Assembly (NCBI GenBank): GCA_002238965.1
Contig: MPNJ01000006.1
Location: forward strand, 124,001-188,000
Direction of reading: 5' to 3'
Source of the DNA: Nitrospinae bacterium bin107
GTDB lineage: Bacteria; UBA8248
DNA: 64,000 nt
Made by a program: the position numbers and the translations under genes. Position 1 is the first letter of the stretch; every line of letters starts with the position of its first letter. The notes below the pieces were generated by a model. That model searched no databases. It worked only from the letters and a program-made list of their open reading frames with translations, and was not told where the DNA came from. This document shows, piece by piece, positions 1 to 64,000 of the stretch.

Positions 1-1
1 C

Positions 2-394
2 ATCGTCCGCCGGGGACAACCTCCCAAAATGGGCGCCTGGAGCATCCCAGGTGGCGGCGTCCACCTGGGAGAAGACCTCGAAGAAGCCTGTATGCGGGAG
101 GTCAAGGAAGAAACCGGCCTGGACGTAGAAATTCTCTCTGAAGGCAGAGTATTGAACCGCGTCACCAGGGACGAATGGGGGCGCGTGCAATTTCATTACG
201 TGCTAATCGACTTTGTGTGTCAGCCCACCGGGGGCGTGCTTGGGGCGGCGAGCGATATTTCGGAAGCCAAGTGGGTTCCGTTAAGCGAAGTATCCACCAT
301 GCGTCCGATGACGAGTGGAACGGCGGAATTCATACTGGAATCGGTCGCCGCGCTTAACCAATCGTCGCGGTGGAAATATCGAGAAATCACATGA
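2..394 (+). CDS. Nudix hydrolase, 5' end outside the window
   Basis: The reading frame is open from the first bases (IVRRGQPPKMGAWSIPGG), which is the normal strand leading into a Nudix box, so the true start lies left of the window; the ATG at 29 is internal. The Nudix box follows as G-x5-E-x7-REVKEETGL, with all metal-binding glutamates present. Nudix enzymes hydrolyse nucleoside diphosphates linked to another moiety, and this short single-domain form resembles the MutT/ADP-ribose pyrophosphatase group; the exact substrate cannot be read. Its stop codon overlaps the ATG of the next gene (ATGA), which suggests translational coupling. Confidence 0.85.
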   Translation: MVRRGQPPKMGAWSIPGGGVHLGEDLEEACMREVKEETGLDVEILSEGRVLNRVTRDEWGRVQFHYVLIDFVCQPTGGVLGAASDISEAKWVPLSEVSTMRPMTSGTAEFILESVAALNQSSRWKYREIT

Positions 395-1113
395 ATGACT
401 GCACAGAAAAAAAACCACCGAATCAACAACTCGCCGCTTTGTTTTTGCGTCTCGCCGCACGTGAACTCCAAACGCCCGCCTCTCACCTGAAAAGCAGATT
501 TCTCGCCCTGGCCGAGGAATCAGACCCCTGGAAGGCGCGTGAGGAGATTCGGGAATTATCCGAGAACATGCATCTTTTAAGCCGCCTCATCGAAACGCTT
601 TCCGACGCCGCCGACATCGAAACGCAGCATGTAACCCTGGAGAACGCGGAAATTAATCTCGCGCATCTTTTCAGCGAGCGCATCGGCAAGCGGTTGTGGA
701 GTTTTCCATCTTTTCGGTTTTTACCTGAACTACCGCCTCGGCTCGATATATACGGCGACAGGACGAGGCTCACTTTTCTTATTGATGATCTGCTGGACGC
801 GTCCATCCACATTGCGCCCGAGGGCGGCATCATCCACGCATTTCTCATGAGAGAAAACGACCGTATCTTTTTGTCGACCACCAACCGCGACGCGGAAATT
901 CCGCCTTTTTGTTTCGATTCATTCATCGACTGGATGGCGAAAGACCTTGAAAATCCGGGCGCGCTTCAGGGAATCGGAATCGGTCTCTATCGAAGCCATC
1001 TCACCGCCCTTATCCTGGGTGGGCGCCTGGATATCACGTCACCTCCCGAGGGTGGCGCATCTTTCAGAGTAGAGTTTCCCGTTCATCATACACAACAATC
1101 CGATCTTCCATAG
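391..1113 (+). CDS. Small histidine-kinase-like ATPase lacking the phospho-acceptor His
   Basis: This 240-residue soluble protein has the layout of a kinase core only. A helical DHp-like stretch at about residues 15-75 is followed by a GHKL-type ATP-binding region whose G-box reads GIGIGLYRSH and ends ITSPPEGGASFRVEFPV. The H-box counterpart is ARELQTPASHL, where the usual histidine before ELxTP is arginine, so autophosphorylation at that site is unlikely. It has no membrane segment or sensor domain. I chose the ATG at 391, which overlaps the upstream stop, over the in-frame GTG at 370. It may act as a phosphotransfer-dead regulator or an anti-sigma-like kinase. Confidence 0.6.
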   Translation: MNDCTEKKPPNQQLAALFLRLAARELQTPASHLKSRFLALAEESDPWKAREEIRELSENMHLLSRLIETLSDAADIETQHVTLENAEINLAHLFSERIGKRLWSFPSFRFLPELPPRLDIYGDRTRLTFLIDDLLDASIHIAPEGGIIHAFLMRENDRIFLSTTNRDAEIPPFCFDSFIDWMAKDLENPGALQGIGIGLYRSHLTALILGGRLDITSPPEGGASFRVEFPVHHTQQSDLP

Positions 1114-1125
1114 GAATACATCTAC

Positions 1126-2199
1126 ATGACTGAGAAGAAGCGAATTTCCGAAGAAGCGCTCGTTCGTTTCGCCACGAAAATCATCATGGCCTTGGGGGCT
1201 CCCGAGGAGCGCGCCAGGGTGACGGCGGAAATCCTCACAGCGGCGGATATGCGCGGTATTTCGAGCCACGGCGTGGCGGGCGGGACGGGATTGCGCGAAC
1301 TCGTCGAACGCATCCGAAAAGACGCCATTGACCCGAAAGCCATTCCGAGCGTCAAGCAAAATGAAAACTGGGCCGTCGCCACCATGGATGCCCGAGCCGG
1401 CATCGGCCCCGCGGCAGCGATGGATGCGACCCGTCTCGCAGGCGATTTGGCTGAAAAATACGGCATCGGAAAAGTGTATGTGCACAACGCGAATCATTTC
1501 GGGGCGGCGTGCGTCTATGTCGAGGCGCTCACTGAGCGGGGTCTGGCCGGACGCGCCACATGCACCTCAGGCGCCTGGATGAAGCCTTTCGGGGGAAACA
1601 GGATCCGCCTGGGCACGAACCCCATTGCCTGGGGAGCGCCCGCGGGGGATCAGGCCATCGTCATCGACGTGGCTATGACTCAGCGCGCCGTGAGTCCCGC
1701 CATTCGCGCCAGCCGCGCGGGAGAAGAGATACCGCCCGATTATTTCCTTCATGAAAACGGAGAGGTCATGTCCGGGCGCGTAGCGTATGACGAACTTATC
1801 AAAGGCTCCGTGCTTCCTTTGGGGGGAACGCAATTCGGCTATAAGGGTTCCGGTCTCGCCGTGTTGATCGATTTGGACGGCGTCATCGGCGGCGGCTCGA
1901 CACAACACATTCCGACGCTGCGTGTCCAACCCGATGCCCGCATCACCCAGACGATAGAGGCCTGGAGGCTGGACGCGCTCTATCACCTAGAAGATGTGAA
2001 GAAGCGACTGGCCGAGGCGGTGCGTGACATCAAAAGCTGCGGGGGGCCGGAAATGCTGCTTCCCGGAGAGCGCGAGGCCCGGAATAAAACGGACGCGGAA
2101 AAATACGGCATCCCCTATGAAGCCAGCCAGTGGGAAGCGCTCGACATGATAGGGGGCTGGCTGGGGGTCGAGCCACCAGCAGCCATGCAGGAGTTGTGA
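1126..2199 (+). CDS. Malate/L-lactate dehydrogenase family oxidoreductase (Ldh_2)
   Basis: This 357-residue protein belongs to the NAD(P)-dependent Ldh_2 family that includes malate, L-sulfolactate and ureidoglycolate dehydrogenases, an unrelated fold to classical LDH. Family signatures are the N-terminal DMRGISSHGVAGG, the NANHFGAACVYVE segment carrying the catalytic histidine, RLGTNPIAWGAP, and the C-terminal GYKGSGLAVLIDLDGVIGGG. An AGGAA ribosome site precedes the ATG. The gene follows the kinase-like gene by 12 bases, so it probably shares its transcript. The substrate cannot be assigned. Confidence 0.85.
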   Translation: MTEKKRISEEALVRFATKIIMALGAPEERARVTAEILTAADMRGISSHGVAGGTGLRELVERIRKDAIDPKAIPSVKQNENWAVATMDARAGIGPAAAMDATRLAGDLAEKYGIGKVYVHNANHFGAACVYVEALTERGLAGRATCTSGAWMKPFGGNRIRLGTNPIAWGAPAGDQAIVIDVAMTQRAVSPAIRASRAGEEIPPDYFLHENGEVMSGRVAYDELIKGSVLPLGGTQFGYKGSGLAVLIDLDGVIGGGSTQHIPTLRVQPDARITQTIEAWRLDALYHLEDVKKRLAEAVRDIKSCGGPEMLLPGEREARNKTDAEKYGIPYEASQWEALDMIGGWLGVEPPAAMQEL

Positions 2200-2270
2200 T
2201 CCGCCAGACCAACAATCTGCAGGGCATCGGTTACAGAACGGCGGTCTGAGCCGCATCCGCAAATTATCCC

Positions 2271-3530
2271 CTAGACGTTTTTCTCCACGCGAACGGTTCC
2301 TATCTGCCGTTCGTTCGCTGATTGCACGGTGAGGGTCCAATCCTCCAAAGATATGTGCTCCCCTTCTTTCGGGATGCGCTCGAATCGCTCCAGGAGATAG
2401 CCGGACAACGTTTCGTAGTCCCCATCGGGCACGGGCAACTTGAGCTGCTCGCGCACGTCCTCGACCTCCATGCGCGCATCGACCAAAAATTGATCCTCAC
2501 CCAAATTGTGGAACAGGCGGACCTCGTCGACGTCATATTCATCGGCGATGTCGCCCACGATCTCCTCCACCAAATCCTCCATGGTCACAATGCCGGTACA
2601 GGCCCCGTATTCATCCACCACAACGGCCATTTTGTCCTTTCTGCTCATCAACTCATCAAGCAGACTATCGGCCGGCTTCGTCTCCGGCACAATATATACT
2701 CTTCGGATGAGACCATCCTTATCCTTCAGGCGTCCCGCAGCATCCGCCCCAAGTCCGAGAATGTCCTTCGCGTGAACGACGCCGACAATATGGTGCAGGT
2801 TTTCCCTATAGATCAGGATCCTTGAGTGGCCGTCGTTCTCGATAGTTGAGATTACCTCCTCCACCGTGCTCTCCTCGTCCACCGCCGAGAGATCCACGAT
2901 GGGCACCAACACGTTTTCCATGTCCAAATCGCCGAACGTGAAGATGCGACCGATCATCTGGCGCTCCAGAACCTGCACGTCCCCATCGCTTTGCTCTTCC
3001 ATGAGGGATTCGAGTTCCTGCCGGGTGACGAACGGAGTGCTCTCTCCGTTGCGTTTCCCCAACCCCACAACGGTACCGATGAGCATGCTGATCAGCCACA
3101 CCAGAGGATACACGATCAGCCTGGCGCCCCAAACGACGCGCGCCAGCAAAGGAGCGAGCACATCGGCGCGAGCCTGGCAATATCCCTTGGGAACCACCTC
3201 GCCGAACACAACGAGCAGCGGAATCACCAGGGCGATCGAGAGCGCCTCGCCGTATGCAGGACCCACGAAATTGATGGCCGTGATGGTGGCGAGAGAAACA
3301 TTCGTCACGAAACTTGCGTTATGACAGGTGAGAATCGTGCCCATGAGCCATTCGGGTTTTTCCAAAAGCTCCAGGGCGAGTGAAGCGCCCCGGTTCCCCT
3401 CCTCCGCCTTGGCCCTCAAGCGGGCGCGGTCCGCGGAAACGATGGCGATCTCCGCACCCGAGAACAAAGCTTCCGCCAGGAGAAGAATCACTCCGATGAT
3501 TATGACGGTGGACAGGTCCAATTCAGGCAT
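2271..3530 (-). CDS. CNNM/CorC-type membrane protein with CBS pair (second of a tandem pair)
   Basis: The 419-residue protein starts with a DUF21/CNNM membrane domain (about residues 1-190, ALFSGAEIAIVSADRARLRAKA is its hallmark). A CBS pair follows (VLVPIVDLSAVDEE to GIVTMEDLVEEIVGDI), and then a C-terminal CorC_HlyC domain (YETLSGYLLERF). Proteins of this type are linked to magnesium and cobalt efflux or homeostasis; older annotations call them haemolysins. The start at 3530 gives an 8-base overlap with the stop of the upstream paralogue. The longer frame to 3572 would run into that gene and adds an unlike N-terminus. Confidence 0.88.
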   Translation of the reverse strand: MPELDLSTVIIIGVILLLAEALFSGAEIAIVSADRARLRAKAEEGNRGASLALELLEKPEWLMGTILTCHNASFVTNVSLATITAINFVGPAYGEALSIALVIPLLVVFGEVVPKGYCQARADVLAPLLARVVWGARLIVYPLVWLISMLIGTVVGLGKRNGESTPFVTRQELESLMEEQSDGDVQVLERQMIGRIFTFGDLDMENVLVPIVDLSAVDEESTVEEVISTIENDGHSRILIYRENLHHIVGVVHAKDILGLGADAAGRLKDKDGLIRRVYIVPETKPADSLLDELMSRKDKMAVVVDEYGACTGIVTMEDLVEEIVGDIADEYDVDEVRLFHNLGEDQFLVDARMEVEDVREQLKLPVPDGDYETLSGYLLERFERIPKEGEHISLEDWTLTVQSANERQIGTVRVEKNV

Positions 3531-4794
3531 CCTCCCGTCTTCGCACTCGCACTTGAAGGACGCGAGAACCACTCGTCTCGGTCACCGTGAATTCCACGTT
3601 CCCCAGGCGAACCCCTTCATTCAGCGAGGGCACATGGCCCAGCAACGTGAAGACGGCACCGCCCAGCGTGTTCGCCTCCTCGTAGTCGGGAAGCTCCCAG
3701 CCGCTCACCGCCGAGAATTCGGCCAAGGGAACGCGGCCCTGGCACAGGTATGAATCCTCCCCTTCCTGTGTAATCCAGGTTTCCTCAACCTCTTCGTGTT
3801 CGTCTTTGATTTCGCCGAAAATCTGCTCAAGCAGATCCGTCATCGACACCAGTCCGAGAGTGCCGCCGAATTCATCCTGAACGATGGCGACGTGGGTACG
3901 CTCATGTCGAAACCGCCGGAACAAGCGGTCGAGCTTCATGCCGCCCGGGACTACGAGGGGGGGGCGCAGCATCTTTTTCGTCAAACGTTCCTCGGGGCCG
4001 AAGTTCTTTCGCCCCGCCTGGCGCAGAAAGTCCTTGATATACAAGATGCCCACTATCTGATCCCTGTCTCGCTGAAAAATAGGGATCCGTGAATGCGTCG
4101 TTGTACGGATGCGATCGATCATTTCGGCGACGGGCAATCCCATCTCCCAACACTCCAGATCCGTGCGGGGCACCGCCACCTCGGCCACGGTTCTGTCGTG
4201 AAAGCCGAAAACATTGTGAATGAGTTCGCGCTCGCCCTCCTGGAGTTCGCCTTCGGCATGGCCTGCGTCCACGAGATGCAGGAATTCGTCTTCCATGAGA
4301 ATGCTCTGCGGATCGCGAGAGGGCGCTCCCATCAACGAGAGTACGCCGTTCGCCACCTGTAAAAAGACCCACCGCAAAGGAGAGACAATGCGTGCGAATC
4401 CGGATATGGGATACGCCAGGAGTCGAGAAAACCGCTCCGGATACCGGGCCGCCAGGGATTTGGGCGTGATCTCGCCGAAGACCATGAGCAGAGGCGTCAT
4501 GAATACGGGTGCGAGCCACCTCTTTTCTGGCTCCAGGTAAGCCACCACAACGCCTGTGAACAGTGCCGAGGAGGCGATGTTCACGATTTCGTTGCCCATC
4601 AATATGGAGGTGATCAACCGACGGGGCCTGTCCAGAAGGTCGGCTATCCTCTCTCCCATGCCGCCTTCCCGGCGCATGGCGCGCACCCTGGGACGCGGGA
4701 GAGAGAAAAGCGCCGTCTCACTGGCCGAGAATCCGGCGGAGCAAAGCATGAGGAAAACGAAGGCGACAAACCGGAAGAGCAGGTCGGCATCCAT
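3523..4794 (-). CDS. CNNM/CorC-type membrane protein with CBS pair (first of a tandem pair)
   Basis: This 423-residue protein has the same architecture as its downstream neighbour: a DUF21/CNNM membrane domain (SETALFSLPRPRVRAMRR), a CBS pair with VAVPRTDLECWE and LGLVSMTDLLEQIFGEI, and a CorC_HlyC C-terminus (EEANTLGGAVFTLLGH). The two proteins are clearly diverged paralogues and overlap by eight bases, so they are probably made together and may form a heteromer. The inferred role is divalent-cation (Mg/Co) handling at the inner membrane. Confidence 0.88.
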   Translation of the reverse strand: MDADLLFRFVAFVFLMLCSAGFSASETALFSLPRPRVRAMRREGGMGERIADLLDRPRRLITSILMGNEIVNIASSALFTGVVVAYLEPEKRWLAPVFMTPLLMVFGEITPKSLAARYPERFSRLLAYPISGFARIVSPLRWVFLQVANGVLSLMGAPSRDPQSILMEDEFLHLVDAGHAEGELQEGERELIHNVFGFHDRTVAEVAVPRTDLECWEMGLPVAEMIDRIRTTTHSRIPIFQRDRDQIVGILYIKDFLRQAGRKNFGPEERLTKKMLRPPLVVPGGMKLDRLFRRFRHERTHVAIVQDEFGGTLGLVSMTDLLEQIFGEIKDEHEEVEETWITQEGEDSYLCQGRVPLAEFSAVSGWELPDYEEANTLGGAVFTLLGHVPSLNEGVRLGNVEFTVTETSGSRVLQVRVRRREDA

Positions 4795-4870
4795 CAGTCT
4801 ATGCCCCCCGGCTGAAGTTGGTGAAATTGTATCCGCCCAGGAGGTTCGGGGTCGGGCGCAGGTTCTTCCG

Positions 4871-5752
4871 CTACCATGAGGCCGTCAATCTCCTTAAATA
4901 ATCCTGAAATGCGGGGCCGATATCCTCGCGGTCCAATGCGAACTCGACCGTCGCCTCCAAAAAACCAAGTTTATCACCTGCGTCAAATCGCTTTCCCTCA
5001 TACTCATAGGCGTAAAGCCGGGTATGGTCCAGAAGAGCCCGCAACCCGTCGGTGAGTTGAATCTCTCCTTTCGCATCCGGTCTCACGCTTTCGAGGGCCG
5101 AGAAAATCTCGGGCGGCAAAACGTAGCGGCCGATAATGGCGATGTCCGAGGGCGCATCTTCCGGCTCGGGTTTTTCCACCATCCCTTTTAGCGGCGTGAG
5201 GCCCGGGACGGGCGAGGGCTCGCCGGAAGGCTCGATGACGCCGTATTTTGAGAGTGCGTGTTTTTCTACCCGCAAGCCCGCGATCACGCCGCCGCCATGC
5301 GCCTCGAATACACGAACCAACTGACCGATGGCCGGCACTTCGCTCCTGATGACGTCATCGGACAATATGACGGCGAAAGGCTCATCCCCCACCGCCGGCT
5401 TCGCGCACAAGATCGCATGGCCCAGACCCAGAGGACGCTTTTGGCGGATGGAAGTAATGCGCGCTTTTCGCGATATTTCCTCCACTACGGCCAACAGTCT
5501 CTCCTCACCCCTGTCGCGCAAATAAGACTCCACCTCGAACGCGACATCGAAGTGGTCCACCATCGAAACCTTTCCGCGTCCGGTGATGAAGACGATCTCC
5601 TCGATACCGGCGTCCAGAGCTTCCTGCACGCCGATCTGGATTTGCGGAATGTCTACGATGGGAAGCATCTCTTTCGGGATCACCTTGGTGGCGGGTAAAA
5701 ACCGCGTGCCGAACCCCGCCACAGGGAAAACTGCCTTGCGAACCCGGCTCAT
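4871..5752 (-). CDS. galU: UTP-glucose-1-phosphate uridylyltransferase
   Basis: GalU makes UDP-glucose from UTP and glucose-1-phosphate, feeding lipopolysaccharide and other envelope glycans. The N-terminus RKAVFPVAGFGTRFLPATK is the nucleotide-binding signature of bacterial GalU, followed by KEMLPIVD, the VFITGRGK strand, the VEKP motif and the C-terminal FDAGDKLGFLEA motif. Length 293 is typical. It lies 76 bases downstream of the second... CNNM gene's start side, on the same strand, and 88 bases after ligA. Confidence 0.95.
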   Translation of the reverse strand: MSRVRKAVFPVAGFGTRFLPATKVIPKEMLPIVDIPQIQIGVQEALDAGIEEIVFITGRGKVSMVDHFDVAFEVESYLRDRGEERLLAVVEEISRKARITSIRQKRPLGLGHAILCAKPAVGDEPFAVILSDDVIRSEVPAIGQLVRVFEAHGGGVIAGLRVEKHALSKYGVIEPSGEPSPVPGLTPLKGMVEKPEPEDAPSDIAIIGRYVLPPEIFSALESVRPDAKGEIQLTDGLRALLDHTRLYAYEYEGKRFDAGDKLGFLEATVEFALDREDIGPAFQDYLRRLTASW

Positions 5753-5840
5753 GAGAAGGTTCCCATGAAAAAAAAGATGTGTCGATGCGCGTGAATACGT
5801 GACATTTGCCTTAGATCATAGAAAAAGGAACAAACGAAGG

Positions 5841-7949
<2,109 letters not shown>

Positions 7950-7957
7950 CTAGGCAC

Positions 7958-8947
7958 CTAAAGCGAATCGAGGCGTTTTCGGGCGGTGGAAGCAGCGCTC
8001 GAATCCGGATATTTGGCAATCACCTGGCCAAGCAACTCCCGGGCGCTCGCGCGATCATCTATGTTCAAAAACGAGAGCGCCTCCAGAAGAAGCGCCTCCG
8101 GCGCCTTGTCCCCGTTGGCGTAATCAACCTGCACCTTGTTGAACGCCAGGATAGCGCGCTCAAAATTCTTCTCCTGATAATAGGACTGCCCTATCCAGTA
8201 CTGCGCATCATCCGCCAATTCATGCGTGGGATATTCGGATATGAATCCATTCAGCAGACCACGCGCCTTTGAGAAATTTCTCTCATCGCGCAAGACGCGA
8301 ATGGCCCGGGTATAGTCCTCTTCGGGATCCGGAGGCATCGGCACAGGCGCAGTCTGCGGGGGTCGATTCACGGGCTCTTCGGGAATGACGGCGATGCGCT
8401 CGCCCTCGGCAGGCAGGCCCACGGCTTGAGCGTTCCGGTTTTGCGGAAAGCCTGCGGTTGCAATCCGCCCGTCGGCGGGTGGAACGCCTACAGGAGACAT
8501 CCGCGACGCCCCGCCCACCGGCGTTACGACAACCTCCACTTTTTTCTCCGCAACCACCAGGGCAGCCTTTGAGCGCAGCAGGCTTACCTCTTTTTCGAGT
8601 TTACCGATTCTCTCTTGCAGTTTCGCGATTGTTTTTCCGGCTTCCTCGATAGATTTTTCGGAATCCTTGCGCGCGCGCTCGACCTCGTCCGTGACCCCCT
8701 GAATGGCCTCGCGCGCTTCCTCGATACGCTGCTCCTGATTTCGCATCCCGCGTCTGAGGCCTTTGAGATTCTCCTCGATAGCCGCAACGTCGACCGATGG
8801 ATTCTGAATCTGAGCCGGCGGCGCGGGGGGAGGCGACGATCCCGTCGGGCCCTCAATCGGGATATCCGCATCCGGGCAACCGAGCAGGACAAAAGACAGC
8901 GCCACCAACATGATAGGCTTAAGTCTGGATGCCTTGAAAGTTTTCAT
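7958..8947 (-). CDS. cpoB: CpoB/YbgF-like Tol-Pal system coiled-coil/TPR lipoprotein
   Basis: The 329-residue product starts MKTFKASRLK, with a signal peptide ending in the lipobox LLGC. A predicted coiled coil (about residues 55-130, rich in E, K and R heptads ending in KLEKEVSLLRSKA) and a proline-rich linker follow. The C-terminal TPR-like domain (DYTRAIRVLRDERNFSKARGL to DSSAASTARKRL) matches YbgF/CpoB. In E. coli, CpoB coordinates Tol-Pal with peptidoglycan synthesis at division. I rejected a much longer in-frame extension (to 9241) because it lies upstream of the signal peptide. It is last in the tol-pal gene order. The lipoprotein anchor is unlike E. coli CpoB, which is periplasmic. 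Confidence 0.85.
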   Translation of the reverse strand: MKTFKASRLKPIMLVALSFVLLGCPDADIPIEGPTGSSPPPAPPAQIQNPSVDVAAIEENLKGLRRGMRNQEQRIEEAREAIQGVTDEVERARKDSEKSIEEAGKTIAKLQERIGKLEKEVSLLRSKAALVVAEKKVEVVVTPVGGASRMSPVGVPPADGRIATAGFPQNRNAQAVGLPAEGERIAVIPEEPVNRPPQTAPVPMPPDPEEDYTRAIRVLRDERNFSKARGLLNGFISEYPTHELADDAQYWIGQSYYQEKNFERAILAFNKVQVDYANGDKAPEALLLEALSFLNIDDRASARELLGQVIAKYPDSSAASTARKRLDSL

Positions 8948-9015
8948 GAAGAAAAACTCCCCGGCGGCATTTGCCGACGGGGAGTCCTTTTCCGATGCGC
9001 AGGACAGCCTGGCGA

Positions 9016-9606
9016 CTAATTCATTTCCGCCGGAATGCCGCCGATGATGTTGAACTTCGCTCGCCGGTTTTTGGCCCATCCCGCTTCGTTGGAGCGCGAA
9101 TCGGCCGGACGCTCCTCGCCATAGCTCACCGTATCGACCCGGGATGCCTTGACGCCGAGCGAGGCGAGATAATCCTTGGAGCTCTGCGAGCGCCTGTGCC
9201 CGAGCGCGATGTTGTATTCCACCGTGCCGCGCTCGTCGCAATGTCCTTCAATCTGCACCCGAAGGCTGGGATACTCTTGCAGGAAGCGGGCCTTGGTATC
9301 CAGGATCGCGCGCATATCGGAGCGGATTTCCGATTTATCGAAATCGAAGTACACCAGATCGTTTTCAAACTTGGCCAACGAAAGCTTGAAAGCGGCGCGC
9401 TTGCGACGACGCTCCGCCTCCGTCACGTCCATTTCTTTTTTCATCACGGGTTTAGGGGCCGGCTTTTTTCTCACCATGGGAGCCGGTGGTTTGGGCGGCG
9501 GCAGTTCTTCGGTTTCCACCGTTTGTTTCACGCAACCTACGGCGAACACGAGCATCACGCCCATCAAAAAGGATTGAAAAGATTGAATACGGCCCGATAA
9601 CAACAT
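9016..9606 (-). CDS. pal: Peptidoglycan-associated lipoprotein Pal
   Basis: Pal anchors the outer membrane to peptidoglycan and is recycled by TolB. The 196-residue protein starts after a strong GAGGGGGA ribosome site, has a signal peptide ending FAVGC, then a lysine/proline-rich linker. The OmpA-like domain has VYFDFDKSEIRSD, the peptidoglycan-binding IEGHCDERGTVEYNIALG, and SYGEERPAD near the end. The in-frame extension to 9696 is upstream of the signal peptide and was not used. Gene order tolB-pal-cpoB is canonical. Confidence 0.95.
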   Translation of the reverse strand: MLLSGRIQSFQSFLMGVMLVFAVGCVKQTVETEELPPPKPPAPMVRKKPAPKPVMKKEMDVTEAERRRKRAAFKLSLAKFENDLVYFDFDKSEIRSDMRAILDTKARFLQEYPSLRVQIEGHCDERGTVEYNIALGHRRSQSSKDYLASLGVKASRVDTVSYGEERPADSRSNEAGWAKNRRAKFNIIGGIPAEMN

Positions 9607-9795
9607 GCAGACATCCCCCTCGGAGTCTCTGGTTCGTATATGTTCAGAGCGAGAAGCGCGTAATACCACGGAGCGGAGTCTCTTCTCCCTCTTCATTCAT
9701 TCACAGACATTCGCAAGCGAAGTATAAAGGGCGGATGCGCGATGAGCAAGTCAATTTCTCTCTTTTTCGAGAGATATTTCCCGTTTTTCAGTATT

Positions 9796-11112
9796 TTACC
9801 TCGACATGGGTGACCATGCGGGTTCCTGTCCGGGCTGAAGCCGCTTGAGCTGCGTACCGGCTGATGTCATGACGTAGACGTACTTCCTGCCGCTCCTATC
9901 GGAGGAGAAGGCGATGTGCCGGCCGTCCGGGGACCAGGTGGGCGACTCGTTTCGCCCCTGACTGCCCGTCAGGCGGCGCACATCTCTGCCGTCGGGGGTC
10001 ATGGTGACGATGTCGATTTCCTTGCCCCGTTTGATTCGGCTCGTCAGGGCGATTCTGTCCCCCCGGGGACTCCACTCGGGTTCGGTATTGTATTTTCTCG
10101 TGTATTTTCCTTTGTACGTGATGCGCCTCGGGTTGGAGCCGTCCGCGTTCATGACGTAAATATGGGGATTCCCCGACCGGCTCGACGTGAAGGCGATTTT
10201 CTTGCCGTCCGGCGAGAACGTGGGAGATACGTCGATGCCGTAGTTCCGCGTGAGCCTCCTTTTTACGCGAGTGCGCAGGTCGTAGCGGAAAATCTCGTAG
10301 TTTCGCCCCACGAACTCGGCGAAAGCGAAGTAGCGCGAATCCGGAGAAAAAGCGCCTCCGACGGCCTGCGCGCGAGAAGAACTCACCTTGAACTCGCGCG
10401 CTCCGTTCGTGGGCAGCAAAAATACGCCGGGTGGTTTGGACTTGAACGAAGAATACGCCATCCATCTCCCGTCCGGCGACCACGCGGGCGCGTTGTTTCC
10501 CATGCCGTTGCGCGTCACGCGCCTGAGCTGGGCGCCATCCCAGTCCATGATGTAGATCTTCCCGCGATCCTTGAGCGAACGCCTCGAGACGAACGCGATC
10601 TGGGTGTCGAACACCCCCTTCTCGCCCGTGAAGCGTTCGATCACCGCGTTGGCGAACCGGTGGGCCATCAATCGCCAGCCGCTCTTGGAATACCGATACC
10701 GCTTGCCGAGCTCCTGGGCGGAGCGGTGGGTATCGTAGAGGTAGACTTCCGCCGTGATGGTATTTCCCGAAATGGTGTAGCCGCCCTTGATGAGGGCCTC
10801 CACCTTGACCACCTTGCTCCAGTCGGAGAAGCGCTGCTCGTCCTTTCGAATCCCGGCGCGCAGGGGATTCTCGAGATAGCCCTTGCGGTCGGGGATGAAG
10901 AACAAGCCGCTGCGCCTGAGGTCTGATTCGATGACTTTCGCGATCTTCAGGCCCAGCGGGTCGCGCTCCGTATCAAGTGGGCGGAACTCAGGGACAGCCA
11001 ATCGTATCTTTCTGGCCGCCGGGGAATAGATGTCGATGAACACGCGCGCGGCGTCCGAAGCTTGCGGCCATGTGATCAATATGATGAAGAGCAAAATCGC
11101 CCGACGAAGCAT
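9796..11112 (-). CDS. tolB: Tol-Pal system translocation protein TolB
   Basis: TolB is the periplasmic beta-propeller that binds Pal and TolA. The 438-residue product begins with a Sec signal peptide (LRRAILLFIILITWPQASDA), then the TolB N-terminal domain (IRLAVPEFRP, VIESDLRRSGLF). Propeller repeats with WSPDGRWMAYSS, FSPDGKKIAFTSSRSG, WSPRGDRIALTS and WSPDGRHIAFSSDRSG follow. The start at 11112 has a GGGAGGGA ribosome site; the frame is open to 11166 but that extends beyond the signal peptide. Confidence 0.95.
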   Translation of the reverse strand: MLRRAILLFIILITWPQASDAARVFIDIYSPAARKIRLAVPEFRPLDTERDPLGLKIAKVIESDLRRSGLFFIPDRKGYLENPLRAGIRKDEQRFSDWSKVVKVEALIKGGYTISGNTITAEVYLYDTHRSAQELGKRYRYSKSGWRLMAHRFANAVIERFTGEKGVFDTQIAFVSRRSLKDRGKIYIMDWDGAQLRRVTRNGMGNNAPAWSPDGRWMAYSSFKSKPPGVFLLPTNGAREFKVSSSRAQAVGGAFSPDSRYFAFAEFVGRNYEIFRYDLRTRVKRRLTRNYGIDVSPTFSPDGKKIAFTSSRSGNPHIYVMNADGSNPRRITYKGKYTRKYNTEPEWSPRGDRIALTSRIKRGKEIDIVTMTPDGRDVRRLTGSQGRNESPTWSPDGRHIAFSSDRSGRKYVYVMTSAGTQLKRLQPGQEPAWSPMSR

Positions 11113-11156
11113 CCGTCCCTCCCGCAGGTGTGTTCTGGATTGAATTTTTTCTTGCA

Positions 11157-12218
11157 TCAACGGCAAAAATCCTTTCCGCAGAATCGAAAGCCGAGTAAAA
11201 GCCAGTTTTCCTTAATCGTGTCGGGCGGCTTGGGCAGGGAGGGCTTGGCGGCCCGCTCCACGGCGCGCAACGCCGCCTGGTCGTAAACATGGCTCCCGCT
11301 GTAGCGCACGATCCGCAAATTACGGTAATTCCCTTGCCGGTCCACGTCTATCGTGACGTCGGTCTTGAGTTTGCCCAGGTCCGTGATATTTGGCGGCACT
11401 ATCCAGAGACCCCGGATGCGTTCCGCCAGAAGTCCATAATACCGCTCCGTATCCGTTCGAGCGACGCCGCCGCTGCCTCCCGCGCGACTGCCGCCGCCCT
11501 GGCCGTCGCCTCCCCCTTCTCCGGCGTATCCCTTCGAAGGCGTCCGTCTCCTGGGAGCTACGTCCGCTTTCGCCAGACGATCATCGCTCTTCCAGTCATC
11601 GCGGGGGCGTTTTTTCGTTTTAACCGGCGTGTTTTTTTCGTTTTGCTTGAATCGATTGCGCCAGCGCCTGGCCCGCGCACGGCGATCGCGTATTCGTTTG
11701 AGGCGCGCCTCGCGCACAGGGTCGCGTTTTTTTTTCTTCCGCGCAACCTTTTTGTTCTTCTTCTCCTTGCCTGTCTTGATGCGCCGAACTTCCTTGGGAG
11801 GTTTTTTCTTCCGGACGACCTTTTTCTTCTTCACTTTGGCGGGCGCGGGTTTTTTCTTGGGCGCCGCTACCTTTCTCGTTCCCTCGTCCGGCCCTTTTCG
11901 GGGGACGGGCGCTTCCATATCTTCCGGCCGATCGCCGGATTTGCCCCGCGCCGAACCGCCCGGAATTTCATCCGCTCCCACCAGGCTGACGGCCGTTCCA
12001 CCTCCGAAATGCCGATACTTCGGCTGAGAGGGCGCCAGGCTCACCCAGACGAAGAGTGAGACGTGCAAAACAACGGAAGCCGCCAGCGCCCTGAGAAAGC
12101 GGCTATCGCGAAGCAGGCCGCCGTTTTTTCCGGCCGCGTTCCGAGGATTTCCGCCCGCGCGGACCGGGTTCGCTCCTGATGAATCGGGATCTTGCGAGAA
12201 TTCGGGTTTGTTATTCAT
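11157..12218 (-). CDS. tolA: TolA-like envelope-spanning protein with TonB C-terminal domain
   Basis: TolA links the TolQR motor to Pal and TolB. The 353-residue protein has one N-terminal membrane segment (FLRALAASVVLHVSLFVWVS) and a very lysine/arginine-rich, probably extended helical linker (about residues 110-210) with runs such as KKKPAPAKVKKKK. The C-terminal TonB-like domain contains RIRGLWIVPPN, VTIDVDRQGNYRNL and DQAALRAVERA. It lies between tolR and tolB, which fixes its identity as TolA rather than TonB. Confidence 0.92.
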   Translation of the reverse strand: MNNKPEFSQDPDSSGANPVRAGGNPRNAAGKNGGLLRDSRFLRALAASVVLHVSLFVWVSLAPSQPKYRHFGGGTAVSLVGADEIPGGSARGKSGDRPEDMEAPVPRKGPDEGTRKVAAPKKKPAPAKVKKKKVVRKKKPPKEVRRIKTGKEKKNKKVARKKKKRDPVREARLKRIRDRRARARRWRNRFKQNEKNTPVKTKKRPRDDWKSDDRLAKADVAPRRRTPSKGYAGEGGGDGQGGGSRAGGSGGVARTDTERYYGLLAERIRGLWIVPPNITDLGKLKTDVTIDVDRQGNYRNLRIVRYSGSHVYDQAALRAVERAAKPSLPKPPDTIKENWLLLGFRFCGKDFCR

Positions 12219-12233
12219 GAGACTACTGACTTC

Positions 12234-12674
12234 TCAACGTCTGCGCCGCCCGCCCCGAGAGGATTCCAGGGGGTCGGTCACCATGTTGAGGCGGCTAATG
12301 CCCGCCGCGCGAATGATGGACATGACCTCTACCACTTCGCCGTAAGGAACCGCGCGATCCGCCCGGAGAAAGATCTCCTTGCGCTTCCTGTCCTTGAAGA
12401 GCACCGTGAGCTTCTCCTTGAGTTCGGAGGCGGCCAGTGGGTTATCATTTATATACATGTCTCGTTTTTTGTCCAACGTGATGACGACGGCGTCCTCGGC
12501 CACGTTCGCCTTCGCCGCCTGCACCTGCGGCAAATCCACGCCCACGGCCTGGTTCTGCGTCTCAAGCAGGGGCGCCGTGACCATGAAGATCACCAGCAAC
12601 ACCAGCATCACGTCCACGAGCGGGGTAACGTTGATGTCCGAGATGCTCGAACCGCGGTTCAGCTTAACGGCCAC
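12234..12674 (-). CDS. tolR: ExbD/TolR family motor protein
   Basis: The 146-residue inner-membrane protein has one membrane segment near the N-terminus preceded by SDINVTPLVDVMLVLLVIFM, in which the aspartate is the conserved proton-carrying residue of ExbD/TolR. The periplasmic domain follows (VVITLDKKRDMYIND, IFLRADRAVPYGEVVEVMSIIRAAGI). It lies 15 bases downstream of tolQ. TolQ and TolR together form the proton-driven stator that energises TolA. Confidence 0.95.
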   Translation of the reverse strand: MAVKLNRGSSISDINVTPLVDVMLVLLVIFMVTAPLLETQNQAVGVDLPQVQAAKANVAEDAVVITLDKKRDMYINDNPLAASELKEKLTVLFKDRKRKEIFLRADRAVPYGEVVEVMSIIRAAGISRLNMVTDPLESSRGGRRRR

Positions 12675-12689
12675 GGGTGCCTCCGCTCG

Positions 12690-13379
12690 TCACAAACGCA
12701 TGAAATGGCGGTCGACCAGGTTGAGGAAGTCCGCCGTGAAGTTTTCGATTTCATCCGCGATCACCTTCACGCGGCCCTGGTAGTGATTATAGGCGATCAC
12801 GGCAGGGATGGCCGCCAGCAGCCCGAGCGCCGTGGCGATGAGCGCCTCGCTGATGCCCGGCGCGACGACGGCGAGCCCGGCGGAACCCCTCGCGCCGATC
12901 TCGCGGAACGAATTCATGATGCCCCACACCGTGCCGAACAGGCCGATGAAAGGCGTGGCGCTCGCCGTGGTGGCCAGAAAGGTCAGCATGCGCTCGAGCC
13001 TTCCCACCTGTTCGTTCGCTGCGCGCCTCAGCGCGCGCTCGACGCTCTCCACTCCCGTCATTTCCGAGGTGAGTACACCCGCATCCGCCTCCCCGTCGCG
13101 GGCGCGCGTTTTCAGCAACTGCTCGGCTTCCTGATAACCCGCCGCGAACACCTCGCCCACCGGGCTGCCCTCGTGCTCGGTGAGTTCCTCATACAGCCTG
13201 TCGAGTCGCTTGGATCGCCAGAACGCATCGACGAACATCGCCGAGCGACGCCTCGCTCCCCGAAGCTCCCAGAACTTCCAGATGATGATGGCCCACGAAG
13301 AGAGCGAGAAGAAAACAAGCACCAGCAATACGAAAAACACCATGCCGCCCGATTGGGTGGCGAGGGTGATGATGTCCAT
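12690..13379 (-). CDS. tolQ: TolQ/ExbB/MotA-type proton channel
   Basis: The 229-residue inner-membrane protein has three membrane segments (GGMVFFVLLVLVFFSLSSWA; FLATTASATPFIGLFGTVWGIM; ISEALIATALGLLAAIPAVIAYN), and the family core motif GLFGTVWGIM is intact. I start it at the ATG at 13379. The frame continues to 13538, but a promoter-like sequence at 13480-13508 would initiate transcription downstream of that alternative start, and E. coli TolQ has nearly the same length as the short form. It is the first gene of the Tol-Pal operon. Confidence 0.93.
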   Translation of the reverse strand: MDIITLATQSGGMVFFVLLVLVFFSLSSWAIIIWKFWELRGARRRSAMFVDAFWRSKRLDRLYEELTEHEGSPVGEVFAAGYQEAEQLLKTRARDGEADAGVLTSEMTGVESVERALRRAANEQVGRLERMLTFLATTASATPFIGLFGTVWGIMNSFREIGARGSAGLAVVAPGISEALIATALGLLAAIPAVIAYNHYQGRVKVIADEIENFTADFLNLVDRHFMRL

Positions 13380-13479
13380 TTCTTCTTGAAGCGGTGCGAG
13401 CGGCGCGGATTCGCCGGCAGGCAAGGCGGCCACGGCCAAAATCGGGAACAAGTCTGTTCTCCTTCCGGGCGGAGCGTGC

Positions 13480-13508
13480 AGTATCGCCCTTTCCCCGGTT
13501 TCCGTCAA
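13480..13508 (-). promoter_or_regulatory. Probable sigma70 promoter for the tolQ operon
   Basis: On the minus strand TTGACG (13508-13503) is followed after 17 bases by GATACT (13485-13480). This puts the transcript start near 13473, about 95 bases before the tolQ ATG. It faces a promoter for the divergent M20 gene. Confidence 0.5.
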
Positions 13509-13531
13509 ACCAAAAGGGCCGAGGCAAATCG

Positions 13532-13561
13532 TTGACATCTCCTCGAAAGGGCGGTGATAAT
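13532..13561 (+). promoter_or_regulatory. Probable sigma70 promoter for the M20 amidohydrolase gene
   Basis: A perfect TTGACA (13532-13537) is followed by a 17-base spacer and TGATAA (13555-13560; GATAAT with an 18-base spacer is equivalent). It sits about 36 bases upstream of the GTG start at 13597, back to back with the tolQ promoter. Confidence 0.55.
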
Positions 13562-13596
13562 GAACCTCCCGCCCGCCCCTGGAGGGGTAGCCCGCA

Positions 13597-14781
13597 GTGG
13601 ATATTCACGAGGCGAAAACCGCCGTATCGAAGCTGATCGACGATCAGGCGGACGCGCTTTGGGCGCTTTCCCTCGCGATTCACGCCGACCCGGAGTTGAG
13701 TCTCGAAGAACACCGCGCCGCCAATCGCCTATGCGTCTATCTCGAGGAAAACGGATTTTCCCTCATCCGGGGCGTAGCGAACCTGCCCACCGCGTTTCGC
13801 GCAGACAGGCCCGCCGCAGACGAGGAAAAACCATCGGTATCGTTTCTTTCGGAATACGACGCGCTGCCCGGCCTCGGGCACGCCTGCGCCCACAACGTCA
13901 TCGGGGTCGCCGGCGCGGCCGCCGGCGTTGCGCTCAAAGAAACGCTCGGACCCGAATACGGAGGCGTCACCGTTTTCGGCACGCCCGGAGAAGAGGGTGG
14001 CGGCGGCAAGGTGCTGATGGCGCAAACCGGCATGTTCCGGGAAGTGGACGCCGCCATGATGATGCACCCATCGGACGAGACCAGGGCAGATATCAATCTT
14101 CTCGCCCTTTCCGAGCTTCGCTTTCATTTCAAGGGACGCGCCTCTCACGCCTCCGCAGCGCCCGAGCAGGGCGTCAACGCGCTCGACGCCCTCATCGCCA
14201 CGTTTGGCGCTGTCTCCCTGCTTCGGCAGCAACTGCACCGGACAGATCGCGTACACGGCGTCATCACCGAAGGCGGAGAGGCGCCCAACATCATCCCCGA
14301 TAAAGCCTCCGCATGGTTTTTCGTGAGAAGCGAAACGATGGAGGGGCTCGACGCGTTGGTCCCGCGGGTCATCGCCTGCGCAGAGGGTGCGGCCCTGGCC
14401 ACGGGGGCGGAACTGGAAACTGAGAAAAACCCCATCACCTACGCCCCCATGCGGGTCAACCCTCCTCTTGCGGCGTTGTTCCTGAAAAACCTGAACCTTC
14501 TCGGCGTTCACGAACCAGACGCCCCGCCGCCCCTGCGGATGGGATCCTCCGACGTGGGTAACGTGAGCCAGCATACGCCCACCATTCATCCGCAAATCCA
14601 GATGGTTCCGCCGGGGGTCTCTGCGCATACGCCTGAGTTCGCCGAAGCATCGGCGGGAGAAGAGGGCAGGCGCGTCCTGCTCACCGGCGCCAAGGCGCTT
14701 GCGATGACGGGCGTCGATTTTCTTCTTGATGAAGAAGCGCGCCGGAGCGTTCAATCTGAATTCGAGAGTCGGGAGGCATAA
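13597..14781 (+). CDS. M20-family amidohydrolase / metallopeptidase (AbgA-like)
   Basis: The 394-residue zinc hydrolase is of the M20D type (aminobenzoyl-glutamate hydrolase and N-acyl-amino-acid amidohydrolases). Seen are SFLSEYDALPGLGHACAHN with metal ligands, the catalytic FGTPGEEGGGGK, the dimerisation segment FKGRASHASAAPEQG and the C-terminal GSSDVGNVSQHTPTIHP. The usual GHACGHN reads GHACAHN here. The start is a GTG. The neighbouring slt and anmK suggest, without proving, that it acts on peptides or acylated amino acids released from cell wall. Confidence 0.85.
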   Translation: MDIHEAKTAVSKLIDDQADALWALSLAIHADPELSLEEHRAANRLCVYLEENGFSLIRGVANLPTAFRADRPAADEEKPSVSFLSEYDALPGLGHACAHNVIGVAGAAAGVALKETLGPEYGGVTVFGTPGEEGGGGKVLMAQTGMFREVDAAMMMHPSDETRADINLLALSELRFHFKGRASHASAAPEQGVNALDALIATFGAVSLLRQQLHRTDRVHGVITEGGEAPNIIPDKASAWFFVRSETMEGLDALVPRVIACAEGAALATGAELETEKNPITYAPMRVNPPLAALFLKNLNLLGVHEPDAPPPLRMGSSDVGNVSQHTPTIHPQIQMVPPGVSAHTPEFAEASAGEEGRRVLLTGAKALAMTGVDFLLDEEARRSVQSEFESREA

Positions 14782-14804
14782 AAATCAAAAAACGGAAAAC
14801 CGAC

Positions 14805-17027
14805 ATGAAACCACGAACCTGCGCCATCGCCTTACTCGGAATTTTTCTTCTCCCGGCAATCGCTTCTCCGGCGCCCAAGGAACGCCGCACGCGCGCGGCA
14901 AAGCCCGTGGTCCAAAACCAGACTGCACAACCAGCTCTGCCCGCCCGAATCGAAAAACTCCTGGCGAAGGAGCGCTACGAGGAACTCATCCGCATCCTGC
15001 GCCGGAGTAAAACCGACATGGGCGGCAGGCGCGCTTTTCTGCTCGGCCACGCCCACTTGAAGCTCAAGCAATATCGCCCGGCGGTCAAAGCGTTTCAAAA
15101 CGCGCTCGGGCAAATTCCCTCGCTCGAGAACTACTCTCTCCTGTTTCTGGCGAAAGCCGCACTCGGAGCGAAAAAAAACGCCATCGCCCGGCGCGCGCTC
15201 GAGAAACTGGTGAAAAAAGGAAAGAAAGCTCCCGAGCCTCCTTTCGTCTACGAGGAGTTGATACGCATACACCGGGAGGAAAAACGACCCCTGAGCGCGG
15301 CGAAGATCGCAAAGCGCTACCTGCTCCTGTTCCCGAAAAGCTACCAGGCGCCCGATTTTCTGCTCAGGCGCGCCAAGGCGCTCCGGGCCGCGCGGCGAAA
15401 CAGGCAGGCCGCGCTCGCCTTTCGGGCGTTGTGGCGGCGGCACCCCGAACATCCCGGCGCGCGAAGGGCACTACGACACTCGCTGAGAATCGGCGCCGCA
15501 CTCTCTCCGCCTCTTAAAAAACCGGGGGCCAAGGCCCACTACGAACGCGCCCGGCTCCTGCGTAAACGCTATCACTTCGAGAAGTCTTTGAGAGGGCTTC
15601 GGGACCTGAAGCGCCTGTTTCCCAGGGCGCCCTACCACGAGGGCATCGTCTTCAACGAAGCGCTCGCACTCTTCTCCCTGCGCCAGACGAAACAGGCGGA
15701 CCCCGCCCTCAGGCACGCCATCAGGCATTTCCCCGCAGGCAGCGCCCAGCGGGCGGAGGCGCGGTATTTCCTGGCCAGAAACCATCTGCGAAAAGGGATT
15801 CAACCCGCCTTCGAAAAGCAGGCGCATCGCCTGCTCAAGGAGAAGAAAAAAGGAAAATGGGCGGCGAAGACGCGCTACCTCCTCGCCCGCGTTTATGAAG
15901 ACGACCGAAATTTCAAAAAGTCCGCACGCTATTACCAGAATGTAATTTCCAAACACCCGCGCTCCCCGCTGGCGCCCAAGGCGCTGTTCCAACTCGCCTG
16001 GCTCCGCTTTCAGTCGAAAGACTACCGCCGGGCGCACAAAGAATTCTCGAAGATGAAAACCACCTATCCCGAACACTGGCTGGTATCCTCCGCCACCTAC
16101 TGGGCCGGCGTTTCCGCAGAAAAAACAGGCGACAGAAAGAGCGCCCTCGCCCAGTACCGCGCCTGCGCCCGGGGACACCGCCACCGCTATTACGGACAAC
16201 TCGCCCTGCGGGCCATCGATCGTCTCGCGCGCGGGGGAGACCCGGTCGCGACGAAACCGCCCCCATTGAGAGAGGCCGGCTACCGCAAGTGGCAGCGGCC
16301 ACCGCCGAAAAGCGCTCCGGTTCGAGAGGCGGCCGCGCTGCTCTCCTCCATGGGTTTTCATGAACTCGCCGCCAAGGAGTACCGCCGCCTCGGCTCATCG
16401 CCATATTCGCGCTACCACGCGGCGCGCGCCTTCACGGTGGCGGGCCAGAGCCACCGCGCCATATACCTGATCAACAAATCGTTCTGGGATGCGGTGCGCG
16501 CGGGCGGAAGCGACCTGCCGAGAAAGTTCTGGGAAATCGTCTACCCCCTCGCCGTCAAACGCAAAGAGCCCGGAGGGGCGAACCCCTATCTGGTGAACGC
16601 CGTCATCAGGGCGGAGAGCTCCTTCGACCCCCGCGCGTTCTCCCCCGCAGGCGCGATGGGACTGATGCAGCTCATGCCGGCGACCGGACGCAGGCTCGCG
16701 AGAAAGCACAAAATCCGCATCAAGTCGGTGGACGAACTATTCGACCCGAAGATCAACACCCGCCTGGGCGCGAGGCATTTAGGCGCGCTCATTCGCGAGT
16801 TCGGCGGCGCGCTCGTTCCCGCGATCGCGAGCTACAACGCGGGCCGCATACCCGTCAAAAGATGGTGGAAGGCCGGACGCAACAAACCCATCGAAATCTT
16901 CATCGAGGAAATTCCCTACCAGGAAACGAAAAACTACGTCAAAAGAGTTCTGGGCTATTACCACGAATATAAAAGAATCTATGGCGAGGCGAATCGCTCG
17001 AAACGGGGGGGAACACCTCCCTCATGA
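14805..17027 (+). CDS. slt: Soluble lytic murein transglycosylase with TPR-like superhelix
   Basis: The 740-residue periplasmic enzyme cleaves the MurNAc-GlcNAc bond and leaves 1,6-anhydro-MurNAc ends. It has a Sec signal peptide (AIALLGIFLLPAIASPAP) and a long helical-repeat region (about residues 50-560, with TolA-like and TPR units such as YRRAHKEFSKMKTTYPEHWL). The C-terminal SLT domain carries the catalytic glutamate in NAVIRAESSFDPRAFSPAGA followed by GLMQLMPATG and ASYNAG. Its stop overlaps the anmK start (ATGA). The protein is strongly basic. Confidence 0.93.
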   Translation: MKPRTCAIALLGIFLLPAIASPAPKERRTRAAKPVVQNQTAQPALPARIEKLLAKERYEELIRILRRSKTDMGGRRAFLLGHAHLKLKQYRPAVKAFQNALGQIPSLENYSLLFLAKAALGAKKNAIARRALEKLVKKGKKAPEPPFVYEELIRIHREEKRPLSAAKIAKRYLLLFPKSYQAPDFLLRRAKALRAARRNRQAALAFRALWRRHPEHPGARRALRHSLRIGAALSPPLKKPGAKAHYERARLLRKRYHFEKSLRGLRDLKRLFPRAPYHEGIVFNEALALFSLRQTKQADPALRHAIRHFPAGSAQRAEARYFLARNHLRKGIQPAFEKQAHRLLKEKKKGKWAAKTRYLLARVYEDDRNFKKSARYYQNVISKHPRSPLAPKALFQLAWLRFQSKDYRRAHKEFSKMKTTYPEHWLVSSATYWAGVSAEKTGDRKSALAQYRACARGHRHRYYGQLALRAIDRLARGGDPVATKPPPLREAGYRKWQRPPPKSAPVREAAALLSSMGFHELAAKEYRRLGSSPYSRYHAARAFTVAGQSHRAIYLINKSFWDAVRAGGSDLPRKFWEIVYPLAVKRKEPGGANPYLVNAVIRAESSFDPRAFSPAGAMGLMQLMPATGRRLARKHKIRIKSVDELFDPKINTRLGARHLGALIREFGGALVPAIASYNAGRIPVKRWWKAGRNKPIEIFIEEIPYQETKNYVKRVLGYYHEYKRIYGEANRSKRGGTPPS

Positions 17028-18238
17028 ACAAACCGCGCTCTCTTCTGGCCATCGGCCTCATGTCGGGAACCTCCGCCGATGGCGTGGACGCCGCCCTGGT
17101 GCGGATTCTCCCGGGCGAGCGGGCGCAAGTCGAAACTCTGGGCTTTCACACAACTCCTTATCCAAAGGACCTAAGGAAACGGCTGCTGCTCGCCGCAGGC
17201 GAGGAGGGCGCCCGGACGGACGAGATATGCGCTCTGCACCGGGAGGTGGGCGAAGCATTCGCCAAAGCCGCGCTCGAGGTGGCGTCACGCTCCGACACCC
17301 CGCTTGAAAAAATCGACTTCATAGGCAGCCACGGCCAGACGGTGCGCCATCTGCCGGAAGGCATGGAGGGAACGCACGGGCCGCTGCTCCCCTCCACCTT
17401 CCAGATTGGTGACCCCGCCTTCATCGCCCAGCGCACGGGAATCACCTGCGTCAGCGATTTCAGATCGCGCGACGTGGCCGCGGGCGGCGCGGGCGCTCCC
17501 CTGACCCCCTGGGCGCACCGGATTCTCTTCAGCCGGGAGAACGCCGCCTCCGCTTTCCTGAACCTGGGCGGCATATCGAACATCACATATCTCCCTCCCG
17601 CAGGAGAGGAAGGTGTCTTCGGTTTCGATTGCGGACCGGCGAACATGACTCTCGACGCGCTCGCACGGCGAATCACGAACGGGGAGAAAACCCACGACAC
17701 GGGCGGCGACCTGGCGGCGGCGGGCCGCGTATGCCCCGAAACCCTGGCCGAGCTCCGCCGGCACCCATACCTCAAACGAAAGCCACCCAAAAGCACGGGC
17801 AGGGAGATGTTCGGCGATACGTTCGTCAACGAAACCACCGAGCGCATGGCTGCGCGCGGAAGCGAGTTGAAAGACGCCATCGCCACGCTCACCGCCTTTT
17901 CCGCTTCGTGCGTTGCGGATGCGATTCGGGATTTCATACCAACCGACCCTCCACTCGCCGAGGTGGTGGTCGGCGGCGGCGGGGTCCACAACTACACCCT
18001 GATGCGCCGCCTGCGCGAAGCCCTGGGAAATCAAACCCTCGTCAAGAGCGACGCGCGGGGCGTCTCGCCCGATGCCGTCGAGGCAGTCTGTTTCGCCTTG
18101 CTGGCGCGGGGCACTCTCACCGGAGGGGCGAACAACCTGCCGAGCGTCACAGGAGCCAGAGAAGCCGTATGCCTCGGGAATATCACGCAGGGGCGGAATT
18201 TTGCTTCCCTGATGAGGCGTTTCCTAATTTCCATGTGA
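17024..18238 (+). CDS. anmK: Anhydro-N-acetylmuramic acid kinase
   Basis: AnmK opens the 1,6-anhydro ring of anhMurNAc and phosphorylates it to MurNAc-6-phosphate, the first cytoplasmic recycling step after lytic transglycosylase action. The 404-residue protein begins GLMSGTSADGVDAALV (phosphate loop), and has GSHGQTVRHLP, SAFLNLGGISNITYLP, FDCGPANMTLDA and VVVGGGGVHNYTLM, all family signatures. Four-base overlap with slt places enzyme and substrate producer in one operon. Confidence 0.97.
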   Translation: MNKPRSLLAIGLMSGTSADGVDAALVRILPGERAQVETLGFHTTPYPKDLRKRLLLAAGEEGARTDEICALHREVGEAFAKAALEVASRSDTPLEKIDFIGSHGQTVRHLPEGMEGTHGPLLPSTFQIGDPAFIAQRTGITCVSDFRSRDVAAGGAGAPLTPWAHRILFSRENAASAFLNLGGISNITYLPPAGEEGVFGFDCGPANMTLDALARRITNGEKTHDTGGDLAAAGRVCPETLAELRRHPYLKRKPPKSTGREMFGDTFVNETTERMAARGSELKDAIATLTAFSASCVADAIRDFIPTDPPLAEVVVGGGGVHNYTLMRRLREALGNQTLVKSDARGVSPDAVEAVCFALLARGTLTGGANNLPSVTGAREAVCLGNITQGRNFASLMRRFLISM

Positions 18239-18310
18239 GGATGCTCATACTCAAACGAATCAAGATGCGGCATCATGCTCTGTCGACTTTCAACCATCAG
18301 GAGATAAAAC

Positions 18311-19498
18311 GTGGATGCGGCCATCGAGGCGCAAGCCGTCTCACTCACCAAGGATTTAATCGCGATTCCCAGCGAGAACCCCACGGGCGATGAATTCGCC
18401 ATGGCGGACCGGATGGAGGCGTATTTCCGGAGCATCGGGCTCGAGGTAATGCGCGAGCGCGTCTCCGAGAGACGCGAGAACGTAACGGCGGAGATCACAG
18501 GCTCGGGAGACGGCCCCGCCCTCGTTTTTCTCAATCACATGGATACCGTGCCCGTGGGCGAGGGCTGGTCGCGCGAGCCGTTTCTCGCGACCGAGGAGGA
18601 AGGGAAGATATGGGGGAGGGGAAGCTGCGACATGAAGGGCGGCATCGCGGCGAGTCTCGCGGCGATGGAGAACCTCAAGCGGCGAATCGACGGCGGGGCG
18701 ACGGCGAAGGGCACCGTTCGCTGCTGCATGGTGGTGGATGAGGAAAGCGGCTGCATGACAGGCACCGAAGCGGCTATCGCGAGCGGATACATCGGCGCGG
18801 ACGACATCGTGATTTCCTGCGAGCCGACCGAACTCGCCCTGATAACGGCGCAAAAAGGCGCCATGTGGTTCGAGCTCATCTTCGGTGGAAAGAGCGCCCA
18901 CGCCGCGGCACCCCACATGGGAGCGGACGCGATTCACGCCGCATCCCACGCCGTGGTGGCCCTACAGGAAGCGGTGGCGCAACTGCCCTACGAAGACCCC
19001 CTGCTGGGGCGATGCACCATGGTCACGAGCATGATCGACGGGGGCCACAAGACCAACGTGGTGTCGGAGAGATGCGCGATGCAGATCGACTCACGCTTCG
19101 TCCCGCCCCTGCGGACGTCAGACATCCAGCAAATCATTCACGAGAAAGCCGCCGAGGCCTGCGAACGGGTGAGCGGGGTCGAATTCTCCCTGCGCGCCAC
19201 CATAGCGGACCGACCACCCGTGACGGCGGACACCGACAGCCCCGGCGCCAAACTCATTTTCGAGACTTTGGGAGAAATCCTGGGCGCCGAACCCGAGCCC
19301 GCGGGGGTGAGTTATTACTCGGACGCCGGCATGGCCGCGGCCCAAACCGGGAGCCGAAACTGCTTTCTTCTGGGGCCTGGAAACATCGAACAAGCCCACA
19401 CGCCCGATGAATTCATCGAAGTCGATTCGCTGAAAAATGCAGCCCGCGTCTACGGCAGACTGCTCGAAAAATTCGTGCTGGACGAAAACTCACCATAA
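18311..19498 (+). CDS. M20-family peptidase/deacylase (ArgE/DapE/CPG2 type)
   Basis: The 395-residue di-zinc hydrolase has FLNHMDTVPVGEGWSREPF, GRGSCDMKGGIAASL, the catalytic VVDEESGCMTGTEA, FGGKSAHAAAPHMGADA in the dimerisation domain and the last ligand in GPGNIEQAHTPDEFIE. The GTG start is chosen because AGGAG lies 8 bases upstream. The closest described families are ArgE, succinyl-diaminopimelate desuccinylase and carboxypeptidase G2, but the substrate is unresolved. It ends ten bases from the convergent TPR gene. Confidence 0.85.
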   Translation: MDAAIEAQAVSLTKDLIAIPSENPTGDEFAMADRMEAYFRSIGLEVMRERVSERRENVTAEITGSGDGPALVFLNHMDTVPVGEGWSREPFLATEEEGKIWGRGSCDMKGGIAASLAAMENLKRRIDGGATAKGTVRCCMVVDEESGCMTGTEAAIASGYIGADDIVISCEPTELALITAQKGAMWFELIFGGKSAHAAAPHMGADAIHAASHAVVALQEAVAQLPYEDPLLGRCTMVTSMIDGGHKTNVVSERCAMQIDSRFVPPLRTSDIQQIIHEKAAEACERVSGVEFSLRATIADRPPVTADTDSPGAKLIFETLGEILGAEPEPAGVSYYSDAGMAAAQTGSRNCFLLGPGNIEQAHTPDEFIEVDSLKNAARVYGRLLEKFVLDENSP

Positions 19499-19507
19499 CC
19501 ATCACCA

Positions 19508-21859
19508 TCACTCAACAGCGTGCTTTTCCAGCGCCCGGAGCAATTCCATGATGCTGTCGAGCGCTTCCGCTGCGCCGAGGTCGAGAAAGATGCGGCGCGC
19601 TTCGGTCAGGCATTCGCGTGAGGCCTCCCATTCGCGTCCCTCGAAATGCACCCGGCCCAGGCTCCCGAGCGCTACGCCCTGAGCGAGTACGCTCCCTTGT
19701 TCGCGGTTTATCTCCAGGGCCGCCTCATACGATTCACGCGCTTCGGGCAAATCGCCCCGCGCGTAGTGAATGTTCCCCATCCCGCTCAGGTTCGCCGCCT
19801 CGGCTTTTCTGTTCTCGAGTCCGCGATTCAGGCGCAAGGCGTTCTCGTAATACCGAAGCGCGCGCGTGAATTGCTCCTGCGCGGCAAAGCTCACCCCCAT
19901 CTGAGAGTACACCAGGGCTTCGCCCGCCTTGTCCCCGATTTTCTGACAGAGATTCAGCGCTCCGTCCAGGCTTACCTGCGCCGCTTCGTACTCGCCCGTC
20001 TCCGTCAAGACGGAGGCCAGCGCGGTGTGCGCCCGCGCCTCGCTGCGCCTGTCCCCCGACCTGTGGAACAGATGCGCCGCCTCGGAAAGATGTTCTCTGG
20101 CTTTTTCCTTATCCCCCAGACGGCGGAACAACCGACCGACCCGCATGCGTAAGGTGGATAATTGCTCCAGCGCTCCCTGCGGCCCGATATAGTCGATCGT
20201 CTTCTCGTAGGATTCCGCCGCCTTCTGGTCATCGCCCTTTCGCTGATAGAAATACCCCATGTTCCTGGAGATCACCGCCTGCACCGGTACATCCCGACCC
20301 GCTTCCCGGAATGCCTCGCGCGAATAGGAAATCGCAGGCTCCACTTTTTCCCGCAGATAGGAAGCCACGGCCAGCGCGTTGAGAACGGGCGCGAGTCGAC
20401 TCGCGCGCCGCAAGGATTCCTTGAGGTGTTCCGTCGCATCCTGATTGCGCCCCAGGATCATCTCGAGAATGGCCAGACGCAGATATTCCTCGGAAGCCGG
20501 CGTCTGCCGGGTTCTCTCGCGTTGACCGAGATCGATGCCGGCGGCATTCACAACGCCCGGGGTCCAGGCAGGAAGCTTATGCTCCAAGTCTTCCGCCAAG
20601 AGCAAATCTCCCGGACAAAAATCCGCTACGAGTTCGCGTATCAATTCAGAGGGTGTGTTGGCCGGAGTCTCGTGCGAGGCGGCCAGCGGCGCCGCTTCGC
20701 CGGGAACGAGTTCCTCCACATCATCGTCGAGTGGAAAATCAATCTCCCCGGTGTCTTCCGCCACCCCGGGTTCTTCCTGCAAGGCTGCGCTTTGTGAAAA
20801 GTCTTCATCCTCGGCGCGTTCACGCTGAATGAGGGAAATGACATCTTCCTCGGCAACGGGCGCCGGTGCGGATTCCTCTTCCGGCTCCGGTGGCGAAGAC
20901 ATCTCTTCGGGTTCAAGAACTTGTGAATCGGGAGGAGCTTCATCGGGTTCAGCTTCCGCGAAAACCGGCTCCTCAGGCTGCGTCCGCGGCGGCTCGTCAA
21001 CATGCTCTTCGAATTGTGGTTCCGGCCTCGATTCCCGAGCGGCTTCCACGGCCTCGTCATCCCGATCCTCGCGCGCAGGCTCAGCGGGCGCATCCGCCAC
21101 GCCTTCGCCCTCACGCGTAAGACGAAGAACCTCCTCCTCGCCTTCCTCCTCAGGCGCAGGCGCATCATCACGAACCTTGCTCACGGCGGGAATCCGCATG
21201 CGCAGCGGGGCGCCTGCTCCCTGGCTGACTTCGGCGGCCTCCTGCATCTCCTCATCGTCGAGAACTTCCTCGAACCGCGTTTCGCTGTCGACTTTCGCCG
21301 GCGAAGCGGGCGGCTCGACCAAAGAGGCCTCCATTAACTCATCCGCCTCCCGAGGGTATTCCGCATCAACCGGCTCGGACAATCCATCCCACCAGGGAGC
21401 GTCCGTCTCCGAGGCGGGCGCTTTATCCGCGCCAGACACCGGCTTTTCGTCATCTCCCGGCGGAGCCTCGCCTTCGGCAGGGGGAGTCTCATCTGTAAGA
21501 ACCTCGCGACTTTCCACTTCGATGACCCGCACGCCTTCTTCCACGTCATCCAGCGATTCCGAGGAATTGGCGGCTACCTCACGGACGCTTCCGCTCTGGG
21601 CCGCCTCCTGTCGATCCTCATCTTCTCGATCCTCATCGACGTCAGGTATGAAATCATCGATGAAGCGAGAGGAAACATCCTCCCAGCTGTCGAGCGCGCT
21701 GCCCCGGGACCCGCCTTTCGAATCGCCGCCCCGTGCATGCGCTGAACGCCTCGTGCGCTGCAAAGCGCGGCGGCGCATCCACAAAACGACGGGGATACCC
21801 AAAAGGGCGACCACTCCCACCGCGCCGAACATTATCTTCCAGACAGCCAATTCAAACAT
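19508..21859 (-). CDS. Membrane-anchored acidic protein with C-terminal TPR repeats
   Basis: The 783-residue protein has one N-terminal membrane segment (WKIMFGAVGVVALLGIPVVLWM) and a short basic patch. A long low-complexity region of about 400 residues follows, very rich in E, D, P and A. Eight or so TPR repeats fill about residues 455-783 (AVISRNMGYFYQRKGDDQKAAESYEKTI, EAANLSGMGNIHYARGDLPEARESYEAAL). The layout recalls FimV-type scaffold proteins, but there is no LysM domain. The start at 21859 overlaps the stop of the deacylase gene by eight bases and has a GGGAGA ribosome site; the longer frame to 21925 was rejected. Function unknown, probably a protein-interaction scaffold. Confidence 0.8.
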   Translation of the reverse strand: MFELAVWKIMFGAVGVVALLGIPVVLWMRRRALQRTRRSAHARGGDSKGGSRGSALDSWEDVSSRFIDDFIPDVDEDREDEDRQEAAQSGSVREVAANSSESLDDVEEGVRVIEVESREVLTDETPPAEGEAPPGDDEKPVSGADKAPASETDAPWWDGLSEPVDAEYPREADELMEASLVEPPASPAKVDSETRFEEVLDDEEMQEAAEVSQGAGAPLRMRIPAVSKVRDDAPAPEEEGEEEVLRLTREGEGVADAPAEPAREDRDDEAVEAARESRPEPQFEEHVDEPPRTQPEEPVFAEAEPDEAPPDSQVLEPEEMSSPPEPEEESAPAPVAEEDVISLIQRERAEDEDFSQSAALQEEPGVAEDTGEIDFPLDDDVEELVPGEAAPLAASHETPANTPSELIRELVADFCPGDLLLAEDLEHKLPAWTPGVVNAAGIDLGQRERTRQTPASEEYLRLAILEMILGRNQDATEHLKESLRRASRLAPVLNALAVASYLREKVEPAISYSREAFREAGRDVPVQAVISRNMGYFYQRKGDDQKAAESYEKTIDYIGPQGALEQLSTLRMRVGRLFRRLGDKEKAREHLSEAAHLFHRSGDRRSEARAHTALASVLTETGEYEAAQVSLDGALNLCQKIGDKAGEALVYSQMGVSFAAQEQFTRALRYYENALRLNRGLENRKAEAANLSGMGNIHYARGDLPEARESYEAALEINREQGSVLAQGVALGSLGRVHFEGREWEASRECLTEARRIFLDLGAAEALDSIMELLRALEKHAVE

Positions 21860-23459
21860 TCGCCGTCTCCCGACGGATGAGTTTACGCAGCGCTCGGCCG
21901 GGGCGCGCTCCGTTATGGCTCCCACCTTCCACGACGACTTCTCCGTTCACGAGAACCATCTCTACGCCCGAGGGGTAGGCAATGGGCCGCTCGTAGGTGC
22001 ACTCGTCACGTATCTCGTCGGGATTGAACAAAACGATATCGGCTTTCATTCCGACCGCGAGACGCCCCCGATCCGCTATGCCCAGCCGTTCGCAGGGAGC
22101 GGAGGTCATCTTGCGTATCCCCTCGGCCATCGTGAAAAGCCCCTCGTCCCGCGCCAGCGCGCCCAGGACGAAGGGAAACGTGCCGAAATTCCTCGGATGC
22201 GGCCTGCCCGCGCCCAGGGGCGGCTCGTGCGTGAGCGCGCCCGCGTCCGAACCCACCATGACGTAGGGCTTACCGAGGATGCGGCGCATGTTCTCCGCGC
22301 TCATCATGAAAATGAGAATCTCGACGTTCATCCCCTCCTCGATCAGCAAATCGAGCATCGCATCCACGGGGGCCGCATTCCGGGTCTCCCCCAGAACCGC
22401 GAGGGTGAGGCCCTCGCAAGGCCGGTTCGCCTCCGTGAACACCCGGCTGATCAAAATATTCTCCCAGTAGGAGGGCTCGGGGTGCGCACTCATGATCTCG
22501 CCCCGCAACCTCGTCCTGGTTTCCGGGTTGGCGAGACGCGCCATTTTCTCGTCGAGAGCGCCGTCATGCGCCCAATCGGGCAACAGCGCGCTCAGGTGGG
22601 TGTTCGAGGCCGTGTAGGGATACCGATCGCAGGTCACGTCCTCTCCCCTCTCCCGGGCGCGCTCGATCCGGGCGAAGGCCTCGTCGAGCTTCTCCCAATT
22701 CCGCTCGCCCGCCGTCTTCAGGTGGCTGATCTGAAGCGGCAGCCCCGCCGATGCGGCCGCACCCATCACCTCGTCCATCGCCTCGAGAAGCGCGTCTCCC
22801 TCGCTGCGCATGTGGGTGGCCAGAAGCCCCCCCTTGCGCGCCGAGACCCGGCAAAGGGCGGCGAGTTCTTCTTTATCCGCGAAACAGGCCGGCGCATAGA
22901 CCAATCCGGTGGACAGACCGAAGGCACCCTGCGCCATTCCCGAGGAGAGCATCTCCTCCATCGCGGCGAGTTCCTCCGCGCGGGCCGCGCGCGCCACGCC
23001 GCCCATTACGCTCGCACGAATCGTGTTGTGTCCCACCAGGTGCGCATAGTTGATCGATACGCCCACATCATCCACGTGATGAAGGTGCTCGCCAACGCTC
23101 TGAAACGGGAGGTCCAGGTCGAATTGCTCCCGGTACCATTTCCTGCGCTCCTCGGCCTCGGCCCCGCGAATCGGGGAGGCGGCGTAGCCGCAGTTGCCTC
23201 CCACGTCGGTCGTCACCCCCTGGCGAACCTTCGCGTGCGCCTCGGGATTGATGAGGAGGTAGTAATCCGAATGACCGTGAATGTCGACGAATCCGGGGCT
23301 CAGCGCCAGACCTCTCGCGTCGACCTCGCGATGAGCGGAACCGCTCACCTCGGGACCAACCTCAGCGATGGCGTCTCCGCGAACGGCGAGCGCACCTTCA
23401 TACGGGGGGTCGCCCAAACCGTCGAATATCATGGCATGGTGAAATATGACGTCATACAT
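21852..23459 (-). CDS. N-acyl-D-amino-acid deacylase family amidohydrolase
   Basis: The 535-residue enzyme belongs to the amidohydrolase-3/D-aminoacylase family, which removes the acyl group from N-acyl-D-amino acids or related cyclic amides. Seen are GFVDIHGHSDYYLL (metal-binding HxH), VTTDVGGNCGYAASPI, LQISHLKTAG and the C-terminal GRLAVGMKADIVLFNPDEI with YPSGVEMVLVNGEVVVEGG. Its position beside slt, anmK and nagA fits turnover of D-amino-acid-containing wall fragments, but this is contextual. Confidence 0.88.
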   Translation of the reverse strand: MYDVIFHHAMIFDGLGDPPYEGALAVRGDAIAEVGPEVSGSAHREVDARGLALSPGFVDIHGHSDYYLLINPEAHAKVRQGVTTDVGGNCGYAASPIRGAEAEERRKWYREQFDLDLPFQSVGEHLHHVDDVGVSINYAHLVGHNTIRASVMGGVARAARAEELAAMEEMLSSGMAQGAFGLSTGLVYAPACFADKEELAALCRVSARKGGLLATHMRSEGDALLEAMDEVMGAAASAGLPLQISHLKTAGERNWEKLDEAFARIERARERGEDVTCDRYPYTASNTHLSALLPDWAHDGALDEKMARLANPETRTRLRGEIMSAHPEPSYWENILISRVFTEANRPCEGLTLAVLGETRNAAPVDAMLDLLIEEGMNVEILIFMMSAENMRRILGKPYVMVGSDAGALTHEPPLGAGRPHPRNFGTFPFVLGALARDEGLFTMAEGIRKMTSAPCERLGIADRGRLAVGMKADIVLFNPDEIRDECTYERPIAYPSGVEMVLVNGEVVVEGGSHNGARPGRALRKLIRRETANV

Positions 23460-23528
23460 CGTGGACTGCCCGGGGCGGAAGCGGCTCGACCGTCGAGCTT
23501 AGCAGCAAAGTGAATTATGGGCGAATCT

Positions 23529-24746
23529 TCATCCGCCTGCAATCGGCGGCGCGTCAGGGGCCCATTTCCCGTTAATCATCGCGGCGGTCAGCTCCAGGGA
23601 ATCGGGATCGAGAATACAAAAATTCGCGGACAATCCCGGGGCTAGACGGCCCAAAGCAGACTCCAGGCCAAGGACACGAGCGGGGTTTCGCGTGGCCGTC
23701 GCCAGAGCGGATGCGGTATCGAGCCCGCTCCAACGCTTAAGCCTGGGGAGCATCCCCGAGAGCGCGAGTCGGCTGCCGCTCAGCACGCCCTCGCTATAAA
23801 CCGCGTCGCCGGGCGTATCGTTGCTCGTTTCATCACCGCCGGCCCCGGTCCTTAACCCCGCGTCGGCCACCAGGTCCGATGTAAGCACCGTCCGCTCCCA
23901 GCCCCTGGCGCTTACGAACGACCCGAGCGGACGCGGGGCGACATGCGCGCCGTCCGCTATCAGACCGGCGGAGAGCCTCGCGTCGTTTTGGACGAAATCC
24001 ATGGGCGAGGCGCCCCTGTGCGCGGGCGTTTCCGGATGCCCGTATCGATTGAACGCATGAACCGCGAACGCGCCGCCCGCCTCCAAAAACGCCTCCACAC
24101 AATCGGCCTTGCCTTGAGTGTGCCCCATGGAGGGGACGACGCCGTTCTCCGACAGCCAGCGGGCGAAGTCCGCTGCGCCGGGCACCCCCGGCGAAAAGGT
24201 GATCATGGCCAGTCCCGGCGCGCCGCCCACGCCTAAGCCTCCCGCAGCTTGCGCGATCGCCTCGACCTCTTCTTTCGAGGGCGCGCGGATATGTTCTTGC
24301 GGATGCGCCCCCCTCATGGGCGGCTCCAGGTAAGGTCCCTCCAGGTGAACGCCCAGGATGCGCGCTTCGGCGCCTCCTTCTTCTTGTTGAAGCGCCCACG
24401 CCTCTCTCACCGCATGGGCGGCGCGAATCAAATCATCCCGAGAAGCCGTGGTGAGGGTGGGCAAAAAAGCCGTGGTTCCGCGCCTCGCCAACTCCCGGGC
24501 GATTCGCCGTACGCCGACGGCGTCGGCCGTCAAGAGCGCGTCCGCGCCCAGGCCGTTCACCTGAAGATCCACGAAGCCGGGACACGCCAGCGCGCCGCCC
24601 AGGTCGAGGGCGCGCGCACCGGGGGGCAAAGGATGCGCGCCGCGCGGCCCCACATACGAAAAAACGCCCTCCTCGATGACGAGGAGGGCGTCGGATATCT
24701 TCTCAAGCGGCGTATACGCCGTCACACCCGCGAGGCGCAGGGCCAT
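23529..24746 (-). CDS. nagA: N-acetylglucosamine-6-phosphate deacetylase
   Basis: NagA converts GlcNAc-6-phosphate to glucosamine-6-phosphate, the committed step returning amino sugars to central metabolism or wall synthesis. The 405-residue protein has GFVDLQVNGLGADALL, FLPTLTTASRDDL, GVHLEGPYLEPPMRGAHP with the metal-binding glutamate, MGHTQGKADC, HAFNRYGH, LTSDLVADAGL and NPARVLGLES. The 70-base gap to the D-aminoacylase gene and the same strand suggest co-transcription. The usual partner nagB is not in the window. Confidence 0.93.
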   Translation of the reverse strand: MALRLAGVTAYTPLEKISDALLVIEEGVFSYVGPRGAHPLPPGARALDLGGALACPGFVDLQVNGLGADALLTADAVGVRRIARELARRGTTAFLPTLTTASRDDLIRAAHAVREAWALQQEEGGAEARILGVHLEGPYLEPPMRGAHPQEHIRAPSKEEVEAIAQAAGGLGVGGAPGLAMITFSPGVPGAADFARWLSENGVVPSMGHTQGKADCVEAFLEAGGAFAVHAFNRYGHPETPAHRGASPMDFVQNDARLSAGLIADGAHVAPRPLGSFVSARGWERTVLTSDLVADAGLRTGAGGDETSNDTPGDAVYSEGVLSGSRLALSGMLPRLKRWSGLDTASALATATRNPARVLGLESALGRLAPGLSANFCILDPDSLELTAAMINGKWAPDAPPIAGG

Positions 24747-24755
24747 GACGCGGGC

Positions 24756-25361
24756 CTACTTCTTCTTTGCGCTTTTTTTCAGTTCCGCGCGTACTTTCGC
24801 GTTCGCGTCGATGAGCGACTCAATATTGTCTTTCGCCACCTCATACAGAGAGGATTGCACCCGCTCGAGAATCAGGCGGCCCGCCAGGGTGGTGACACCC
24901 GGTATCTTGGGCGGCGCTTCCTTGCCGCTGGAACCATTCGCGATCGCCTCGATGTCCTTGAGGACATCCTTATCGTCGTAGAGTTCATTCTCCACGTACT
25001 GATAGGTGAGCTTCACGTAATCTCTTTCTTTTCTTTCCTGGTCGCGCGTCTCGCGGACGATATTTTCCATGTCGGCGGAAACGGGTTTTTTCGACGAGGT
25101 GTTACGCTTCTCGATCTGTTTGAAGTACTTGGCGTGATCGTAGGACTCGGGGAGTTCCTCGCCGGGTATCTTCGAGCTGATCTCGAAACGAATCGCCCTG
25201 TCGGCCTCCACGAATTTCGGCGGGCCTATCTCGTAGGTGATGCCCTCGACGTTGAACCGGTCTCCCTTCTTGGGCTCGAATTGTTTCTGTAAGTCTTTCG
25301 TCAAGAGGTTCAGCGTGACGGAAGCGGTTTCCACGAAAAGCTGCGCTTGAAGTGAAGACAT
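24756..25361 (-). CDS. Uncharacterised 201-residue soluble protein
   Basis: I do not recognise this family. The protein starts MSSLQAQLFVETASVTLN after a GAGGAGA ribosome site (the frame is open to 25490 but without support). It contains a small beta-rich stretch (KGDRFNVEGITYEIGPPKF, AIRFEISSKIPG), then a charged, helical second half ending in a lysine-rich tail (AELKKSAKKK). No signal peptide or membrane segment. It lies 9 bases upstream of nagA on the same strand, so it probably shares the transcript, although no functional link is evident. Confidence 0.7.
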   Translation of the reverse strand: MSSLQAQLFVETASVTLNLLTKDLQKQFEPKKGDRFNVEGITYEIGPPKFVEADRAIRFEISSKIPGEELPESYDHAKYFKQIEKRNTSSKKPVSADMENIVRETRDQERKERDYVKLTYQYVENELYDDKDVLKDIEAIANGSSGKEAPPKIPGVTTLAGRLILERVQSSLYEVAKDNIESLIDANAKVRAELKKSAKKK

Positions 25362-25572
25362 TTTTTCTATCTCCTCGGCTTCGAAGGACAAATCAGAGGA
25401 TGGAAGATGCCCCAGCACGGCGAATGCGTCAAGACCCAGGGTAGTGTCTCGAGGACTTGTATGACAATACTGAAAGCACCCGTATTCCATTCAGCGAATG
25501 AGGATATATGTGATATGGTCGCGCTTTTCAAGTGCGCTTTATCCCTCAATCATCGAAAAGGAGCGATTTCAA

Positions 25573-26499
25573 ATGGCCTTGCCTGTCCACATCCGCATTG
25601 GAGGCTATTCCCCGCCCGATACCTCCCACAGCCGCGCGATGGTTCTCTTCAAAGAGAAGATGGGCCAGCGCCTGGGTGATGACGTCAGGATAGACATCTT
25701 CTGGAACGTGATGGATTTCGGCTACGGCGCGCCCGACCTGCTCGCCATGGTGGAATGCGGAATGCTCGGCATGTGCTATTTCTCGACGAGCTATCTCACC
25801 GACAGGGTGCCGGAACTGGAAATCGTCGACCTGCCCTTCACCTTCGAGGATTCCGCTCACGCCTACGGGGCGCTCGACGGCGCACTCGGCGCGCACTTGA
25901 GCGAGCGAATCGAGGCGCAGACAGGCTACAAGAGCCTGGGCTTCTGGGACAACGGCTTCCGCCACCTCTCGAACAGCCTCCGCGACGTGAGAACGCCCGA
26001 TGACTGCCGTGGTCTGCGTGTGCGCCTGCAACCCAACGAGACGCACGTCAAGACCTTCGAACTCCTGGGCGCCGAAGCCGTGCCGGTGGAGCTCAAGGAG
26101 GGGATCGCCATGATCGAATCAGGCCAAGTGAACGCGCAGGAAAACCCGCTCTCCAACACCGTCACCTACGGCGTCACGAACTACCAAAGACGCATCACGA
26201 TGAGCGGGCACTTCTACGGCGCGCGCGCCCTGCTCGCCCACCGGGAGGGCTTCGACGCCTGGCCGGCGGAGGTTCAAGAGGCGGCGCACGACAGCATCCG
26301 TGAGGCCATTGATTACCAACGTGAGGCCGCACAGGCGGGAGAGATAGCGATTCGAAAGCGCCTGGAAAAAGAAGGCGTCTCCTTCGTGGACCTGAGCGAC
26401 GCGGAGCGCGCGGCGTTCGGGGAGGCTACGGAACCCATCCGCGCCGAAGCGAGGGAAAGGCTCGGGAGCGCGCTGTTCGAACTGGCCGAGAGAAGATAA
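25573..26499 (+). CDS. TRAP transporter DctP-family binding protein without signal peptide
   Basis: The 308-residue protein matches the DctP fold: an N-terminal lobe with HSRAMVLFKEKMGQRLGDDVRIDIFWN, the LPFTFEDSAHAYGAL segment, GFWDNGFRHLSNSLRDVRTPDDCRGLRVRLQPNETHVKTFELLGAEAVPV in pieces, and GQVNAQENPLSNTVTY. The ATG at 25573 follows AAGGAG and gives no export signal. The upstream extension to 25498 is not a convincing signal peptide either. No DctQ or DctM membrane gene lies nearby. A cytoplasmic binding or enzymatic role, or a start codon misread, should be considered. Confidence 0.78.
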   Translation: MALPVHIRIGGYSPPDTSHSRAMVLFKEKMGQRLGDDVRIDIFWNVMDFGYGAPDLLAMVECGMLGMCYFSTSYLTDRVPELEIVDLPFTFEDSAHAYGALDGALGAHLSERIEAQTGYKSLGFWDNGFRHLSNSLRDVRTPDDCRGLRVRLQPNETHVKTFELLGAEAVPVELKEGIAMIESGQVNAQENPLSNTVTYGVTNYQRRITMSGHFYGARALLAHREGFDAWPAEVQEAAHDSIREAIDYQREAAQAGEIAIRKRLEKEGVSFVDLSDAERAAFGEATEPIRAEARERLGSALFELAERR

Positions 26500-26621
26500 G
26501 CGGAAACCATTCGGCGGAATCTCACCCGGCTCTTCTCGCCACAGCGCACCTAATCCGGTTAAAATCCATGCCCGAACAGGTTGAAACGAGAACGGATTAT
26601 TCTTAGAAGGCGCGGAAAACC

Positions 26622-27611
26622 TTGCGTATAGGCTACATCGCCGCATGTCTGGTCGGCGTTATCATGCTCGGCACGGCAGGCTATACCCTGCTGGAGGGAT
26701 GGTCGCTCGTCGAGTCTTTCTATATGACGATGATCACCGTCACGACCGTCGGCTTCAACGAGGTGCGTGAGATGAGCACGACGGGGCGCATGTTCACCGT
26801 GGCGCTCATGATCCTGGGCGTGGGGACCCTTTTCTACGGAATCGCGATAATCGCCGAGGTGAGGTTCGAAGAGCGGATACGTCAGATTTTCGGGAGGCGA
26901 AAACTGGTGAAAGAACTCGACAGACTCGAAAACCATCACATCATCTGCGGGTACGGGCGCATCGGCTCCACCGTCGCGGCGGAATACGCCAGAGAGTCGC
27001 TGCCCCACGTCATCATCGAGAGCGACGAGTCCATCATCTCGCATCTCGATCAGGAGGGGCAGATCGTGATCCTCGGTGACGCCACGCTCGACGAGACACT
27101 CGCCGAGGCGCACGTGGAGAAGGCGAAGAGCCTCGTCTGCGCTCTCGCGACGGACGCGGAAAACGTGTTCGTCACCTTGACGGCGCGGGCGCTGAACCCG
27201 AATCTCTTCATCCTGAGCCGCGCTGCGCTCGAGAGTTCCATCGGCAAGATGGAGGCGGCGGGCGCGGACCACGTGGTCTCCCCATACATCATGGGCGGCA
27301 TGCGCATGGCGCAGTCCGTTCTGAGACCCAAACTCGCCAGTTTTCTCGACGAGGTGACCGGCCACGCGACGACGGACCTGGACTTCGACGAGGTGACCGT
27401 GCCCGAGGGTTCGAACCTCGTCGGCATGGCGCTCCGGGAATCGAAGATCAGCCAGGAGACCGGCGTGTACATCCTCTCCATCCGCCACAACAGCGGAGAG
27501 ATGCGCTTCAACCCGGGACCGGATTTCGAGATCCAGGCGGGAGACCACCTCTACGCCCTGGGCACGCCCGAGGAGGTGGAATCCCTGCGCAAGCGCGTTC
27601 AAGCGAAGTAG
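26622..27611 (+). CDS. Potassium channel with RCK (TrkA-N/TrkA-C) gating domains
   Basis: The 329-residue protein has two membrane helices around a pore loop whose filter reads TVTTVGFNEV. A cytoplasmic RCK_N domain follows with the nucleotide-binding HHIICGYGRIGSTVAAEYARE (shown in two halves: HHIICGYGRIG, STVAAEYARE) and VILGDATLDETLAEAHVEKA, then a TrkA_C domain (FDEVTVPEGSNLVGMALRES). Such two-helix channels are gated by ligands such as Ca2+ or nucleotides. The usual TVGYG/TVGFG filter has Asn in place of the last Gly. The start is TTG after AGAAGG. Confidence 0.88.
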   Translation: MRIGYIAACLVGVIMLGTAGYTLLEGWSLVESFYMTMITVTTVGFNEVREMSTTGRMFTVALMILGVGTLFYGIAIIAEVRFEERIRQIFGRRKLVKELDRLENHHIICGYGRIGSTVAAEYARESLPHVIIESDESIISHLDQEGQIVILGDATLDETLAEAHVEKAKSLVCALATDAENVFVTLTARALNPNLFILSRAALESSIGKMEAAGADHVVSPYIMGGMRMAQSVLRPKLASFLDEVTGHATTDLDFDEVTVPEGSNLVGMALRESKISQETGVYILSIRHNSGEMRFNPGPDFEIQAGDHLYALGTPEEVESLRKRVQAK

Positions 27612-27623
27612 CGATTCGTCCCG

Positions 27624-28358
27624 CTAGCCGAGCGCGTCCAGTCTCAAGCCCTCCGCCAAGCGCAGCAACTCTCCCGCGGCCCCGGAACCGGGAGCCGCGC
27701 GCGCCATAATCTCATCCACCCCCGTCAAATGGGGGATCACCCCCAGGAGCGGAGCATCCGCTCCGCAAAGCTCGGCGACCGCCGCCGGGTTGCGCTCCAC
27801 CGCAGGCGTGGCCTCCCCGGTCGTGTCGGAGAGGATGACGCCCAGAACCCGGAGACCCTGCCTTTTCGCCTCCCGCACGCTCAAGAGCGTGTGATTGATG
27901 GTCCCGAGTCCCAGCGGGGCGACGAGCACGAGGGGCAGACTCGCAGCCAGGGCCAAATCGCTTATCAAGACGCCATCGGCCAACGGGGCGAGGAGGCCGC
28001 CCGCGCCCTCCACGAGCAGGGGGTTTCCTTCTTCTTTGAGCGCTTCCACCTGCGCGACGATGCGCTCCAAATCCGGCGCCTCGCCCTCGCGCTCAGCCGC
28101 ATGAGCGGGAGTCAGGGGAACTTCGTATCGGTAAGGGCAAATCTCATCCAGGGGCCTCGGGTCGCCCGCCGCCGTCTTGAGAGCGAGAGCATCCCCGGGA
28201 ACGAGGCGGCCATCAACAAGAGCGCAGGCCGATTCGGCGGGCTTCATCACCCTGGGGTTTCTTTCCCCAGCCGCCCAGTGTGCCGCGACCACGCAGCCCG
28301 CCACCGTCTTTCCCACGCCGGTTCCCGTTCCAGTCAAAAAAATGGCAATATCGGACAT
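27624..28358 (-). CDS. bioD: ATP-dependent dethiobiotin synthetase
   Basis: BioD closes the ureido ring of dethiobiotin from diaminopelargonic acid, CO2 and ATP, the penultimate biotin step. The 244-residue protein has the P-loop FLTGTGTGVGKTVAG, the substrate-lysine region RVMKPAESACA, the VEGAGGLLAPLAD motif, and PLGLGTINHTLLSVREA. No other bio gene is in the window. It ends 12 bases from the convergent channel gene and starts 26 bases from the divergent TusA-like gene. Confidence 0.94.
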   Translation of the reverse strand: MSDIAIFLTGTGTGVGKTVAGCVVAAHWAAGERNPRVMKPAESACALVDGRLVPGDALALKTAAGDPRPLDEICPYRYEVPLTPAHAAEREGEAPDLERIVAQVEALKEEGNPLLVEGAGGLLAPLADGVLISDLALAASLPLVLVAPLGLGTINHTLLSVREAKRQGLRVLGVILSDTTGEATPAVERNPAAVAELCGADAPLLGVIPHLTGVDEIMARAAPGSGAAGELLRLAEGLRLDALG

Positions 28359-28384
28359 CGGACGAACCTCATGAGGAGCCGAAA

Positions 28385-28615
28385 ATGAGCCACGCCAAAA
28401 CCATCGATCTCACGGGCGAACTCTGCCCCATGAACTGGGTGCGGACCAAGCTCGCGCTCGAGGCGATGGCGCCGGGCGATACGCTCGAAGTATGGCTCGA
28501 CGCGGGCGAGGCCGCCACCAGCGTCCCCAATAGCGCCGCCGCCGAAGGCCACGCCATCGAGAGCGCAACGCCGGATGAAGAGGGCCGCCTGCGGGTTGTT
28601 ATCAGGAAGGGGTGA
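28385..28615 (+). CDS. TusA-like sulfur-carrier protein with CPMN variant motif
   Basis: The 76-residue protein has the TusA/SirA fold order: IDLTGELCPMNWVRTKLALEAM, a GDTLEVWLDAGEA strand, then SVPNSAAAEGHAIES and a final RLRVVIRKG strand (quoted in parts). The reactive cysteine is present, but the CPxP motif of TusA reads CPMN, a variant found in a subfamily of unclear role. A GAGGAG ribosome site precedes the ATG. It is divergent from bioD. Confidence 0.85.
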   Translation: MSHAKTIDLTGELCPMNWVRTKLALEAMAPGDTLEVWLDAGEAATSVPNSAAAEGHAIESATPDEEGRLRVVIRKG

Positions 28616-28626
28616 TCTGACACCCC
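28609..28626 (+). terminator. Possible weak terminator after the TusA-like gene
   Basis: GGGGTG and CACCCC form a perfect six-pair stem around ATCTGA, overlapping the stop codon. The following bases are only moderately T-rich, so termination would be weak. Confidence 0.3.
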
Positions 28627-28732
28627 CTATTCAAAGACTTTTCTGCTTATCTTCAGGCTGACCAAACAGTTCCTTTATTGACTTAAAGCCAACTTTATTT
28701 CATCATGAAGTAGGACATATGCACTATAGGGG

Positions 28733-29227
28733 ATGATCATGAAATGCAGGGAATGTGGACAGGTCTTCATCGAATCAACGGGAGACTACCACTTCAAGGC
28801 ATCGGGGCTCGATAACGCATATATCGAGGATGCGCATCTCATCAAATGCGGATGCGGCGTCGGGCTGAAGATCAAGGCAATGGGTTCCGTGCTGGATGAA
28901 CTCGGCAACGCCGTGATCAACAAGCCGGGTCCCTTGAACGGGCCGGAAATTCGTTACCTGAGAAAAAACTTATCCTTCAGCGCCCGGGAATTCGCCGGAA
29001 TGCTGGAGATAGACCACACCACGCTCTCCAAATGGGAAAACGGAAGAGCGCCCGGGCGACCGAACGATCTGTTGATCCGCCTCGTCTACGCGGCATGGAA
29101 AGGGTACGAACACCCGAAACGGATATTCGATATTTTCGAAAAAGTGCGCAAGCAGAGAAAGCGGAATATCGGCATAAAACTCATTCCCGCCGCCAGGGAA
29201 GGTTTCGTGGTCGAATACGCCGTGTAG
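28733..29227 (+). CDS. MqsA/YgiT-like zinc-finger HTH protein (orphan antitoxin-like)
   Basis: The 164-residue protein starts with an MqsA-type zinc-binding region: MKCRECGQVF, then KCGCGVGLKIK about 35 residues later. After a linker comes an XRE-type helix-turn-helix (IRYLRKNLSFSAREFAGMLEID and HTTLSKWENGR). The tail is basic (KVRKQRKRNIGIKL). In MqsRA systems such a protein neutralises an upstream mRNA interferase, but no toxin gene precedes it here. The 117 bases upstream hold only A+T-rich DNA. It may be an autonomous regulator. The repeated 12-mers just downstream could be its binding sites, though this is untested. Confidence 0.75.
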   Translation: MIMKCRECGQVFIESTGDYHFKASGLDNAYIEDAHLIKCGCGVGLKIKAMGSVLDELGNAVINKPGPLNGPEIRYLRKNLSFSAREFAGMLEIDHTTLSKWENGRAPGRPNDLLIRLVYAAWKGYEHPKRIFDIFEKVRKQRKRNIGIKLIPAAREGFVVEYAV

Positions 29228-29293
29228 GTAATCGCGCCGATCGCGCAAAATCACTCACCGAAAAATCAAGCCGCTTCATCCTACACACTAACG

Positions 29294-29440
29294 CCAAATA
29301 GCGTGTCAAATAGTGCGTCAAATAACGGGAAATTAGACATGATATTTTCGAAATAATATTCATAACTAAGTTAATTTCAGATATTTACGAGATCACATGC
29401 GTTGCCAAATAGCGTGTCAAATAACGCGCCAGATAGCATG
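29294..29440. repeat. Two clusters of three 12-bp direct repeats
   Basis: The 12-mer CCAAATAGCGTG and close variants occur three times head to tail at 29294-29329 and three times at 29405-29440, with the second cluster 111 bases after the first. Consensus YCARATARYRYG. The 271-base gap holding them has no gene. They could be operators or iteron-like protein sites for the adjacent HTH protein. Confidence 0.75.
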
Positions 29441-29498
29441 AGAACCCGACCGGAAATTCATGAGTTGTATGTTTATTTCGATTCGGGTAGCGCCCCCA

Positions 29499-29978
29499 TC
29501 AAGGCAAAGGCTCGTCCTTCAGCCAGCGGGCGAGGGCCTTTGCGGGGGCTGCGATCTCATCGAGGGAGGTGTAGAAGTAGGCCTCCCAGCCGACCTCGGG
29601 CAGGCCGGTGAAGATCATGAGGTTCAGCGGATAGGCTTCGCAATCCGTCGAGCGCCTGAAGTCGTCGCGGAACAAGAAGACTGGCTTTCCCCAGGCGACC
29701 GCCATGCCGAGTTCCACCATCACGCCCTCATCGGGCGGACAGCCGTTCACCACGCCGAAAAATCCCGCCGCATCGCGCACGTCGCGCATGTCGTTCTGAC
29801 CGACGCGGTACGCCCAGCCGGGTTGCGCAAGCATCTCGGGCTGGTTGTTCCGCGTGAACGGCTCCCACACTTCGGCGCCCAGCGCCTCTAACGCCGCCAC
29901 GAGTTCTTTTAAGGGCCCCTCACGCTGCTGCAGGGAAAAACCGTAAGGGCTCGCCAGATACAGGGTCTTTTCGGTCAT
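29499..29978 (-). CDS. Nucleoside 2-deoxyribosyltransferase family protein
   Basis: The 159-residue protein starts TLYLASPYGFS, the usual first strand of this family. It then has AEVWEPFTRN, RDAAGFFGVVNGCPPDEGVMVELGMAVAWGKPVFL in parts, and LNLMIFTG. The DEG-x3-ELG motif contains the catalytic glutamate region of nucleoside 2-deoxyribosyltransferases, which move deoxyribose between bases or hydrolyse deoxynucleotides. Short members are often uncharacterised nucleotide N-hydrolases. Confidence 0.8.
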   Translation of the reverse strand: MTEKTLYLASPYGFSLQQREGPLKELVAALEALGAEVWEPFTRNNQPEMLAQPGWAYRVGQNDMRDVRDAAGFFGVVNGCPPDEGVMVELGMAVAWGKPVFLFRDDFRRSTDCEAYPLNLMIFTGLPEVGWEAYFYTSLDEIAAPAKALARWLKDEPLP

Positions 29979-30125
29979 TATTACTCCCTCGCCTCCCTCG
30001 TTTCACCTCGCGCCGTCGATAAGGGAGCGCGCGGCATAGTCCCACACGATGAGAAGAGTCGTCCAGCGCAAGCCCGGCTTCACACGAACAGCCGAAACCG
30101 CCCTTATCAGCCTCCCGCGCGGCCT

Positions 30126-31280
30126 TTACTTCACGTTCTCGCCGAAGACGGCGAAGGCCAGCCCCGCGCATAACGCTACCCCTGCACCGACGTGGAGCAG
30201 CGTCACGAACCCCCAGATGGGAAGCAGCCAGCCCGCCAGCAGCGCGCCGAGCGTGGAGCCGACCCCCCAGGTGGCGGCGCTGTAGAGGGATTGGGCGGTG
30301 TTCTTGGTCGCAGCGCTGCTCAGGCGGTCGACGTACTGAATCGCGCCTGCGTGAAAGACGCCGAAGGCGACGCCGTGCAAGAGCTGGATGAGGATGAGCA
30401 AAACCGCATCCGTCGTCAGGGCGACGAACTCCCACCTCAGACCTGCGGCCATCATGCCGGCGACTATCATCCACTTGAGGCCGAACCTCGTCTGGATGGC
30501 CTGCGCGTAGATGAGAAAGACAATCTCGCTCACCACGCCCACCGTCCACGCCAGGGCGATCAGGTCCGCCGACATACCCAACTCTTTCAGCCTGATGCTG
30601 AAGTAAATCCCGAAAGGCCCTGCGGATATCGAGGCGAACGTCGTCGTGAACAGGAAGACGGCGAGCGGGCGGCTGCGGAGCAACAGGCTCAGGTCGGCCC
30701 GGAAGCGCGGGCGGGCGCGGCCCGTCTCTCTCGGCAGAAAAAAAATCACGAAAACAAGCAGGGCGCCCACGCACGCCACGAACGGAAAGATGGAGGCGAC
30801 CCCGGTGGTCTCGACCAGACGGCCCGCGCCCATCGCCGCGACGATGAAGCCCAGCGACCCCCACAGGCGCACACGGCCGTATTGCGCGCCCGTGGCTTCT
30901 ATCTCGCGCAGGCAGAGATTCTCGGCTATCGGCACGAGGGGCGCTCTCAAGGCGGAGAAGAGCGCGATCAATATGAGCAGGGCGAGAAATCCACTCGCCC
31001 CCCACAGGAGGAGCGCCAAGCAAGAACTCGCAACAGCGCACGTGAAGGCCACGCTGCGCCCCAGGCGGAATTTATCGGCAAGCGCTCCGAACAGAGGGGG
31101 CGCCAGCGCGCTCGAGAGGCGCGGCGCCGCGTTTAGCAGGCCGAGCTGGAACCCGCTCACGCCCACGGAGTGATAAAAGATGTTCAGGAACGGGAGCATG
31201 GCGCCCACGGCGAAGAAATGCAGGAAATAGAACGCGGGCATCCGCCAGAAAGGGATTGCGCCTGTGGTTTGCGCGCTCAT
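30126..31280 (-). CDS. Major facilitator transporter (HcaT/LacY-like group)
   Basis: The 384-residue protein has about twelve membrane helices, starting MPAFYFLHFFAVGAMLPFLN. It carries the MFS loop motif GALADKFRLGRS and the RVRLWGSLGFIVAA helix typical of the 3-phenylpropionate/nucleoside/LacY-like MFS_1 group. The start at 31280 begins just before the first helix; the frame is open further to 31436 but that part is not membrane-like. Substrate unknown. It is divergent from the aldolase gene. Confidence 0.83.
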   Translation of the reverse strand: MSAQTTGAIPFWRMPAFYFLHFFAVGAMLPFLNIFYHSVGVSGFQLGLLNAAPRLSSALAPPLFGALADKFRLGRSVAFTCAVASSCLALLLWGASGFLALLILIALFSALRAPLVPIAENLCLREIEATGAQYGRVRLWGSLGFIVAAMGAGRLVETTGVASIFPFVACVGALLVFVIFFLPRETGRARPRFRADLSLLLRSRPLAVFLFTTTFASISAGPFGIYFSIRLKELGMSADLIALAWTVGVVSEIVFLIYAQAIQTRFGLKWMIVAGMMAAGLRWEFVALTTDAVLLILIQLLHGVAFGVFHAGAIQYVDRLSSAATKNTAQSLYSAATWGVGSTLGALLAGWLLPIWGFVTLLHVGAGVALCAGLAFAVFGENVK

Positions 31281-31582
31281 GGACAAGCACGCGGGAAACG
31301 GAGCATCCGGGACCTCTTCACCCGGGCGGGGAGGCACCATTCGACCACGATGTGGAAATGATTGCCACCCGAGCGGCGGTTTCTTCTTCAGCATGGTTTT
31401 GTTATTCTCCACGCGCGATGGGTTGTCTTGTTTCAAACCAGACGATCGAACGGCGGGCGGGCCGGAAACTGGCGTCCGCGCCGGCGAATCCAGCAGAGAC
31501 GAAAAGCGGGAAACCCCTATATAGAGGGGGAATTTCCTTTGAACTTTTTTACCTCATCGGCAATTCTTGCAGGAGCGAAATC

Positions 31583-32611
31583 ATGAGCACGAACAACCTG
31601 GCGAAAATCGCCAAGCAGATGGTGGCGCCTGGCAAAGGCATCCTCGCGGCGGACGAGAGCACGGGCACGATTCAAAAGCGCCTCGACAGCATCGGCGTTG
31701 AATCCACCGAGGATAACCGGCGCGCCTATCGCGAGCTTCTCTTCACGACGGAGGGAATCGAGGAATACGTCAGCGGCGTCATCCTCTTTGACGAGACGCT
31801 GCGCCAGAGCGCTGCGGACGGAACGAACTTCGGCGCGCTGCTGACATCGCGCGGCATCCTGCCGGGCATCAAGGTCGACAAGGGCGCGAAGGACCTGGCG
31901 TTCACGCCGGGAGAGAAGGTCACCGAGGGTCTTGACGGCCTGCGCGAGCGTCTGGCGGAATACGTCACACTCGGCGCCAAGTTCACCAAGTGGCGCGCGG
32001 TCATCACCATCGGCGAGGGAATCCCCTCGGCCTACTGCATCGACGCCAACGCGCACGGACTCGCGCGCTATGCGGCGCTCTCCCAGGAGGCGGGCCTCGT
32101 GCCCATCGTTGAGCCCGAAGTGCTCATGGACGCGGACAACACCATCGAGGTCTGCGAGGAGGTGACGAACGAGGCGCTCGAGAGCGTCTTCCACGCCCTG
32201 CACCTACACCGCGTCTCGCTCGAGGGCATGATCCTGAAACCCAACATGGTCATATCGGGCAAGCAATGCCCAACCCAGGCGGGCGTGGGGGAAGTGGCCG
32301 AGGCCACGGTACGCTCCCTCACGAGAAACGTGCCCGCCGCGGTGCCCGGCATCTGCTTCCTCTCGGGCGGGCAGAGCGACGCAGTCGCCACCGCGCACTT
32401 AAACGCGATGAACGCGATGGGCCCCCACCCCTGGGAGCTCAGCTTCTCCTACGGTCGCGCGCTGCAGGCGCCGGCGCTGAAGGGCTGGGGCGGAGAGGCG
32501 GCGAACGTGCCCCTCGCCCAGAGACTCTTCCTCCACCGCTGTAAGTGCAACGGCGCCGCGCGAACGGGAGCGTATGAGGACGCGATGGAACAGGAAGTCG
32601 CCGCGGCGTAA
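31583..32611 (+). CDS. fda: Class I (Schiff-base) fructose-bisphosphate aldolase
   Basis: The 342-residue enzyme is of the animal/plant-type class I family. It has GKGILAADESTGTIQKRL at the N-terminus, KWRAVITIGEGIPS, PIVEPEVLMDADNTIE, the Schiff-base lysine region EGMILKPNMVISGK and CFLSGGQSDAVATAHLNAM. It cleaves or forms fructose-1,6-bisphosphate. AGGAG precedes the ATG at 31583; an open frame to 31256 is unsupported. It is followed closely by fbp, so the pair makes and dephosphorylates FBP, a gluconeogenic or Calvin-type arrangement. Confidence 0.95.
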   Translation: MSTNNLAKIAKQMVAPGKGILAADESTGTIQKRLDSIGVESTEDNRRAYRELLFTTEGIEEYVSGVILFDETLRQSAADGTNFGALLTSRGILPGIKVDKGAKDLAFTPGEKVTEGLDGLRERLAEYVTLGAKFTKWRAVITIGEGIPSAYCIDANAHGLARYAALSQEAGLVPIVEPEVLMDADNTIEVCEEVTNEALESVFHALHLHRVSLEGMILKPNMVISGKQCPTQAGVGEVAEATVRSLTRNVPAAVPGICFLSGGQSDAVATAHLNAMNAMGPHPWELSFSYGRALQAPALKGWGGEAANVPLAQRLFLHRCKCNGAARTGAYEDAMEQEVAAA

Positions 32612-32647
32612 CCGGCAAGCGACCGCCCGCCAAGGACAGGAGTGAGG

Positions 32648-33688
32648 ATGCAGCAGGAAGCCGCCACCGTCGGCACCACGAAATTCAGGGGAATGACGCT
32701 CGAGCGCCACATCCGCGAGGAGGAGAGAAACCACCCGGGCGCGCGCGGGCTGTTCACCCGCCTCGTCACGCAGATCACCCTGGCCGCCAAGATCATCAAC
32801 GCCGAGGTGAACAAGGCGGGCCTCGTGGATATTCTCGGGTTGACCGGCGAGGTCAACGTGCAGGGCGAGGAAGTCCAGAAACTCGACGAATACGCCAACG
32901 ACGTGCTGCGAAAAGCCCTCGACCACACCGGCTCGGTGGCCGCCCTGGCGAGCGAGGAGATGGAGGAGGTCTATGCCGTCCCCGGCGAATATATCGAGGG
33001 GGGCGAATACGTCGTGCTCTACGACCCGCTGGACGGCTCCTCGAACATCGACGTGAACGTGAGCATCGGCTCGATTTTCTCGATCCTGCGCCGCAAGGCA
33101 GAGCGCGGCCCCACGGAGGTCGACGACTTCCTCCAGCCGGGCCTCGCCCAGGTTTGCGCCGGCTACGTGATCTACGGCTCGTCCACCATGCTGGTCTACA
33201 CCACGGGCAACGGCGTCGACGGCTTCACGCTCGACCCGTCCGTGGGCGAGTTCTTCCTCTCTCATCCCGACATCCGGATTCCCGAGCGGGGGAAGATATA
33301 CAGCATCAACGAGGGCAATTCCTCGAAGTGGGACGAGTCCACCGCCCGCTACGTCGAATACCTGAAAGAGGAAGACGCCGAAACGGGCCGTCCCTATTCG
33401 GGGCGCTACATCGGCTCGCTGGTGGCCGATTTCCACAGAAACCTCCTGAAGGGCGGCATCTTCCTTTATCCCGGCGACAAGAAAAACCCCAGCGGCAAGC
33501 TGCGCCTTCTCTACGAGTGCAACCCCATGTCCTTCATCGCGGAGCAAGCCGGGGGCGCAGCGAGCGACGGCAGCCGCAGGGTGATGGATATCCAGCCCGA
33601 AAAACTGCACCAGCGCATTCCCTTCATCGTCGGCAGCAAGCTCGACATCGCCGATGCCAACCGCTTCATGTCTGGAGGAGGAAACTAA
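32648..33688 (+). CDS. fbp: Class I fructose-1,6-bisphosphatase
   Basis: The 346-residue enzyme has [15 protein letters not shown], the metal-binding signature of FBPase class I. It also has [37 protein letters not shown] and the C-terminal [24 protein letters not shown] at 32638-32642 favours the ATG at 32648 over the GTG at 32642. Its stop directly abuts the ATG of the OmpA-like lipoprotein gene. Confidence 0.96.
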
Positions 33689-34588
33689 ATGCAGACGCAT
33701 CGCCTCGCTATTTTATTCCTCGCCGCCACCCTGCTCACCGGATGCGTGGGCATCGAAGACTATGAGCGAAAAACGGATGAAGCCACGGGCCTCCGGGGCG
33801 AAATCGCAAAGTTCGAGAGCCGGATCAGGGAACTTCGCGGCCAGATCGAGGAACTCGAAGGACAAATCAAACAAAAAGACCTGGACAACCAGGAACTGAG
33901 CCAGTCCCTCACCATGGCCCGGCGACACAGCCAGCAGACCGAGACGCGCGTGGCCGACCTGCGCGCGCGGACGACCGAACGGCAGAAGAAGCTGACCGAG
34001 GCCGCCAGGCGGGTTCAGCGCCTGCAGCGCGCCCATGAGAACTCGCGCGCGCGGGTTCAAGAGCTTCAAAAAAACCTCGTCGCCGCGCAAAAGAAACTCC
34101 TGCGCTTCGAAGACCGGATTCGCTTCCAGATCCAGGTCGAAAAGGATGTGAAGGCGCAGTTCTCGAAAGAACGCCGCCGCGGAATCGTGGAGGTGCGCCG
34201 CGACGGCGACCGGGTGGTGACCAGCATCGCGAGCGCCATTCTCTTCAAGTCGGGAAGCGCCAAGATCCGCTCCGAGAGCAAAGCGCTGCTCGTCAAATTC
34301 TCAAGACTTCTGCGCCGCTACGCGAACCGCGAGGTGCAGGTGCAGGGCCATACCGACAACGTGCAGATATCCGATCGTCTGGCGGAGCGCTGGGAGACGA
34401 ACTGGGAGCTTTCCGCCGCACGCGCCACGCGGGTGCTACGCTACTTCGTCGAGGTGGGAAACCTCGACCCGCGCAGGGTCTCGGGAGCGGGGATGGGCGA
34501 GTTCCGCCCGATTGCCGACAACGATACGCGCGAGGGACGACGGACGAACCGGCGGATCGAAATCGTCATCTTCCCCCCCGACTCCTAA
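33689..34588 (+). CDS. OmpA/MotB-domain lipoprotein with long coiled coil
   Basis: The 299-residue protein has a signal peptide ending in the lipobox LLTGC and a coiled coil from about residue 30 to 150 (RIRELRGQIEELEGQIKQK). A C-terminal OmpA-like peptidoglycan-binding domain follows, with AILFKSGSAKI, VQVQGHTDNVQISDRL and GAGMGEFRPIADNDTREGR. It is probably anchored in the outer membrane and tied to peptidoglycan. It starts immediately after the fbp stop with GGAGGAGG, so it is co-translated with a metabolic gene to which it has no obvious relation. Confidence 0.9.
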   Translation: MQTHRLAILFLAATLLTGCVGIEDYERKTDEATGLRGEIAKFESRIRELRGQIEELEGQIKQKDLDNQELSQSLTMARRHSQQTETRVADLRARTTERQKKLTEAARRVQRLQRAHENSRARVQELQKNLVAAQKKLLRFEDRIRFQIQVEKDVKAQFSKERRRGIVEVRRDGDRVVTSIASAILFKSGSAKIRSESKALLVKFSRLLRRYANREVQVQGHTDNVQISDRLAERWETNWELSAARATRVLRYFVEVGNLDPRRVSGAGMGEFRPIADNDTREGRRTNRRIEIVIFPPDS

Positions 34589-34631
34589 GAAACGGACGCT
34601 CCCGCGCCGCTTCACCAGAAAGGACTTTTCT

Positions 34632-35294
34632 TTGATCCTCGAGCGGATACCCGTCGGCCCATTCCAGATGAACAGCTACGTCGTGGGCTGCGAGGAGACG
34701 AAAGAGGGTGCCTACGTCGACCCGGGCGCGGAGGTGGAGCGCGTCATCTCGCTTGCGCGAGAGCGCGGCCTCACCCTCACCAAAATTATCGGCACCCACG
34801 CGCACCTGGATCACGCCGAAGGCGTCGCCGAGGCGAAGGAAAAACTGAAGGTTCCCTACTGGCTCCACGAGGCGGAACTCTTCAACCTGCAAAACATACC
34901 GAACGCGGCGCGCGGCTACGGTTTCCCGGAACCGCCCGTCCCCGAGGTGGACGCGCACCTCGTGCCGGGCGAGACGATTTCGGTGGGAAACCTGGAATTC
35001 GAGATCAGGCTCACCGACGGGCACGCGCCGGGCAACGTCACCCTCTACCGGCCGGGGAACGGCAACGAGGCGGGACACGCCATCGTGGGCGACGCGCTTT
35101 TCGCAGGGTCGATCGGCCGAACCGACCTCTATATGGGCGACGCGAACGTGCTACTGAGCAGCATCCGGGCGCAACTGCTCACCTTACCTGACGACACGGT
35201 CGTGCATCCGGGCCACGGGCCGGAGACCACCATCGGCCACGAGAAATCCACCAACCCTTTCTGCCAGCCCGGAGCCGAACAATTTCTGGCGTAA
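34632..35294 (+). CDS. Metallo-beta-lactamase-fold hydrolase (glyoxalase II-like)
   Basis: The 220-residue protein has the di-metal motif GTHAHLDHAEGVAEAK (HxHxDH), the next ligand in LTDGHAPGNVTLY, the bridging aspartate in IVGDALFAGSIGRTDL and the last histidine in VVHPGHGPETTIGHEKSTNPF. This is the YcbL-type single-domain glyoxalase II-like group, which hydrolyses thioesters. The start is a TTG 8 bases after AAGGA; the longer frame to 34512 overlaps the lipoprotein gene. Confidence 0.88.
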   Translation: MILERIPVGPFQMNSYVVGCEETKEGAYVDPGAEVERVISLARERGLTLTKIIGTHAHLDHAEGVAEAKEKLKVPYWLHEAELFNLQNIPNAARGYGFPEPPVPEVDAHLVPGETISVGNLEFEIRLTDGHAPGNVTLYRPGNGNEAGHAIVGDALFAGSIGRTDLYMGDANVLLSSIRAQLLTLPDDTVVHPGHGPETTIGHEKSTNPFCQPGAEQFLA

Positions 35295-35335
35295 GCCCGG
35301 ACACCCCCCAGGCGCACCCCCATCTGGGAGGCGGA

Positions 35336-35836
35336 GTGAAATTCTGCGTCTCCTGCGGGAATCCGCTCGTCTACCGTCCCTGGACGGAGGGAGACGGCAC
35401 CATGCAGCTTTGCTGCAGCGCGGCGTCCTGCAGCCACGTCCATTTCCTCGACCCCAAGGTGGCGGCGGGCGTCGTCGCGACGATCGAGGGCGAAGCCGTG
35501 CTCGTCCGCCGCGCCCACAACCCCGGCAAGGGGCTCTGGACATTCCCGGGCGGCTTCGTGAACCGGGGCGAGGTGGTCCCGGAAGCCGCCGCGCGCGAGG
35601 CGAAAGAAGAAGCGGGCATCGAGGTGGCGGTGGACTCGCTGCTCGGGGTTTACTCATTCGAGGGAAACGCCACGGTGCTCATCGTCTACACGGGCGTCGT
35701 GACGGCGGGCGTCCCCCGCGCCCTGTCCGAGAGCACGGAAGTCAAGCGCGTCGCGCCCGATGCGATCGACTTCGACGAGCTCGCCTTCGACACCACGCGC
35801 GCCGCCATGCGCGACTGGCGGGAGAGCGTGCGGTAG
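35336..35836 (+). CDS. Nudix hydrolase with N-terminal zinc ribbon
   Basis: The 166-residue protein begins with a rubredoxin-like zinc ribbon (FCVSCGNPLVYR and LCCSAASCSH), as in NADH-pyrophosphatase-type and related Nudix proteins. The Nudix box follows as GGFVNRGEVVPEAAAREAKE plus EAGIEV. The start is a GTG after GGGAGGCGG. Substrate unknown. Confidence 0.88.
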   Translation: MKFCVSCGNPLVYRPWTEGDGTMQLCCSAASCSHVHFLDPKVAAGVVATIEGEAVLVRRAHNPGKGLWTFPGGFVNRGEVVPEAAAREAKEEAGIEVAVDSLLGVYSFEGNATVLIVYTGVVTAGVPRALSESTEVKRVAPDAIDFDELAFDTTRAAMRDWRESVR

Positions 35837-36002
35837 GGCGGGTAAGCACTGTTCGCTACCTGACCGAAAAAGAACGGCCCCCTGCGAGGCGGTGCGGTTT
35901 TGCTCGTCATTCCGGTGTCGGACCCGACCGAGGAGGGAGGTCGAACCCGATTGATGAATGAGGATTCGACGGATTCCAGAAGATTTTCCTGAGCGATGAA
36001 AC

Positions 36003-36030
36003 CGACAGACGAGAGAGAAGAACCACTCCC
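36003..36030 (-). repeat. Solo end of the 40.4-kb MITE
   Basis: These 28 bases match, base for base apart from one position, the outer part of the 38-bp terminal inverted repeat of the MITE at 40403-40628. They lie alone in the gap between the Nudix gene and higA, so this is a relic of insertion or excision. Confidence 0.7.
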
Positions 36031-36050
36031 GCAAGCGGTTCCCCGGCCCC

Positions 36051-36386
36051 CTACGATGCGCCCGCGTATATGAGCGCGCCGGGTTTCAGGGGAGCGTTCT
36101 TCTTCGGCTTCTTCACCCGCAACTCCACCGTCATGCCCAGCTTGACCATGTAGTCGATGAGCCGCTCGCGGGAGAAGCGCGATAGCTTCCCGTTCATGAG
36201 ATAGGAGGCTTCTGGTTGCTTGATGTCGAGAATTTTCATCACGTCTTTCTGGGTCAGCTTTCTTGACTCAATCGTATCCAGAATGTCGCTCAGGAGTTCC
36301 GCCCTCAGCTGTATCTCATCTGCATTGGGGTGCCCGAGGTCTTTGAAAATATTGTGGCTTCCTTCGAAAACTTCAATTTCACTCAT
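36051..36386 (-). CDS. higA: HigA-type antitoxin, XRE helix-turn-helix
   Basis: The 111-residue protein carries an XRE-like HTH (KLTQKDVMKILDIKQPEASYLMNGK) in the HigA2/YddM subfamily that pairs with Gp49-like toxins. In such modules it neutralises the toxin and represses the operon. The ATG at 36386 follows AAGGAG; the alternative at 36410 overlaps the toxin stop. It lies 20 bases downstream of the toxin gene, giving the toxin-first order of HigBA. Confidence 0.87.
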   Translation of the reverse strand: MSEIEVFEGSHNIFKDLGHPNADEIQLRAELLSDILDTIESRKLTQKDVMKILDIKQPEASYLMNGKLSRFSRERLIDYMVKLGMTVELRVKKPKKNAPLKPGALIYAGAS

Positions 36387-36406
36387 ATGCTTATCTCCTT
36401 CCTTCC

Positions 36407-36787
36407 TCACTTCGCGCCTTCTCTTTTTTTTATGTATTCAATCAATCCTTTGAAATTCGCCTCGATGATCCGCGTTTCCCGCCGAGATGTTCGGATTCCT
36501 CTTTTCGATTTCTTTTGAAAGGCGTGAAGAACACAAACGGCCTCCTTGAATTTCACCGTGTAAATTGCCCGATACGCGTCACCGCCACGATTTTCAACAA
36601 TCTCCAAAACGCCAGCACCCCTGAAACCTTTCAATGGTTTGGCGGAGGGGGCTTTGCCTCTCCATTGAGCTACCTTCAAGGCGTAGAACATCCCCTCCTG
36701 CACCTCATGGGGAAATTGCTCAAACGCATCCTTGCTCCTACCTACCCACCATATCGGTTTGGGTGTCTTCGACCCGTTGTGTTGCAC
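36407..36787 (-). CDS. higB: HigB-type RelE-superfamily toxin (phage Gp49-like)
   Basis: The 126-residue protein belongs to the phage-derived Gp49-like HigB family. It has WWVGRSKDAFEQFPHEVQEG, the KPLKGFRGAGVLEIVEN strand pair, YRAIYTVKFKEAVCVLHAFQKKSKRG and the final RIIEANFKGLIEYIKK (quoted in parts). Such toxins cleave mRNA on the ribosome. The GTG start is preceded by AGGATGA. It is first in the operon and directly downstream of a strong promoter with an overlapping palindrome. Confidence 0.87.
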   Translation of the reverse strand: MQHNGSKTPKPIWWVGRSKDAFEQFPHEVQEGMFYALKVAQWRGKAPSAKPLKGFRGAGVLEIVENRGGDAYRAIYTVKFKEAVCVLHAFQKKSKRGIRTSRRETRIIEANFKGLIEYIKKREGAK

Positions 36788-36863
36788 GGAAATGGTTCAT
36801 CCTTTCTCCTCGTAGATTGGTCATTGATATTTTGTAAGGATATTTTTCCGGGTCGTTATTTAA

Positions 36864-36891
36864 AATATAACATAATTGTTATGAATGTCAA
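36864..36891 (-). promoter_or_regulatory. higBA promoter with operator palindrome in the spacer
   Basis: On the minus strand TTGACA (36891-36886) and TATATT (36869-36864) are 16 bases apart, a near-consensus sigma70 promoter. The palindrome ATAACATAATTGTTAT (36867-36882, six-base arms) fills the spacer and touches the -10, exactly where an antitoxin would block RNA polymerase. Confidence 0.7.
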
Positions 36892-37048
36892 CGTCGGGCT
36901 GGCTCACCCCTTTAATTCGGAAAGCCACTTCCCCCTACACTCCCCATCCAAGCGATCGTATAATCCGGCGTCTTAAGGATATTTTTTATTTTCGACCCAG
37001 GAGAGGCGCGCGCGGCGTGACGCCTCTTACCAGATAAGGAGAAGATAG

Positions 37049-37726
37049 ATGACGCTATCTGCTGAAACGCTCGCGAAGCTGAGAGCGATCGACACGCCCA
37101 CGGTGTCGAACGCGGTGGAATCCTTCGGCGTGAGACCCCGGACGCTGGGCCACACCGACGCGAGTATTAAGTGCATGTTCCCCGAGATGGGCGTGGCGCT
37201 CGGCTACGCCGTGACGTTCACGACGGGCGAATACGCGCCCGGCGAGGAGCGGACGCACACTTCAAGAATCGCGCTCTATGAGGCCGTGGCGGCCGCGCCC
37301 AAGCCCTGTGTTCTGGTGCAGCAGGACGTCGGCCCCAAGCCGCTCTCGGCGTGTCTCTGGGGGGAGATCATGTCGAACCTGTTCTCGCGCCTGGGAGCCG
37401 AGGGCGTGGTGACGGACGGGGTGGTGCGCGATATCGAGGAGATGCGCAAGGCGGGCTTCAAGACCTGGTGCGCGGGCATGACGGTATCGCGCGGCGACGT
37501 GCGCGTTGTGGCGGTGAACACGCCGGTCGCCGTCGGCGGGATGGCCGTGGCGCCGGGCGACCTGATCCACGCGGACGGTGGCGGCGCCCTCGTGGTGCCG
37601 AAAGAAATCGCGGCGGAGGTTCCCGCCGCCGCCGAGCGCGTGCTCGCCAAGGAAGCCGATCTCCTCGACGCCATCCGCGCGGATGACTTCAGCCTGGACG
37701 ACCTGGTGCGGCGGTTTTATTCGTGA
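37049..37726 (+). CDS. RraA-family protein (4-hydroxy-4-methyl-2-oxoglutarate aldolase-like)
   Basis: The 225-residue protein matches the RraA/HMG-aldolase fold. It has RAIDTPTVSNAVESFGVRP, LWGEIMSNLFSRLGAEGVVTDGVVRDIEEM in parts and the GDLIHADGGGALVVPKE C-terminal signature. The GxxGxxTDGxxRD-type segment required for metal and substrate binding is intact (GAEGVVTDGVVRD). Family members are aldolases, oxaloacetate decarboxylases or RNase E regulators; a metabolic role is more likely here. Confidence 0.87.
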   Translation: MTLSAETLAKLRAIDTPTVSNAVESFGVRPRTLGHTDASIKCMFPEMGVALGYAVTFTTGEYAPGEERTHTSRIALYEAVAAAPKPCVLVQQDVGPKPLSACLWGEIMSNLFSRLGAEGVVTDGVVRDIEEMRKAGFKTWCAGMTVSRGDVRVVAVNTPVAVGGMAVAPGDLIHADGGGALVVPKEIAAEVPAAAERVLAKEADLLDAIRADDFSLDDLVRRFYS

Positions 37727-37762
37727 GGGAGGACCACCCGGCATATCCGTAAGCAATCCTGC

Positions 37763-37790
37763 GTAGGGACAGGTCGCGACCTGTCCCTAC
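37763..37790. repeat. Perfect 28-base palindrome, GTAG-flanked REP-like
   Basis: The 28 bases beginning GTAGGGACAGGTCG are an exact palindrome with no loop. The GTAG at the 5' foot of the hairpin is the hallmark of REP elements served by RAYT transposases. The sequence to its left is repeated beside the RAYT remnant at 42.8 kb. Confidence 0.75.
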
Positions 37791-37856
37791 TGAAATTCCA
37801 TATTCTTCTGACAATTCCTGGAAAATTGATTTCTTCTTTACGGAATCTTCCGCCCC

Positions 37857-38480
37857 CTATCCACCGGCGAGCCAGCTCTCGGCGGCTTCGCGCACTTCGG
37901 CTTCCTTCTCCGTTCTGGCGATGGTGATCCCCTCCGGAGGCGTCTGTCCCGTCCGCGCGTTCCGCCAGCAGTGGTAGCGGATGTTCAAGGGATATTGCTC
38001 GAGGTTCATGTCCTCGTAGAAGGAATCCGGTATTTCCCGGGGATTGTGCGCGTCCATGCGGTCCTTCTCGTAGATGGCCGTGCGGTTGAAGATCCGCCAT
38101 CTGCCGTCGCGCTTTTCCACCTGGTCGAGGTAACAGCTCCAGGTGTGGAAATCGAAGGCGTAGCCGTCCAGGAGACGCCGGTTGTGGAGAATGACGTCGT
38201 ACTCGATGATCGCGCGCTCCCCGTTCAGCCGCACCCTCGGGTTCGCGTTGACGTGCTTGGTGAACTCCTGCACGTCGCGCGAGGCCATCATCTTCACGGA
38301 GCGCTCGATGAATTCATCCACCGGGCCGGAGTGCCAGCTCACCGTCACGCATCCGTCGGGGTGGTAGCAGTCCCGGAGCGTCTCCCAGTCGCCCTTGTCG
38401 CGCGAGTAACAGGCTGCGGCGACGACTTCCTGAATCTCGAATTTATCGAGCATGTTCTGCAGTCTTTCGGAATCCGGCAT
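37857..38480 (-). CDS. SnoaL-like / NTF2-fold protein
   Basis: The 207-residue protein has the SnoaL_4-type pattern LDKFEIQEVVAAACYSRDKGDWETLRDCYHPDG (in parts), IIEYDVILHNRR and KRDGRWRIFNRTAIYEKDR. Members of this fold are small dehydratases, isomerases or ring-hydroxylating dioxygenase beta-subunit relatives; the function is open. GGAGG precedes the ATG at 38480; the frame to 38588 is unsupported. It lies downstream of the ABC binding-protein gene on the same strand, beyond a terminator. Confidence 0.82.
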   Translation of the reverse strand: MPDSERLQNMLDKFEIQEVVAAACYSRDKGDWETLRDCYHPDGCVTVSWHSGPVDEFIERSVKMMASRDVQEFTKHVNANPRVRLNGERAIIEYDVILHNRRLLDGYAFDFHTWSCYLDQVEKRDGRWRIFNRTAIYEKDRMDAHNPREIPDSFYEDMNLEQYPLNIRYHCWRNARTGQTPPEGITIARTEKEAEVREAAESWLAGG

Positions 38481-38559
38481 GGCGATCCTCCCGTTCCGGG
38501 CCGGCCTGCTCGCAGGCGTTTTCGGAGGTTCGAGTCGTTTCAGGGAAAACAGACGCAAA

Positions 38560-38596
38560 GCAGCCCCTCGCCCGATGAGGACGGACAAGGGGCTGC
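38560..38596 (-). terminator. Rho-independent terminator after the ABC binding-protein gene
   Basis: On the minus strand GCAGCCCCT and AGGGGCTGC form a nine-pair stem followed by TTTGCGTCTGTTTT. It lies just beyond the stop of the binding-protein gene at 38612 and would separate it from the SnoaL-like gene. Confidence 0.65.
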
Positions 38597-38611
38597 CGTG
38601 GGTTTACGTTT

Positions 38612-40150
38612 CTACTTTTCGAGATACGCCTTGCGCCAGTAAAGCCGCTCGCCGGGGTGGACGATCACACCTTTGAGCTTCTTGGATTTTCCGACCAGCA
38701 TGACTTCCTGCTTGAAGAAGACCCAGGGCGGATTGTCGATGACCATCTTCGCCGCCTTCTTGTACATCGCCTTGCGCTTGACCGGGTCGTTGACCTGGCG
38801 CGCCTCATCCACGATCTTCTCGAGTTCGGGGTTCTTGTAACGCGTGTAGTTCCCCGAGCGGCCGTGGGTGGCGGAGTGGAACTTGTTGTACATGACCATG
38901 TCCGGATCACCCGTGGATACGCCCCAGCCGTAGAGGAACATGGGCGCTTTGCCCTTCCGGACGGAGGGGGCGACGAGGCCCCAGGAGCCCGTGCGTAGCT
39001 TCGCCTGGATGCCCACGTTCGCCAGTTGGGCCTGAATGGCTTCGGCCGCGACCTTATCGGCCGTGTACCTGCCCGTGGGGTGCCAGAACTCGGTCTTGAA
39101 CCCGTTGGGATATCCCGCCTTCGCCAACAGCTCCTTGGCTTTTTTCGGGTTGTAGGAGTAGCCCATCTTTTCGAACTCGGGGTCATAACCCCAGACGGTC
39201 GGCCCGAAGGGTCCGCGGATGGGCCGTCCCACGCCGAGCATCACCTTCTCGATGATGGTCTTCGTGTCGATGGCGTAGTTCATCGCCTGGCGGACGATCG
39301 GGTTGTCGAATGGTTTATGCAGCATGCTCATTCCGATGAAGATCACCCGGAACAGGGGCGCCTTCACCAGGTCCAGCTTGGGGTCCTTGTCCACTTCGCC
39401 CAACTGCGCCGGGGGCAGGAACATGGCCAACTGGGCCTGGCCGGAGCGAAGCTGCAATACCCGCGTCGTGGCTTCGGGGACCAGCCGGAATTCCAGAACG
39501 TCGATCTTGGGTTTTCCGTCCCAGTAATCGGGGTTGGCCTTGAAGCGGATGTATTCACCCGCCACCCATTTCTCGAAGATGAACGGGCCGGTTCCGACCG
39601 GGTTGCGGCGGAAATTCTTGCCGTGCTTCTTGATGGCGGTGGGGCTGCCGATGGCGGCGACCGGCGTGCCGAGGTTCAGCAGGATGGGGGCGAAGGGATA
39701 CTTGAGCCCGATCTGGACCGTGTGGTCGTCGATCACGCTGACGTCCTTGATCATGGCGATCCATTTCCTGAGGCGGGCGCGCTTGTGGCTTCGCGTGCGG
39801 TCGAGATTGAACTTCACGGCCGCGGCGTTGAAGGGCGTGCCGTCGTGGAACTTGACCCCCTTGCGCAGCTTGAAGACGAGCGTGGTGGGGTTCTTGAACT
39901 CCCACGAAGTGGCGAGCCGGCCCTCGATTTTTCCGTCCAGGCGGTGAAAGGTCAGCGAGTCGTACAGGCTCGTCTGGACGTTCAGGTCCGCGGAACCGGC
40001 CGGGTGAAGGGCGTTGTCGAGACTCTTGGGCTCCGCTCCGTGTACGAAGACGACCTTGGACGCCGCCGATGAAATCCCCCACGTAAGGGCGATAGCCGCA
40101 ATGAACAGCACTGCGGCGCCAACGAATTTCCTGGTACTTGTGCTCAGCAT
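38612..40150 (-). CDS. ABC transporter substrate-binding protein, family 5 (peptide/nickel type)
   Basis: The 512-residue exported protein begins with a signal peptide (KFVGAAVLFIAAIALTWGISSAAS). It has the family-5 features TTLVFKLRKGVKFHDGTPFNAAAVKFN (in parts), VGTGPFIFEKW, NPDYWDGKPKID and PIVRQAMNYAIDTKTIIEKV. It probably captures oligopeptides or a similar ligand for the two permeases encoded divergently at 40956-42781. AAGGAGG favours the ATG at 40150 over those at 40156 and 40237. Confidence 0.92.
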   Translation of the reverse strand: MLSTSTRKFVGAAVLFIAAIALTWGISSAASKVVFVHGAEPKSLDNALHPAGSADLNVQTSLYDSLTFHRLDGKIEGRLATSWEFKNPTTLVFKLRKGVKFHDGTPFNAAAVKFNLDRTRSHKRARLRKWIAMIKDVSVIDDHTVQIGLKYPFAPILLNLGTPVAAIGSPTAIKKHGKNFRRNPVGTGPFIFEKWVAGEYIRFKANPDYWDGKPKIDVLEFRLVPEATTRVLQLRSGQAQLAMFLPPAQLGEVDKDPKLDLVKAPLFRVIFIGMSMLHKPFDNPIVRQAMNYAIDTKTIIEKVMLGVGRPIRGPFGPTVWGYDPEFEKMGYSYNPKKAKELLAKAGYPNGFKTEFWHPTGRYTADKVAAEAIQAQLANVGIQAKLRTGSWGLVAPSVRKGKAPMFLYGWGVSTGDPDMVMYNKFHSATHGRSGNYTRYKNPELEKIVDEARQVNDPVKRKAMYKKAAKMVIDNPPWVFFKQEVMLVGKSKKLKGVIVHPGERLYWRKAYLEK

Positions 40151-40402
40151 GTACATCCCTCCTTGGATAGGAATATCAGAGAAAAAGTTCCGACGCTTAA
40201 GTGCGCGCCGACCTCTGAAGCAACACTCTTGGTTCACCAGTTTGTAAGCTTGGCGTCCATTTTAGGTTTTACACGGCGAACATGCAATATGATGCGGCCT
40301 CTTTGCGGGGGTGGTGGGGAAGGGCCACAGAAGGAGCGCGCTGAATTTCACTCCCTTACTTGCAGAGAGTCAACCATACACTCCCCCCTTGAGGGTCGTG
40401 GC

Positions 40403-40628
40403 CGACACACGAGAGAGAAGAACCACTCCCCCCTTGAGGGTCGGGCATCCCGAGGGGAATGCCCGACAGTGAACTGAGGGCGCAAGCCCGAAAGTGAACT
40501 GGTGGGGGGTATAACTCGGAGTGGCGATAAAACGCGATTCACCCCCCACCGCATCAGCCTTCGCAAAAAACGCTCGGCTTCTGCGACTCCCCCTCAAGGG
40601 GGGAGTGGTTCTTCTCTCTCGTCTGTCG
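40403..40628. mobile_element. MITE with 38-bp terminal inverted repeats
   Basis: The 38-base ends (40403-40440 and 40591-40628) are inverted copies differing at one position. No reading frame of note lies between them. The interior folds into at least three hairpins: TCGGGCAT/ATGCCCGA (40441-40466), GGGC-GCAA-GCCC (40478-40489) and the ten-pair GGTGGGGGGT/ACCCCCCACC (40501-40510 with 40541-40550). A further left-end fragment sits at 40380-40395. Related copies lie at 48.3 and 49.1 kb and a solo end at 36.0 kb. Confidence 0.8.
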
Positions 40629-40680
40629 ATTACATGAGCCGAATCACGTAAACAAGTTTTTCCAACAAAGCCTTTAGCTG

Positions 40681-40857
40681 GCTGTTGAAAAAGCCGGAGA
40701 AGAAAATTTGTTTGTGTGTAGGGGCCGCATACATGCGGCCCACCCCGTCCGGCATGCGGGACGCATGTATGCGTCCCCTACACGGAAACGGCAATGATGC
40801 CGGAATGACGGCGGTGATCAATTCCGACCGAGCGGAGAGGACTCTTTTCAACAACCC
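40681..40857. repeat. Palindromic repeat bounded by GGYTGTTGAAAAG inverted ends
   Basis: The ends GCTGTTGAAAAAG (40681) and CTTTTCAACAACCC (to 40857) are inverted copies. Between them, 40718-40781 is a long imperfect palindrome starting GTAGGGG and ending CCCCTAC, made of two smaller hairpins. The same ends bound the 48191-49271 segment. The rest of the 806-base gap between the binding-protein and permease genes (40151-40955) holds the MITE and no gene. Confidence 0.6.
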
Positions 40858-40955
40858 GGGAAAGGCTGATCGGATCGTGCATTCGGTCCGGTTATGATAG
40901 CATCGAACCCTCTTTCAAAGTGATTTGGTTCTCTTGCGGGCGGGAAGGCGCGTTC

Positions 40956-41888
40956 ATGGTCGAATACATCGCGAGGAGAGTGGTCCTGCTCATCCCCGTT
41001 CTCATCGGCGTCTCGCTCGTCATCTTCCTCTCCATCCGGCTCGTTCCGGGAGACCCGGCCGAAGCCCTGGCGGGCGAATTCGCGGATGAGGAATACATCG
41101 CGGAAATACGCCGGATATACGGGCTGGACCAGCCCCTCCACGTCCAGTACGGCATGTTCATGAAGCGCGCCCTGCAGGGAGACCTGGGCCGCTCGATCCT
41201 CTCCGACAGGCCCGTGCTGGGCGAAGTCTGGTCCCGCTTCCTGAACACGCTTCAACTCGCTTTCTGGGCGGTGCTCCTCGCCACCATTGTGGGCCTGCTG
41301 GCCGGTGTGATCTCGGCGACGAACCCTTATTCGAAATTCGACTACGGCAGCATGGCGGGCGCGCTCCTGGGGATATCCATGCCTTCGTTCTGGTTCGGCC
41401 TTCTTCTGATGGCGTTTTTTTCCGTATATCTCGGGTGGCTGCCGGCGGGAGGAAAAGGCACGGCGGCGCACCTCATCATGCCGGTGGTCACGCTCGGCCT
41501 GACGGGGGCCGGCCTCATCGCGCGCATGACGCGCAACACCATGCTCGAGATCACCGGCAGCGAGTACATCACCACGGCGCGCTCGAAGGGCCTGGCGAGC
41601 GGAAAGGTCCATTACGTCCACGCGCTCAAGAACGCCATGCTGCCCGTCATCACCGTGATCGGCCTCCAGTCGGGATACCTGCTGGGCGGGTCGGTGATCA
41701 CCGAATCGGTGTTCGCCTGGCCGGGCCTGGGCCGCTACATCGTCGAGGCCATCAAGCTGCGCGACTACGCCGCGGTGCAGGGTTCGCTTCTCTTCTTCGC
41801 GCTCACGTTCGCCGTGGTGAACCTGACGGTGGACCTCCTCTACGCGATCTTCAACCCGCGCGTCCGCTACGGAGGGTCGGGCGAATGA
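40956..41888 (+). CDS. ABC transporter permease, DppB/OppB type
   Basis: The 310-residue inner-membrane protein starts MVEYIARRVVLLIPVLIGVS. It has the conserved RLVPGDPAEALAG periplasmic segment, about six helices, and the ATPase-contacting EAA loop around EYITTARSKGLASGKVHYVH followed by ALKNAMLPVI. It is the first permease of a peptide/nickel-type importer. The ATG at 40956 follows GGGAAGG. Confidence 0.93.
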   Translation: MVEYIARRVVLLIPVLIGVSLVIFLSIRLVPGDPAEALAGEFADEEYIAEIRRIYGLDQPLHVQYGMFMKRALQGDLGRSILSDRPVLGEVWSRFLNTLQLAFWAVLLATIVGLLAGVISATNPYSKFDYGSMAGALLGISMPSFWFGLLLMAFFSVYLGWLPAGGKGTAAHLIMPVVTLGLTGAGLIARMTRNTMLEITGSEYITTARSKGLASGKVHYVHALKNAMLPVITVIGLQSGYLLGGSVITESVFAWPGLGRYIVEAIKLRDYAAVQGSLLFFALTFAVVNLTVDLLYAIFNPRVRYGGSGE

Positions 41889-42781
41889 GCCAGGCCGCCG
41901 AAGTCGCAACCGGCATGCAGGAACTGGAAAGCGCGCCGATTCGCGGCATGTGGGAGGATACCCTGCGCCGTCTCCTCCGGCACCGCGTCGCCGTTGTGGG
42001 CTGCGTCTTCGTCTTCATATTCGTCGCGGTCTCACTCCTGGCGCCCGTCGTCGCCCCTTACGACCCCATTAAAGCGGATTTCCAGGCGGCGCTGAAAAAA
42101 CCCTCCCTCGAGCATCCTTTCGGAACGGACCATTTCGGGCGCGACGTGCTGAGCCGCATCATTTACGGCGCGCGCACCTCGCTCCTGATCGGGGTGTTCT
42201 CCGTGCTCATCGCCGCGTTCGGGGGCGTGCTGCTGGGGCTCGTCGGCGGATACATGGGGGGATGGCTCGACAACCTCATCATGCGGATCGTGGACGTCTC
42301 GCTCACCTTCCCGCGCATCCTGCTCTCCATTCTGCTCATCGCCATCATCGGCACGGGGATGGAGAACATCATGCTGGCGGTGGGCATCTTCGCCATCCCG
42401 ACCTACGCCCGGCTGGTCCGCAGTTCGGTGCTGGTGCTGAAAGAAACCGAATTCGTGGAAGCGGCCCAGGCCATCGGCGGCTCGAGCCGCCGCGTGCTGT
42501 TCCTGCACATCTTTCCGGGGACGCTCGGCCCCGTCGTCGTGCAGTCCACCTTCCTCATCGCGACCTCCATCCGCGTGGCGGCGGGCCTGAGCTTCCTGGG
42601 CATCGGGGTGCCCCCGCCCACGCCCGAATGGGGGACCATGCTCGCCGACGCCCGCTCCTACATGGCCCTGGCGCCGCACCTGCTCGCCATACCCGGCTTC
42701 GCCCTCATGGCGGTGGTGCTCTCCTTCAACCTGCTGGGCGACGGGCTGCGCGATGCGCTGGATCCCAAGCTGAGGAGGTAG
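41885..42781 (+). CDS. ABC transporter permease, DppC/OppC type
   Basis: The 298-residue partner permease has the N-terminal OppC domain (HRVAVVGCVFVFIFVAVSLL), the HPFGTDHFGRDVLSRIIYGAR motif in parts and the EAA loop EFVEAAQAIGGSSRRVLFLH, ending IFPGTLGPVVV. It overlaps the first permease gene by four bases (ATGA). No DppD/DppF ATPase follows; the next DNA is transposase remnant and repeats, so the operon may have been interrupted or the ATPases are elsewhere. Confidence 0.93.
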   Translation: MSQAAEVATGMQELESAPIRGMWEDTLRRLLRHRVAVVGCVFVFIFVAVSLLAPVVAPYDPIKADFQAALKKPSLEHPFGTDHFGRDVLSRIIYGARTSLLIGVFSVLIAAFGGVLLGLVGGYMGGWLDNLIMRIVDVSLTFPRILLSILLIAIIGTGMENIMLAVGIFAIPTYARLVRSSVLVLKETEFVEAAQAIGGSSRRVLFLHIFPGTLGPVVVQSTFLIATSIRVAAGLSFLGIGVPPPTPEWGTMLADARSYMALAPHLLAIPGFALMAVVLSFNLLGDGLRDALDPKLRR

Positions 42782-42850
42782 GGGGGTGAGGAGTTTAAGT
42801 ATTTTTTAACAACTGCACCGGGCGGCATATCTATAAGCAATTCTGTGTAA

Positions 42851-43099
42851 TTGCGACCTGTCCTTGCGGGTGAGGCGAATACCAAATCGTTGTCGGAATT
42901 GATCGGCGCGTTCAAAACCACGTCATCAAAACGAATACGCGAAAACGGTTTATCCTCCTTCAAATGGCAGCGCTCGTTTTACGACCACGTCATCCGCGAC
43001 GATGAAGACATGAACCGCATCCGGGAATACATTCGGGACAATCCGGCCAGGTGGGCGCTCGATGAGGATAACCCGGTGAATGGGGTGGGGGGTGAGTGA
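42851..43099 (+). pseudogene. Remnant of a REP-associated tyrosine transposase (RAYT, IS200/Y1 family)
   Basis: The frame encodes only the C-terminal part of a Y1 transposase: LSELIGAFKTTSSKRIRE, then FKWQRSFYDHVIRDDEDMNRIREYIRDNPARW (in parts), including the conserved YDHVIR tyrosine region. The N-terminal HUH domain is missing. The left flank (42826-42870) repeats the DNA beside the palindrome at 37.76 kb, and the right flank (43085-43115) contains GGTGGGGGG and GGGGGGAGT as in the MITE. Confidence 0.75.
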
Positions 43100-43108
43100 G
43101 GGGGGAGT

Positions 43109-46100
43109 TCATTTTCTATTGAAGGGAGATCCGCTTGAAACATTAATACACAGATCCAAACCCCTTACTGCGACCAAGAGTTCTGGGTTTTCTTCCATAA
43201 TCTCGTTCGCTATTCCTTGCAGCCAAGAGACGATTTCAGTTAAGTTCATCGGCTTGCCAGTGTACGGATTTTTCCATTTTCGATGTTCTCGCATACAAAT
43301 CAGAAGACATCCTGAACGACACCGCTCGTGGCTCAGATACTGTCCCACAAGTTGATTTCTCAAAGCTTTTTCCAATTGTGAACCACTCCATCGATTACTC
43401 TTGTCGTCCAGCTTGAGTTCAATTGTGGTTTCGATATCTTTGCATGAAGATGTCAGCCTAATATCGGTGCGCTTTTCTTCTACTTTCACGGCTTCTTGAT
43501 TCACTGTATAGGCGCTACAACTATGATCGTTGAGCCAGCCGGCGATATTCCGGCGCAGTTCTGGTTCTTCTTTCACGAGTTGAAGAGTTTTTCTGTTGGA
43601 AAACTCGCTTTCCTTGACGGAATGGAAGAAATCTTCCAGACGATTAAGCATAACATTGTGGATTGTCCGATTGTCTGATGGAATCAAATTCTGTTCATTA
43701 TCAAGAGATCGGAAAACTTCGAGCAGCATCGGTGTCGGTTCGCTTTCCTTCTCAGCCACTTCTACGGCCTTTTGCCGCAGACGATCTTTCATGCCCGCGA
43801 AATTATCCATGCCGGCGAGTCGGAGTAATTTATCGTGGGTCTGTTGCCCACCCAATTCTACGAGTTGTTCAAACAATAAACTCCGCGCTCCTTCGGCATG
43901 GTCGCGAGCACCAGGAGAGTATACGCCATCGTGTCGGATATCAGATGATGGGTGAACGACTTCGAAAGCACGGATGACGAGTTGAAAAAGAATGTCCGAC
44001 CTTTTTTCGATTGGTATTGACGAGAAATTCGGTCTGCTTCCGGCATGATACCGATCCCCGAACACCGTACCGAAGATCAAAACGGCATCTGTTGCGTCGG
44101 TTTCGTCTTCAAGGTCGGTGGTTGCCTGCAGGATATGGCAACACCCATCGGCAATATCGAGTGCCATCAAGGCCCGCAACCACGCCGCCTTGTCTTCGAT
44201 GGTTAGGTCTGGCCTTTTTAGATGATGAGCCGCGTGGGATGATGCAGCTTTTACGGTGGCATCTGAACCAAAACCGGCGATCAGCCCGACAGAATATCCT
44301 AACGCATCCCGGGTTTGGTTCGTCATCTCGCACGGCCAGTTGGCGAGAGCCTTTCCCAAGAATTCGGCTGCTTCTTTCTTGATTTTATCCGTCCCGTAAA
44401 CATACAGATCATGCAGTAATGGACAATCGCCACACTCCGGCATTAGTGAGATTTGCACCGCGAGTTCTTCGATGATTACCTCGCGAACCGCTTCTGGTTT
44501 TGCTTTTTCAAGCGCAGGGAAGTACGTAGCGAAACCGTTCAATTCCAACATGGAAATTCGCGCGGCGAGTTTAGCGTCGTGCTCCGTCAGCTTATCAGCC
44601 CAATCAGGATCTTCAGCTTCGCAAGCAACCGCCATCAGAGCCTGGAGCCAGATTATTGGATAGCTGTTTCTATTTTCCGCTTCTCGTTCGCTCCGGAGTT
44701 TAGGCTGAACACCACGCCAAAACCCAGAAAGCGACGGTCTAAGAAGTTGCAAAAACTTATCGGAAAAAGCCTCGCGGATTTTCTTAGCATCCCAATAAAC
44801 CCAGTAGTTACTTGCATCTTTATCTTGGCGTAACCACTGAAATAGATTCCAAAGAGTATTTTCCTGTCTGTCATCAGCCAACATTCCTTCGGGGTCGCTC
44901 TGAATTTCCCGGCGCCATGTTTCCCAACCGGCGAGCCTCTTCTTCTCTTTCCTTTCTTGTTTCTTCTTCCATTCTTCATGTTCTTGATCATATTCGCTAG
45001 GTTGGTTTGCGGGTGGTGGATTCATGTATATTTCATATTCTTCGATGAGTTCCGGCATGTCGGAAATTCGAGAACGAACACCATCTGAAATTTCGTTATC
45101 GCCAGTCGCTCGCCAAACATCCATCAAGGCGAAGAAAGCGACAGGACGCCGATCCTCCTGCGCAGTTTCTTCCAAGGCTGTAAACAACCAAGGGATATCC
45201 GCTATCGTTATTGAACCCAAGATGCTGTCGTATCCAACCTCCTGCACATAGCGTAACCGTGGTTTTCTCGCCGGCTCTAGCTCATCCGCGAGAGACAATG
45301 ACGCCCAGAAATATGCTTCGCGTAGCCGAACATCCTCTTTGATGCGAGAGCAGATACTTTCAGTATCTTTCCTAGCAATGATGGATTGTTTCCGTTCACC
45401 GAAATGCAGCGCTATTGCGGCAGACCAAGCCCAATCCGAAATTTCCTCTAATGAGGAGATATCCGTATCACGTGCGCAGGCGGCCAGAATAGCATCGGTG
45501 AAATGATCAAATTCGGAATGACTTTCATACAGTTTGCAATCGGCTCTTCTTTTTTCCCACACTTCCTTGGAAAAAGCCTCTCGGAGCGAGCGCGCTTGGT
45601 CAATTCCGACTTCCTCACGATGAATGAGCGAATACAGTGCGAAGCCTAACCCGTGCACGGTATTTGGGGTTTCCTTGGCTTGCTTCGCGAGTGCAACAAT
45701 TTCGTCTATGCTCAAGCTCTTGGGATACAGTTCCGGGATGACTGAATAGACTAACTTTGTAGGCCATTGTTCGTTCAACAGCGCCTGACCCAACTTGCGC
45801 TTCTGCTCGAGAATTCCGGCCGCAAGAACTCCAAGACAGGCGTAGACGCGATGATAAATTGGCAGGTTCGTGTCGAACGCGGCCTCATAAGAAAGGTGCG
45901 CACAAGCAGGCAAGGGGGTAAGCCTAATTAGCTGTAACAGCAACTCACGAGTCCCATAACCCGAATACGCTTTGGACCATAATTCTTCAACGACGGGACT
46001 TAAGTCATCGTGTCCGAGCCTCGCCACGTCGTTGTAACTCACGCCGACCCCGTGAACACCATCTCCCTCGTAGGATGAGACGAAACATCGCAGAATATTT

Positions 46101-47497
46101 TCGCGAGCCACTATCGGTAACGATGCAGGCAGACCCTGCCGGAAGAGCAGTTCGGGCATTCGTTGCTTTACTTCGGCCAGGATGTACTGATTCCATAGTG
46201 CTAGCCAAGCGGCCACAGGTTCCATAGAAGGAATGACAACCCGTTCACCGAAAATATCGCGAAACAGTAGTTGCTTAACCACACTAAACGGTAGTCCTTT
46301 CGAGATGAGCTTCTTCAATCGCTTCGCTGCCAGGAATTCATGCGTGGAGCGGTGATGGAATTGTACGGTGTTGATCCCCGAAAAATCGAAAAGCCCTCGC
46401 CTGAGCAGTTCCCTTTGCTCTGGCGCTGTCCAGTCGCTCAGAATATCGCCCGCATCGAGTTGCTCGTCGTCAGGGGATGTCTTCTCTAGCGCCAGCGACC
46501 GCCGTTTCATCAGAGACAGCGCCAAGGCAAGCCTCTCCGCACCGGAGCGCGCCTTTTCTAGAGAAAGTAGCTGTTCGCCCTTTCTGTCTGGATGTTCACG
46601 AAGTTTATAGTCAATGCCGGATGAAATCTGCTCTTCCAGTGTTCCAAGTTCGCCGTTTTCCCGCATAAGGGCCATGCCGTCCATGATGTCGGCTGGTGTT
46701 TGAAAAAAATGCCATGCTTCACTTTTTTCGATTTTTTCTCTGAGTCCCTGAGCATTTTCCAAATCGTATTGATCAGCGAACTCGATTGTTTGATCCGGTG
46801 TCAACGGCAGCATCACCAGGACCCTGGGGTTGGTTTCTTCCTCGGATTGCTCGTCCCTCTTGCTCACGGACTTCGTTAGAATAATTTTATTTCGTTGTAT
46901 GGGGGCCAAAAAATCTTCTTCTTGCGGCACCTCCGGTTTTTCTGCTTTTCGCGGAGGTGGGATTGGGAAACACCGCTCGAAATCTGAACCATCGAGATAC
47001 TGGTTCCAGTCCGCAGGCCGACAGGATACGAAGATATGCGCGAAAGAGGATTTTTCACCGATGGCCTTTTGCAGCTTTCTGAGCGCAATCTTGAAACTTC
47101 CGTCGCGCAGCTTCAATTCATCAACCGAATCAAGGAAGAACCACGCTTCTTTCTCCGCTTGTTGCAGCCAGGAGGAGAGGGAATCTTCTTCCTCAGAGGT
47201 AAGTACCATCTCTATCTCGTGATCGTGAAGCTGCTCCAATGGCAGGAAAAACGCGAATTCACCCCCCTCTCTTAGGGTCTCGACTTGATGCTTGAATTCA
47301 TGCGTTTTCCCGCATTTCGCTTCTCCGAGCACGACAGTTCGCATACCGGACAGAACGTCCGACCACCCCATTGATGCAGATGTATTGTAGCTTCCCAGCC
47401 ATTCTAAGTATTCTGAATCTCTTGATTGTTTAGCTGGAGCTTCCGCGAAACTACGCTCGACGGGAATATGAACATTTTCTGGCATACTGGAAAACAT
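43109..47497 (-). CDS. NACHT/STAND NTPase with helical repeats and C-terminal PD-(D/E)XK-like nuclease
   Basis: The 1462-residue protein has Walker A GEAKCGKT (58-65), Walker B FFLDSVDEL (120-128), a sensor SCRPADW (158-164) and the winged-helix end HHRSTHEFLAAKRL (381-394). Together these define a NACHT-type STAND NTPase. Residues 400-1330 are almost all helical, solenoid-like. The last 128 residues have the D1345...E1360-L-K1362...Q1382-x4-Y pattern of RecB/Cas4-type PD-(D/E)XK nucleases. STAND proteins of this size are known antiphage sensors. The nuclease at the C-terminus is the reverse of the usual effector-first order. Base use is richer in A+T than the neighbours. Start could also be 47485. 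Confidence 0.85.
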   Translation of the reverse strand: MFSSMPENVHIPVERSFAEAPAKQSRDSEYLEWLGSYNTSASMGWSDVLSGMRTVVLGEAKCGKTHEFKHQVETLREGGEFAFFLPLEQLHDHEIEMVLTSEEEDSLSSWLQQAEKEAWFFLDSVDELKLRDGSFKIALRKLQKAIGEKSSFAHIFVSCRPADWNQYLDGSDFERCFPIPPPRKAEKPEVPQEEDFLAPIQRNKIILTKSVSKRDEQSEEETNPRVLVMLPLTPDQTIEFADQYDLENAQGLREKIEKSEAWHFFQTPADIMDGMALMRENGELGTLEEQISSGIDYKLREHPDRKGEQLLSLEKARSGAERLALALSLMKRRSLALEKTSPDDEQLDAGDILSDWTAPEQRELLRRGLFDFSGINTVQFHHRSTHEFLAAKRLKKLISKGLPFSVVKQLLFRDIFGERVVIPSMEPVAAWLALWNQYILAEVKQRMPELLFRQGLPASLPIVARENILRCFVSSYEGDGVHGVGVSYNDVARLGHDDLSPVVEELWSKAYSGYGTRELLLQLIRLTPLPACAHLSYEAAFDTNLPIYHRVYACLGVLAAGILEQKRKLGQALLNEQWPTKLVYSVIPELYPKSLSIDEIVALAKQAKETPNTVHGLGFALYSLIHREEVGIDQARSLREAFSKEVWEKRRADCKLYESHSEFDHFTDAILAACARDTDISSLEEISDWAWSAAIALHFGERKQSIIARKDTESICSRIKEDVRLREAYFWASLSLADELEPARKPRLRYVQEVGYDSILGSITIADIPWLFTALEETAQEDRRPVAFFALMDVWRATGDNEISDGVRSRISDMPELIEEYEIYMNPPPANQPSEYDQEHEEWKKKQERKEKKRLAGWETWRREIQSDPEGMLADDRQENTLWNLFQWLRQDKDASNYWVYWDAKKIREAFSDKFLQLLRPSLSGFWRGVQPKLRSEREAENRNSYPIIWLQALMAVACEAEDPDWADKLTEHDAKLAARISMLELNGFATYFPALEKAKPEAVREVIIEELAVQISLMPECGDCPLLHDLYVYGTDKIKKEAAEFLGKALANWPCEMTNQTRDALGYSVGLIAGFGSDATVKAASSHAAHHLKRPDLTIEDKAAWLRALMALDIADGCCHILQATTDLEDETDATDAVLIFGTVFGDRYHAGSRPNFSSIPIEKRSDILFQLVIRAFEVVHPSSDIRHDGVYSPGARDHAEGARSLLFEQLVELGGQQTHDKLLRLAGMDNFAGMKDRLRQKAVEVAEKESEPTPMLLEVFRSLDNEQNLIPSDNRTIHNVMLNRLEDFFHSVKESEFSNRKTLQLVKEEPELRRNIAGWLNDHSCSAYTVNQEAVKVEEKRTDIRLTSSCKDIETTIELKLDDKSNRWSGSQLEKALRNQLVGQYLSHERCRSGCLLICMREHRKWKNPYTGKPMNLTEIVSWLQGIANEIMEENPELLVAVRGLDLCINVSSGSPFNRK

Positions 47498-47762
47498 CCT
47501 ACCTAGTTTGAAAGCACACTCAAACAGGAACTCTTATAATGACCCGTAATGTGTAGCCATAAGGTGCATCATGAGCAGAATTACGCGGGCGAGATTAACT
47601 TATCGAAGAGTCTGGCGGTTCCAATTGCCAACACCTTATTTTGGAACAATACGAGAAAGTTGGCAAACATTTTGCGATATGATCTTCTATTTGTTGAGCC
47701 GGTTATCAATCTGATTCAGATCTCCGGCCAACACGGGGTAGATATCCGTTCTTCACTAGTCG
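47498..47762. other. Gene-free gap upstream of the NACHT gene
   Basis: 265 bases, A+T-rich. A TTATAA-like -10 with a poor -35 (TTATGG, 17-base spacer) may lie on the minus strand around 47530-47560, ahead of the NACHT gene. I see no gene or repeat here. Confidence 0.4.
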
Positions 47763-48020
47763 CTAATCGGACAACTTGAGTTCGAACACGCAATTGCCCG
47801 CAATTGCCGGTGGTCGCGGGAGATCGGGTCGGGAATGGCGCGCGCGGCGCGAGCAGTACTCGTCAATCGTCTCTACCCTTTGTGGCGGCATGGCGAAACC
47901 AGCGATGTCAACCTCGCGGCGGTTGCCGAATTCATCGTATTTTCCCTCCCAGACGAGTTCTGTTTTCATCTGCGAGAGCGGATGTGGATTGTGCGGTCCG
48001 AACGTAGCGGGATTGTTCAT
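47763..48020 (-). pseudogene. Remnant of a site-specific DNA (adenine) methyltransferase N-terminus
   Basis: The 85-codon frame reads HPLSQMKTELVWEGKYDEFGN and REVDIAGFAMPPQRVETIDE. This is like the extreme N-terminus of type III/orphan adenine methyltransferases (ELVWEGKYDEYGNRR-type opening). After about 60 residues the similarity stops and the frame ends, without any catalytic DPPY or FxGxG motif. It is therefore a decayed fragment, probably of a lost restriction-modification system, directly upstream of the NACHT gene. Confidence 0.5.
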
Positions 48021-48105
48021 GGGGAGTGGGTCCTCTGCCTCGTCAATGAGGGGCGTTCGTGTGGAGGTTATCACGATGCGCGTTATTGCGAAAAGAGAAC
48101 GGGCA

Positions 48106-48131
48106 GGGCGGACACATAGGTCCGCCCCTAC
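48106..48131. repeat. GTAG-type REP-like hairpin
   Basis: GGGCGGAC and GTCCGCCC form an eight-pair hairpin with loop ACATAG, followed by CCTAC (GTAG on the other strand at the stem foot). Confidence 0.55.
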
Positions 48132-48328
48132 AGAAAATCATTAATTGAATAAATGGGAATCCGAGCAGCTCGTTCGGTATTCCTCTTCACGGGGTTGTTG
48201 AAAAAAGTTCGATTTCAGGGGGTAGAGCGGGCGCCTCTCTCGTCTGGAAAAGCTGCAAACACTCGCTCTTCGGGGCTGATGAATAAGTCCTTGGTGAACG
48301 AGGATTGACTCTTCCAACGAGAGAGCAA

Positions 48329-48495
48329 TTCACTCCCCCCTTGAGGGGGAGTCGATGAAGCCAAGCGATATTTGCGAAGGCTGAATCGGTGGGGGGTAAA
48401 ATGCGTTTTACTGCCACTCCTAATCATACCCCCCACCAGTTCACTTTCGGGCTTACGCCCTCAGCTCACTGACTCCCCCTCAAGGGGGGAGTGAA
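48329..48495 (-). mobile_element. Short MITE copy with perfect 25-bp terminal inverted repeats
   Basis: The 25-base ends (48329-48353 and 48471-48495) are perfect inverted copies containing CACTCCCCCCTTGAGGGGG. The interior is the 40.4-kb core in the opposite orientation: the ten-pair GGTGGGGGGT/ACCCCCCACC (48388-48397 with 48428-48437) and GGGC-GTAA-GCCC (48449-48460, minus strand). It lacks the outer GAGAGAGAAGAACC part of the longer ends. Confidence 0.75.
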
Positions 48496-48664
48496 CTTCT
48501 AAAGTGTTCGCGCAACCCAAATTCGCTCCCCTGGGTTCGTTCAACAGCCCCATAGGCGGGCCTAAGGAAAATCCCGAATCACAAAACATAAAAGGGCGGC
48601 TCGTTCGGTCTTCACCTCCTCGGGGAAAACCGACACCCCTACAAGATCACCGGGTTCCTAAGAC

Positions 48665-48687
48665 GGGCGGCTCACGAGCCGCCCCTA
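48665..48687. repeat. GTAG-type REP-like hairpin
   Basis: GGGCGGCTC and GAGCCGCCC form a nine-pair stem with a two-base loop, followed by CTAC. Similar but weaker palindromes follow at about 48716-48772 and 48873-48897 (GGACAACC/GGTTGTCC, then CTAC). Confidence 0.55.
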
Positions 48688-48983
48688 CAATAAATCTCGA
48701 ATGAATGGAACACGAAAGGGCGGACACCTTCGGTATTCCCCTCCTCGGGGATACCGACACCTCTACGAAAAACCATAAATCGAACGAACGGAAACAACCC
48801 TGGTCGGCCTTCCGGCCGCCACCGGCGTGCACCGGAATGACGGCGTGAAAGAACCCGTGGGCGGAGAAGGCCGGACAACCACGGGGGGTTGTCCCTACGC
48901 AAACCCAACGAACGCGGACATGAAAGAAACCGGATTCCGGCAATCCCTCTTTCTGCACTCAGGTCAAACTCTCATTCATCAAT

Positions 48984-49206
48984 CGTGTTTCACCCCCCAC
49001 CGATTCAGCCTTCGCAAAATCCGCTCGGCTTCATCGTTGGGCTTTCCCCTCGGGAAGCCCGACAGTGAACTGAGGGCGTAAGCCCGAAAGTGAACTGGTG
49101 GGGGGTATAACTCGGAGTGGCGATAAAACGCGATTCACCCCCCACCGAATCGGCCTTCGCAAAAATCGCTCGGCCTCTTCGACTCCCCCTCAAGGGGGGA
49201 GTGGTT
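48984..49206 (+). mobile_element. Third MITE copy, with a partial core nested at its left
   Basis: From 49039 to 49206 the sequence follows the 40.4-kb copy closely: GGGCTT/AAGCCC hairpin, GACAGTGAACTGAGGGCGTA, the GTAA-loop hairpin (49074-49085), the GGTGGGGGGT stem and the CCCTCAAGGGGGGAGTGGTT end. The left portion (48984-49033) is instead a second partial core (CACCCCCCACCGATTCAGCC), so two copies have merged. Confidence 0.7.
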
Positions 49207-49513
49207 GTTTGGCGTTCTGCAGGGTGAGGATGGTTTAACCTGACTCCAAAGGAGTCTTTTTCAACAACCTCCTCAAGGGGAGAGTGATTTTTTCTCTCTC
49301 TTCGGTTGGCAATGATGTTCAAGCGCGAACCCTCCCTCCTCGGTCGACATCTCGCAATCGCTCCTTTATCAGTCGCGTTAATCACTCCTTTATCAGTCGC
49401 GATTAATCTCAAAGGGGGAGTGGTTTTGACACGCTCAGGCTCGGATATGGTATGATTCGCGGGTTCCGGCTGGAGTTCTACAGGCAGAATCAAACCAGGG
49501 GAGGCGTGACGCC

Positions 49514-49867
49514 ATGAAGGTGATGAACTACAAGGATGCGGAACTCAAATCGGAGAAGGCGGCGAAGGGCGCGGGCATCCGCTGGCTGCTCAGCGAGCGC
49601 GACGGCGAGACCGATATGGCGATGCGGGTCATCGAGATTGAAGCGGGCGGGCAGACGCCAGACCACGCACACTCCTGGGAGCACCAGGTGTTCATGCTGA
49701 AGGGCGAGGGGCGCGTGATCGTCGAGGGCGAGACGCGGGCCATCGCGCCGGGCTCGGCCATATTCGTCGCGCCGGGCGAGAACCACACCTTCCACAACGA
49801 TTCGGACGAGACCATGGAGTTCGTCTGCATGATTCCCGTGAGCGCCACCCAGGCGTATGAGCACTAG
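49514..49867 (+). CDS. Small cupin-domain protein
   Basis: The 117-residue single cupin has the two motifs DHAHSWEHQVFMLKGEGRV (G-x5-HxH-x3-E type, with H and E metal ligands) and IFVAPGENHTFHND. A GGGGAGG ribosome site precedes the ATG. Such small cupins bind a metal and act as isomerases, dioxygenases or sensors; no more can be said. It stands just outside the repeat block. Confidence 0.85.
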   Translation: MKVMNYKDAELKSEKAAKGAGIRWLLSERDGETDMAMRVIEIEAGGQTPDHAHSWEHQVFMLKGEGRVIVEGETRAIAPGSAIFVAPGENHTFHNDSDETMEFVCMIPVSATQAYEH

Positions 49868-49902
49868 GAAGGGAAAACCGGCGCTCCCCGCCCCTTGAAT
49901 TT

Positions 49903-49955
49903 CCGTAAATATCGATAAATTTGGATAAAATCCGGTAAATTAACGGGGTATTTCC
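49903..49955 (+). repeat. About 50-bp dispersed repeat, copy 1
   Basis: The segment containing GATAAATTTGGATAAA and ACGGGGTATTTCC recurs inverted at 63129-63178. Internally it has several (T/C)CCGTAAAT or GGATAAA units. It sits in the 538-base gene-free gap 49868-50405, whose right half is very A+T-rich. Confidence 0.6.
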
Positions 49956-50205
49956 GTAAATTTCCGCGGGCAGTTGCGGGGGCGAAATTCTTCCACCGAA
50001 GACACGTCGCGAGGATACCACGGCTCCCCAAGCGTTCGCGCAGCGGCAAATGCGGGGAACTGCGGGGGTGATACCTGGAGCGGGCGCTCGTCCCGGACTT
50101 CCGAATACGCCACAATATCTAGTCTGATTCCAGAATCTTCACACTATATATGTGCGAAATGATTCTCTCAGCAAGAAAATCCGCCGAAAAATCAATTTCT
50201 ATGCC

Positions 50206-50234
50206 CATAACATACATAATATCAATATGTTATG
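50206..50234. promoter_or_regulatory. Inverted repeat, possible operator upstream of the GAF/mreB operon
   Basis: CATAACATA (50206-50214) and TATGTTATG (50226-50234) are perfect nine-base inverted copies 11 bases apart, in A+T-rich DNA about 170 bases before the GAF gene. This spacing suits a dimeric repressor. The half-site resembles the higBA operator arm (ATAACA). Confidence 0.35.
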
Positions 50235-50405
50235 ATTAATTATGCAAGAATCGCTTTAAGCATGGTGAGAGTTGATTATTTTATAATGTACATAAAACAT
50301 TCAAAATCAATGAGATATATCGACTAGTGAAAATTTTACTTGAAATATATTCCAGGCCCTTGGTATATTCGGCAGCGTTCCAATCCGTCCCGTAGGGTGC
50401 TTGAA

Positions 50406-51866
50406 ATGACGAATCTGGAAAGAGACCTTTTCTCCCTCATCACGCTCGTCAGCAACGTAACGGAAGCGTACTCCGCCTGCTTATTCCTTGAAAACAAACG
50501 CCGTAAGACGTATCAGCTCACCACGTACCACAGCCTCAGCCCGTACATTCTCGCGGATGCCTCGGTCGAAATGGGCCAGGGCTTCATGGGCTGGGTTCTG
50601 GAGAATAACGAGCCTTTGAGCGTCAACCAGTTCGACAAGGACACCCTGGTTCTCGGCTATTACAGCAGAAACGAGGATATCAAGTCCTTCATGGCGACCC
50701 CCCTGCCCTCCTCGATCAACAAAGGGGCGCTCGCCATCGACAGCAAAAAAAGCTGGTGCTTCACGTCCAGAGACCAGAAAATTCTCGCGGGGTTCGCCCA
50801 GCAATTCGCCTATCTTGCAGACGGTGCCCTAATGAGCGTTCAAATGGAGCGTCGCTCCATGAACATTCCCGCATTCAGCAAGTACCTGAATTCGCTTCGC
50901 GTAAGCGAGAACGAAGGTCAGTTGTTGAATGCGGTATGCCAGGTACCACGCGAGTTGCTTCCCTTCGACGCCTGCTTCCTCGTCCTCATCGACGAGGAAG
51001 CAGGCTTCCCCCGCCTCGTGCGAACCTCCGGGTTCGGGGAACTATTTCTGGGCGAAGTCGCCATTAGCGAACGAGCAAGTCTGGCCGGATACGTTTTAAG
51101 CAAAAAAGAAAGCTTAAGACTCCCGGACCTGAATGGAAAAAAAGGAACGAGACCTCTCTTCCATCATGATGAACCTCAGCTTGAAGCACGTTCCGCCGTG
51201 TGTCTTCCTCTTATCTCAAGAGGTGAAACTCTCGGTTGTCTAGGGTTCACAAGTAAACGCCGAGCCCAATTCGACGCTTCTTCTGTCCAACGCGGAGAAA
51301 TTATTGCAGCGCTTGTGGCGGATGCCATCGCAAACCGGAAAAACGAGTTGCGCTGGCAAGCACGATTAGAAATCGACCCCCTTACAGGTGAACAGAATGT
51401 GCAATTTCTACATTCTCGCCTTCATGAAATTATCTGCGATGCGGAAATGAAGGGGCGTCAACTTGCGTTGCTCAGTATCGCTCCCGACACTTCATTGGAA
51501 ATTAAGGATACATCTGAGGAAGAAGTCATTCTCCAGCTTTCAAATTCACTTAAACCATTCGCTGCCGGAAACGATATTCTGGTGCGGCATGAGGGGCCTC
51601 GTTTTCTCTTGTTATTGCATGACTCCTCTCAAGAATATGCCGAGGCTGTAGCAGAACGGATCATCCATGTCGTTAATCACACTCCCTTCTATCTTGGTGG
51701 AAAAGAGTTCGAAATCACAATTTCAATAGGCGCCGCATGTTTCCCTGAGACTGCGCAAAATTCAAATAGCCTAATCAAGTCATCTCTTGCAGCATTGGGT
51801 TACGCTCAAAAAGGGGGCGCTGGAAATCAACTTTGTTTTATGGGGGGAGATAGATCATGGAATTAA
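50406..51866 (+). CDS. GAF-GAF protein with degenerate GGDEF domain
   Basis: The 486-residue soluble protein has a first GAF-like domain (about 1-150: ACLFLENKRRKTYQL, GQGFMGWVLENNEPLSVNQFD), a second GAF (about 165-320: DACFLVLIDEEAGFP, LAGYVLSKKESLRLPDL, SAVCLPLISRGETLGCLGF) and a GGDEF-like domain (ARLEIDPLTGEQNVQFLHSRL to FEITISIGAACFPE). The GGDEF signature is replaced by RHEGPRFLLLL, so cyclase activity is unlikely. I prefer ATG 50406 (AGGGTG upstream) to the TTG at 50340. Its stop overlaps the mreB start by ten bases. Confidence 0.82.
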   Translation: MTNLERDLFSLITLVSNVTEAYSACLFLENKRRKTYQLTTYHSLSPYILADASVEMGQGFMGWVLENNEPLSVNQFDKDTLVLGYYSRNEDIKSFMATPLPSSINKGALAIDSKKSWCFTSRDQKILAGFAQQFAYLADGALMSVQMERRSMNIPAFSKYLNSLRVSENEGQLLNAVCQVPRELLPFDACFLVLIDEEAGFPRLVRTSGFGELFLGEVAISERASLAGYVLSKKESLRLPDLNGKKGTRPLFHHDEPQLEARSAVCLPLISRGETLGCLGFTSKRRAQFDASSVQRGEIIAALVADAIANRKNELRWQARLEIDPLTGEQNVQFLHSRLHEIICDAEMKGRQLALLSIAPDTSLEIKDTSEEEVILQLSNSLKPFAAGNDILVRHEGPRFLLLLHDSSQEYAEAVAERIIHVVNHTPFYLGGKEFEITISIGAACFPETAQNSNSLIKSSLAALGYAQKGGAGNQLCFMGGDRSWN

Positions 51867-52897
51867 ATTTTTTCAAGCGTCTCAGATCCTGGATGGGGCC
51901 AAATATCGCGATGGATCTAGGCACAGCGAACACCCTGGTTTACACAAAAAATGCCGGAATTGTGCTCGATGAACCCTCTGTTGTCGCCTTGAACTCGAAA
52001 AATGGAGGAGCCATTCTCGCAGTAGGCAAAAAAGCCAAGGAGATGTACGGCCGGACTCCCCCAGATACAATTCGGACAATTCGCCCCATGAAAGATGGGG
52101 TAATCGCAGATTTTGATGTAACCAAAGCCATGATACGTCATTTTGTTGGAGCAATTGTACCCAAACGGTCTTTCAGCCGACCCACAATGATGGTCTGCGT
52201 CCCCTCAGGGATCACCAGTGTGGAAATGAAAGCCGTGATTGATTCCGCCACTCAATGTGGAGCCGGCAAAGTCCATCTAATCGAAGAACCCATGGCGGCG
52301 GCCATTGGAAGCAAACTGCCTATTCACGAAATCGCTGGCTCTATGATCGTTGACATCGGGGGAGGAACAACAGAAATGGCCGTTATCTCCCAATACGCCG
52401 TTGCATACTCAGAATCTCTACGTATGGCGGGAGATGCGATGGACGAATGCATACAACGCCACATTAAAAGAAACCACGGTTTATCGATCGGATCATTCGA
52501 GGCTGAACGCGTCAAGATGGAGATTGGAACAGCAGCTCCTCTTTCTGAGCCGCTTGAAATGGAAATTTCCGGCGCAGATGTTTCCACCGGAATGCCCCGC
52601 ACCATCATGATATCCGATGAGTCGGTGCGTGAGGCTCTCGACGGTCCCGTGAAGGCCATTGTTGAATCCATTCGAAAAGCGCTGTCCAAGACAAGCCCTG
52701 AGCTTGCTTCAGACATTTACCGACGAGGAATCGTTTTGGCTGGTGGCGGTTCACTCTTGAAGGGGCTTGGGACCAGGCTTCATGATGAGACAGGTCTCCC
52801 TATATATAGAGTAAAAGACCCGCTAACCACCGTCGTCCGTGGAACTGGACACGTACTGGACCACTTAAAAGACTTCAAGCAAGTCTGTCTAAACTGA
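51857..52897 (+). CDS. mreB: Rod-shape-determining actin homologue MreB
   Basis: MreB forms membrane-bound filaments that direct lateral wall synthesis. The 346-residue protein has the phosphate-1 motif IAMDLGTANTLVY, VPSGITSVEMKAV, HLIEEPMAAAIGSKLP, phosphate-2 MIVDIGGGTTEMAVIS and the adenosine motif GIVLAGGGSLLKGL. A GGGGAGA site precedes the ATG, inside the end of the GAF/GGDEF-like gene. mreC and mreD do not follow; a strong terminator does, so the GAF protein and MreB form a closed two-gene unit. Confidence 0.96.
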   Translation: MELNFFKRLRSWMGPNIAMDLGTANTLVYTKNAGIVLDEPSVVALNSKNGGAILAVGKKAKEMYGRTPPDTIRTIRPMKDGVIADFDVTKAMIRHFVGAIVPKRSFSRPTMMVCVPSGITSVEMKAVIDSATQCGAGKVHLIEEPMAAAIGSKLPIHEIAGSMIVDIGGGTTEMAVISQYAVAYSESLRMAGDAMDECIQRHIKRNHGLSIGSFEAERVKMEIGTAAPLSEPLEMEISGADVSTGMPRTIMISDESVREALDGPVKAIVESIRKALSKTSPELASDIYRRGIVLAGGGSLLKGLGTRLHDETGLPIYRVKDPLTTVVRGTGHVLDHLKDFKQVCLN

Positions 52898-52921
52898 TCT
52901 TCAAGAGCACCACCCCCCCCT

Positions 52922-52961
52922 ACCGGGAGCCCGGCCCCATGCGCAATACCGGGCTCCCGGT
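52922..52961 (+). terminator. Strong rho-independent terminator after mreB
   Basis: ACCGGGAGCCCGG and CCGGGCTCCCGGT form a perfect 13-pair stem with a 14-base loop, followed by CCCTTCTTTAT. It ends the GAF/mreB operon. Confidence 0.85.
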
Positions 52962-53074
52962 CCCTTCTTTATAGAATAACTGTACAGAGATTTTACTGGC
53001 TAAAATAATCCGGTAGAATTAAAAGACATTTATCATTAGTCTTTCCAAATCCTTTAATTAACCGGGAAAATAAA

Positions 53075-53347
53075 ATGGCGTTCTCACAACAAGGCGATTC
53101 ATTTTCATTCGAGACATCCATAGATGAAATGAAACTCGTTTACAGGATACTGCATCTCCACATCGGAGAACACCTTGAGCTTATGGATAGTGAGTTTATG
53201 GATGAATTGCAATTCGCGCTACAAAAAAAAGCTCAAAAAGAAGGAGTGGACATTGGTCATCACGGCGCATGGGACTTATGGCTGGGCAATGATTCGACAA
53301 CCCCATGTGAGGAGCGTGTAAAAAAACGAAAAACATTCGATAGTTAA
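53075..53347 (+). CDS. Small hypothetical protein
   Basis: I do not recognise this 90-residue protein. It is acidic and mostly helical (DEMKLVYRILHLHIGEHLELMD), then DIGHHGAWDLWLGND and a basic tail (EERVKKRKTF). It has a modest upstream site and its own terminator-separated position. Its last four bases overlap the end of the convergent aroE gene. Confidence 0.55.
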   Translation: MAFSQQGDSFSFETSIDEMKLVYRILHLHIGEHLELMDSEFMDELQFALQKKAQKEGVDIGHHGAWDLWLGNDSTTPCEERVKKRKTFDS

Positions 53348-54222
53348 CCCTCGACACCGAGGCGCATTTCTAAAGCTTCGTGTAAAACTTCCATCACTAT
53401 ATCCGTAGGCATATCCACTCCCGTCCACATTTTCCAAGCAGCCGCTGCTTGATATACCAACCAACCCGTTCCGCGAACAACTTGAGCTCCAGCCCGCCTG
53501 GCTGCTTTCAGAAACTCCGTATCAGGAGGAATATAGACCGCATCCGAACAGATACAGCCGTTAGGTATAGCGTCTTCGGGAATCGGAGGGGTCGCCATAC
53601 TTTCCGTGTCTCCCCACATCCCGAGGCTTGTAGTATTCACGATTATCTCACAACCATCAGCCGCCGAATACAGATCGTCCAAGCCACCACCTTTTACTTT
53701 CGAAGAAGGAACGCTTTTTTCTACAAAGTGTGCCAACTCCAAAGCTTTTTCATATGTTCGATTTCTAATTTCAAGGTGAGCCGCTCCGCACTGGGCTATT
53801 TTGACGGCAATTGCTCTCGCAGCCCCTCCCGCACCCAAAACAAGACATTTCTTTTCCCTGGGATGTTCTCCCGTTGTCTCCTCAAAAAAGCGAAGCCAAC
53901 CGATACCATCCGTGTTATGGCCGATTAGATTTCCGTCTTCTTCAAAAACTACCGTGTTTACTGCACCCATCAACCGGGCATCCTCACTCAGATCATCCAT
54001 GAGTTTAACAACAGCCACTTTGTGCGGAATTGTGATCGTGAGTCCGCGAAATCCCATCGCCCGGGCTCCCTGCACAGCTTCCTCCAAAGAATCCGGGTGC
54101 ACTTCATAGGAAAGATAGTGATAATCCACACCTAAAACTTCAGCCGCCTTATTATGAAGCACAGGTGACAATATATGCCCTGCCGGGAATCCAAAAACAC
54201 CCAGTGGTATCGGATTTGGCAT
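53344..54222 (-). CDS. aroE: Shikimate dehydrogenase
   Basis: AroE reduces 3-dehydroshikimate to shikimate with NADPH in aromatic amino-acid synthesis. The 292-residue protein has GFPAGHILSPVLHNKA (shikimate binding), GLTITIPHKVAV with the catalytic lysine, GAVNTVV, GHNTDGIGW and the Rossmann motif LVLGAGGAARAIAV. The NRT motif (IRNRTYEK) marks NADPH preference. AAGGAG supports the ATG at 54222. It is divergent from the molybdopterin gene. Confidence 0.95.
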   Translation of the reverse strand: MPNPIPLGVFGFPAGHILSPVLHNKAAEVLGVDYHYLSYEVHPDSLEEAVQGARAMGFRGLTITIPHKVAVVKLMDDLSEDARLMGAVNTVVFEEDGNLIGHNTDGIGWLRFFEETTGEHPREKKCLVLGAGGAARAIAVKIAQCGAAHLEIRNRTYEKALELAHFVEKSVPSSKVKGGGLDDLYSAADGCEIIVNTTSLGMWGDTESMATPPIPEDAIPNGCICSDAVYIPPDTEFLKAARRAGAQVVRGTGWLVYQAAAAWKMWTGVDMPTDIVMEVLHEALEMRLGVEG

Positions 54223-54422
54223 GAATGTTCTCCTTAACATCATTCCATCGTTTATTGTCTAACGCCGTATTTGTGAAAAACTTGTTGTTGTAACAATATA
54301 AAAACAGACTAGAATTTTAAGAGCTCATACGCAATCGAGATAACATTTCACCTCTTTAGGGATTTGAAAGCTGGTAAACTCAACATCGCACCAAAGACAT
54401 ACGCCACTTTGTTGAGGGCCTC

Positions 54423-56675
54423 ATGAATAATTTTAAGGTAGCTGGGAAAGATATACCCAGATACGATCTGCCGGATAAAGCTGTGGGTACGGCAAAATTC
54501 GCAGCAGACGTTACTACTGTACAACCACTTGTTGGTTTAATCCTCAGAAGTCCACACCCACATGCTCGTATCGTTTCGATTAACACGAAAGAAGCGATAA
54601 AAATACCGGGTGTGCGAACCGTATTGACGGGCAATGATTGCCCCGCACACCATTTCGGTCTTGAGATCAAAGATATGTGCTGGCTGGCTCGCGATGGTTT
54701 TGTTCGATACATCGGAGACCCTGTTGCGGCAGTTGCAGCAGAATCACTCGATGCGGCACAGGCGGCGCTAGATTCGATAAAGCTTAGCTACGAGGAAATT
54801 GAGCCTGTGGTGGACCTTTTGAAAGCTCGTGACGGTATGGGTCCATTCGTGCATGAAGATTGGGAAAAAGTAGGCTTAGGGCCCAATGGAGAAGGGAATG
54901 TAATTGGTCGCTATGAAATGTCCATGGGTGATGTTGGAATTGCCATGGAAAAAGCGGATCACATATTCGAACACACATTCCAGACTCCATACGCGCATTC
55001 TGGTTATATCGAACCTCATGCCTGTTCGGCGGAGCCGGGGGCCGATGGAAAAATAAGCATATGGACAACAACGCAAGCGCCTTTCGTCATCCGCGAACAA
55101 GTCGCAGCGGCTTTGGGGATTCCGCTGACGAAAGTGAAAGTCATCCCCACAGAAATCGGTGGTGGATTCGGGGGGAAGATTCATTCTTTTGTTGAACACA
55201 TCATCGCATTGCTCGCTCTCAAAAGCGGGCGCGCCGTTCGCCACGAAATGACGCGGGAAGACGATCATAACGGCGTCAGTCCCAGGCAAGGGTTACGAAT
55301 ACACTTAAAGACCGGAGTAAACTCAGATGGCAAAATTCTAGCTCGCGAATCAGATGTCATCGTCGACCATGGCGCATATGGTCCCGGCGCTCCGACCCAG
55401 GCGAGTTCCCGCATTCCGATGTTCACAAGTTGCTATCATATCCCAATCTCTCATGTGAAAATGACGAGCGTTTACACCAATGGCCCTATATGCGGTTCGG
55501 TAAGAGGCCCCTGCGGCCCCCAGTGTTTTTTCGCAACGGAAGTCCATCTCGATATTATTGCTCGCGAACTAGGCATCGACCCCCTTGAAATCAGGCGGAA
55601 AAACGCCATCCGAAAAGGTGACACCGGATTGTTCGGCACGCAAGAAGACGACGGTATGCTGAAAGTTTTGGAAAGCACAGCTAAAGAAGGAAACTGGGGC
55701 GAGACAATTGAAACGAATGTGGAATTGGAAGGTCCAGGCTGGAAGTTTGGTCGAGGCCTTGCCGTTAGTTTTTGGCGTGGGAGTGGCGGAGCTTCCGCTT
55801 GTACGGCGCGTTTAAACGCAGACGGCAGCGTCCAACTCCTAAGTGGCTCTGTGAACCTTACGGGCGCTACAACCTCTATGTGCCAGATTGCCGCGGAAAT
55901 GATGGATGTCGGCTTTGAGCAAGTATCTTTTGACAGCGGCGATACCGACACCGCCCCCGAGTCCATCCACGCGGCGGGCAGCATGCTGACCCGCTCGATG
56001 GGCGCCGCCGTTATCGTAGCCGTAGACGATCTGAAAGAAAAAATTCGAATCGTGGCCGCCGAAAAACTAGAAGCCGCTCCAGACGATTTGAAAATCGAAG
56101 GAGGGCACGTTTCTTCGATTTCTACGCCCGAGCGCACCATGTCATTGAGTGAAGTGGCAAAAGCGGCACCAGGGATTGCTGGTTATATTATGGGCCAAGG
56201 TGAAACACAGGCGCCGGCTTTTTGCCCGATCTACACGGCGCAAATCGCGGAGGTGGCCGTAAACTCGGATTCGGGTGAGGTGAAGGTTTTGAGGCTGGTT
56301 TGTTCGCAAGATGTGGGCTTCGCCATGAACCCGACTTCCGTCGTCGGTCAAATGGAAGGCGGGATGCTTCAGGGAATCGGATTGGCGCTGATGGAGGAAC
56401 AGCCTCGAGACGAGGACGGCAATATCTATGGCGGAACTTTCCATGAATACCTCCTGCCCACCAGTCTGGATGTTCCCGAACTCAAAACCGTAATGGTTGA
56501 TAACAAGGCGGATGATACGCCGTATGGAATGAGAGGGGTCGGCGAACCGCCCATACTCGCAGCCCCCGCCGCCATCATGAACGCCATCGCGGATGCGGTG
56601 GGAACTCGATTTTTCGAGATCCCGGTGGGCCCGCATCACATATGCGAAGCGATCGGAAAAAAGAGCGAAACATAA
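54423..56675 (+). CDS. Molybdopterin-binding large subunit, xanthine dehydrogenase/CoxL family
   Basis: The 750-residue protein covers the whole large subunit: the N-terminal a/b hammerhead (DKAVGTAKFAADV), the molybdopterin region EIGGGFGGKIHSFVEH, SVRGPCGPQCFFATEVHLD in parts, and the C-terminal GEVKVLRLVCSQDVGFAMNP with GVGEPPILAAPAAIMNAIADA (in parts). Members hydroxylate purines, aldehydes, nicotinate or CO using a Mo cofactor. The FAD and [2Fe-2S] subunits that normally accompany it are absent here, so its partners must be encoded elsewhere. Confidence 0.92.
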   Translation: MNNFKVAGKDIPRYDLPDKAVGTAKFAADVTTVQPLVGLILRSPHPHARIVSINTKEAIKIPGVRTVLTGNDCPAHHFGLEIKDMCWLARDGFVRYIGDPVAAVAAESLDAAQAALDSIKLSYEEIEPVVDLLKARDGMGPFVHEDWEKVGLGPNGEGNVIGRYEMSMGDVGIAMEKADHIFEHTFQTPYAHSGYIEPHACSAEPGADGKISIWTTTQAPFVIREQVAAALGIPLTKVKVIPTEIGGGFGGKIHSFVEHIIALLALKSGRAVRHEMTREDDHNGVSPRQGLRIHLKTGVNSDGKILARESDVIVDHGAYGPGAPTQASSRIPMFTSCYHIPISHVKMTSVYTNGPICGSVRGPCGPQCFFATEVHLDIIARELGIDPLEIRRKNAIRKGDTGLFGTQEDDGMLKVLESTAKEGNWGETIETNVELEGPGWKFGRGLAVSFWRGSGGASACTARLNADGSVQLLSGSVNLTGATTSMCQIAAEMMDVGFEQVSFDSGDTDTAPESIHAAGSMLTRSMGAAVIVAVDDLKEKIRIVAAEKLEAAPDDLKIEGGHVSSISTPERTMSLSEVAKAAPGIAGYIMGQGETQAPAFCPIYTAQIAEVAVNSDSGEVKVLRLVCSQDVGFAMNPTSVVGQMEGGMLQGIGLALMEEQPRDEDGNIYGGTFHEYLLPTSLDVPELKTVMVDNKADDTPYGMRGVGEPPILAAPAAIMNAIADAVGTRFFEIPVGPHHICEAIGKKSET

Positions 56676-56781
56676 AAACGCGATAGAATTCCTGAATACA
56701 CAGCAGAGATGAGCGCCTTTGGTTGCTCAGACATTTTTTTCGTCTTTGGGTTCGAAGGCTTAGTTACTCTAATATGCAGTG

Positions 56782-57699
56782 TTATGAAACTTGAGGGACT
56801 TCGGTCTGAATGGCGCGTAGAAGATGGCCACCCAAATACCACTTCATTGCTTTGACATTCGAATCATCACTCAGAATCGTGATGGCGCCACACCGTAACC
56901 ATTCATTTCTCCTTGTGCGCCAAGCCCAGATAAGCACACCCCGGCAGCCATTGAGCCAAACAGGGCTGAAAGTCAGCTTTTCTCCCATTTGGCCAAGAAG
57001 TTCCGTGCAGGCCACGGCTACAAAATCGTCACCCGTTCTTCGCTCGTCTCGGACGATGAGCTCTACTCCCGGTGACATGAGGCCTTGCAACAATACCTTG
57101 TCCCGAAAACCAAGCGCCTCCACAAACCGTTCGAATACGCGCGTGGCCTTCACCTGATCATCGGTGGATACAAAGAAAAGTTTCTTTCCCCAGTACTTTT
57201 GAATTTGCGCTCGTTTCTTATCCGCATTGTCGGCAATTTTGAAAACCTCCTGAATCTTTACCCCTATTGAGGATGCCGCAATCCGATCACCATCTTCCAC
57301 CCCGTCCCTGAGCACGACAACTGCACGCTGTTCGGGCGTCATGTATTGGAGGGGGAACAAAAACTCAAGCGCAACGCTTGGCCATACAGCACCTGCCTCC
57401 ACCGATTCAGTCACACCATTCGCACTTGAACCCATCGTTTGTATCAAATCGGGGAGGTCGAACTCATTCAACTCCAATGGTTGTTTCTCTCGCAATCGAG
57501 AAAGGGCCGCTTCCGTGCACGACGTATAGAGCCATTCAGGGTGATCTTCGATATTCTCCAGGGCTGGGCCCATTTCAATGGCTCGCAACATCGTATCTTG
57601 CACGATATCATCCGCGTCCAAAATACTGCCGGTGAGCCGATAAGCGTGTTGCCGCATCAACCCCCAGTATTCTTGAGTATATTTTTCAAGATCGATCAT
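56782..57699 (-). CDS. ECF-type RNA polymerase sigma factor with C-terminal SnoaL-like domain
   Basis: The 305-residue protein has a region-2 domain ([32 protein letters not shown] in parts), a diverged region 4 ([16 protein letters not shown]) and a C-terminal NTF2/SnoaL-like extension ([19 protein letters not shown] to [11 protein letters not shown]). This is the ECF41/SigJ-like layout, where the extension controls activity. Its ATG overlaps the stop of the CoA-transferase beta gene by four bases, an unusual pairing. Confidence 0.85.
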
Positions 57700-58370
57700 G
57701 ATGAGGCTGAAGAGGTCGCAAACATCTCGCGCAAATCCAAAGCTACCCCCAATGGCGCATCGGTTTTATCCATTACTTCATTTTCACTCACGCCAGGAGC
57801 GAGTTCACGCAGCACAAGTCCGTCAGTCTCCACCGTAATGAAAGCGAGATCAGTAATGATGACATCGACTACGCCTTTTCCGGTTAAAGGCAGAGAGCAT
57901 GCTTTCACAATTTTCGGTGCACCTCGCTTTGAAACATGCTCCATAGTGAGGATAACTTTCCGGGCGCCCACGACGAGATCCATCGCACCTCCCATGCCGG
58001 ATATCATCCTGCCGGGTATCGCCCAGTTCGCCAGATCGCCGTTCCCGGCAACTTCCATAGCACCGAGTATGGTGACATCTATATGCCCGCCTCTGACCAT
58101 GGCAAAAGACGTGGCGCTATCGAAAAATGAACCGCCAGGCATTAACGTCACCGTTTCTTTGCTGGCATTCAGCAGGTCTGGGTCTTCATCCCCTTCGTAT
58201 GGAAATGGGCCGACACCCAACACACCGTTTTCCGAATGGATGGTGACTCCGTATTCCTCGGGTATGTAATTGCTCACCAAGGTAGGTATGCCAAGCCCGA
58301 GATTGACATAACCCCCTCGAGGCACTTCCATGGCTGCGCGCCTGGCAATATCGTGTCTGCTTAAAGTCAA
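57696..58370 (-). CDS. CoA-transferase family I, beta subunit
   Basis: The 224-residue subunit has [21 protein letters not shown] and the catalytic-glutamate motif [13 protein letters not shown] typical of 3-oxoacid CoA-transferase beta chains. [30 protein letters not shown] and [13 protein letters not shown] follow. With the alpha subunit it would move CoA between an acyl-CoA and a free acid, such as succinyl-CoA and acetoacetate. It begins one base after the alpha-subunit stop. Confidence 0.93.
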
Positions 58371-58371
58371 T

Positions 58372-59091
58372 TCAACTCACTCCAGAGTTCTTTCGGGGCC
58401 GAGTCGTCATAATTTCGATTGGTTTCTCAATATCTTCACCCAAAACCACACGCTGCACAAAAATCCCGGGCGTATGCACTTTTTCCGGGGAAATTTCACC
58501 TACGGGAACGATTTCTTCCACTTCTGCGATCGTCACCTCGGCAGCAGTGGCCATGACGGGATTAAAGTTCTGCGCGCTCATCCTGTATATCAGATTCCCA
58601 CGCTCATCCCCTTTCCAAGCCTTGATGAAAGCATAATCCGCCCGGATAGGTTCTTCAAAAATATATTCCTGTCCATCAACGATTCTTGTCTCTTTTCCTT
58701 CCGCCACTACAGTACCTGCTCCCGTTGGCGTAAAGAAACCACCGATGCCGGCCCCGCCAGCTCGAATACGCTCCGTGAATGTTCCCTGAGGCGAGAGTTC
58801 GACTTCTATTTCCCCTTTTAAAGCTTGTTCTTCATAAGCCTTACAAGCCGGACCCACGCGACTGGCGATGATGGAGCGGACCTGTCGATTTTCAATCATC
58901 ATGCCAACACCCCAACCGTTCATTCCTCCTGCATTCGATACCAAATGAAAATCGCCGACATCTCTTCGTAAGCTCATTGCTTTACATAAGTTATGCGCCA
59001 TCCCGCATATGCCGAACCCTCCGATAAGAATCGATGCGCCGCTGGGAATATCCGAAACAGCTTCCATTGAACTCAATACAATTTTAGACAA
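58372..59091 (-). CDS. CoA-transferase family I, alpha subunit
   Basis: The 239-residue subunit has the [16 protein letters not shown] motif (GGFG-x2-G, CoA binding), [14 protein letters not shown], the [16 protein letters not shown] segment and [19 protein letters not shown]. The TTG at 59091 is preferred because GAGGT precedes it; the frame is open to 59136. Together with the beta subunit and the sigma factor it forms a tight three-gene operon. Confidence 0.91.
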
Positions 59092-59174
59092 GTGAACTAC
59101 CTCAATGAGAAAAATCGAATAGCTCTTGCCTGTCATGTTTAAGCATTTGCATGCCAGCAGGCAAGGTGATTCAA

Positions 59175-61385
59175 TCAGCTTTCCATTACTCTTCCCACTA
59201 ATGCTTTCACTGGCGAATACTGTTTATACACGATAACTGTCTTGTCCGTGTGTTTTGCAACGTTTTCAGGAATAGAACCAAATAGAATCTGTTTGTAGAA
59301 ACTTTCGCCAGCGGCTCCCATTGCAATCGCGTCATATTCTCCCGACGCTTGAATAATTCCCACGGAAACAGATTTGTGCGTGATGATTTGGCTCTCTACA
59401 TGAGCGCTGCTCTCATCGTTGATTCGGCCTACCGCCTCACTTAGGCCTTGCTCAACGGAATACTTATGAGTTGCATCGGCATCTGGAGAAATAACTGTCG
59501 ATACAACAAGCCTGGCATTGTAAGCACTTGCGATTGGGGCTGTGTATCGCTCAGCCAAACGTGCATGTATGCCTCCAGTTGTGGGCAAGAGAATATTTTT
59601 AAAATTCATATCACCTACAAGTTTCACCAGCATAATATCCGCCCGTGCGAGATTTACGACGTCATCGACAATCTCTCCCAAAATTCGATTGGCGGTAGAA
59701 GTGTAGCCTTTCCAGCCAAGCACGATCAGATCACAATGGCGCTCTCTCGCCGTCTCCAGAATGGCGCGCGCCGGATTGCGCCCGATCGTTACAAGAGAGC
59801 TGATTTTGACACCATTCGATTTGGCTCGGACATGGGCCTGCTCCAAAATTCGTCTTTCGCGTTCAACGTATGAAGTTTCGCGACTCATCGGTGCCTGCTC
59901 AGGCAAAGATACAACCCGCATTGCGACGATTTCACCGTCATTTTCTTTAGCAAGCGCCGAGGCCAGATCTATCAGGGGGGCGACGTTTGTCGGATTTGCG
60001 ATGGGAACCAACACGCGGAAATCGCTCTCCTGACCCTCCATGCTGACCTGTGCTACACGGGACGGCTCACCCGGCAAGAATTCCTCCTCAGCCTGAGAGC
60101 CTTTCCAAGCCAGAAAACCAAGCATTCCCACGATCAACCATAAGATGGCCATGATAACTGGCTCAGAATGCCGCAATATCAATGAAAGTAAATATAAATT
60201 CGCGACAATTCCTATCAGTGGCAACAACGGCACGAATGGAACACGGAAATTCCTCGGCAGGTTTGGAAATTTTTTCCGATGATAGATGAGCGCTGTATTC
60301 ACCAAAATCAGTGCCAACAAAAGAATGGTGTCCGCAAAGTGCGCCAGCATCTCCAGGTGAAAATTCTGCGCAAAAACAACAATTGTTCCTCCCACTAAAA
60401 TAAGCGCGATAATAGGAGTGCGTGTCTTTGGATTGATAGCAGCGATGCCAGAGGGTAAGTGTCCTAGCTGCGCCATGGATAAAACGACTCGCGAACCCGC
60501 CAAAATCGATGCATTCGATGCGGAAATCATTGAGAATAGCGCACCTACGACAATTACCATCCCCCCGATGGGGCCCAGGAAAAGACGTGCCGCATTGCCC
60601 ATCGCCGCTTCCGTATATTCCGTGAGATTCGCGGCAATGATTACAAAAACTACCAATGTATAAAGAATCGTAACGATCGTCATGGATAAAAATATCGCGC
60701 GGGGAATTGTCTTTGTGGGATTCGTAACTTCTCCAGCAGATGCTGCAATTGCCGAAAAACCAAAAAAAGTAATAAAAACCAACCCAGCCGTCGCGCCGAT
60801 TTTCGGGATGTCCGTACTCATTCTATCGATAAGGGCTTTTGTATCCAAATTCCCTAGCCCACCATATACAAACCAAAATAAAAGGATGACCTTTCCAGCA
60901 GTAATGAGAATTTGAAAACGAGCCGACTCTTTTGTTCCCTTGATATTCAGCAATACAAGACAAATTAGTCCTATCGTTCCCGATATTTGCTCATAAGGAG
61001 AATGCCAAACGAACTCATTGAAATAAGAAGAAAGGCTGCTGATGTAAAAGGCACATGAAGAAGTGTAGCCAAGCACCAACGTCCACCCAACAAGGTAGGC
61101 GAGTGGCGGAGGAAACGTCCTTCTCGCATAGAGATATCCTTCTCCGGATTCCGGATACAGAGACGAGAATTCACAATATGTGAGCGCGGTGAACCCGGCG
61201 ACAAACGCCGCTAAAAGAAAAGCGATGACGGCCGATGAGCCGACATCCCTGACCGCAAGGCCAGATAAGGTGAAAATACCAGCCGCTATCATTGTCCCGA
61301 CACCAATCGAAAGTGCGGATGTGAGCCCTAAATCTCGACTGAGTTCGGTTTCAATATGCAGGCTATTGCCGTTACGTTTGTTCAT
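59175..61385 (-). CDS. APC-superfamily amino acid permease with two C-terminal UspA domains
   Basis: The 736-residue fusion has about twelve membrane helices of an APC permease (GVGTMIAAGIFTLSGLAV, CEFSSLYPESGEGYLYAR, FFGFSAIAASAGEVTNPTKT). After about residue 440 come tandem universal-stress-protein domains. The first (RVLVPIANPTNVAPLIDLAS, LIVLGWKGYTS) lacks a clear ATP motif end; the second keeps GAAG...FGS. Such fusions suggest nucleotide- or stress-gated amino-acid uptake. The start overlaps the hydrolase stop (ATGA). Confidence 0.9.
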   Translation of the reverse strand: MNKRNGNSLHIETELSRDLGLTSALSIGVGTMIAAGIFTLSGLAVRDVGSSAVIAFLLAAFVAGFTALTYCEFSSLYPESGEGYLYARRTFPPPLAYLVGWTLVLGYTSSCAFYISSLSSYFNEFVWHSPYEQISGTIGLICLVLLNIKGTKESARFQILITAGKVILLFWFVYGGLGNLDTKALIDRMSTDIPKIGATAGLVFITFFGFSAIAASAGEVTNPTKTIPRAIFLSMTIVTILYTLVVFVIIAANLTEYTEAAMGNAARLFLGPIGGMVIVVGALFSMISASNASILAGSRVVLSMAQLGHLPSGIAAINPKTRTPIIALILVGGTIVVFAQNFHLEMLAHFADTILLLALILVNTALIYHRKKFPNLPRNFRVPFVPLLPLIGIVANLYLLSLILRHSEPVIMAILWLIVGMLGFLAWKGSQAEEEFLPGEPSRVAQVSMEGQESDFRVLVPIANPTNVAPLIDLASALAKENDGEIVAMRVVSLPEQAPMSRETSYVERERRILEQAHVRAKSNGVKISSLVTIGRNPARAILETARERHCDLIVLGWKGYTSTANRILGEIVDDVVNLARADIMLVKLVGDMNFKNILLPTTGGIHARLAERYTAPIASAYNARLVVSTVISPDADATHKYSVEQGLSEAVGRINDESSAHVESQIITHKSVSVGIIQASGEYDAIAMGAAGESFYKQILFGSIPENVAKHTDKTVIVYKQYSPVKALVGRVMES

Positions 61386-62245
61386 TTCAGATCTGCCAGA
61401 AACGACTTGAGCTCTCGCTGCACGGTGGTCGGCTCGGTAACACTCGGAAAATGTCCTGCTTTTTCACATACGACAACTCTCGACTTCATGGGTAACACAC
61501 TCATCAACAATTTTTCCGATTTCTCGCTAAATCGCTTACTCTCCCCTCCACGAAATACCAGAGAAGGGCATATTGTTCTCTTAGCCCAGAAAACGGGATC
61601 GTAATCGCTCGCGGAGGAGGCTTGAAATTCCCGCAACCTCAGGATTCTGCTTTTCTCATATGGAACTCTGCAAACGCCATATGCGCCATCGCGCACCAAC
61701 ACGTCGCTCAAGAATCGTTTCGTTCTAGCGGGAGGCCAGTTTCCTTCTTCGCTTTCCGTGAAGAATTTCTGCGCCTGCTCTAAATCCTCGAAGTCCATCG
61801 GGCGACTTCGTGACGCCTCCATGTTCGCATTGGCTCCCGAAGCATCACGCATTGTCGGATCCACCAACACGGACGCGGCAACGCGATCCGGGCGTTCCGC
61901 AGCGACGGCCAGGGCGATTGAAGCGGCGAAGGAATGCCCCATCACCACGAAGCGGTCCAGCAAAAGCACGTCGGCCAAGCCAATTACGTCTCTTGCGAAA
62001 TCAGCTGCGGCGTCACCCGTACCCGGGTCATCAGTTCTTCCGAATCCTCTTTGATCCGGGCATATCATGCGTATCGAGCCCGCGCCTTCCGCTGTAGCGT
62101 TCCACATGCCACTCTGAATCAGCGAACCATGCAATGCGATAAGGGGCAAGAGCGAACTTTTCTTCGCCGGTCTCCAGTCCCGGAAAAACAATTGAAAATT
62201 CGATACCGTCTCGAAACCGGCATACCAACCACCCTCGCTGCGCAT
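61382..62245 (-). CDS. Alpha/beta hydrolase
   Basis: The 287-residue protein has the oxyanion HGSLIQSGMW, RMICPDQRGFGRTDDP, the nucleophile elbow VVMGHSFAASIAL, an acid in the SLVFRGGES region and the catalytic histidine in KAGHFPSVTEP. Substrates range from esters to lactones and are not predictable. The start at 62245 has AGAGG upstream; the frame runs to 62281. It is translationally coupled to the permease, possibly acting on the imported compound. Confidence 0.87.
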   Translation of the reverse strand: MRSEGGWYAGFETVSNFQLFFRDWRPAKKSSLLPLIALHGSLIQSGMWNATAEGAGSIRMICPDQRGFGRTDDPGTGDAAADFARDVIGLADVLLLDRFVVMGHSFAASIALAVAAERPDRVAASVLVDPTMRDASGANANMEASRSRPMDFEDLEQAQKFFTESEEGNWPPARTKRFLSDVLVRDGAYGVCRVPYEKSRILRLREFQASSASDYDPVFWAKRTICPSLVFRGGESKRFSEKSEKLLMSVLPMKSRVVVCEKAGHFPSVTEPTTVQRELKSFLADLK

Positions 62246-62462
62246 ACGAACCTCTAGGTATGAGAAAGTGAATTTATGCAAGGAATTTTATCAAAACGAG
62301 AAAAAGATGCTTCAATCTCCTGTTAAAGAATTGGCCGATAAACCACACTCCGCCCATTCGGTAAACCATCTGCTTTCAGGCATTATAAAGCATGAGCAAA
62401 ATACCTTGCTCCTCGACATTCCATCTTATTCTATGGCTTTTTGTTCGTAGATCGGAAATCGC

Positions 62463-63056
62463 TCAGGAAGAATCATCCGTATAGGAAATTGAAACGCGGC
62501 GCGCATGGAAGCGATTTTGTTCACCGTCGATGGGCTCGAAGAAATGACACGCTTCCAAATCACGCGGATATACATGAATAGATACCGCCAATTCGTCACG
62601 CCGATTCCGCACCGTATGGATGTCCGCGCAGCCACAAACTGAATTCTGCCCACCTGCCGAAGGATTGTGGGGCGCATCGTATCTCAAACCGACCTCGCCC
62701 TCGGCGATCTCTGAATCCGCAAAATAATTCACAACCTCAAGGCCACCCTCCACCATGCCGAGCATCCCCCAGGCGCCGTCATGATCGTGTATCGGCGTGC
62801 CCTGCCCGGGTTTCCACACCATGGCCGCTACGACGAAGCGTTTCTCGGGGTCGCGATACAACAGATGCCGCGCATATCCCTCGTCCGAGGGATCGAGCGC
62901 CTCGGGCGGGATGAAAGAACCCGCTTCCAGCAAGCGTTTGAGGGCGGGTTCGGCTGCGCGAATGAAATCTCGGCCGCGTTCGCCGTTATCGTAAATGCCG
63001 GCAAGCTCTTCTGCGAGGCGGATGATGGGAGCGCTTGGTGCGGCGACTGTGTCCAT
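62463..63056 (-). CDS. Cysteine dioxygenase-family (cupin) protein
   Basis: The 197-residue protein has FVVAAMVWKPGQGTPIHDHDGAWGMLGMVEGGL in parts, giving the HxH metal ligands of the cysteine/3-mercaptopropionate dioxygenase cupin. ADIHTVRN with a third histidine and SIHVYPRDLEACHFF follow. The family oxidises thiols to sulfinates with Fe(II) and O2. It is on the same strand as, and downstream of, the selenoprotein gene. Confidence 0.88.
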   Translation of the reverse strand: MDTVAAPSAPIIRLAEELAGIYDNGERGRDFIRAAEPALKRLLEAGSFIPPEALDPSDEGYARHLLYRDPEKRFVVAAMVWKPGQGTPIHDHDGAWGMLGMVEGGLEVVNYFADSEIAEGEVGLRYDAPHNPSAGGQNSVCGCADIHTVRNRRDELAVSIHVYPRDLEACHFFEPIDGEQNRFHARRVSISYTDDSS

Positions 63057-63128
63057 GGCGACCTCCTCCAGATGCGGAAATCGATGTAATCTGCTATTAT
63101 TCAGACACTTGACCCTTCAGTTTTTTAC

Positions 63129-63178
63129 CGGAATACCCCGTGAATTTATCCGAATTTATCCATATTTTCAGAAATTAC
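63129..63178 (-). repeat. About 50-bp dispersed repeat, copy 2 (inverted)
   Basis: This is the inverse of the 49903-49955 segment with several substitutions, again with GGATAAATTCGGATAAATTC-like units ending ACGGGGTATTCC. It lies in the 262-base gene-free gap 63057-63318. Confidence 0.55.
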
Positions 63179-63318
63179 TATTTGCATTATATCGACAATT
63201 TCCATTATTCCCGGGCGCCTCCTTAAGCCTCCATGAGGCTCGTCCGGAAGGCGCCTTCCCGGCCAAATTTAACAGGCTCCCGAGCCGTTTCGTTCCGCCC
63301 CTGCAAGCGCCCCGATAC

Positions 63319-64000
63319 TCACCAGGGATGGTCCCGCTCGATCAGCGTTCCCGGCGCCCCGGCGCTCTCGAGCAACCCGATCATATCATACAGCACGGCC
63401 CGCTGCTGTTCAATATTTCCCGCTCGTCCGAAGGGATGCCCCAGCGGCCAGGGCACGAACACCGCCCGGGGCGGGCAAAGCTCCGCCGTTATCTCCTTGA
63501 CGATGCTCACCGAGACGGTTGCGATGCCCTCCCGTTCCACCGCGTTCTGAATCAGCCCGACCGAGCGATTGCACAGCCCTCACGCGGGCGCGAGCAGCGC
63601 GACCTCCGCCCCCGCCTCGCGCAGCCGCCGCGCCGCCGCCGGCGCCGTCTCCTCCACGAGCCGCTCCACGAGTTCCGCATCGATGTGGCCCATGAAGCTC
63701 AGATGAACCGGCGAGACCCCGCCTATCGCCCCCTCCGCCGCCAGCTCGGCGAGCCGCTCGTGCGGGAACACGACGTTCAGGTCCGCATCCGCCCCCCGGT
63801 GGTCGTAGTAATCGTGCGTTATCGTCAACGCATCGCGCGCGGCGTCGCCCGGAATCTCGCGGAACGTCGGGTCGCCGTCGGGGTTTTCCATGTCGAAGGG
63901 GTCTTGCGTCTTTAAGTGCACCCCGCCCGTCGTCACCAGCGCGACTTTGCATTCGCTCACGGGCCTCGCCAGCGGCGTCCAGGGCGTGAACGAAGGCCCC
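63319..64000 (-). CDS. Glycine/betaine/proline-reductase selenoprotein-B-like protein, selenocysteine at an in-frame TGA; 5' end outside window
   Basis: The frame enters from the right edge (FTPWTPLARP), continues through SECKVALVTTGGVHLKTQDPF, meets TGA at 63582-63580, and resumes in frame as GLCNRSVGLIQNAVEREGIATV... to a TGA at 63321-63319. The context LLAPA-U-GLC matches the UxxC redox site of the GrdB/PrdB-like family, in which this position is Sec or Cys. Similarity to the family holds on both sides of the TGA (GIATVSVSIVKEI, PWPLGHPFGRAGN). A SECIS-like hairpin follows at the expected distance. 226 codons are visible. The family reduces glycine, betaine, sarcosine or proline; some members are uncharacterised. 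Confidence 0.8.
63550..63570 (-). promoter_or_regulatory. Candidate bacterial SECIS hairpin
   Basis: Nine bases after the TGA, AATCGCTC pairs with GGGC-T-GATT to give an eight-pair stem with one bulged T and the loop GGTC; the loop starts 17 bases after the TGA. The E. coli fdhF SECIS also has a bulged U and a GGUC apical loop at about this distance. Confidence 0.65.

Follow-up and report, generated by a model that had tools for sequence, protein, structure and literature searches.

A HyoA-like NACHT protein with a predicted C-terminal nuclease in a chromosomal defence hotspot of a Nitrospinae bacterium

Introduction

The nuclease of the antiphage proteins Avs3 and Avs4 is N-terminal. What, then, is a bacterial protein in which a NACHT NTPase comes almost first, a long helical region follows, and an apparent nuclease stands at the far C-terminus? 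A gene for such a protein lies in the window, the 64,000-nucleotide stretch of the genome of Nitrospinae bacterium bin107 that was analysed here. An earlier note, made by reading the DNA without database searches, had described it as a candidate antiphage protein with reversed domain order. We discuss below the integrity of the gene, the predicted structure of its product, its relationship to catalogued defence families and its chromosomal setting, and we weigh three other readings of its function where the evidence bears on them.

The gene and its conserved motifs

The hyoA-like gene (NACHT - helical solenoid - PD-(D/E)XK) occupies 43109..47497 on the minus strand, as do all parts of it described below, and was annotated from its open reading frame of 1462 aa and its match to the NCBIfam family NF058534. 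It is the single large gene previously claimed there: the frame runs unbroken through 1462 codons from ATG to stop, against a longest stop-free run of 235 codons in shuffles of the same DNA (n = 200), and a frame of its length is far beyond chance. The N-termini of family members suggest that the true start may be Met5 instead of Met1. The A+T-richer base use that had been remarked on is also borne out, with a G+C content of 49% in the gene vs 57.6% in the window, and a third-position G+C of 0.50 vs a mean of 0.67 (sd 0.11) in 33 long ORFs of the window.

Every motif proposed by the earlier note is present, at exactly the residue numbers given. The NTPase part has a Walker A motif, GEAKCGKT (residues 58-65; 47303..47326), a Walker B motif, FFLDSVDEL (residues 120-128; 47114..47140), the sequence SCRPADW (residues 158-164) and the winged-helix motif HHRSTHEFLAAKRL (residues 381-394). 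Near the C-terminus are the predicted catalytic residues D1345 (43463..43465) and E1360-L-K1362 (43412..43420), followed by Q1382-x4-Y1387 (43337..43354). Conservation was judged from an alignment of 72 full-length sequences, the window protein among them. All 72 keep G63, K64, T/S65, D123, D126, E127 and the sensor arginine R160 in the NTPase part, and E1311, E1335, D1345, E1360, K1362, Q1382, Y1387 and G1396 in the nuclease part; the motifs are therefore not due to chance.

Ahead of the P-loop we count about 57 residues, close to the 50 or so first estimated. The N-terminal segment (residues 1-52; 47342..47497), annotated from invariance in the 72 aligned rows and from a folded model, contains no effector domain; in the model it is largely coil, interrupted by two helices and a single short strand. 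R15-x-F17 and W45 in this segment are invariant across all 72 aligned relatives.

The NACHT NTPase and the helical solenoid

The NACHT NTPase with its winged-helix region covers approximately residues 53-440 (46178..47341). The motifs and the fold match uphold the NACHT assignment; the Pfam NACHT model scores 21.9 bits (E = 1.7e-4) and does not reach its gathering score of 26.7. The Walker A, Walker B, sensor arginine and winged-helix motifs that characterize NACHT STAND proteins are all invariant or nearly so among the relatives.

Structure prediction of residues 1-1180, where the model stops (pLDDT 88.7), gave an NTPase with a long helical solenoid behind it. The top matches in a fold search with this model were the mouse egg cytoplasmic lattice, Avs4 (E = 5.2e-6), the animal receptor NLRC4 (5.6e-6) and Avs3 (8.8e-6), and HEAT-type proteins came next; Avs4 and Avs3 are the closest antiphage structures. 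Modelling thus supports the earlier assignment of residues 1-1180 to a NACHT NTPase and a helical solenoid. The solenoid, all-helical and HEAT-like, extends over approximately residues 441-1284 (43646..46177) and is presumed to be the sensor from the model, the HEAT matches and the conservation profile. The NTPase and the nuclease are highly conserved, and residues 600-850 and 1051-1100 are the least conserved; low conservation between two catalytic ends is the pattern expected for a sensor.

The C-terminal nuclease

The nuclease claimed at the C-terminus corresponds to residues 1285-1462 (43112..43645). Modelled separately, they gave a pLDDT of 89.6 and a pTM of 0.86, and the top eight PDB matches in a fold search were all PD-(D/E)XK nucleases, at modest E-values (best 3.2e-3), with McrC, FokI, PaqCI and Hjc among the best. 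The predicted fold has a restriction-endonuclease-like core carrying the invariant D, E-x-K and Q residues. The modelling supports a predicted PD-(D/E)XK nuclease at the C-terminus, behind the NACHT domain and the solenoid and about 840 residues away from the NTPase. Matches from a sequence search of the PDB, superantigen-like proteins among them (E 0.01-0.07), were discarded as chance.

The position of this domain raises the possibility that it both recognises and cuts foreign or replicating DNA, the NACHT-solenoid part merely licensing or multimerising an NTP-dependent restriction-like enzyme. Ligand recognition in Avs proteins takes place at the distal end of the solenoid, which is where the nuclease lies here, and the restriction enzymes McrC, FokI and PaqCI are among the best matches to its fold. 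We nevertheless think direct DNA recognition unlikely, given that no DNA-recognition domain is seen in the protein, that the long solenoid is least conserved in its middle, as expected for a sensor that binds protein, and that the top bacterial fold matches are Avs3 and Avs4. We favour a nuclease that would be controlled by a phage-sensing solenoid.

Relationship to HyoA, EruA and other known systems

The earlier note could match this architecture to no named system, and this did not hold. The NCBIfam model NF058534, 'NACHT domain-containing antiphage protein HyoA', aligns end to end, residues 14-1449 matching positions 2-1427 of 1430, and the domain layout is the same; EruA (NF058535) also shares it. 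Judged by sequence, the protein is already of a named kind, divergent and slightly outside the curated bounds. Its score of 1172.9 bits misses the 1200-bit equivalog cut-off by 27 bits, and because of this we file it as a divergent HyoA relative and not as a strict equivalog; its function may have drifted accordingly. As in HyoA, the NTPase and C-terminal nuclease active sites are both intact, and they are invariant in 72/72 sequences. All 11 homologues in a first alignment match NF058534. When six homologues were scored singly, five passed the cut-off (1345-1638 bits), while one from a Sulfitobacter plasmid reached 1104.7 bits, 95 bits short of it. In a tree, the window protein falls in a separate clade with 100% SH-aLRT support, together with six alpha- and gammaproteobacterial, mostly marine, proteins; a homologue from Entotheonella lies outside this clade.

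An alignment-based scan yielded 300 stretches encoding relatives in bacterial genomes; scanning genome contigs with the protein alone yielded none. Among plasmid-borne homologues, identity is 24-43% and coverage of the protein reaches 99%. The nearest relatives being in marine Proteobacteria, with plasmid homologues of up to 43% identity, sequence comparison suggests transfer, by which the gene was probably gained. A search at megablast sensitivity gave no E. coli copy of a Vibrio homologue. Relatives occur on six viral contigs only. A 38% homologue in two records named 'Acinetobacter phage MD-2021a' was rejected as a case of phage carriage, as its neighbours in one of them (L124) look chromosomal. 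These neighbours are surE, acr efflux and baeSR, and the L124 record is probably mislabelled.

EruA shares with the window protein not only the layout but also a related C-terminal nuclease; the score of 99.2 bits against a cut-off of 1000, however, places the window protein outside that family. A second gene of NACHT - solenoid - nuclease layout, of EruA type, is found on contig 40 of the same genome (L102:8384-12430), next to an AAA ATPase gene that is DUF4143-like by sequence. Its 1349-aa product scores 894.9 bits against NF058535 (cut-off 1000), in a match that spans nearly the whole length. The D, E-I-K, Q-x4-Y pattern recurs at the C-terminus of this product, and hhalign aligns that region to the nuclease profile of HyoA with 96% probability (E = 2.8e-9). 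Given these shared C-terminal motifs and profile, the NACHT - solenoid - nuclease layout is common to two catalogued antiphage families, HyoA and EruA. Further matches lie on three contigs of a sister genome (G009). The EruA met in the literature is an unrelated E. coli regulator and was set aside.

Other named systems share parts of this design. Avs3 and Avs4 (AVAST) have the STAND NTPase and long helical sensor in common with the window protein, which has neither an N-terminal effector nor a PADLOC match and is not a member. PADLOC has no model for a HyoA-like protein, and none of its families matches this one at E<=1. In bNACHT25 and bNACHT32 (clade 6), a NACHT domain is likewise combined with a PD-(D/E)XK DNase effector, but their nuclease precedes the NACHT domain whereas that of the window protein follows the solenoid (PMC12169576). 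The one specific NACHT system mentioned in DefensePredictor is that of DS-8, a NACHT-metallophosphatase (PMC13092281). The literature collection searched contained no publication on HyoA that we could find, and the antiphage label rests on NCBI curation.

The locus as a defence hotspot

The hyoA-like gene lies in a variable island (42788..49421, strand not assigned), with the gene of an ABC-transporter permease on one side and that of a cupin on the other, delimited by its flanks in sister genomes. The remnants said to flank the gene were both found. A Y1/IS200-like transposase remnant is at 42851..43099 on the plus strand (Pfam Y1_Tnp, E = 1.1e-4, just under the gathering score), and of a type III methyltransferase only the N-terminus is left, at 47763..48074 on the minus strand (MTase_III in PADLOC, E = 5.3e-21, positions 1-59 of 616). 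Short MITE-like repeats lie at 48272-49280. This genome and its sister genomes contain a great number of copies, and within the window inverted copies face one another.

The flanks of the island (the window up to 42787 and from 49422) share one contig in four genomes of the same genus, and the hyoA-like gene is absent from the corresponding site. In two of these genomes the site is empty: 707 bp separate the flanks in G004, and 597 bp in G008. The third, G006, carries a ParB-like/PD-Lambda-5_A-like gene, an unknown gene and a DNA methyltransferase (L118:2190-5483), and the fourth, G007, a type I methyltransferase with fused HSDR_N and a specificity subunit, with an unassigned 203-aa protein encoded between them (L119:2921-6997). 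In the window, the cargo is the HyoA-like gene with the methyltransferase and transposase remnants. By its predicted gene content, the site is a chromosomal defence hotspot with interchangeable cargo.

Elsewhere, the homologues are single genes, and their neighbours include TIR, type I and type III restriction, BREX-like and integrase genes. These are mobile or defence settings. The earlier note had named two findings that would refute it, homologues always in housekeeping operons and a C-terminal domain without a restriction-endonuclease fold; neither the neighbourhoods nor the model bears these out. No partner gene recurs among the neighbourhoods examined. PADLOC families numbered 327 among nearest neighbours vs 184 among distant ones, counts too coarse to speak of enrichment.

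This distribution also bears on whether the protein might be a toxin-like or plasmid-control nuclease that excludes rival plasmids and mobile elements and has no antiphage role. Many homologues are plasmid-borne, one of them within a conjugation operon. Many others, however, are on other genomic contigs, no antitoxin-like partner recurs, NF058534 is curated as antiphage, and the gene considered here occupies a chromosomal restriction-modification hotspot; we regard plasmid control as less likely still than direct DNA recognition. The surrounding repeats and remnants might suggest a decayed gene, or an ordinary housekeeping one, that plays no part in defence. This is very improbable, since the frame is intact, the catalytic residues are all kept and the gene is absent at the sister-genome site.

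Proposed mechanism

We conclude, with a probability of about 0.8, that the protein is a single-gene antiphage STAND receptor of the HyoA family, from a divergent clade, with a phage-triggered C-terminal PD-(D/E)XK nuclease. At rest, the NACHT domain would be kept inactive. Binding of a phage component to the poorly conserved solenoid would lead to NTP-driven oligomerisation, which would activate the nuclease to cut DNA and so stop the phage, probably at the cell's cost. The steps of sensing, oligomerisation and activation, the DNA target and the outcome are inferred by analogy with Avs and bNACHT proteins. In bNACHT25, an N-terminal PD-(D/E)XK domain degrades DNA once phage is sensed (PMC12169576). 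GT4 glycosyltransferase fusions provide a published precedent for STAND NTPases whose predicted effector is a C-terminal domain (PMC8195603).

Implications

The protein widens the HyoA family by a divergent clade that lies just outside its curated cut-off, and brings in a phylum that is little sampled (18 genomes available, one family). In this genus, HyoA-like, type I restriction-modification and methyltransferase cargo replace each other at one chromosomal defence hotspot. We suggest, tentatively and as a minority possibility, that HyoA- and EruA-type proteins form a class of NLR-like receptors with the effector nuclease at the sensing end of the solenoid and an activation geometry unlike the Avs tetramer. 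If so, the nuclease may, for example, contact the bound target directly, or the solenoid may fold back onto the NACHT ring. With their nuclease at the C-terminus, HyoA and EruA offer a way to study how an effector that does not adjoin the NTPase of a STAND receptor is activated by it.
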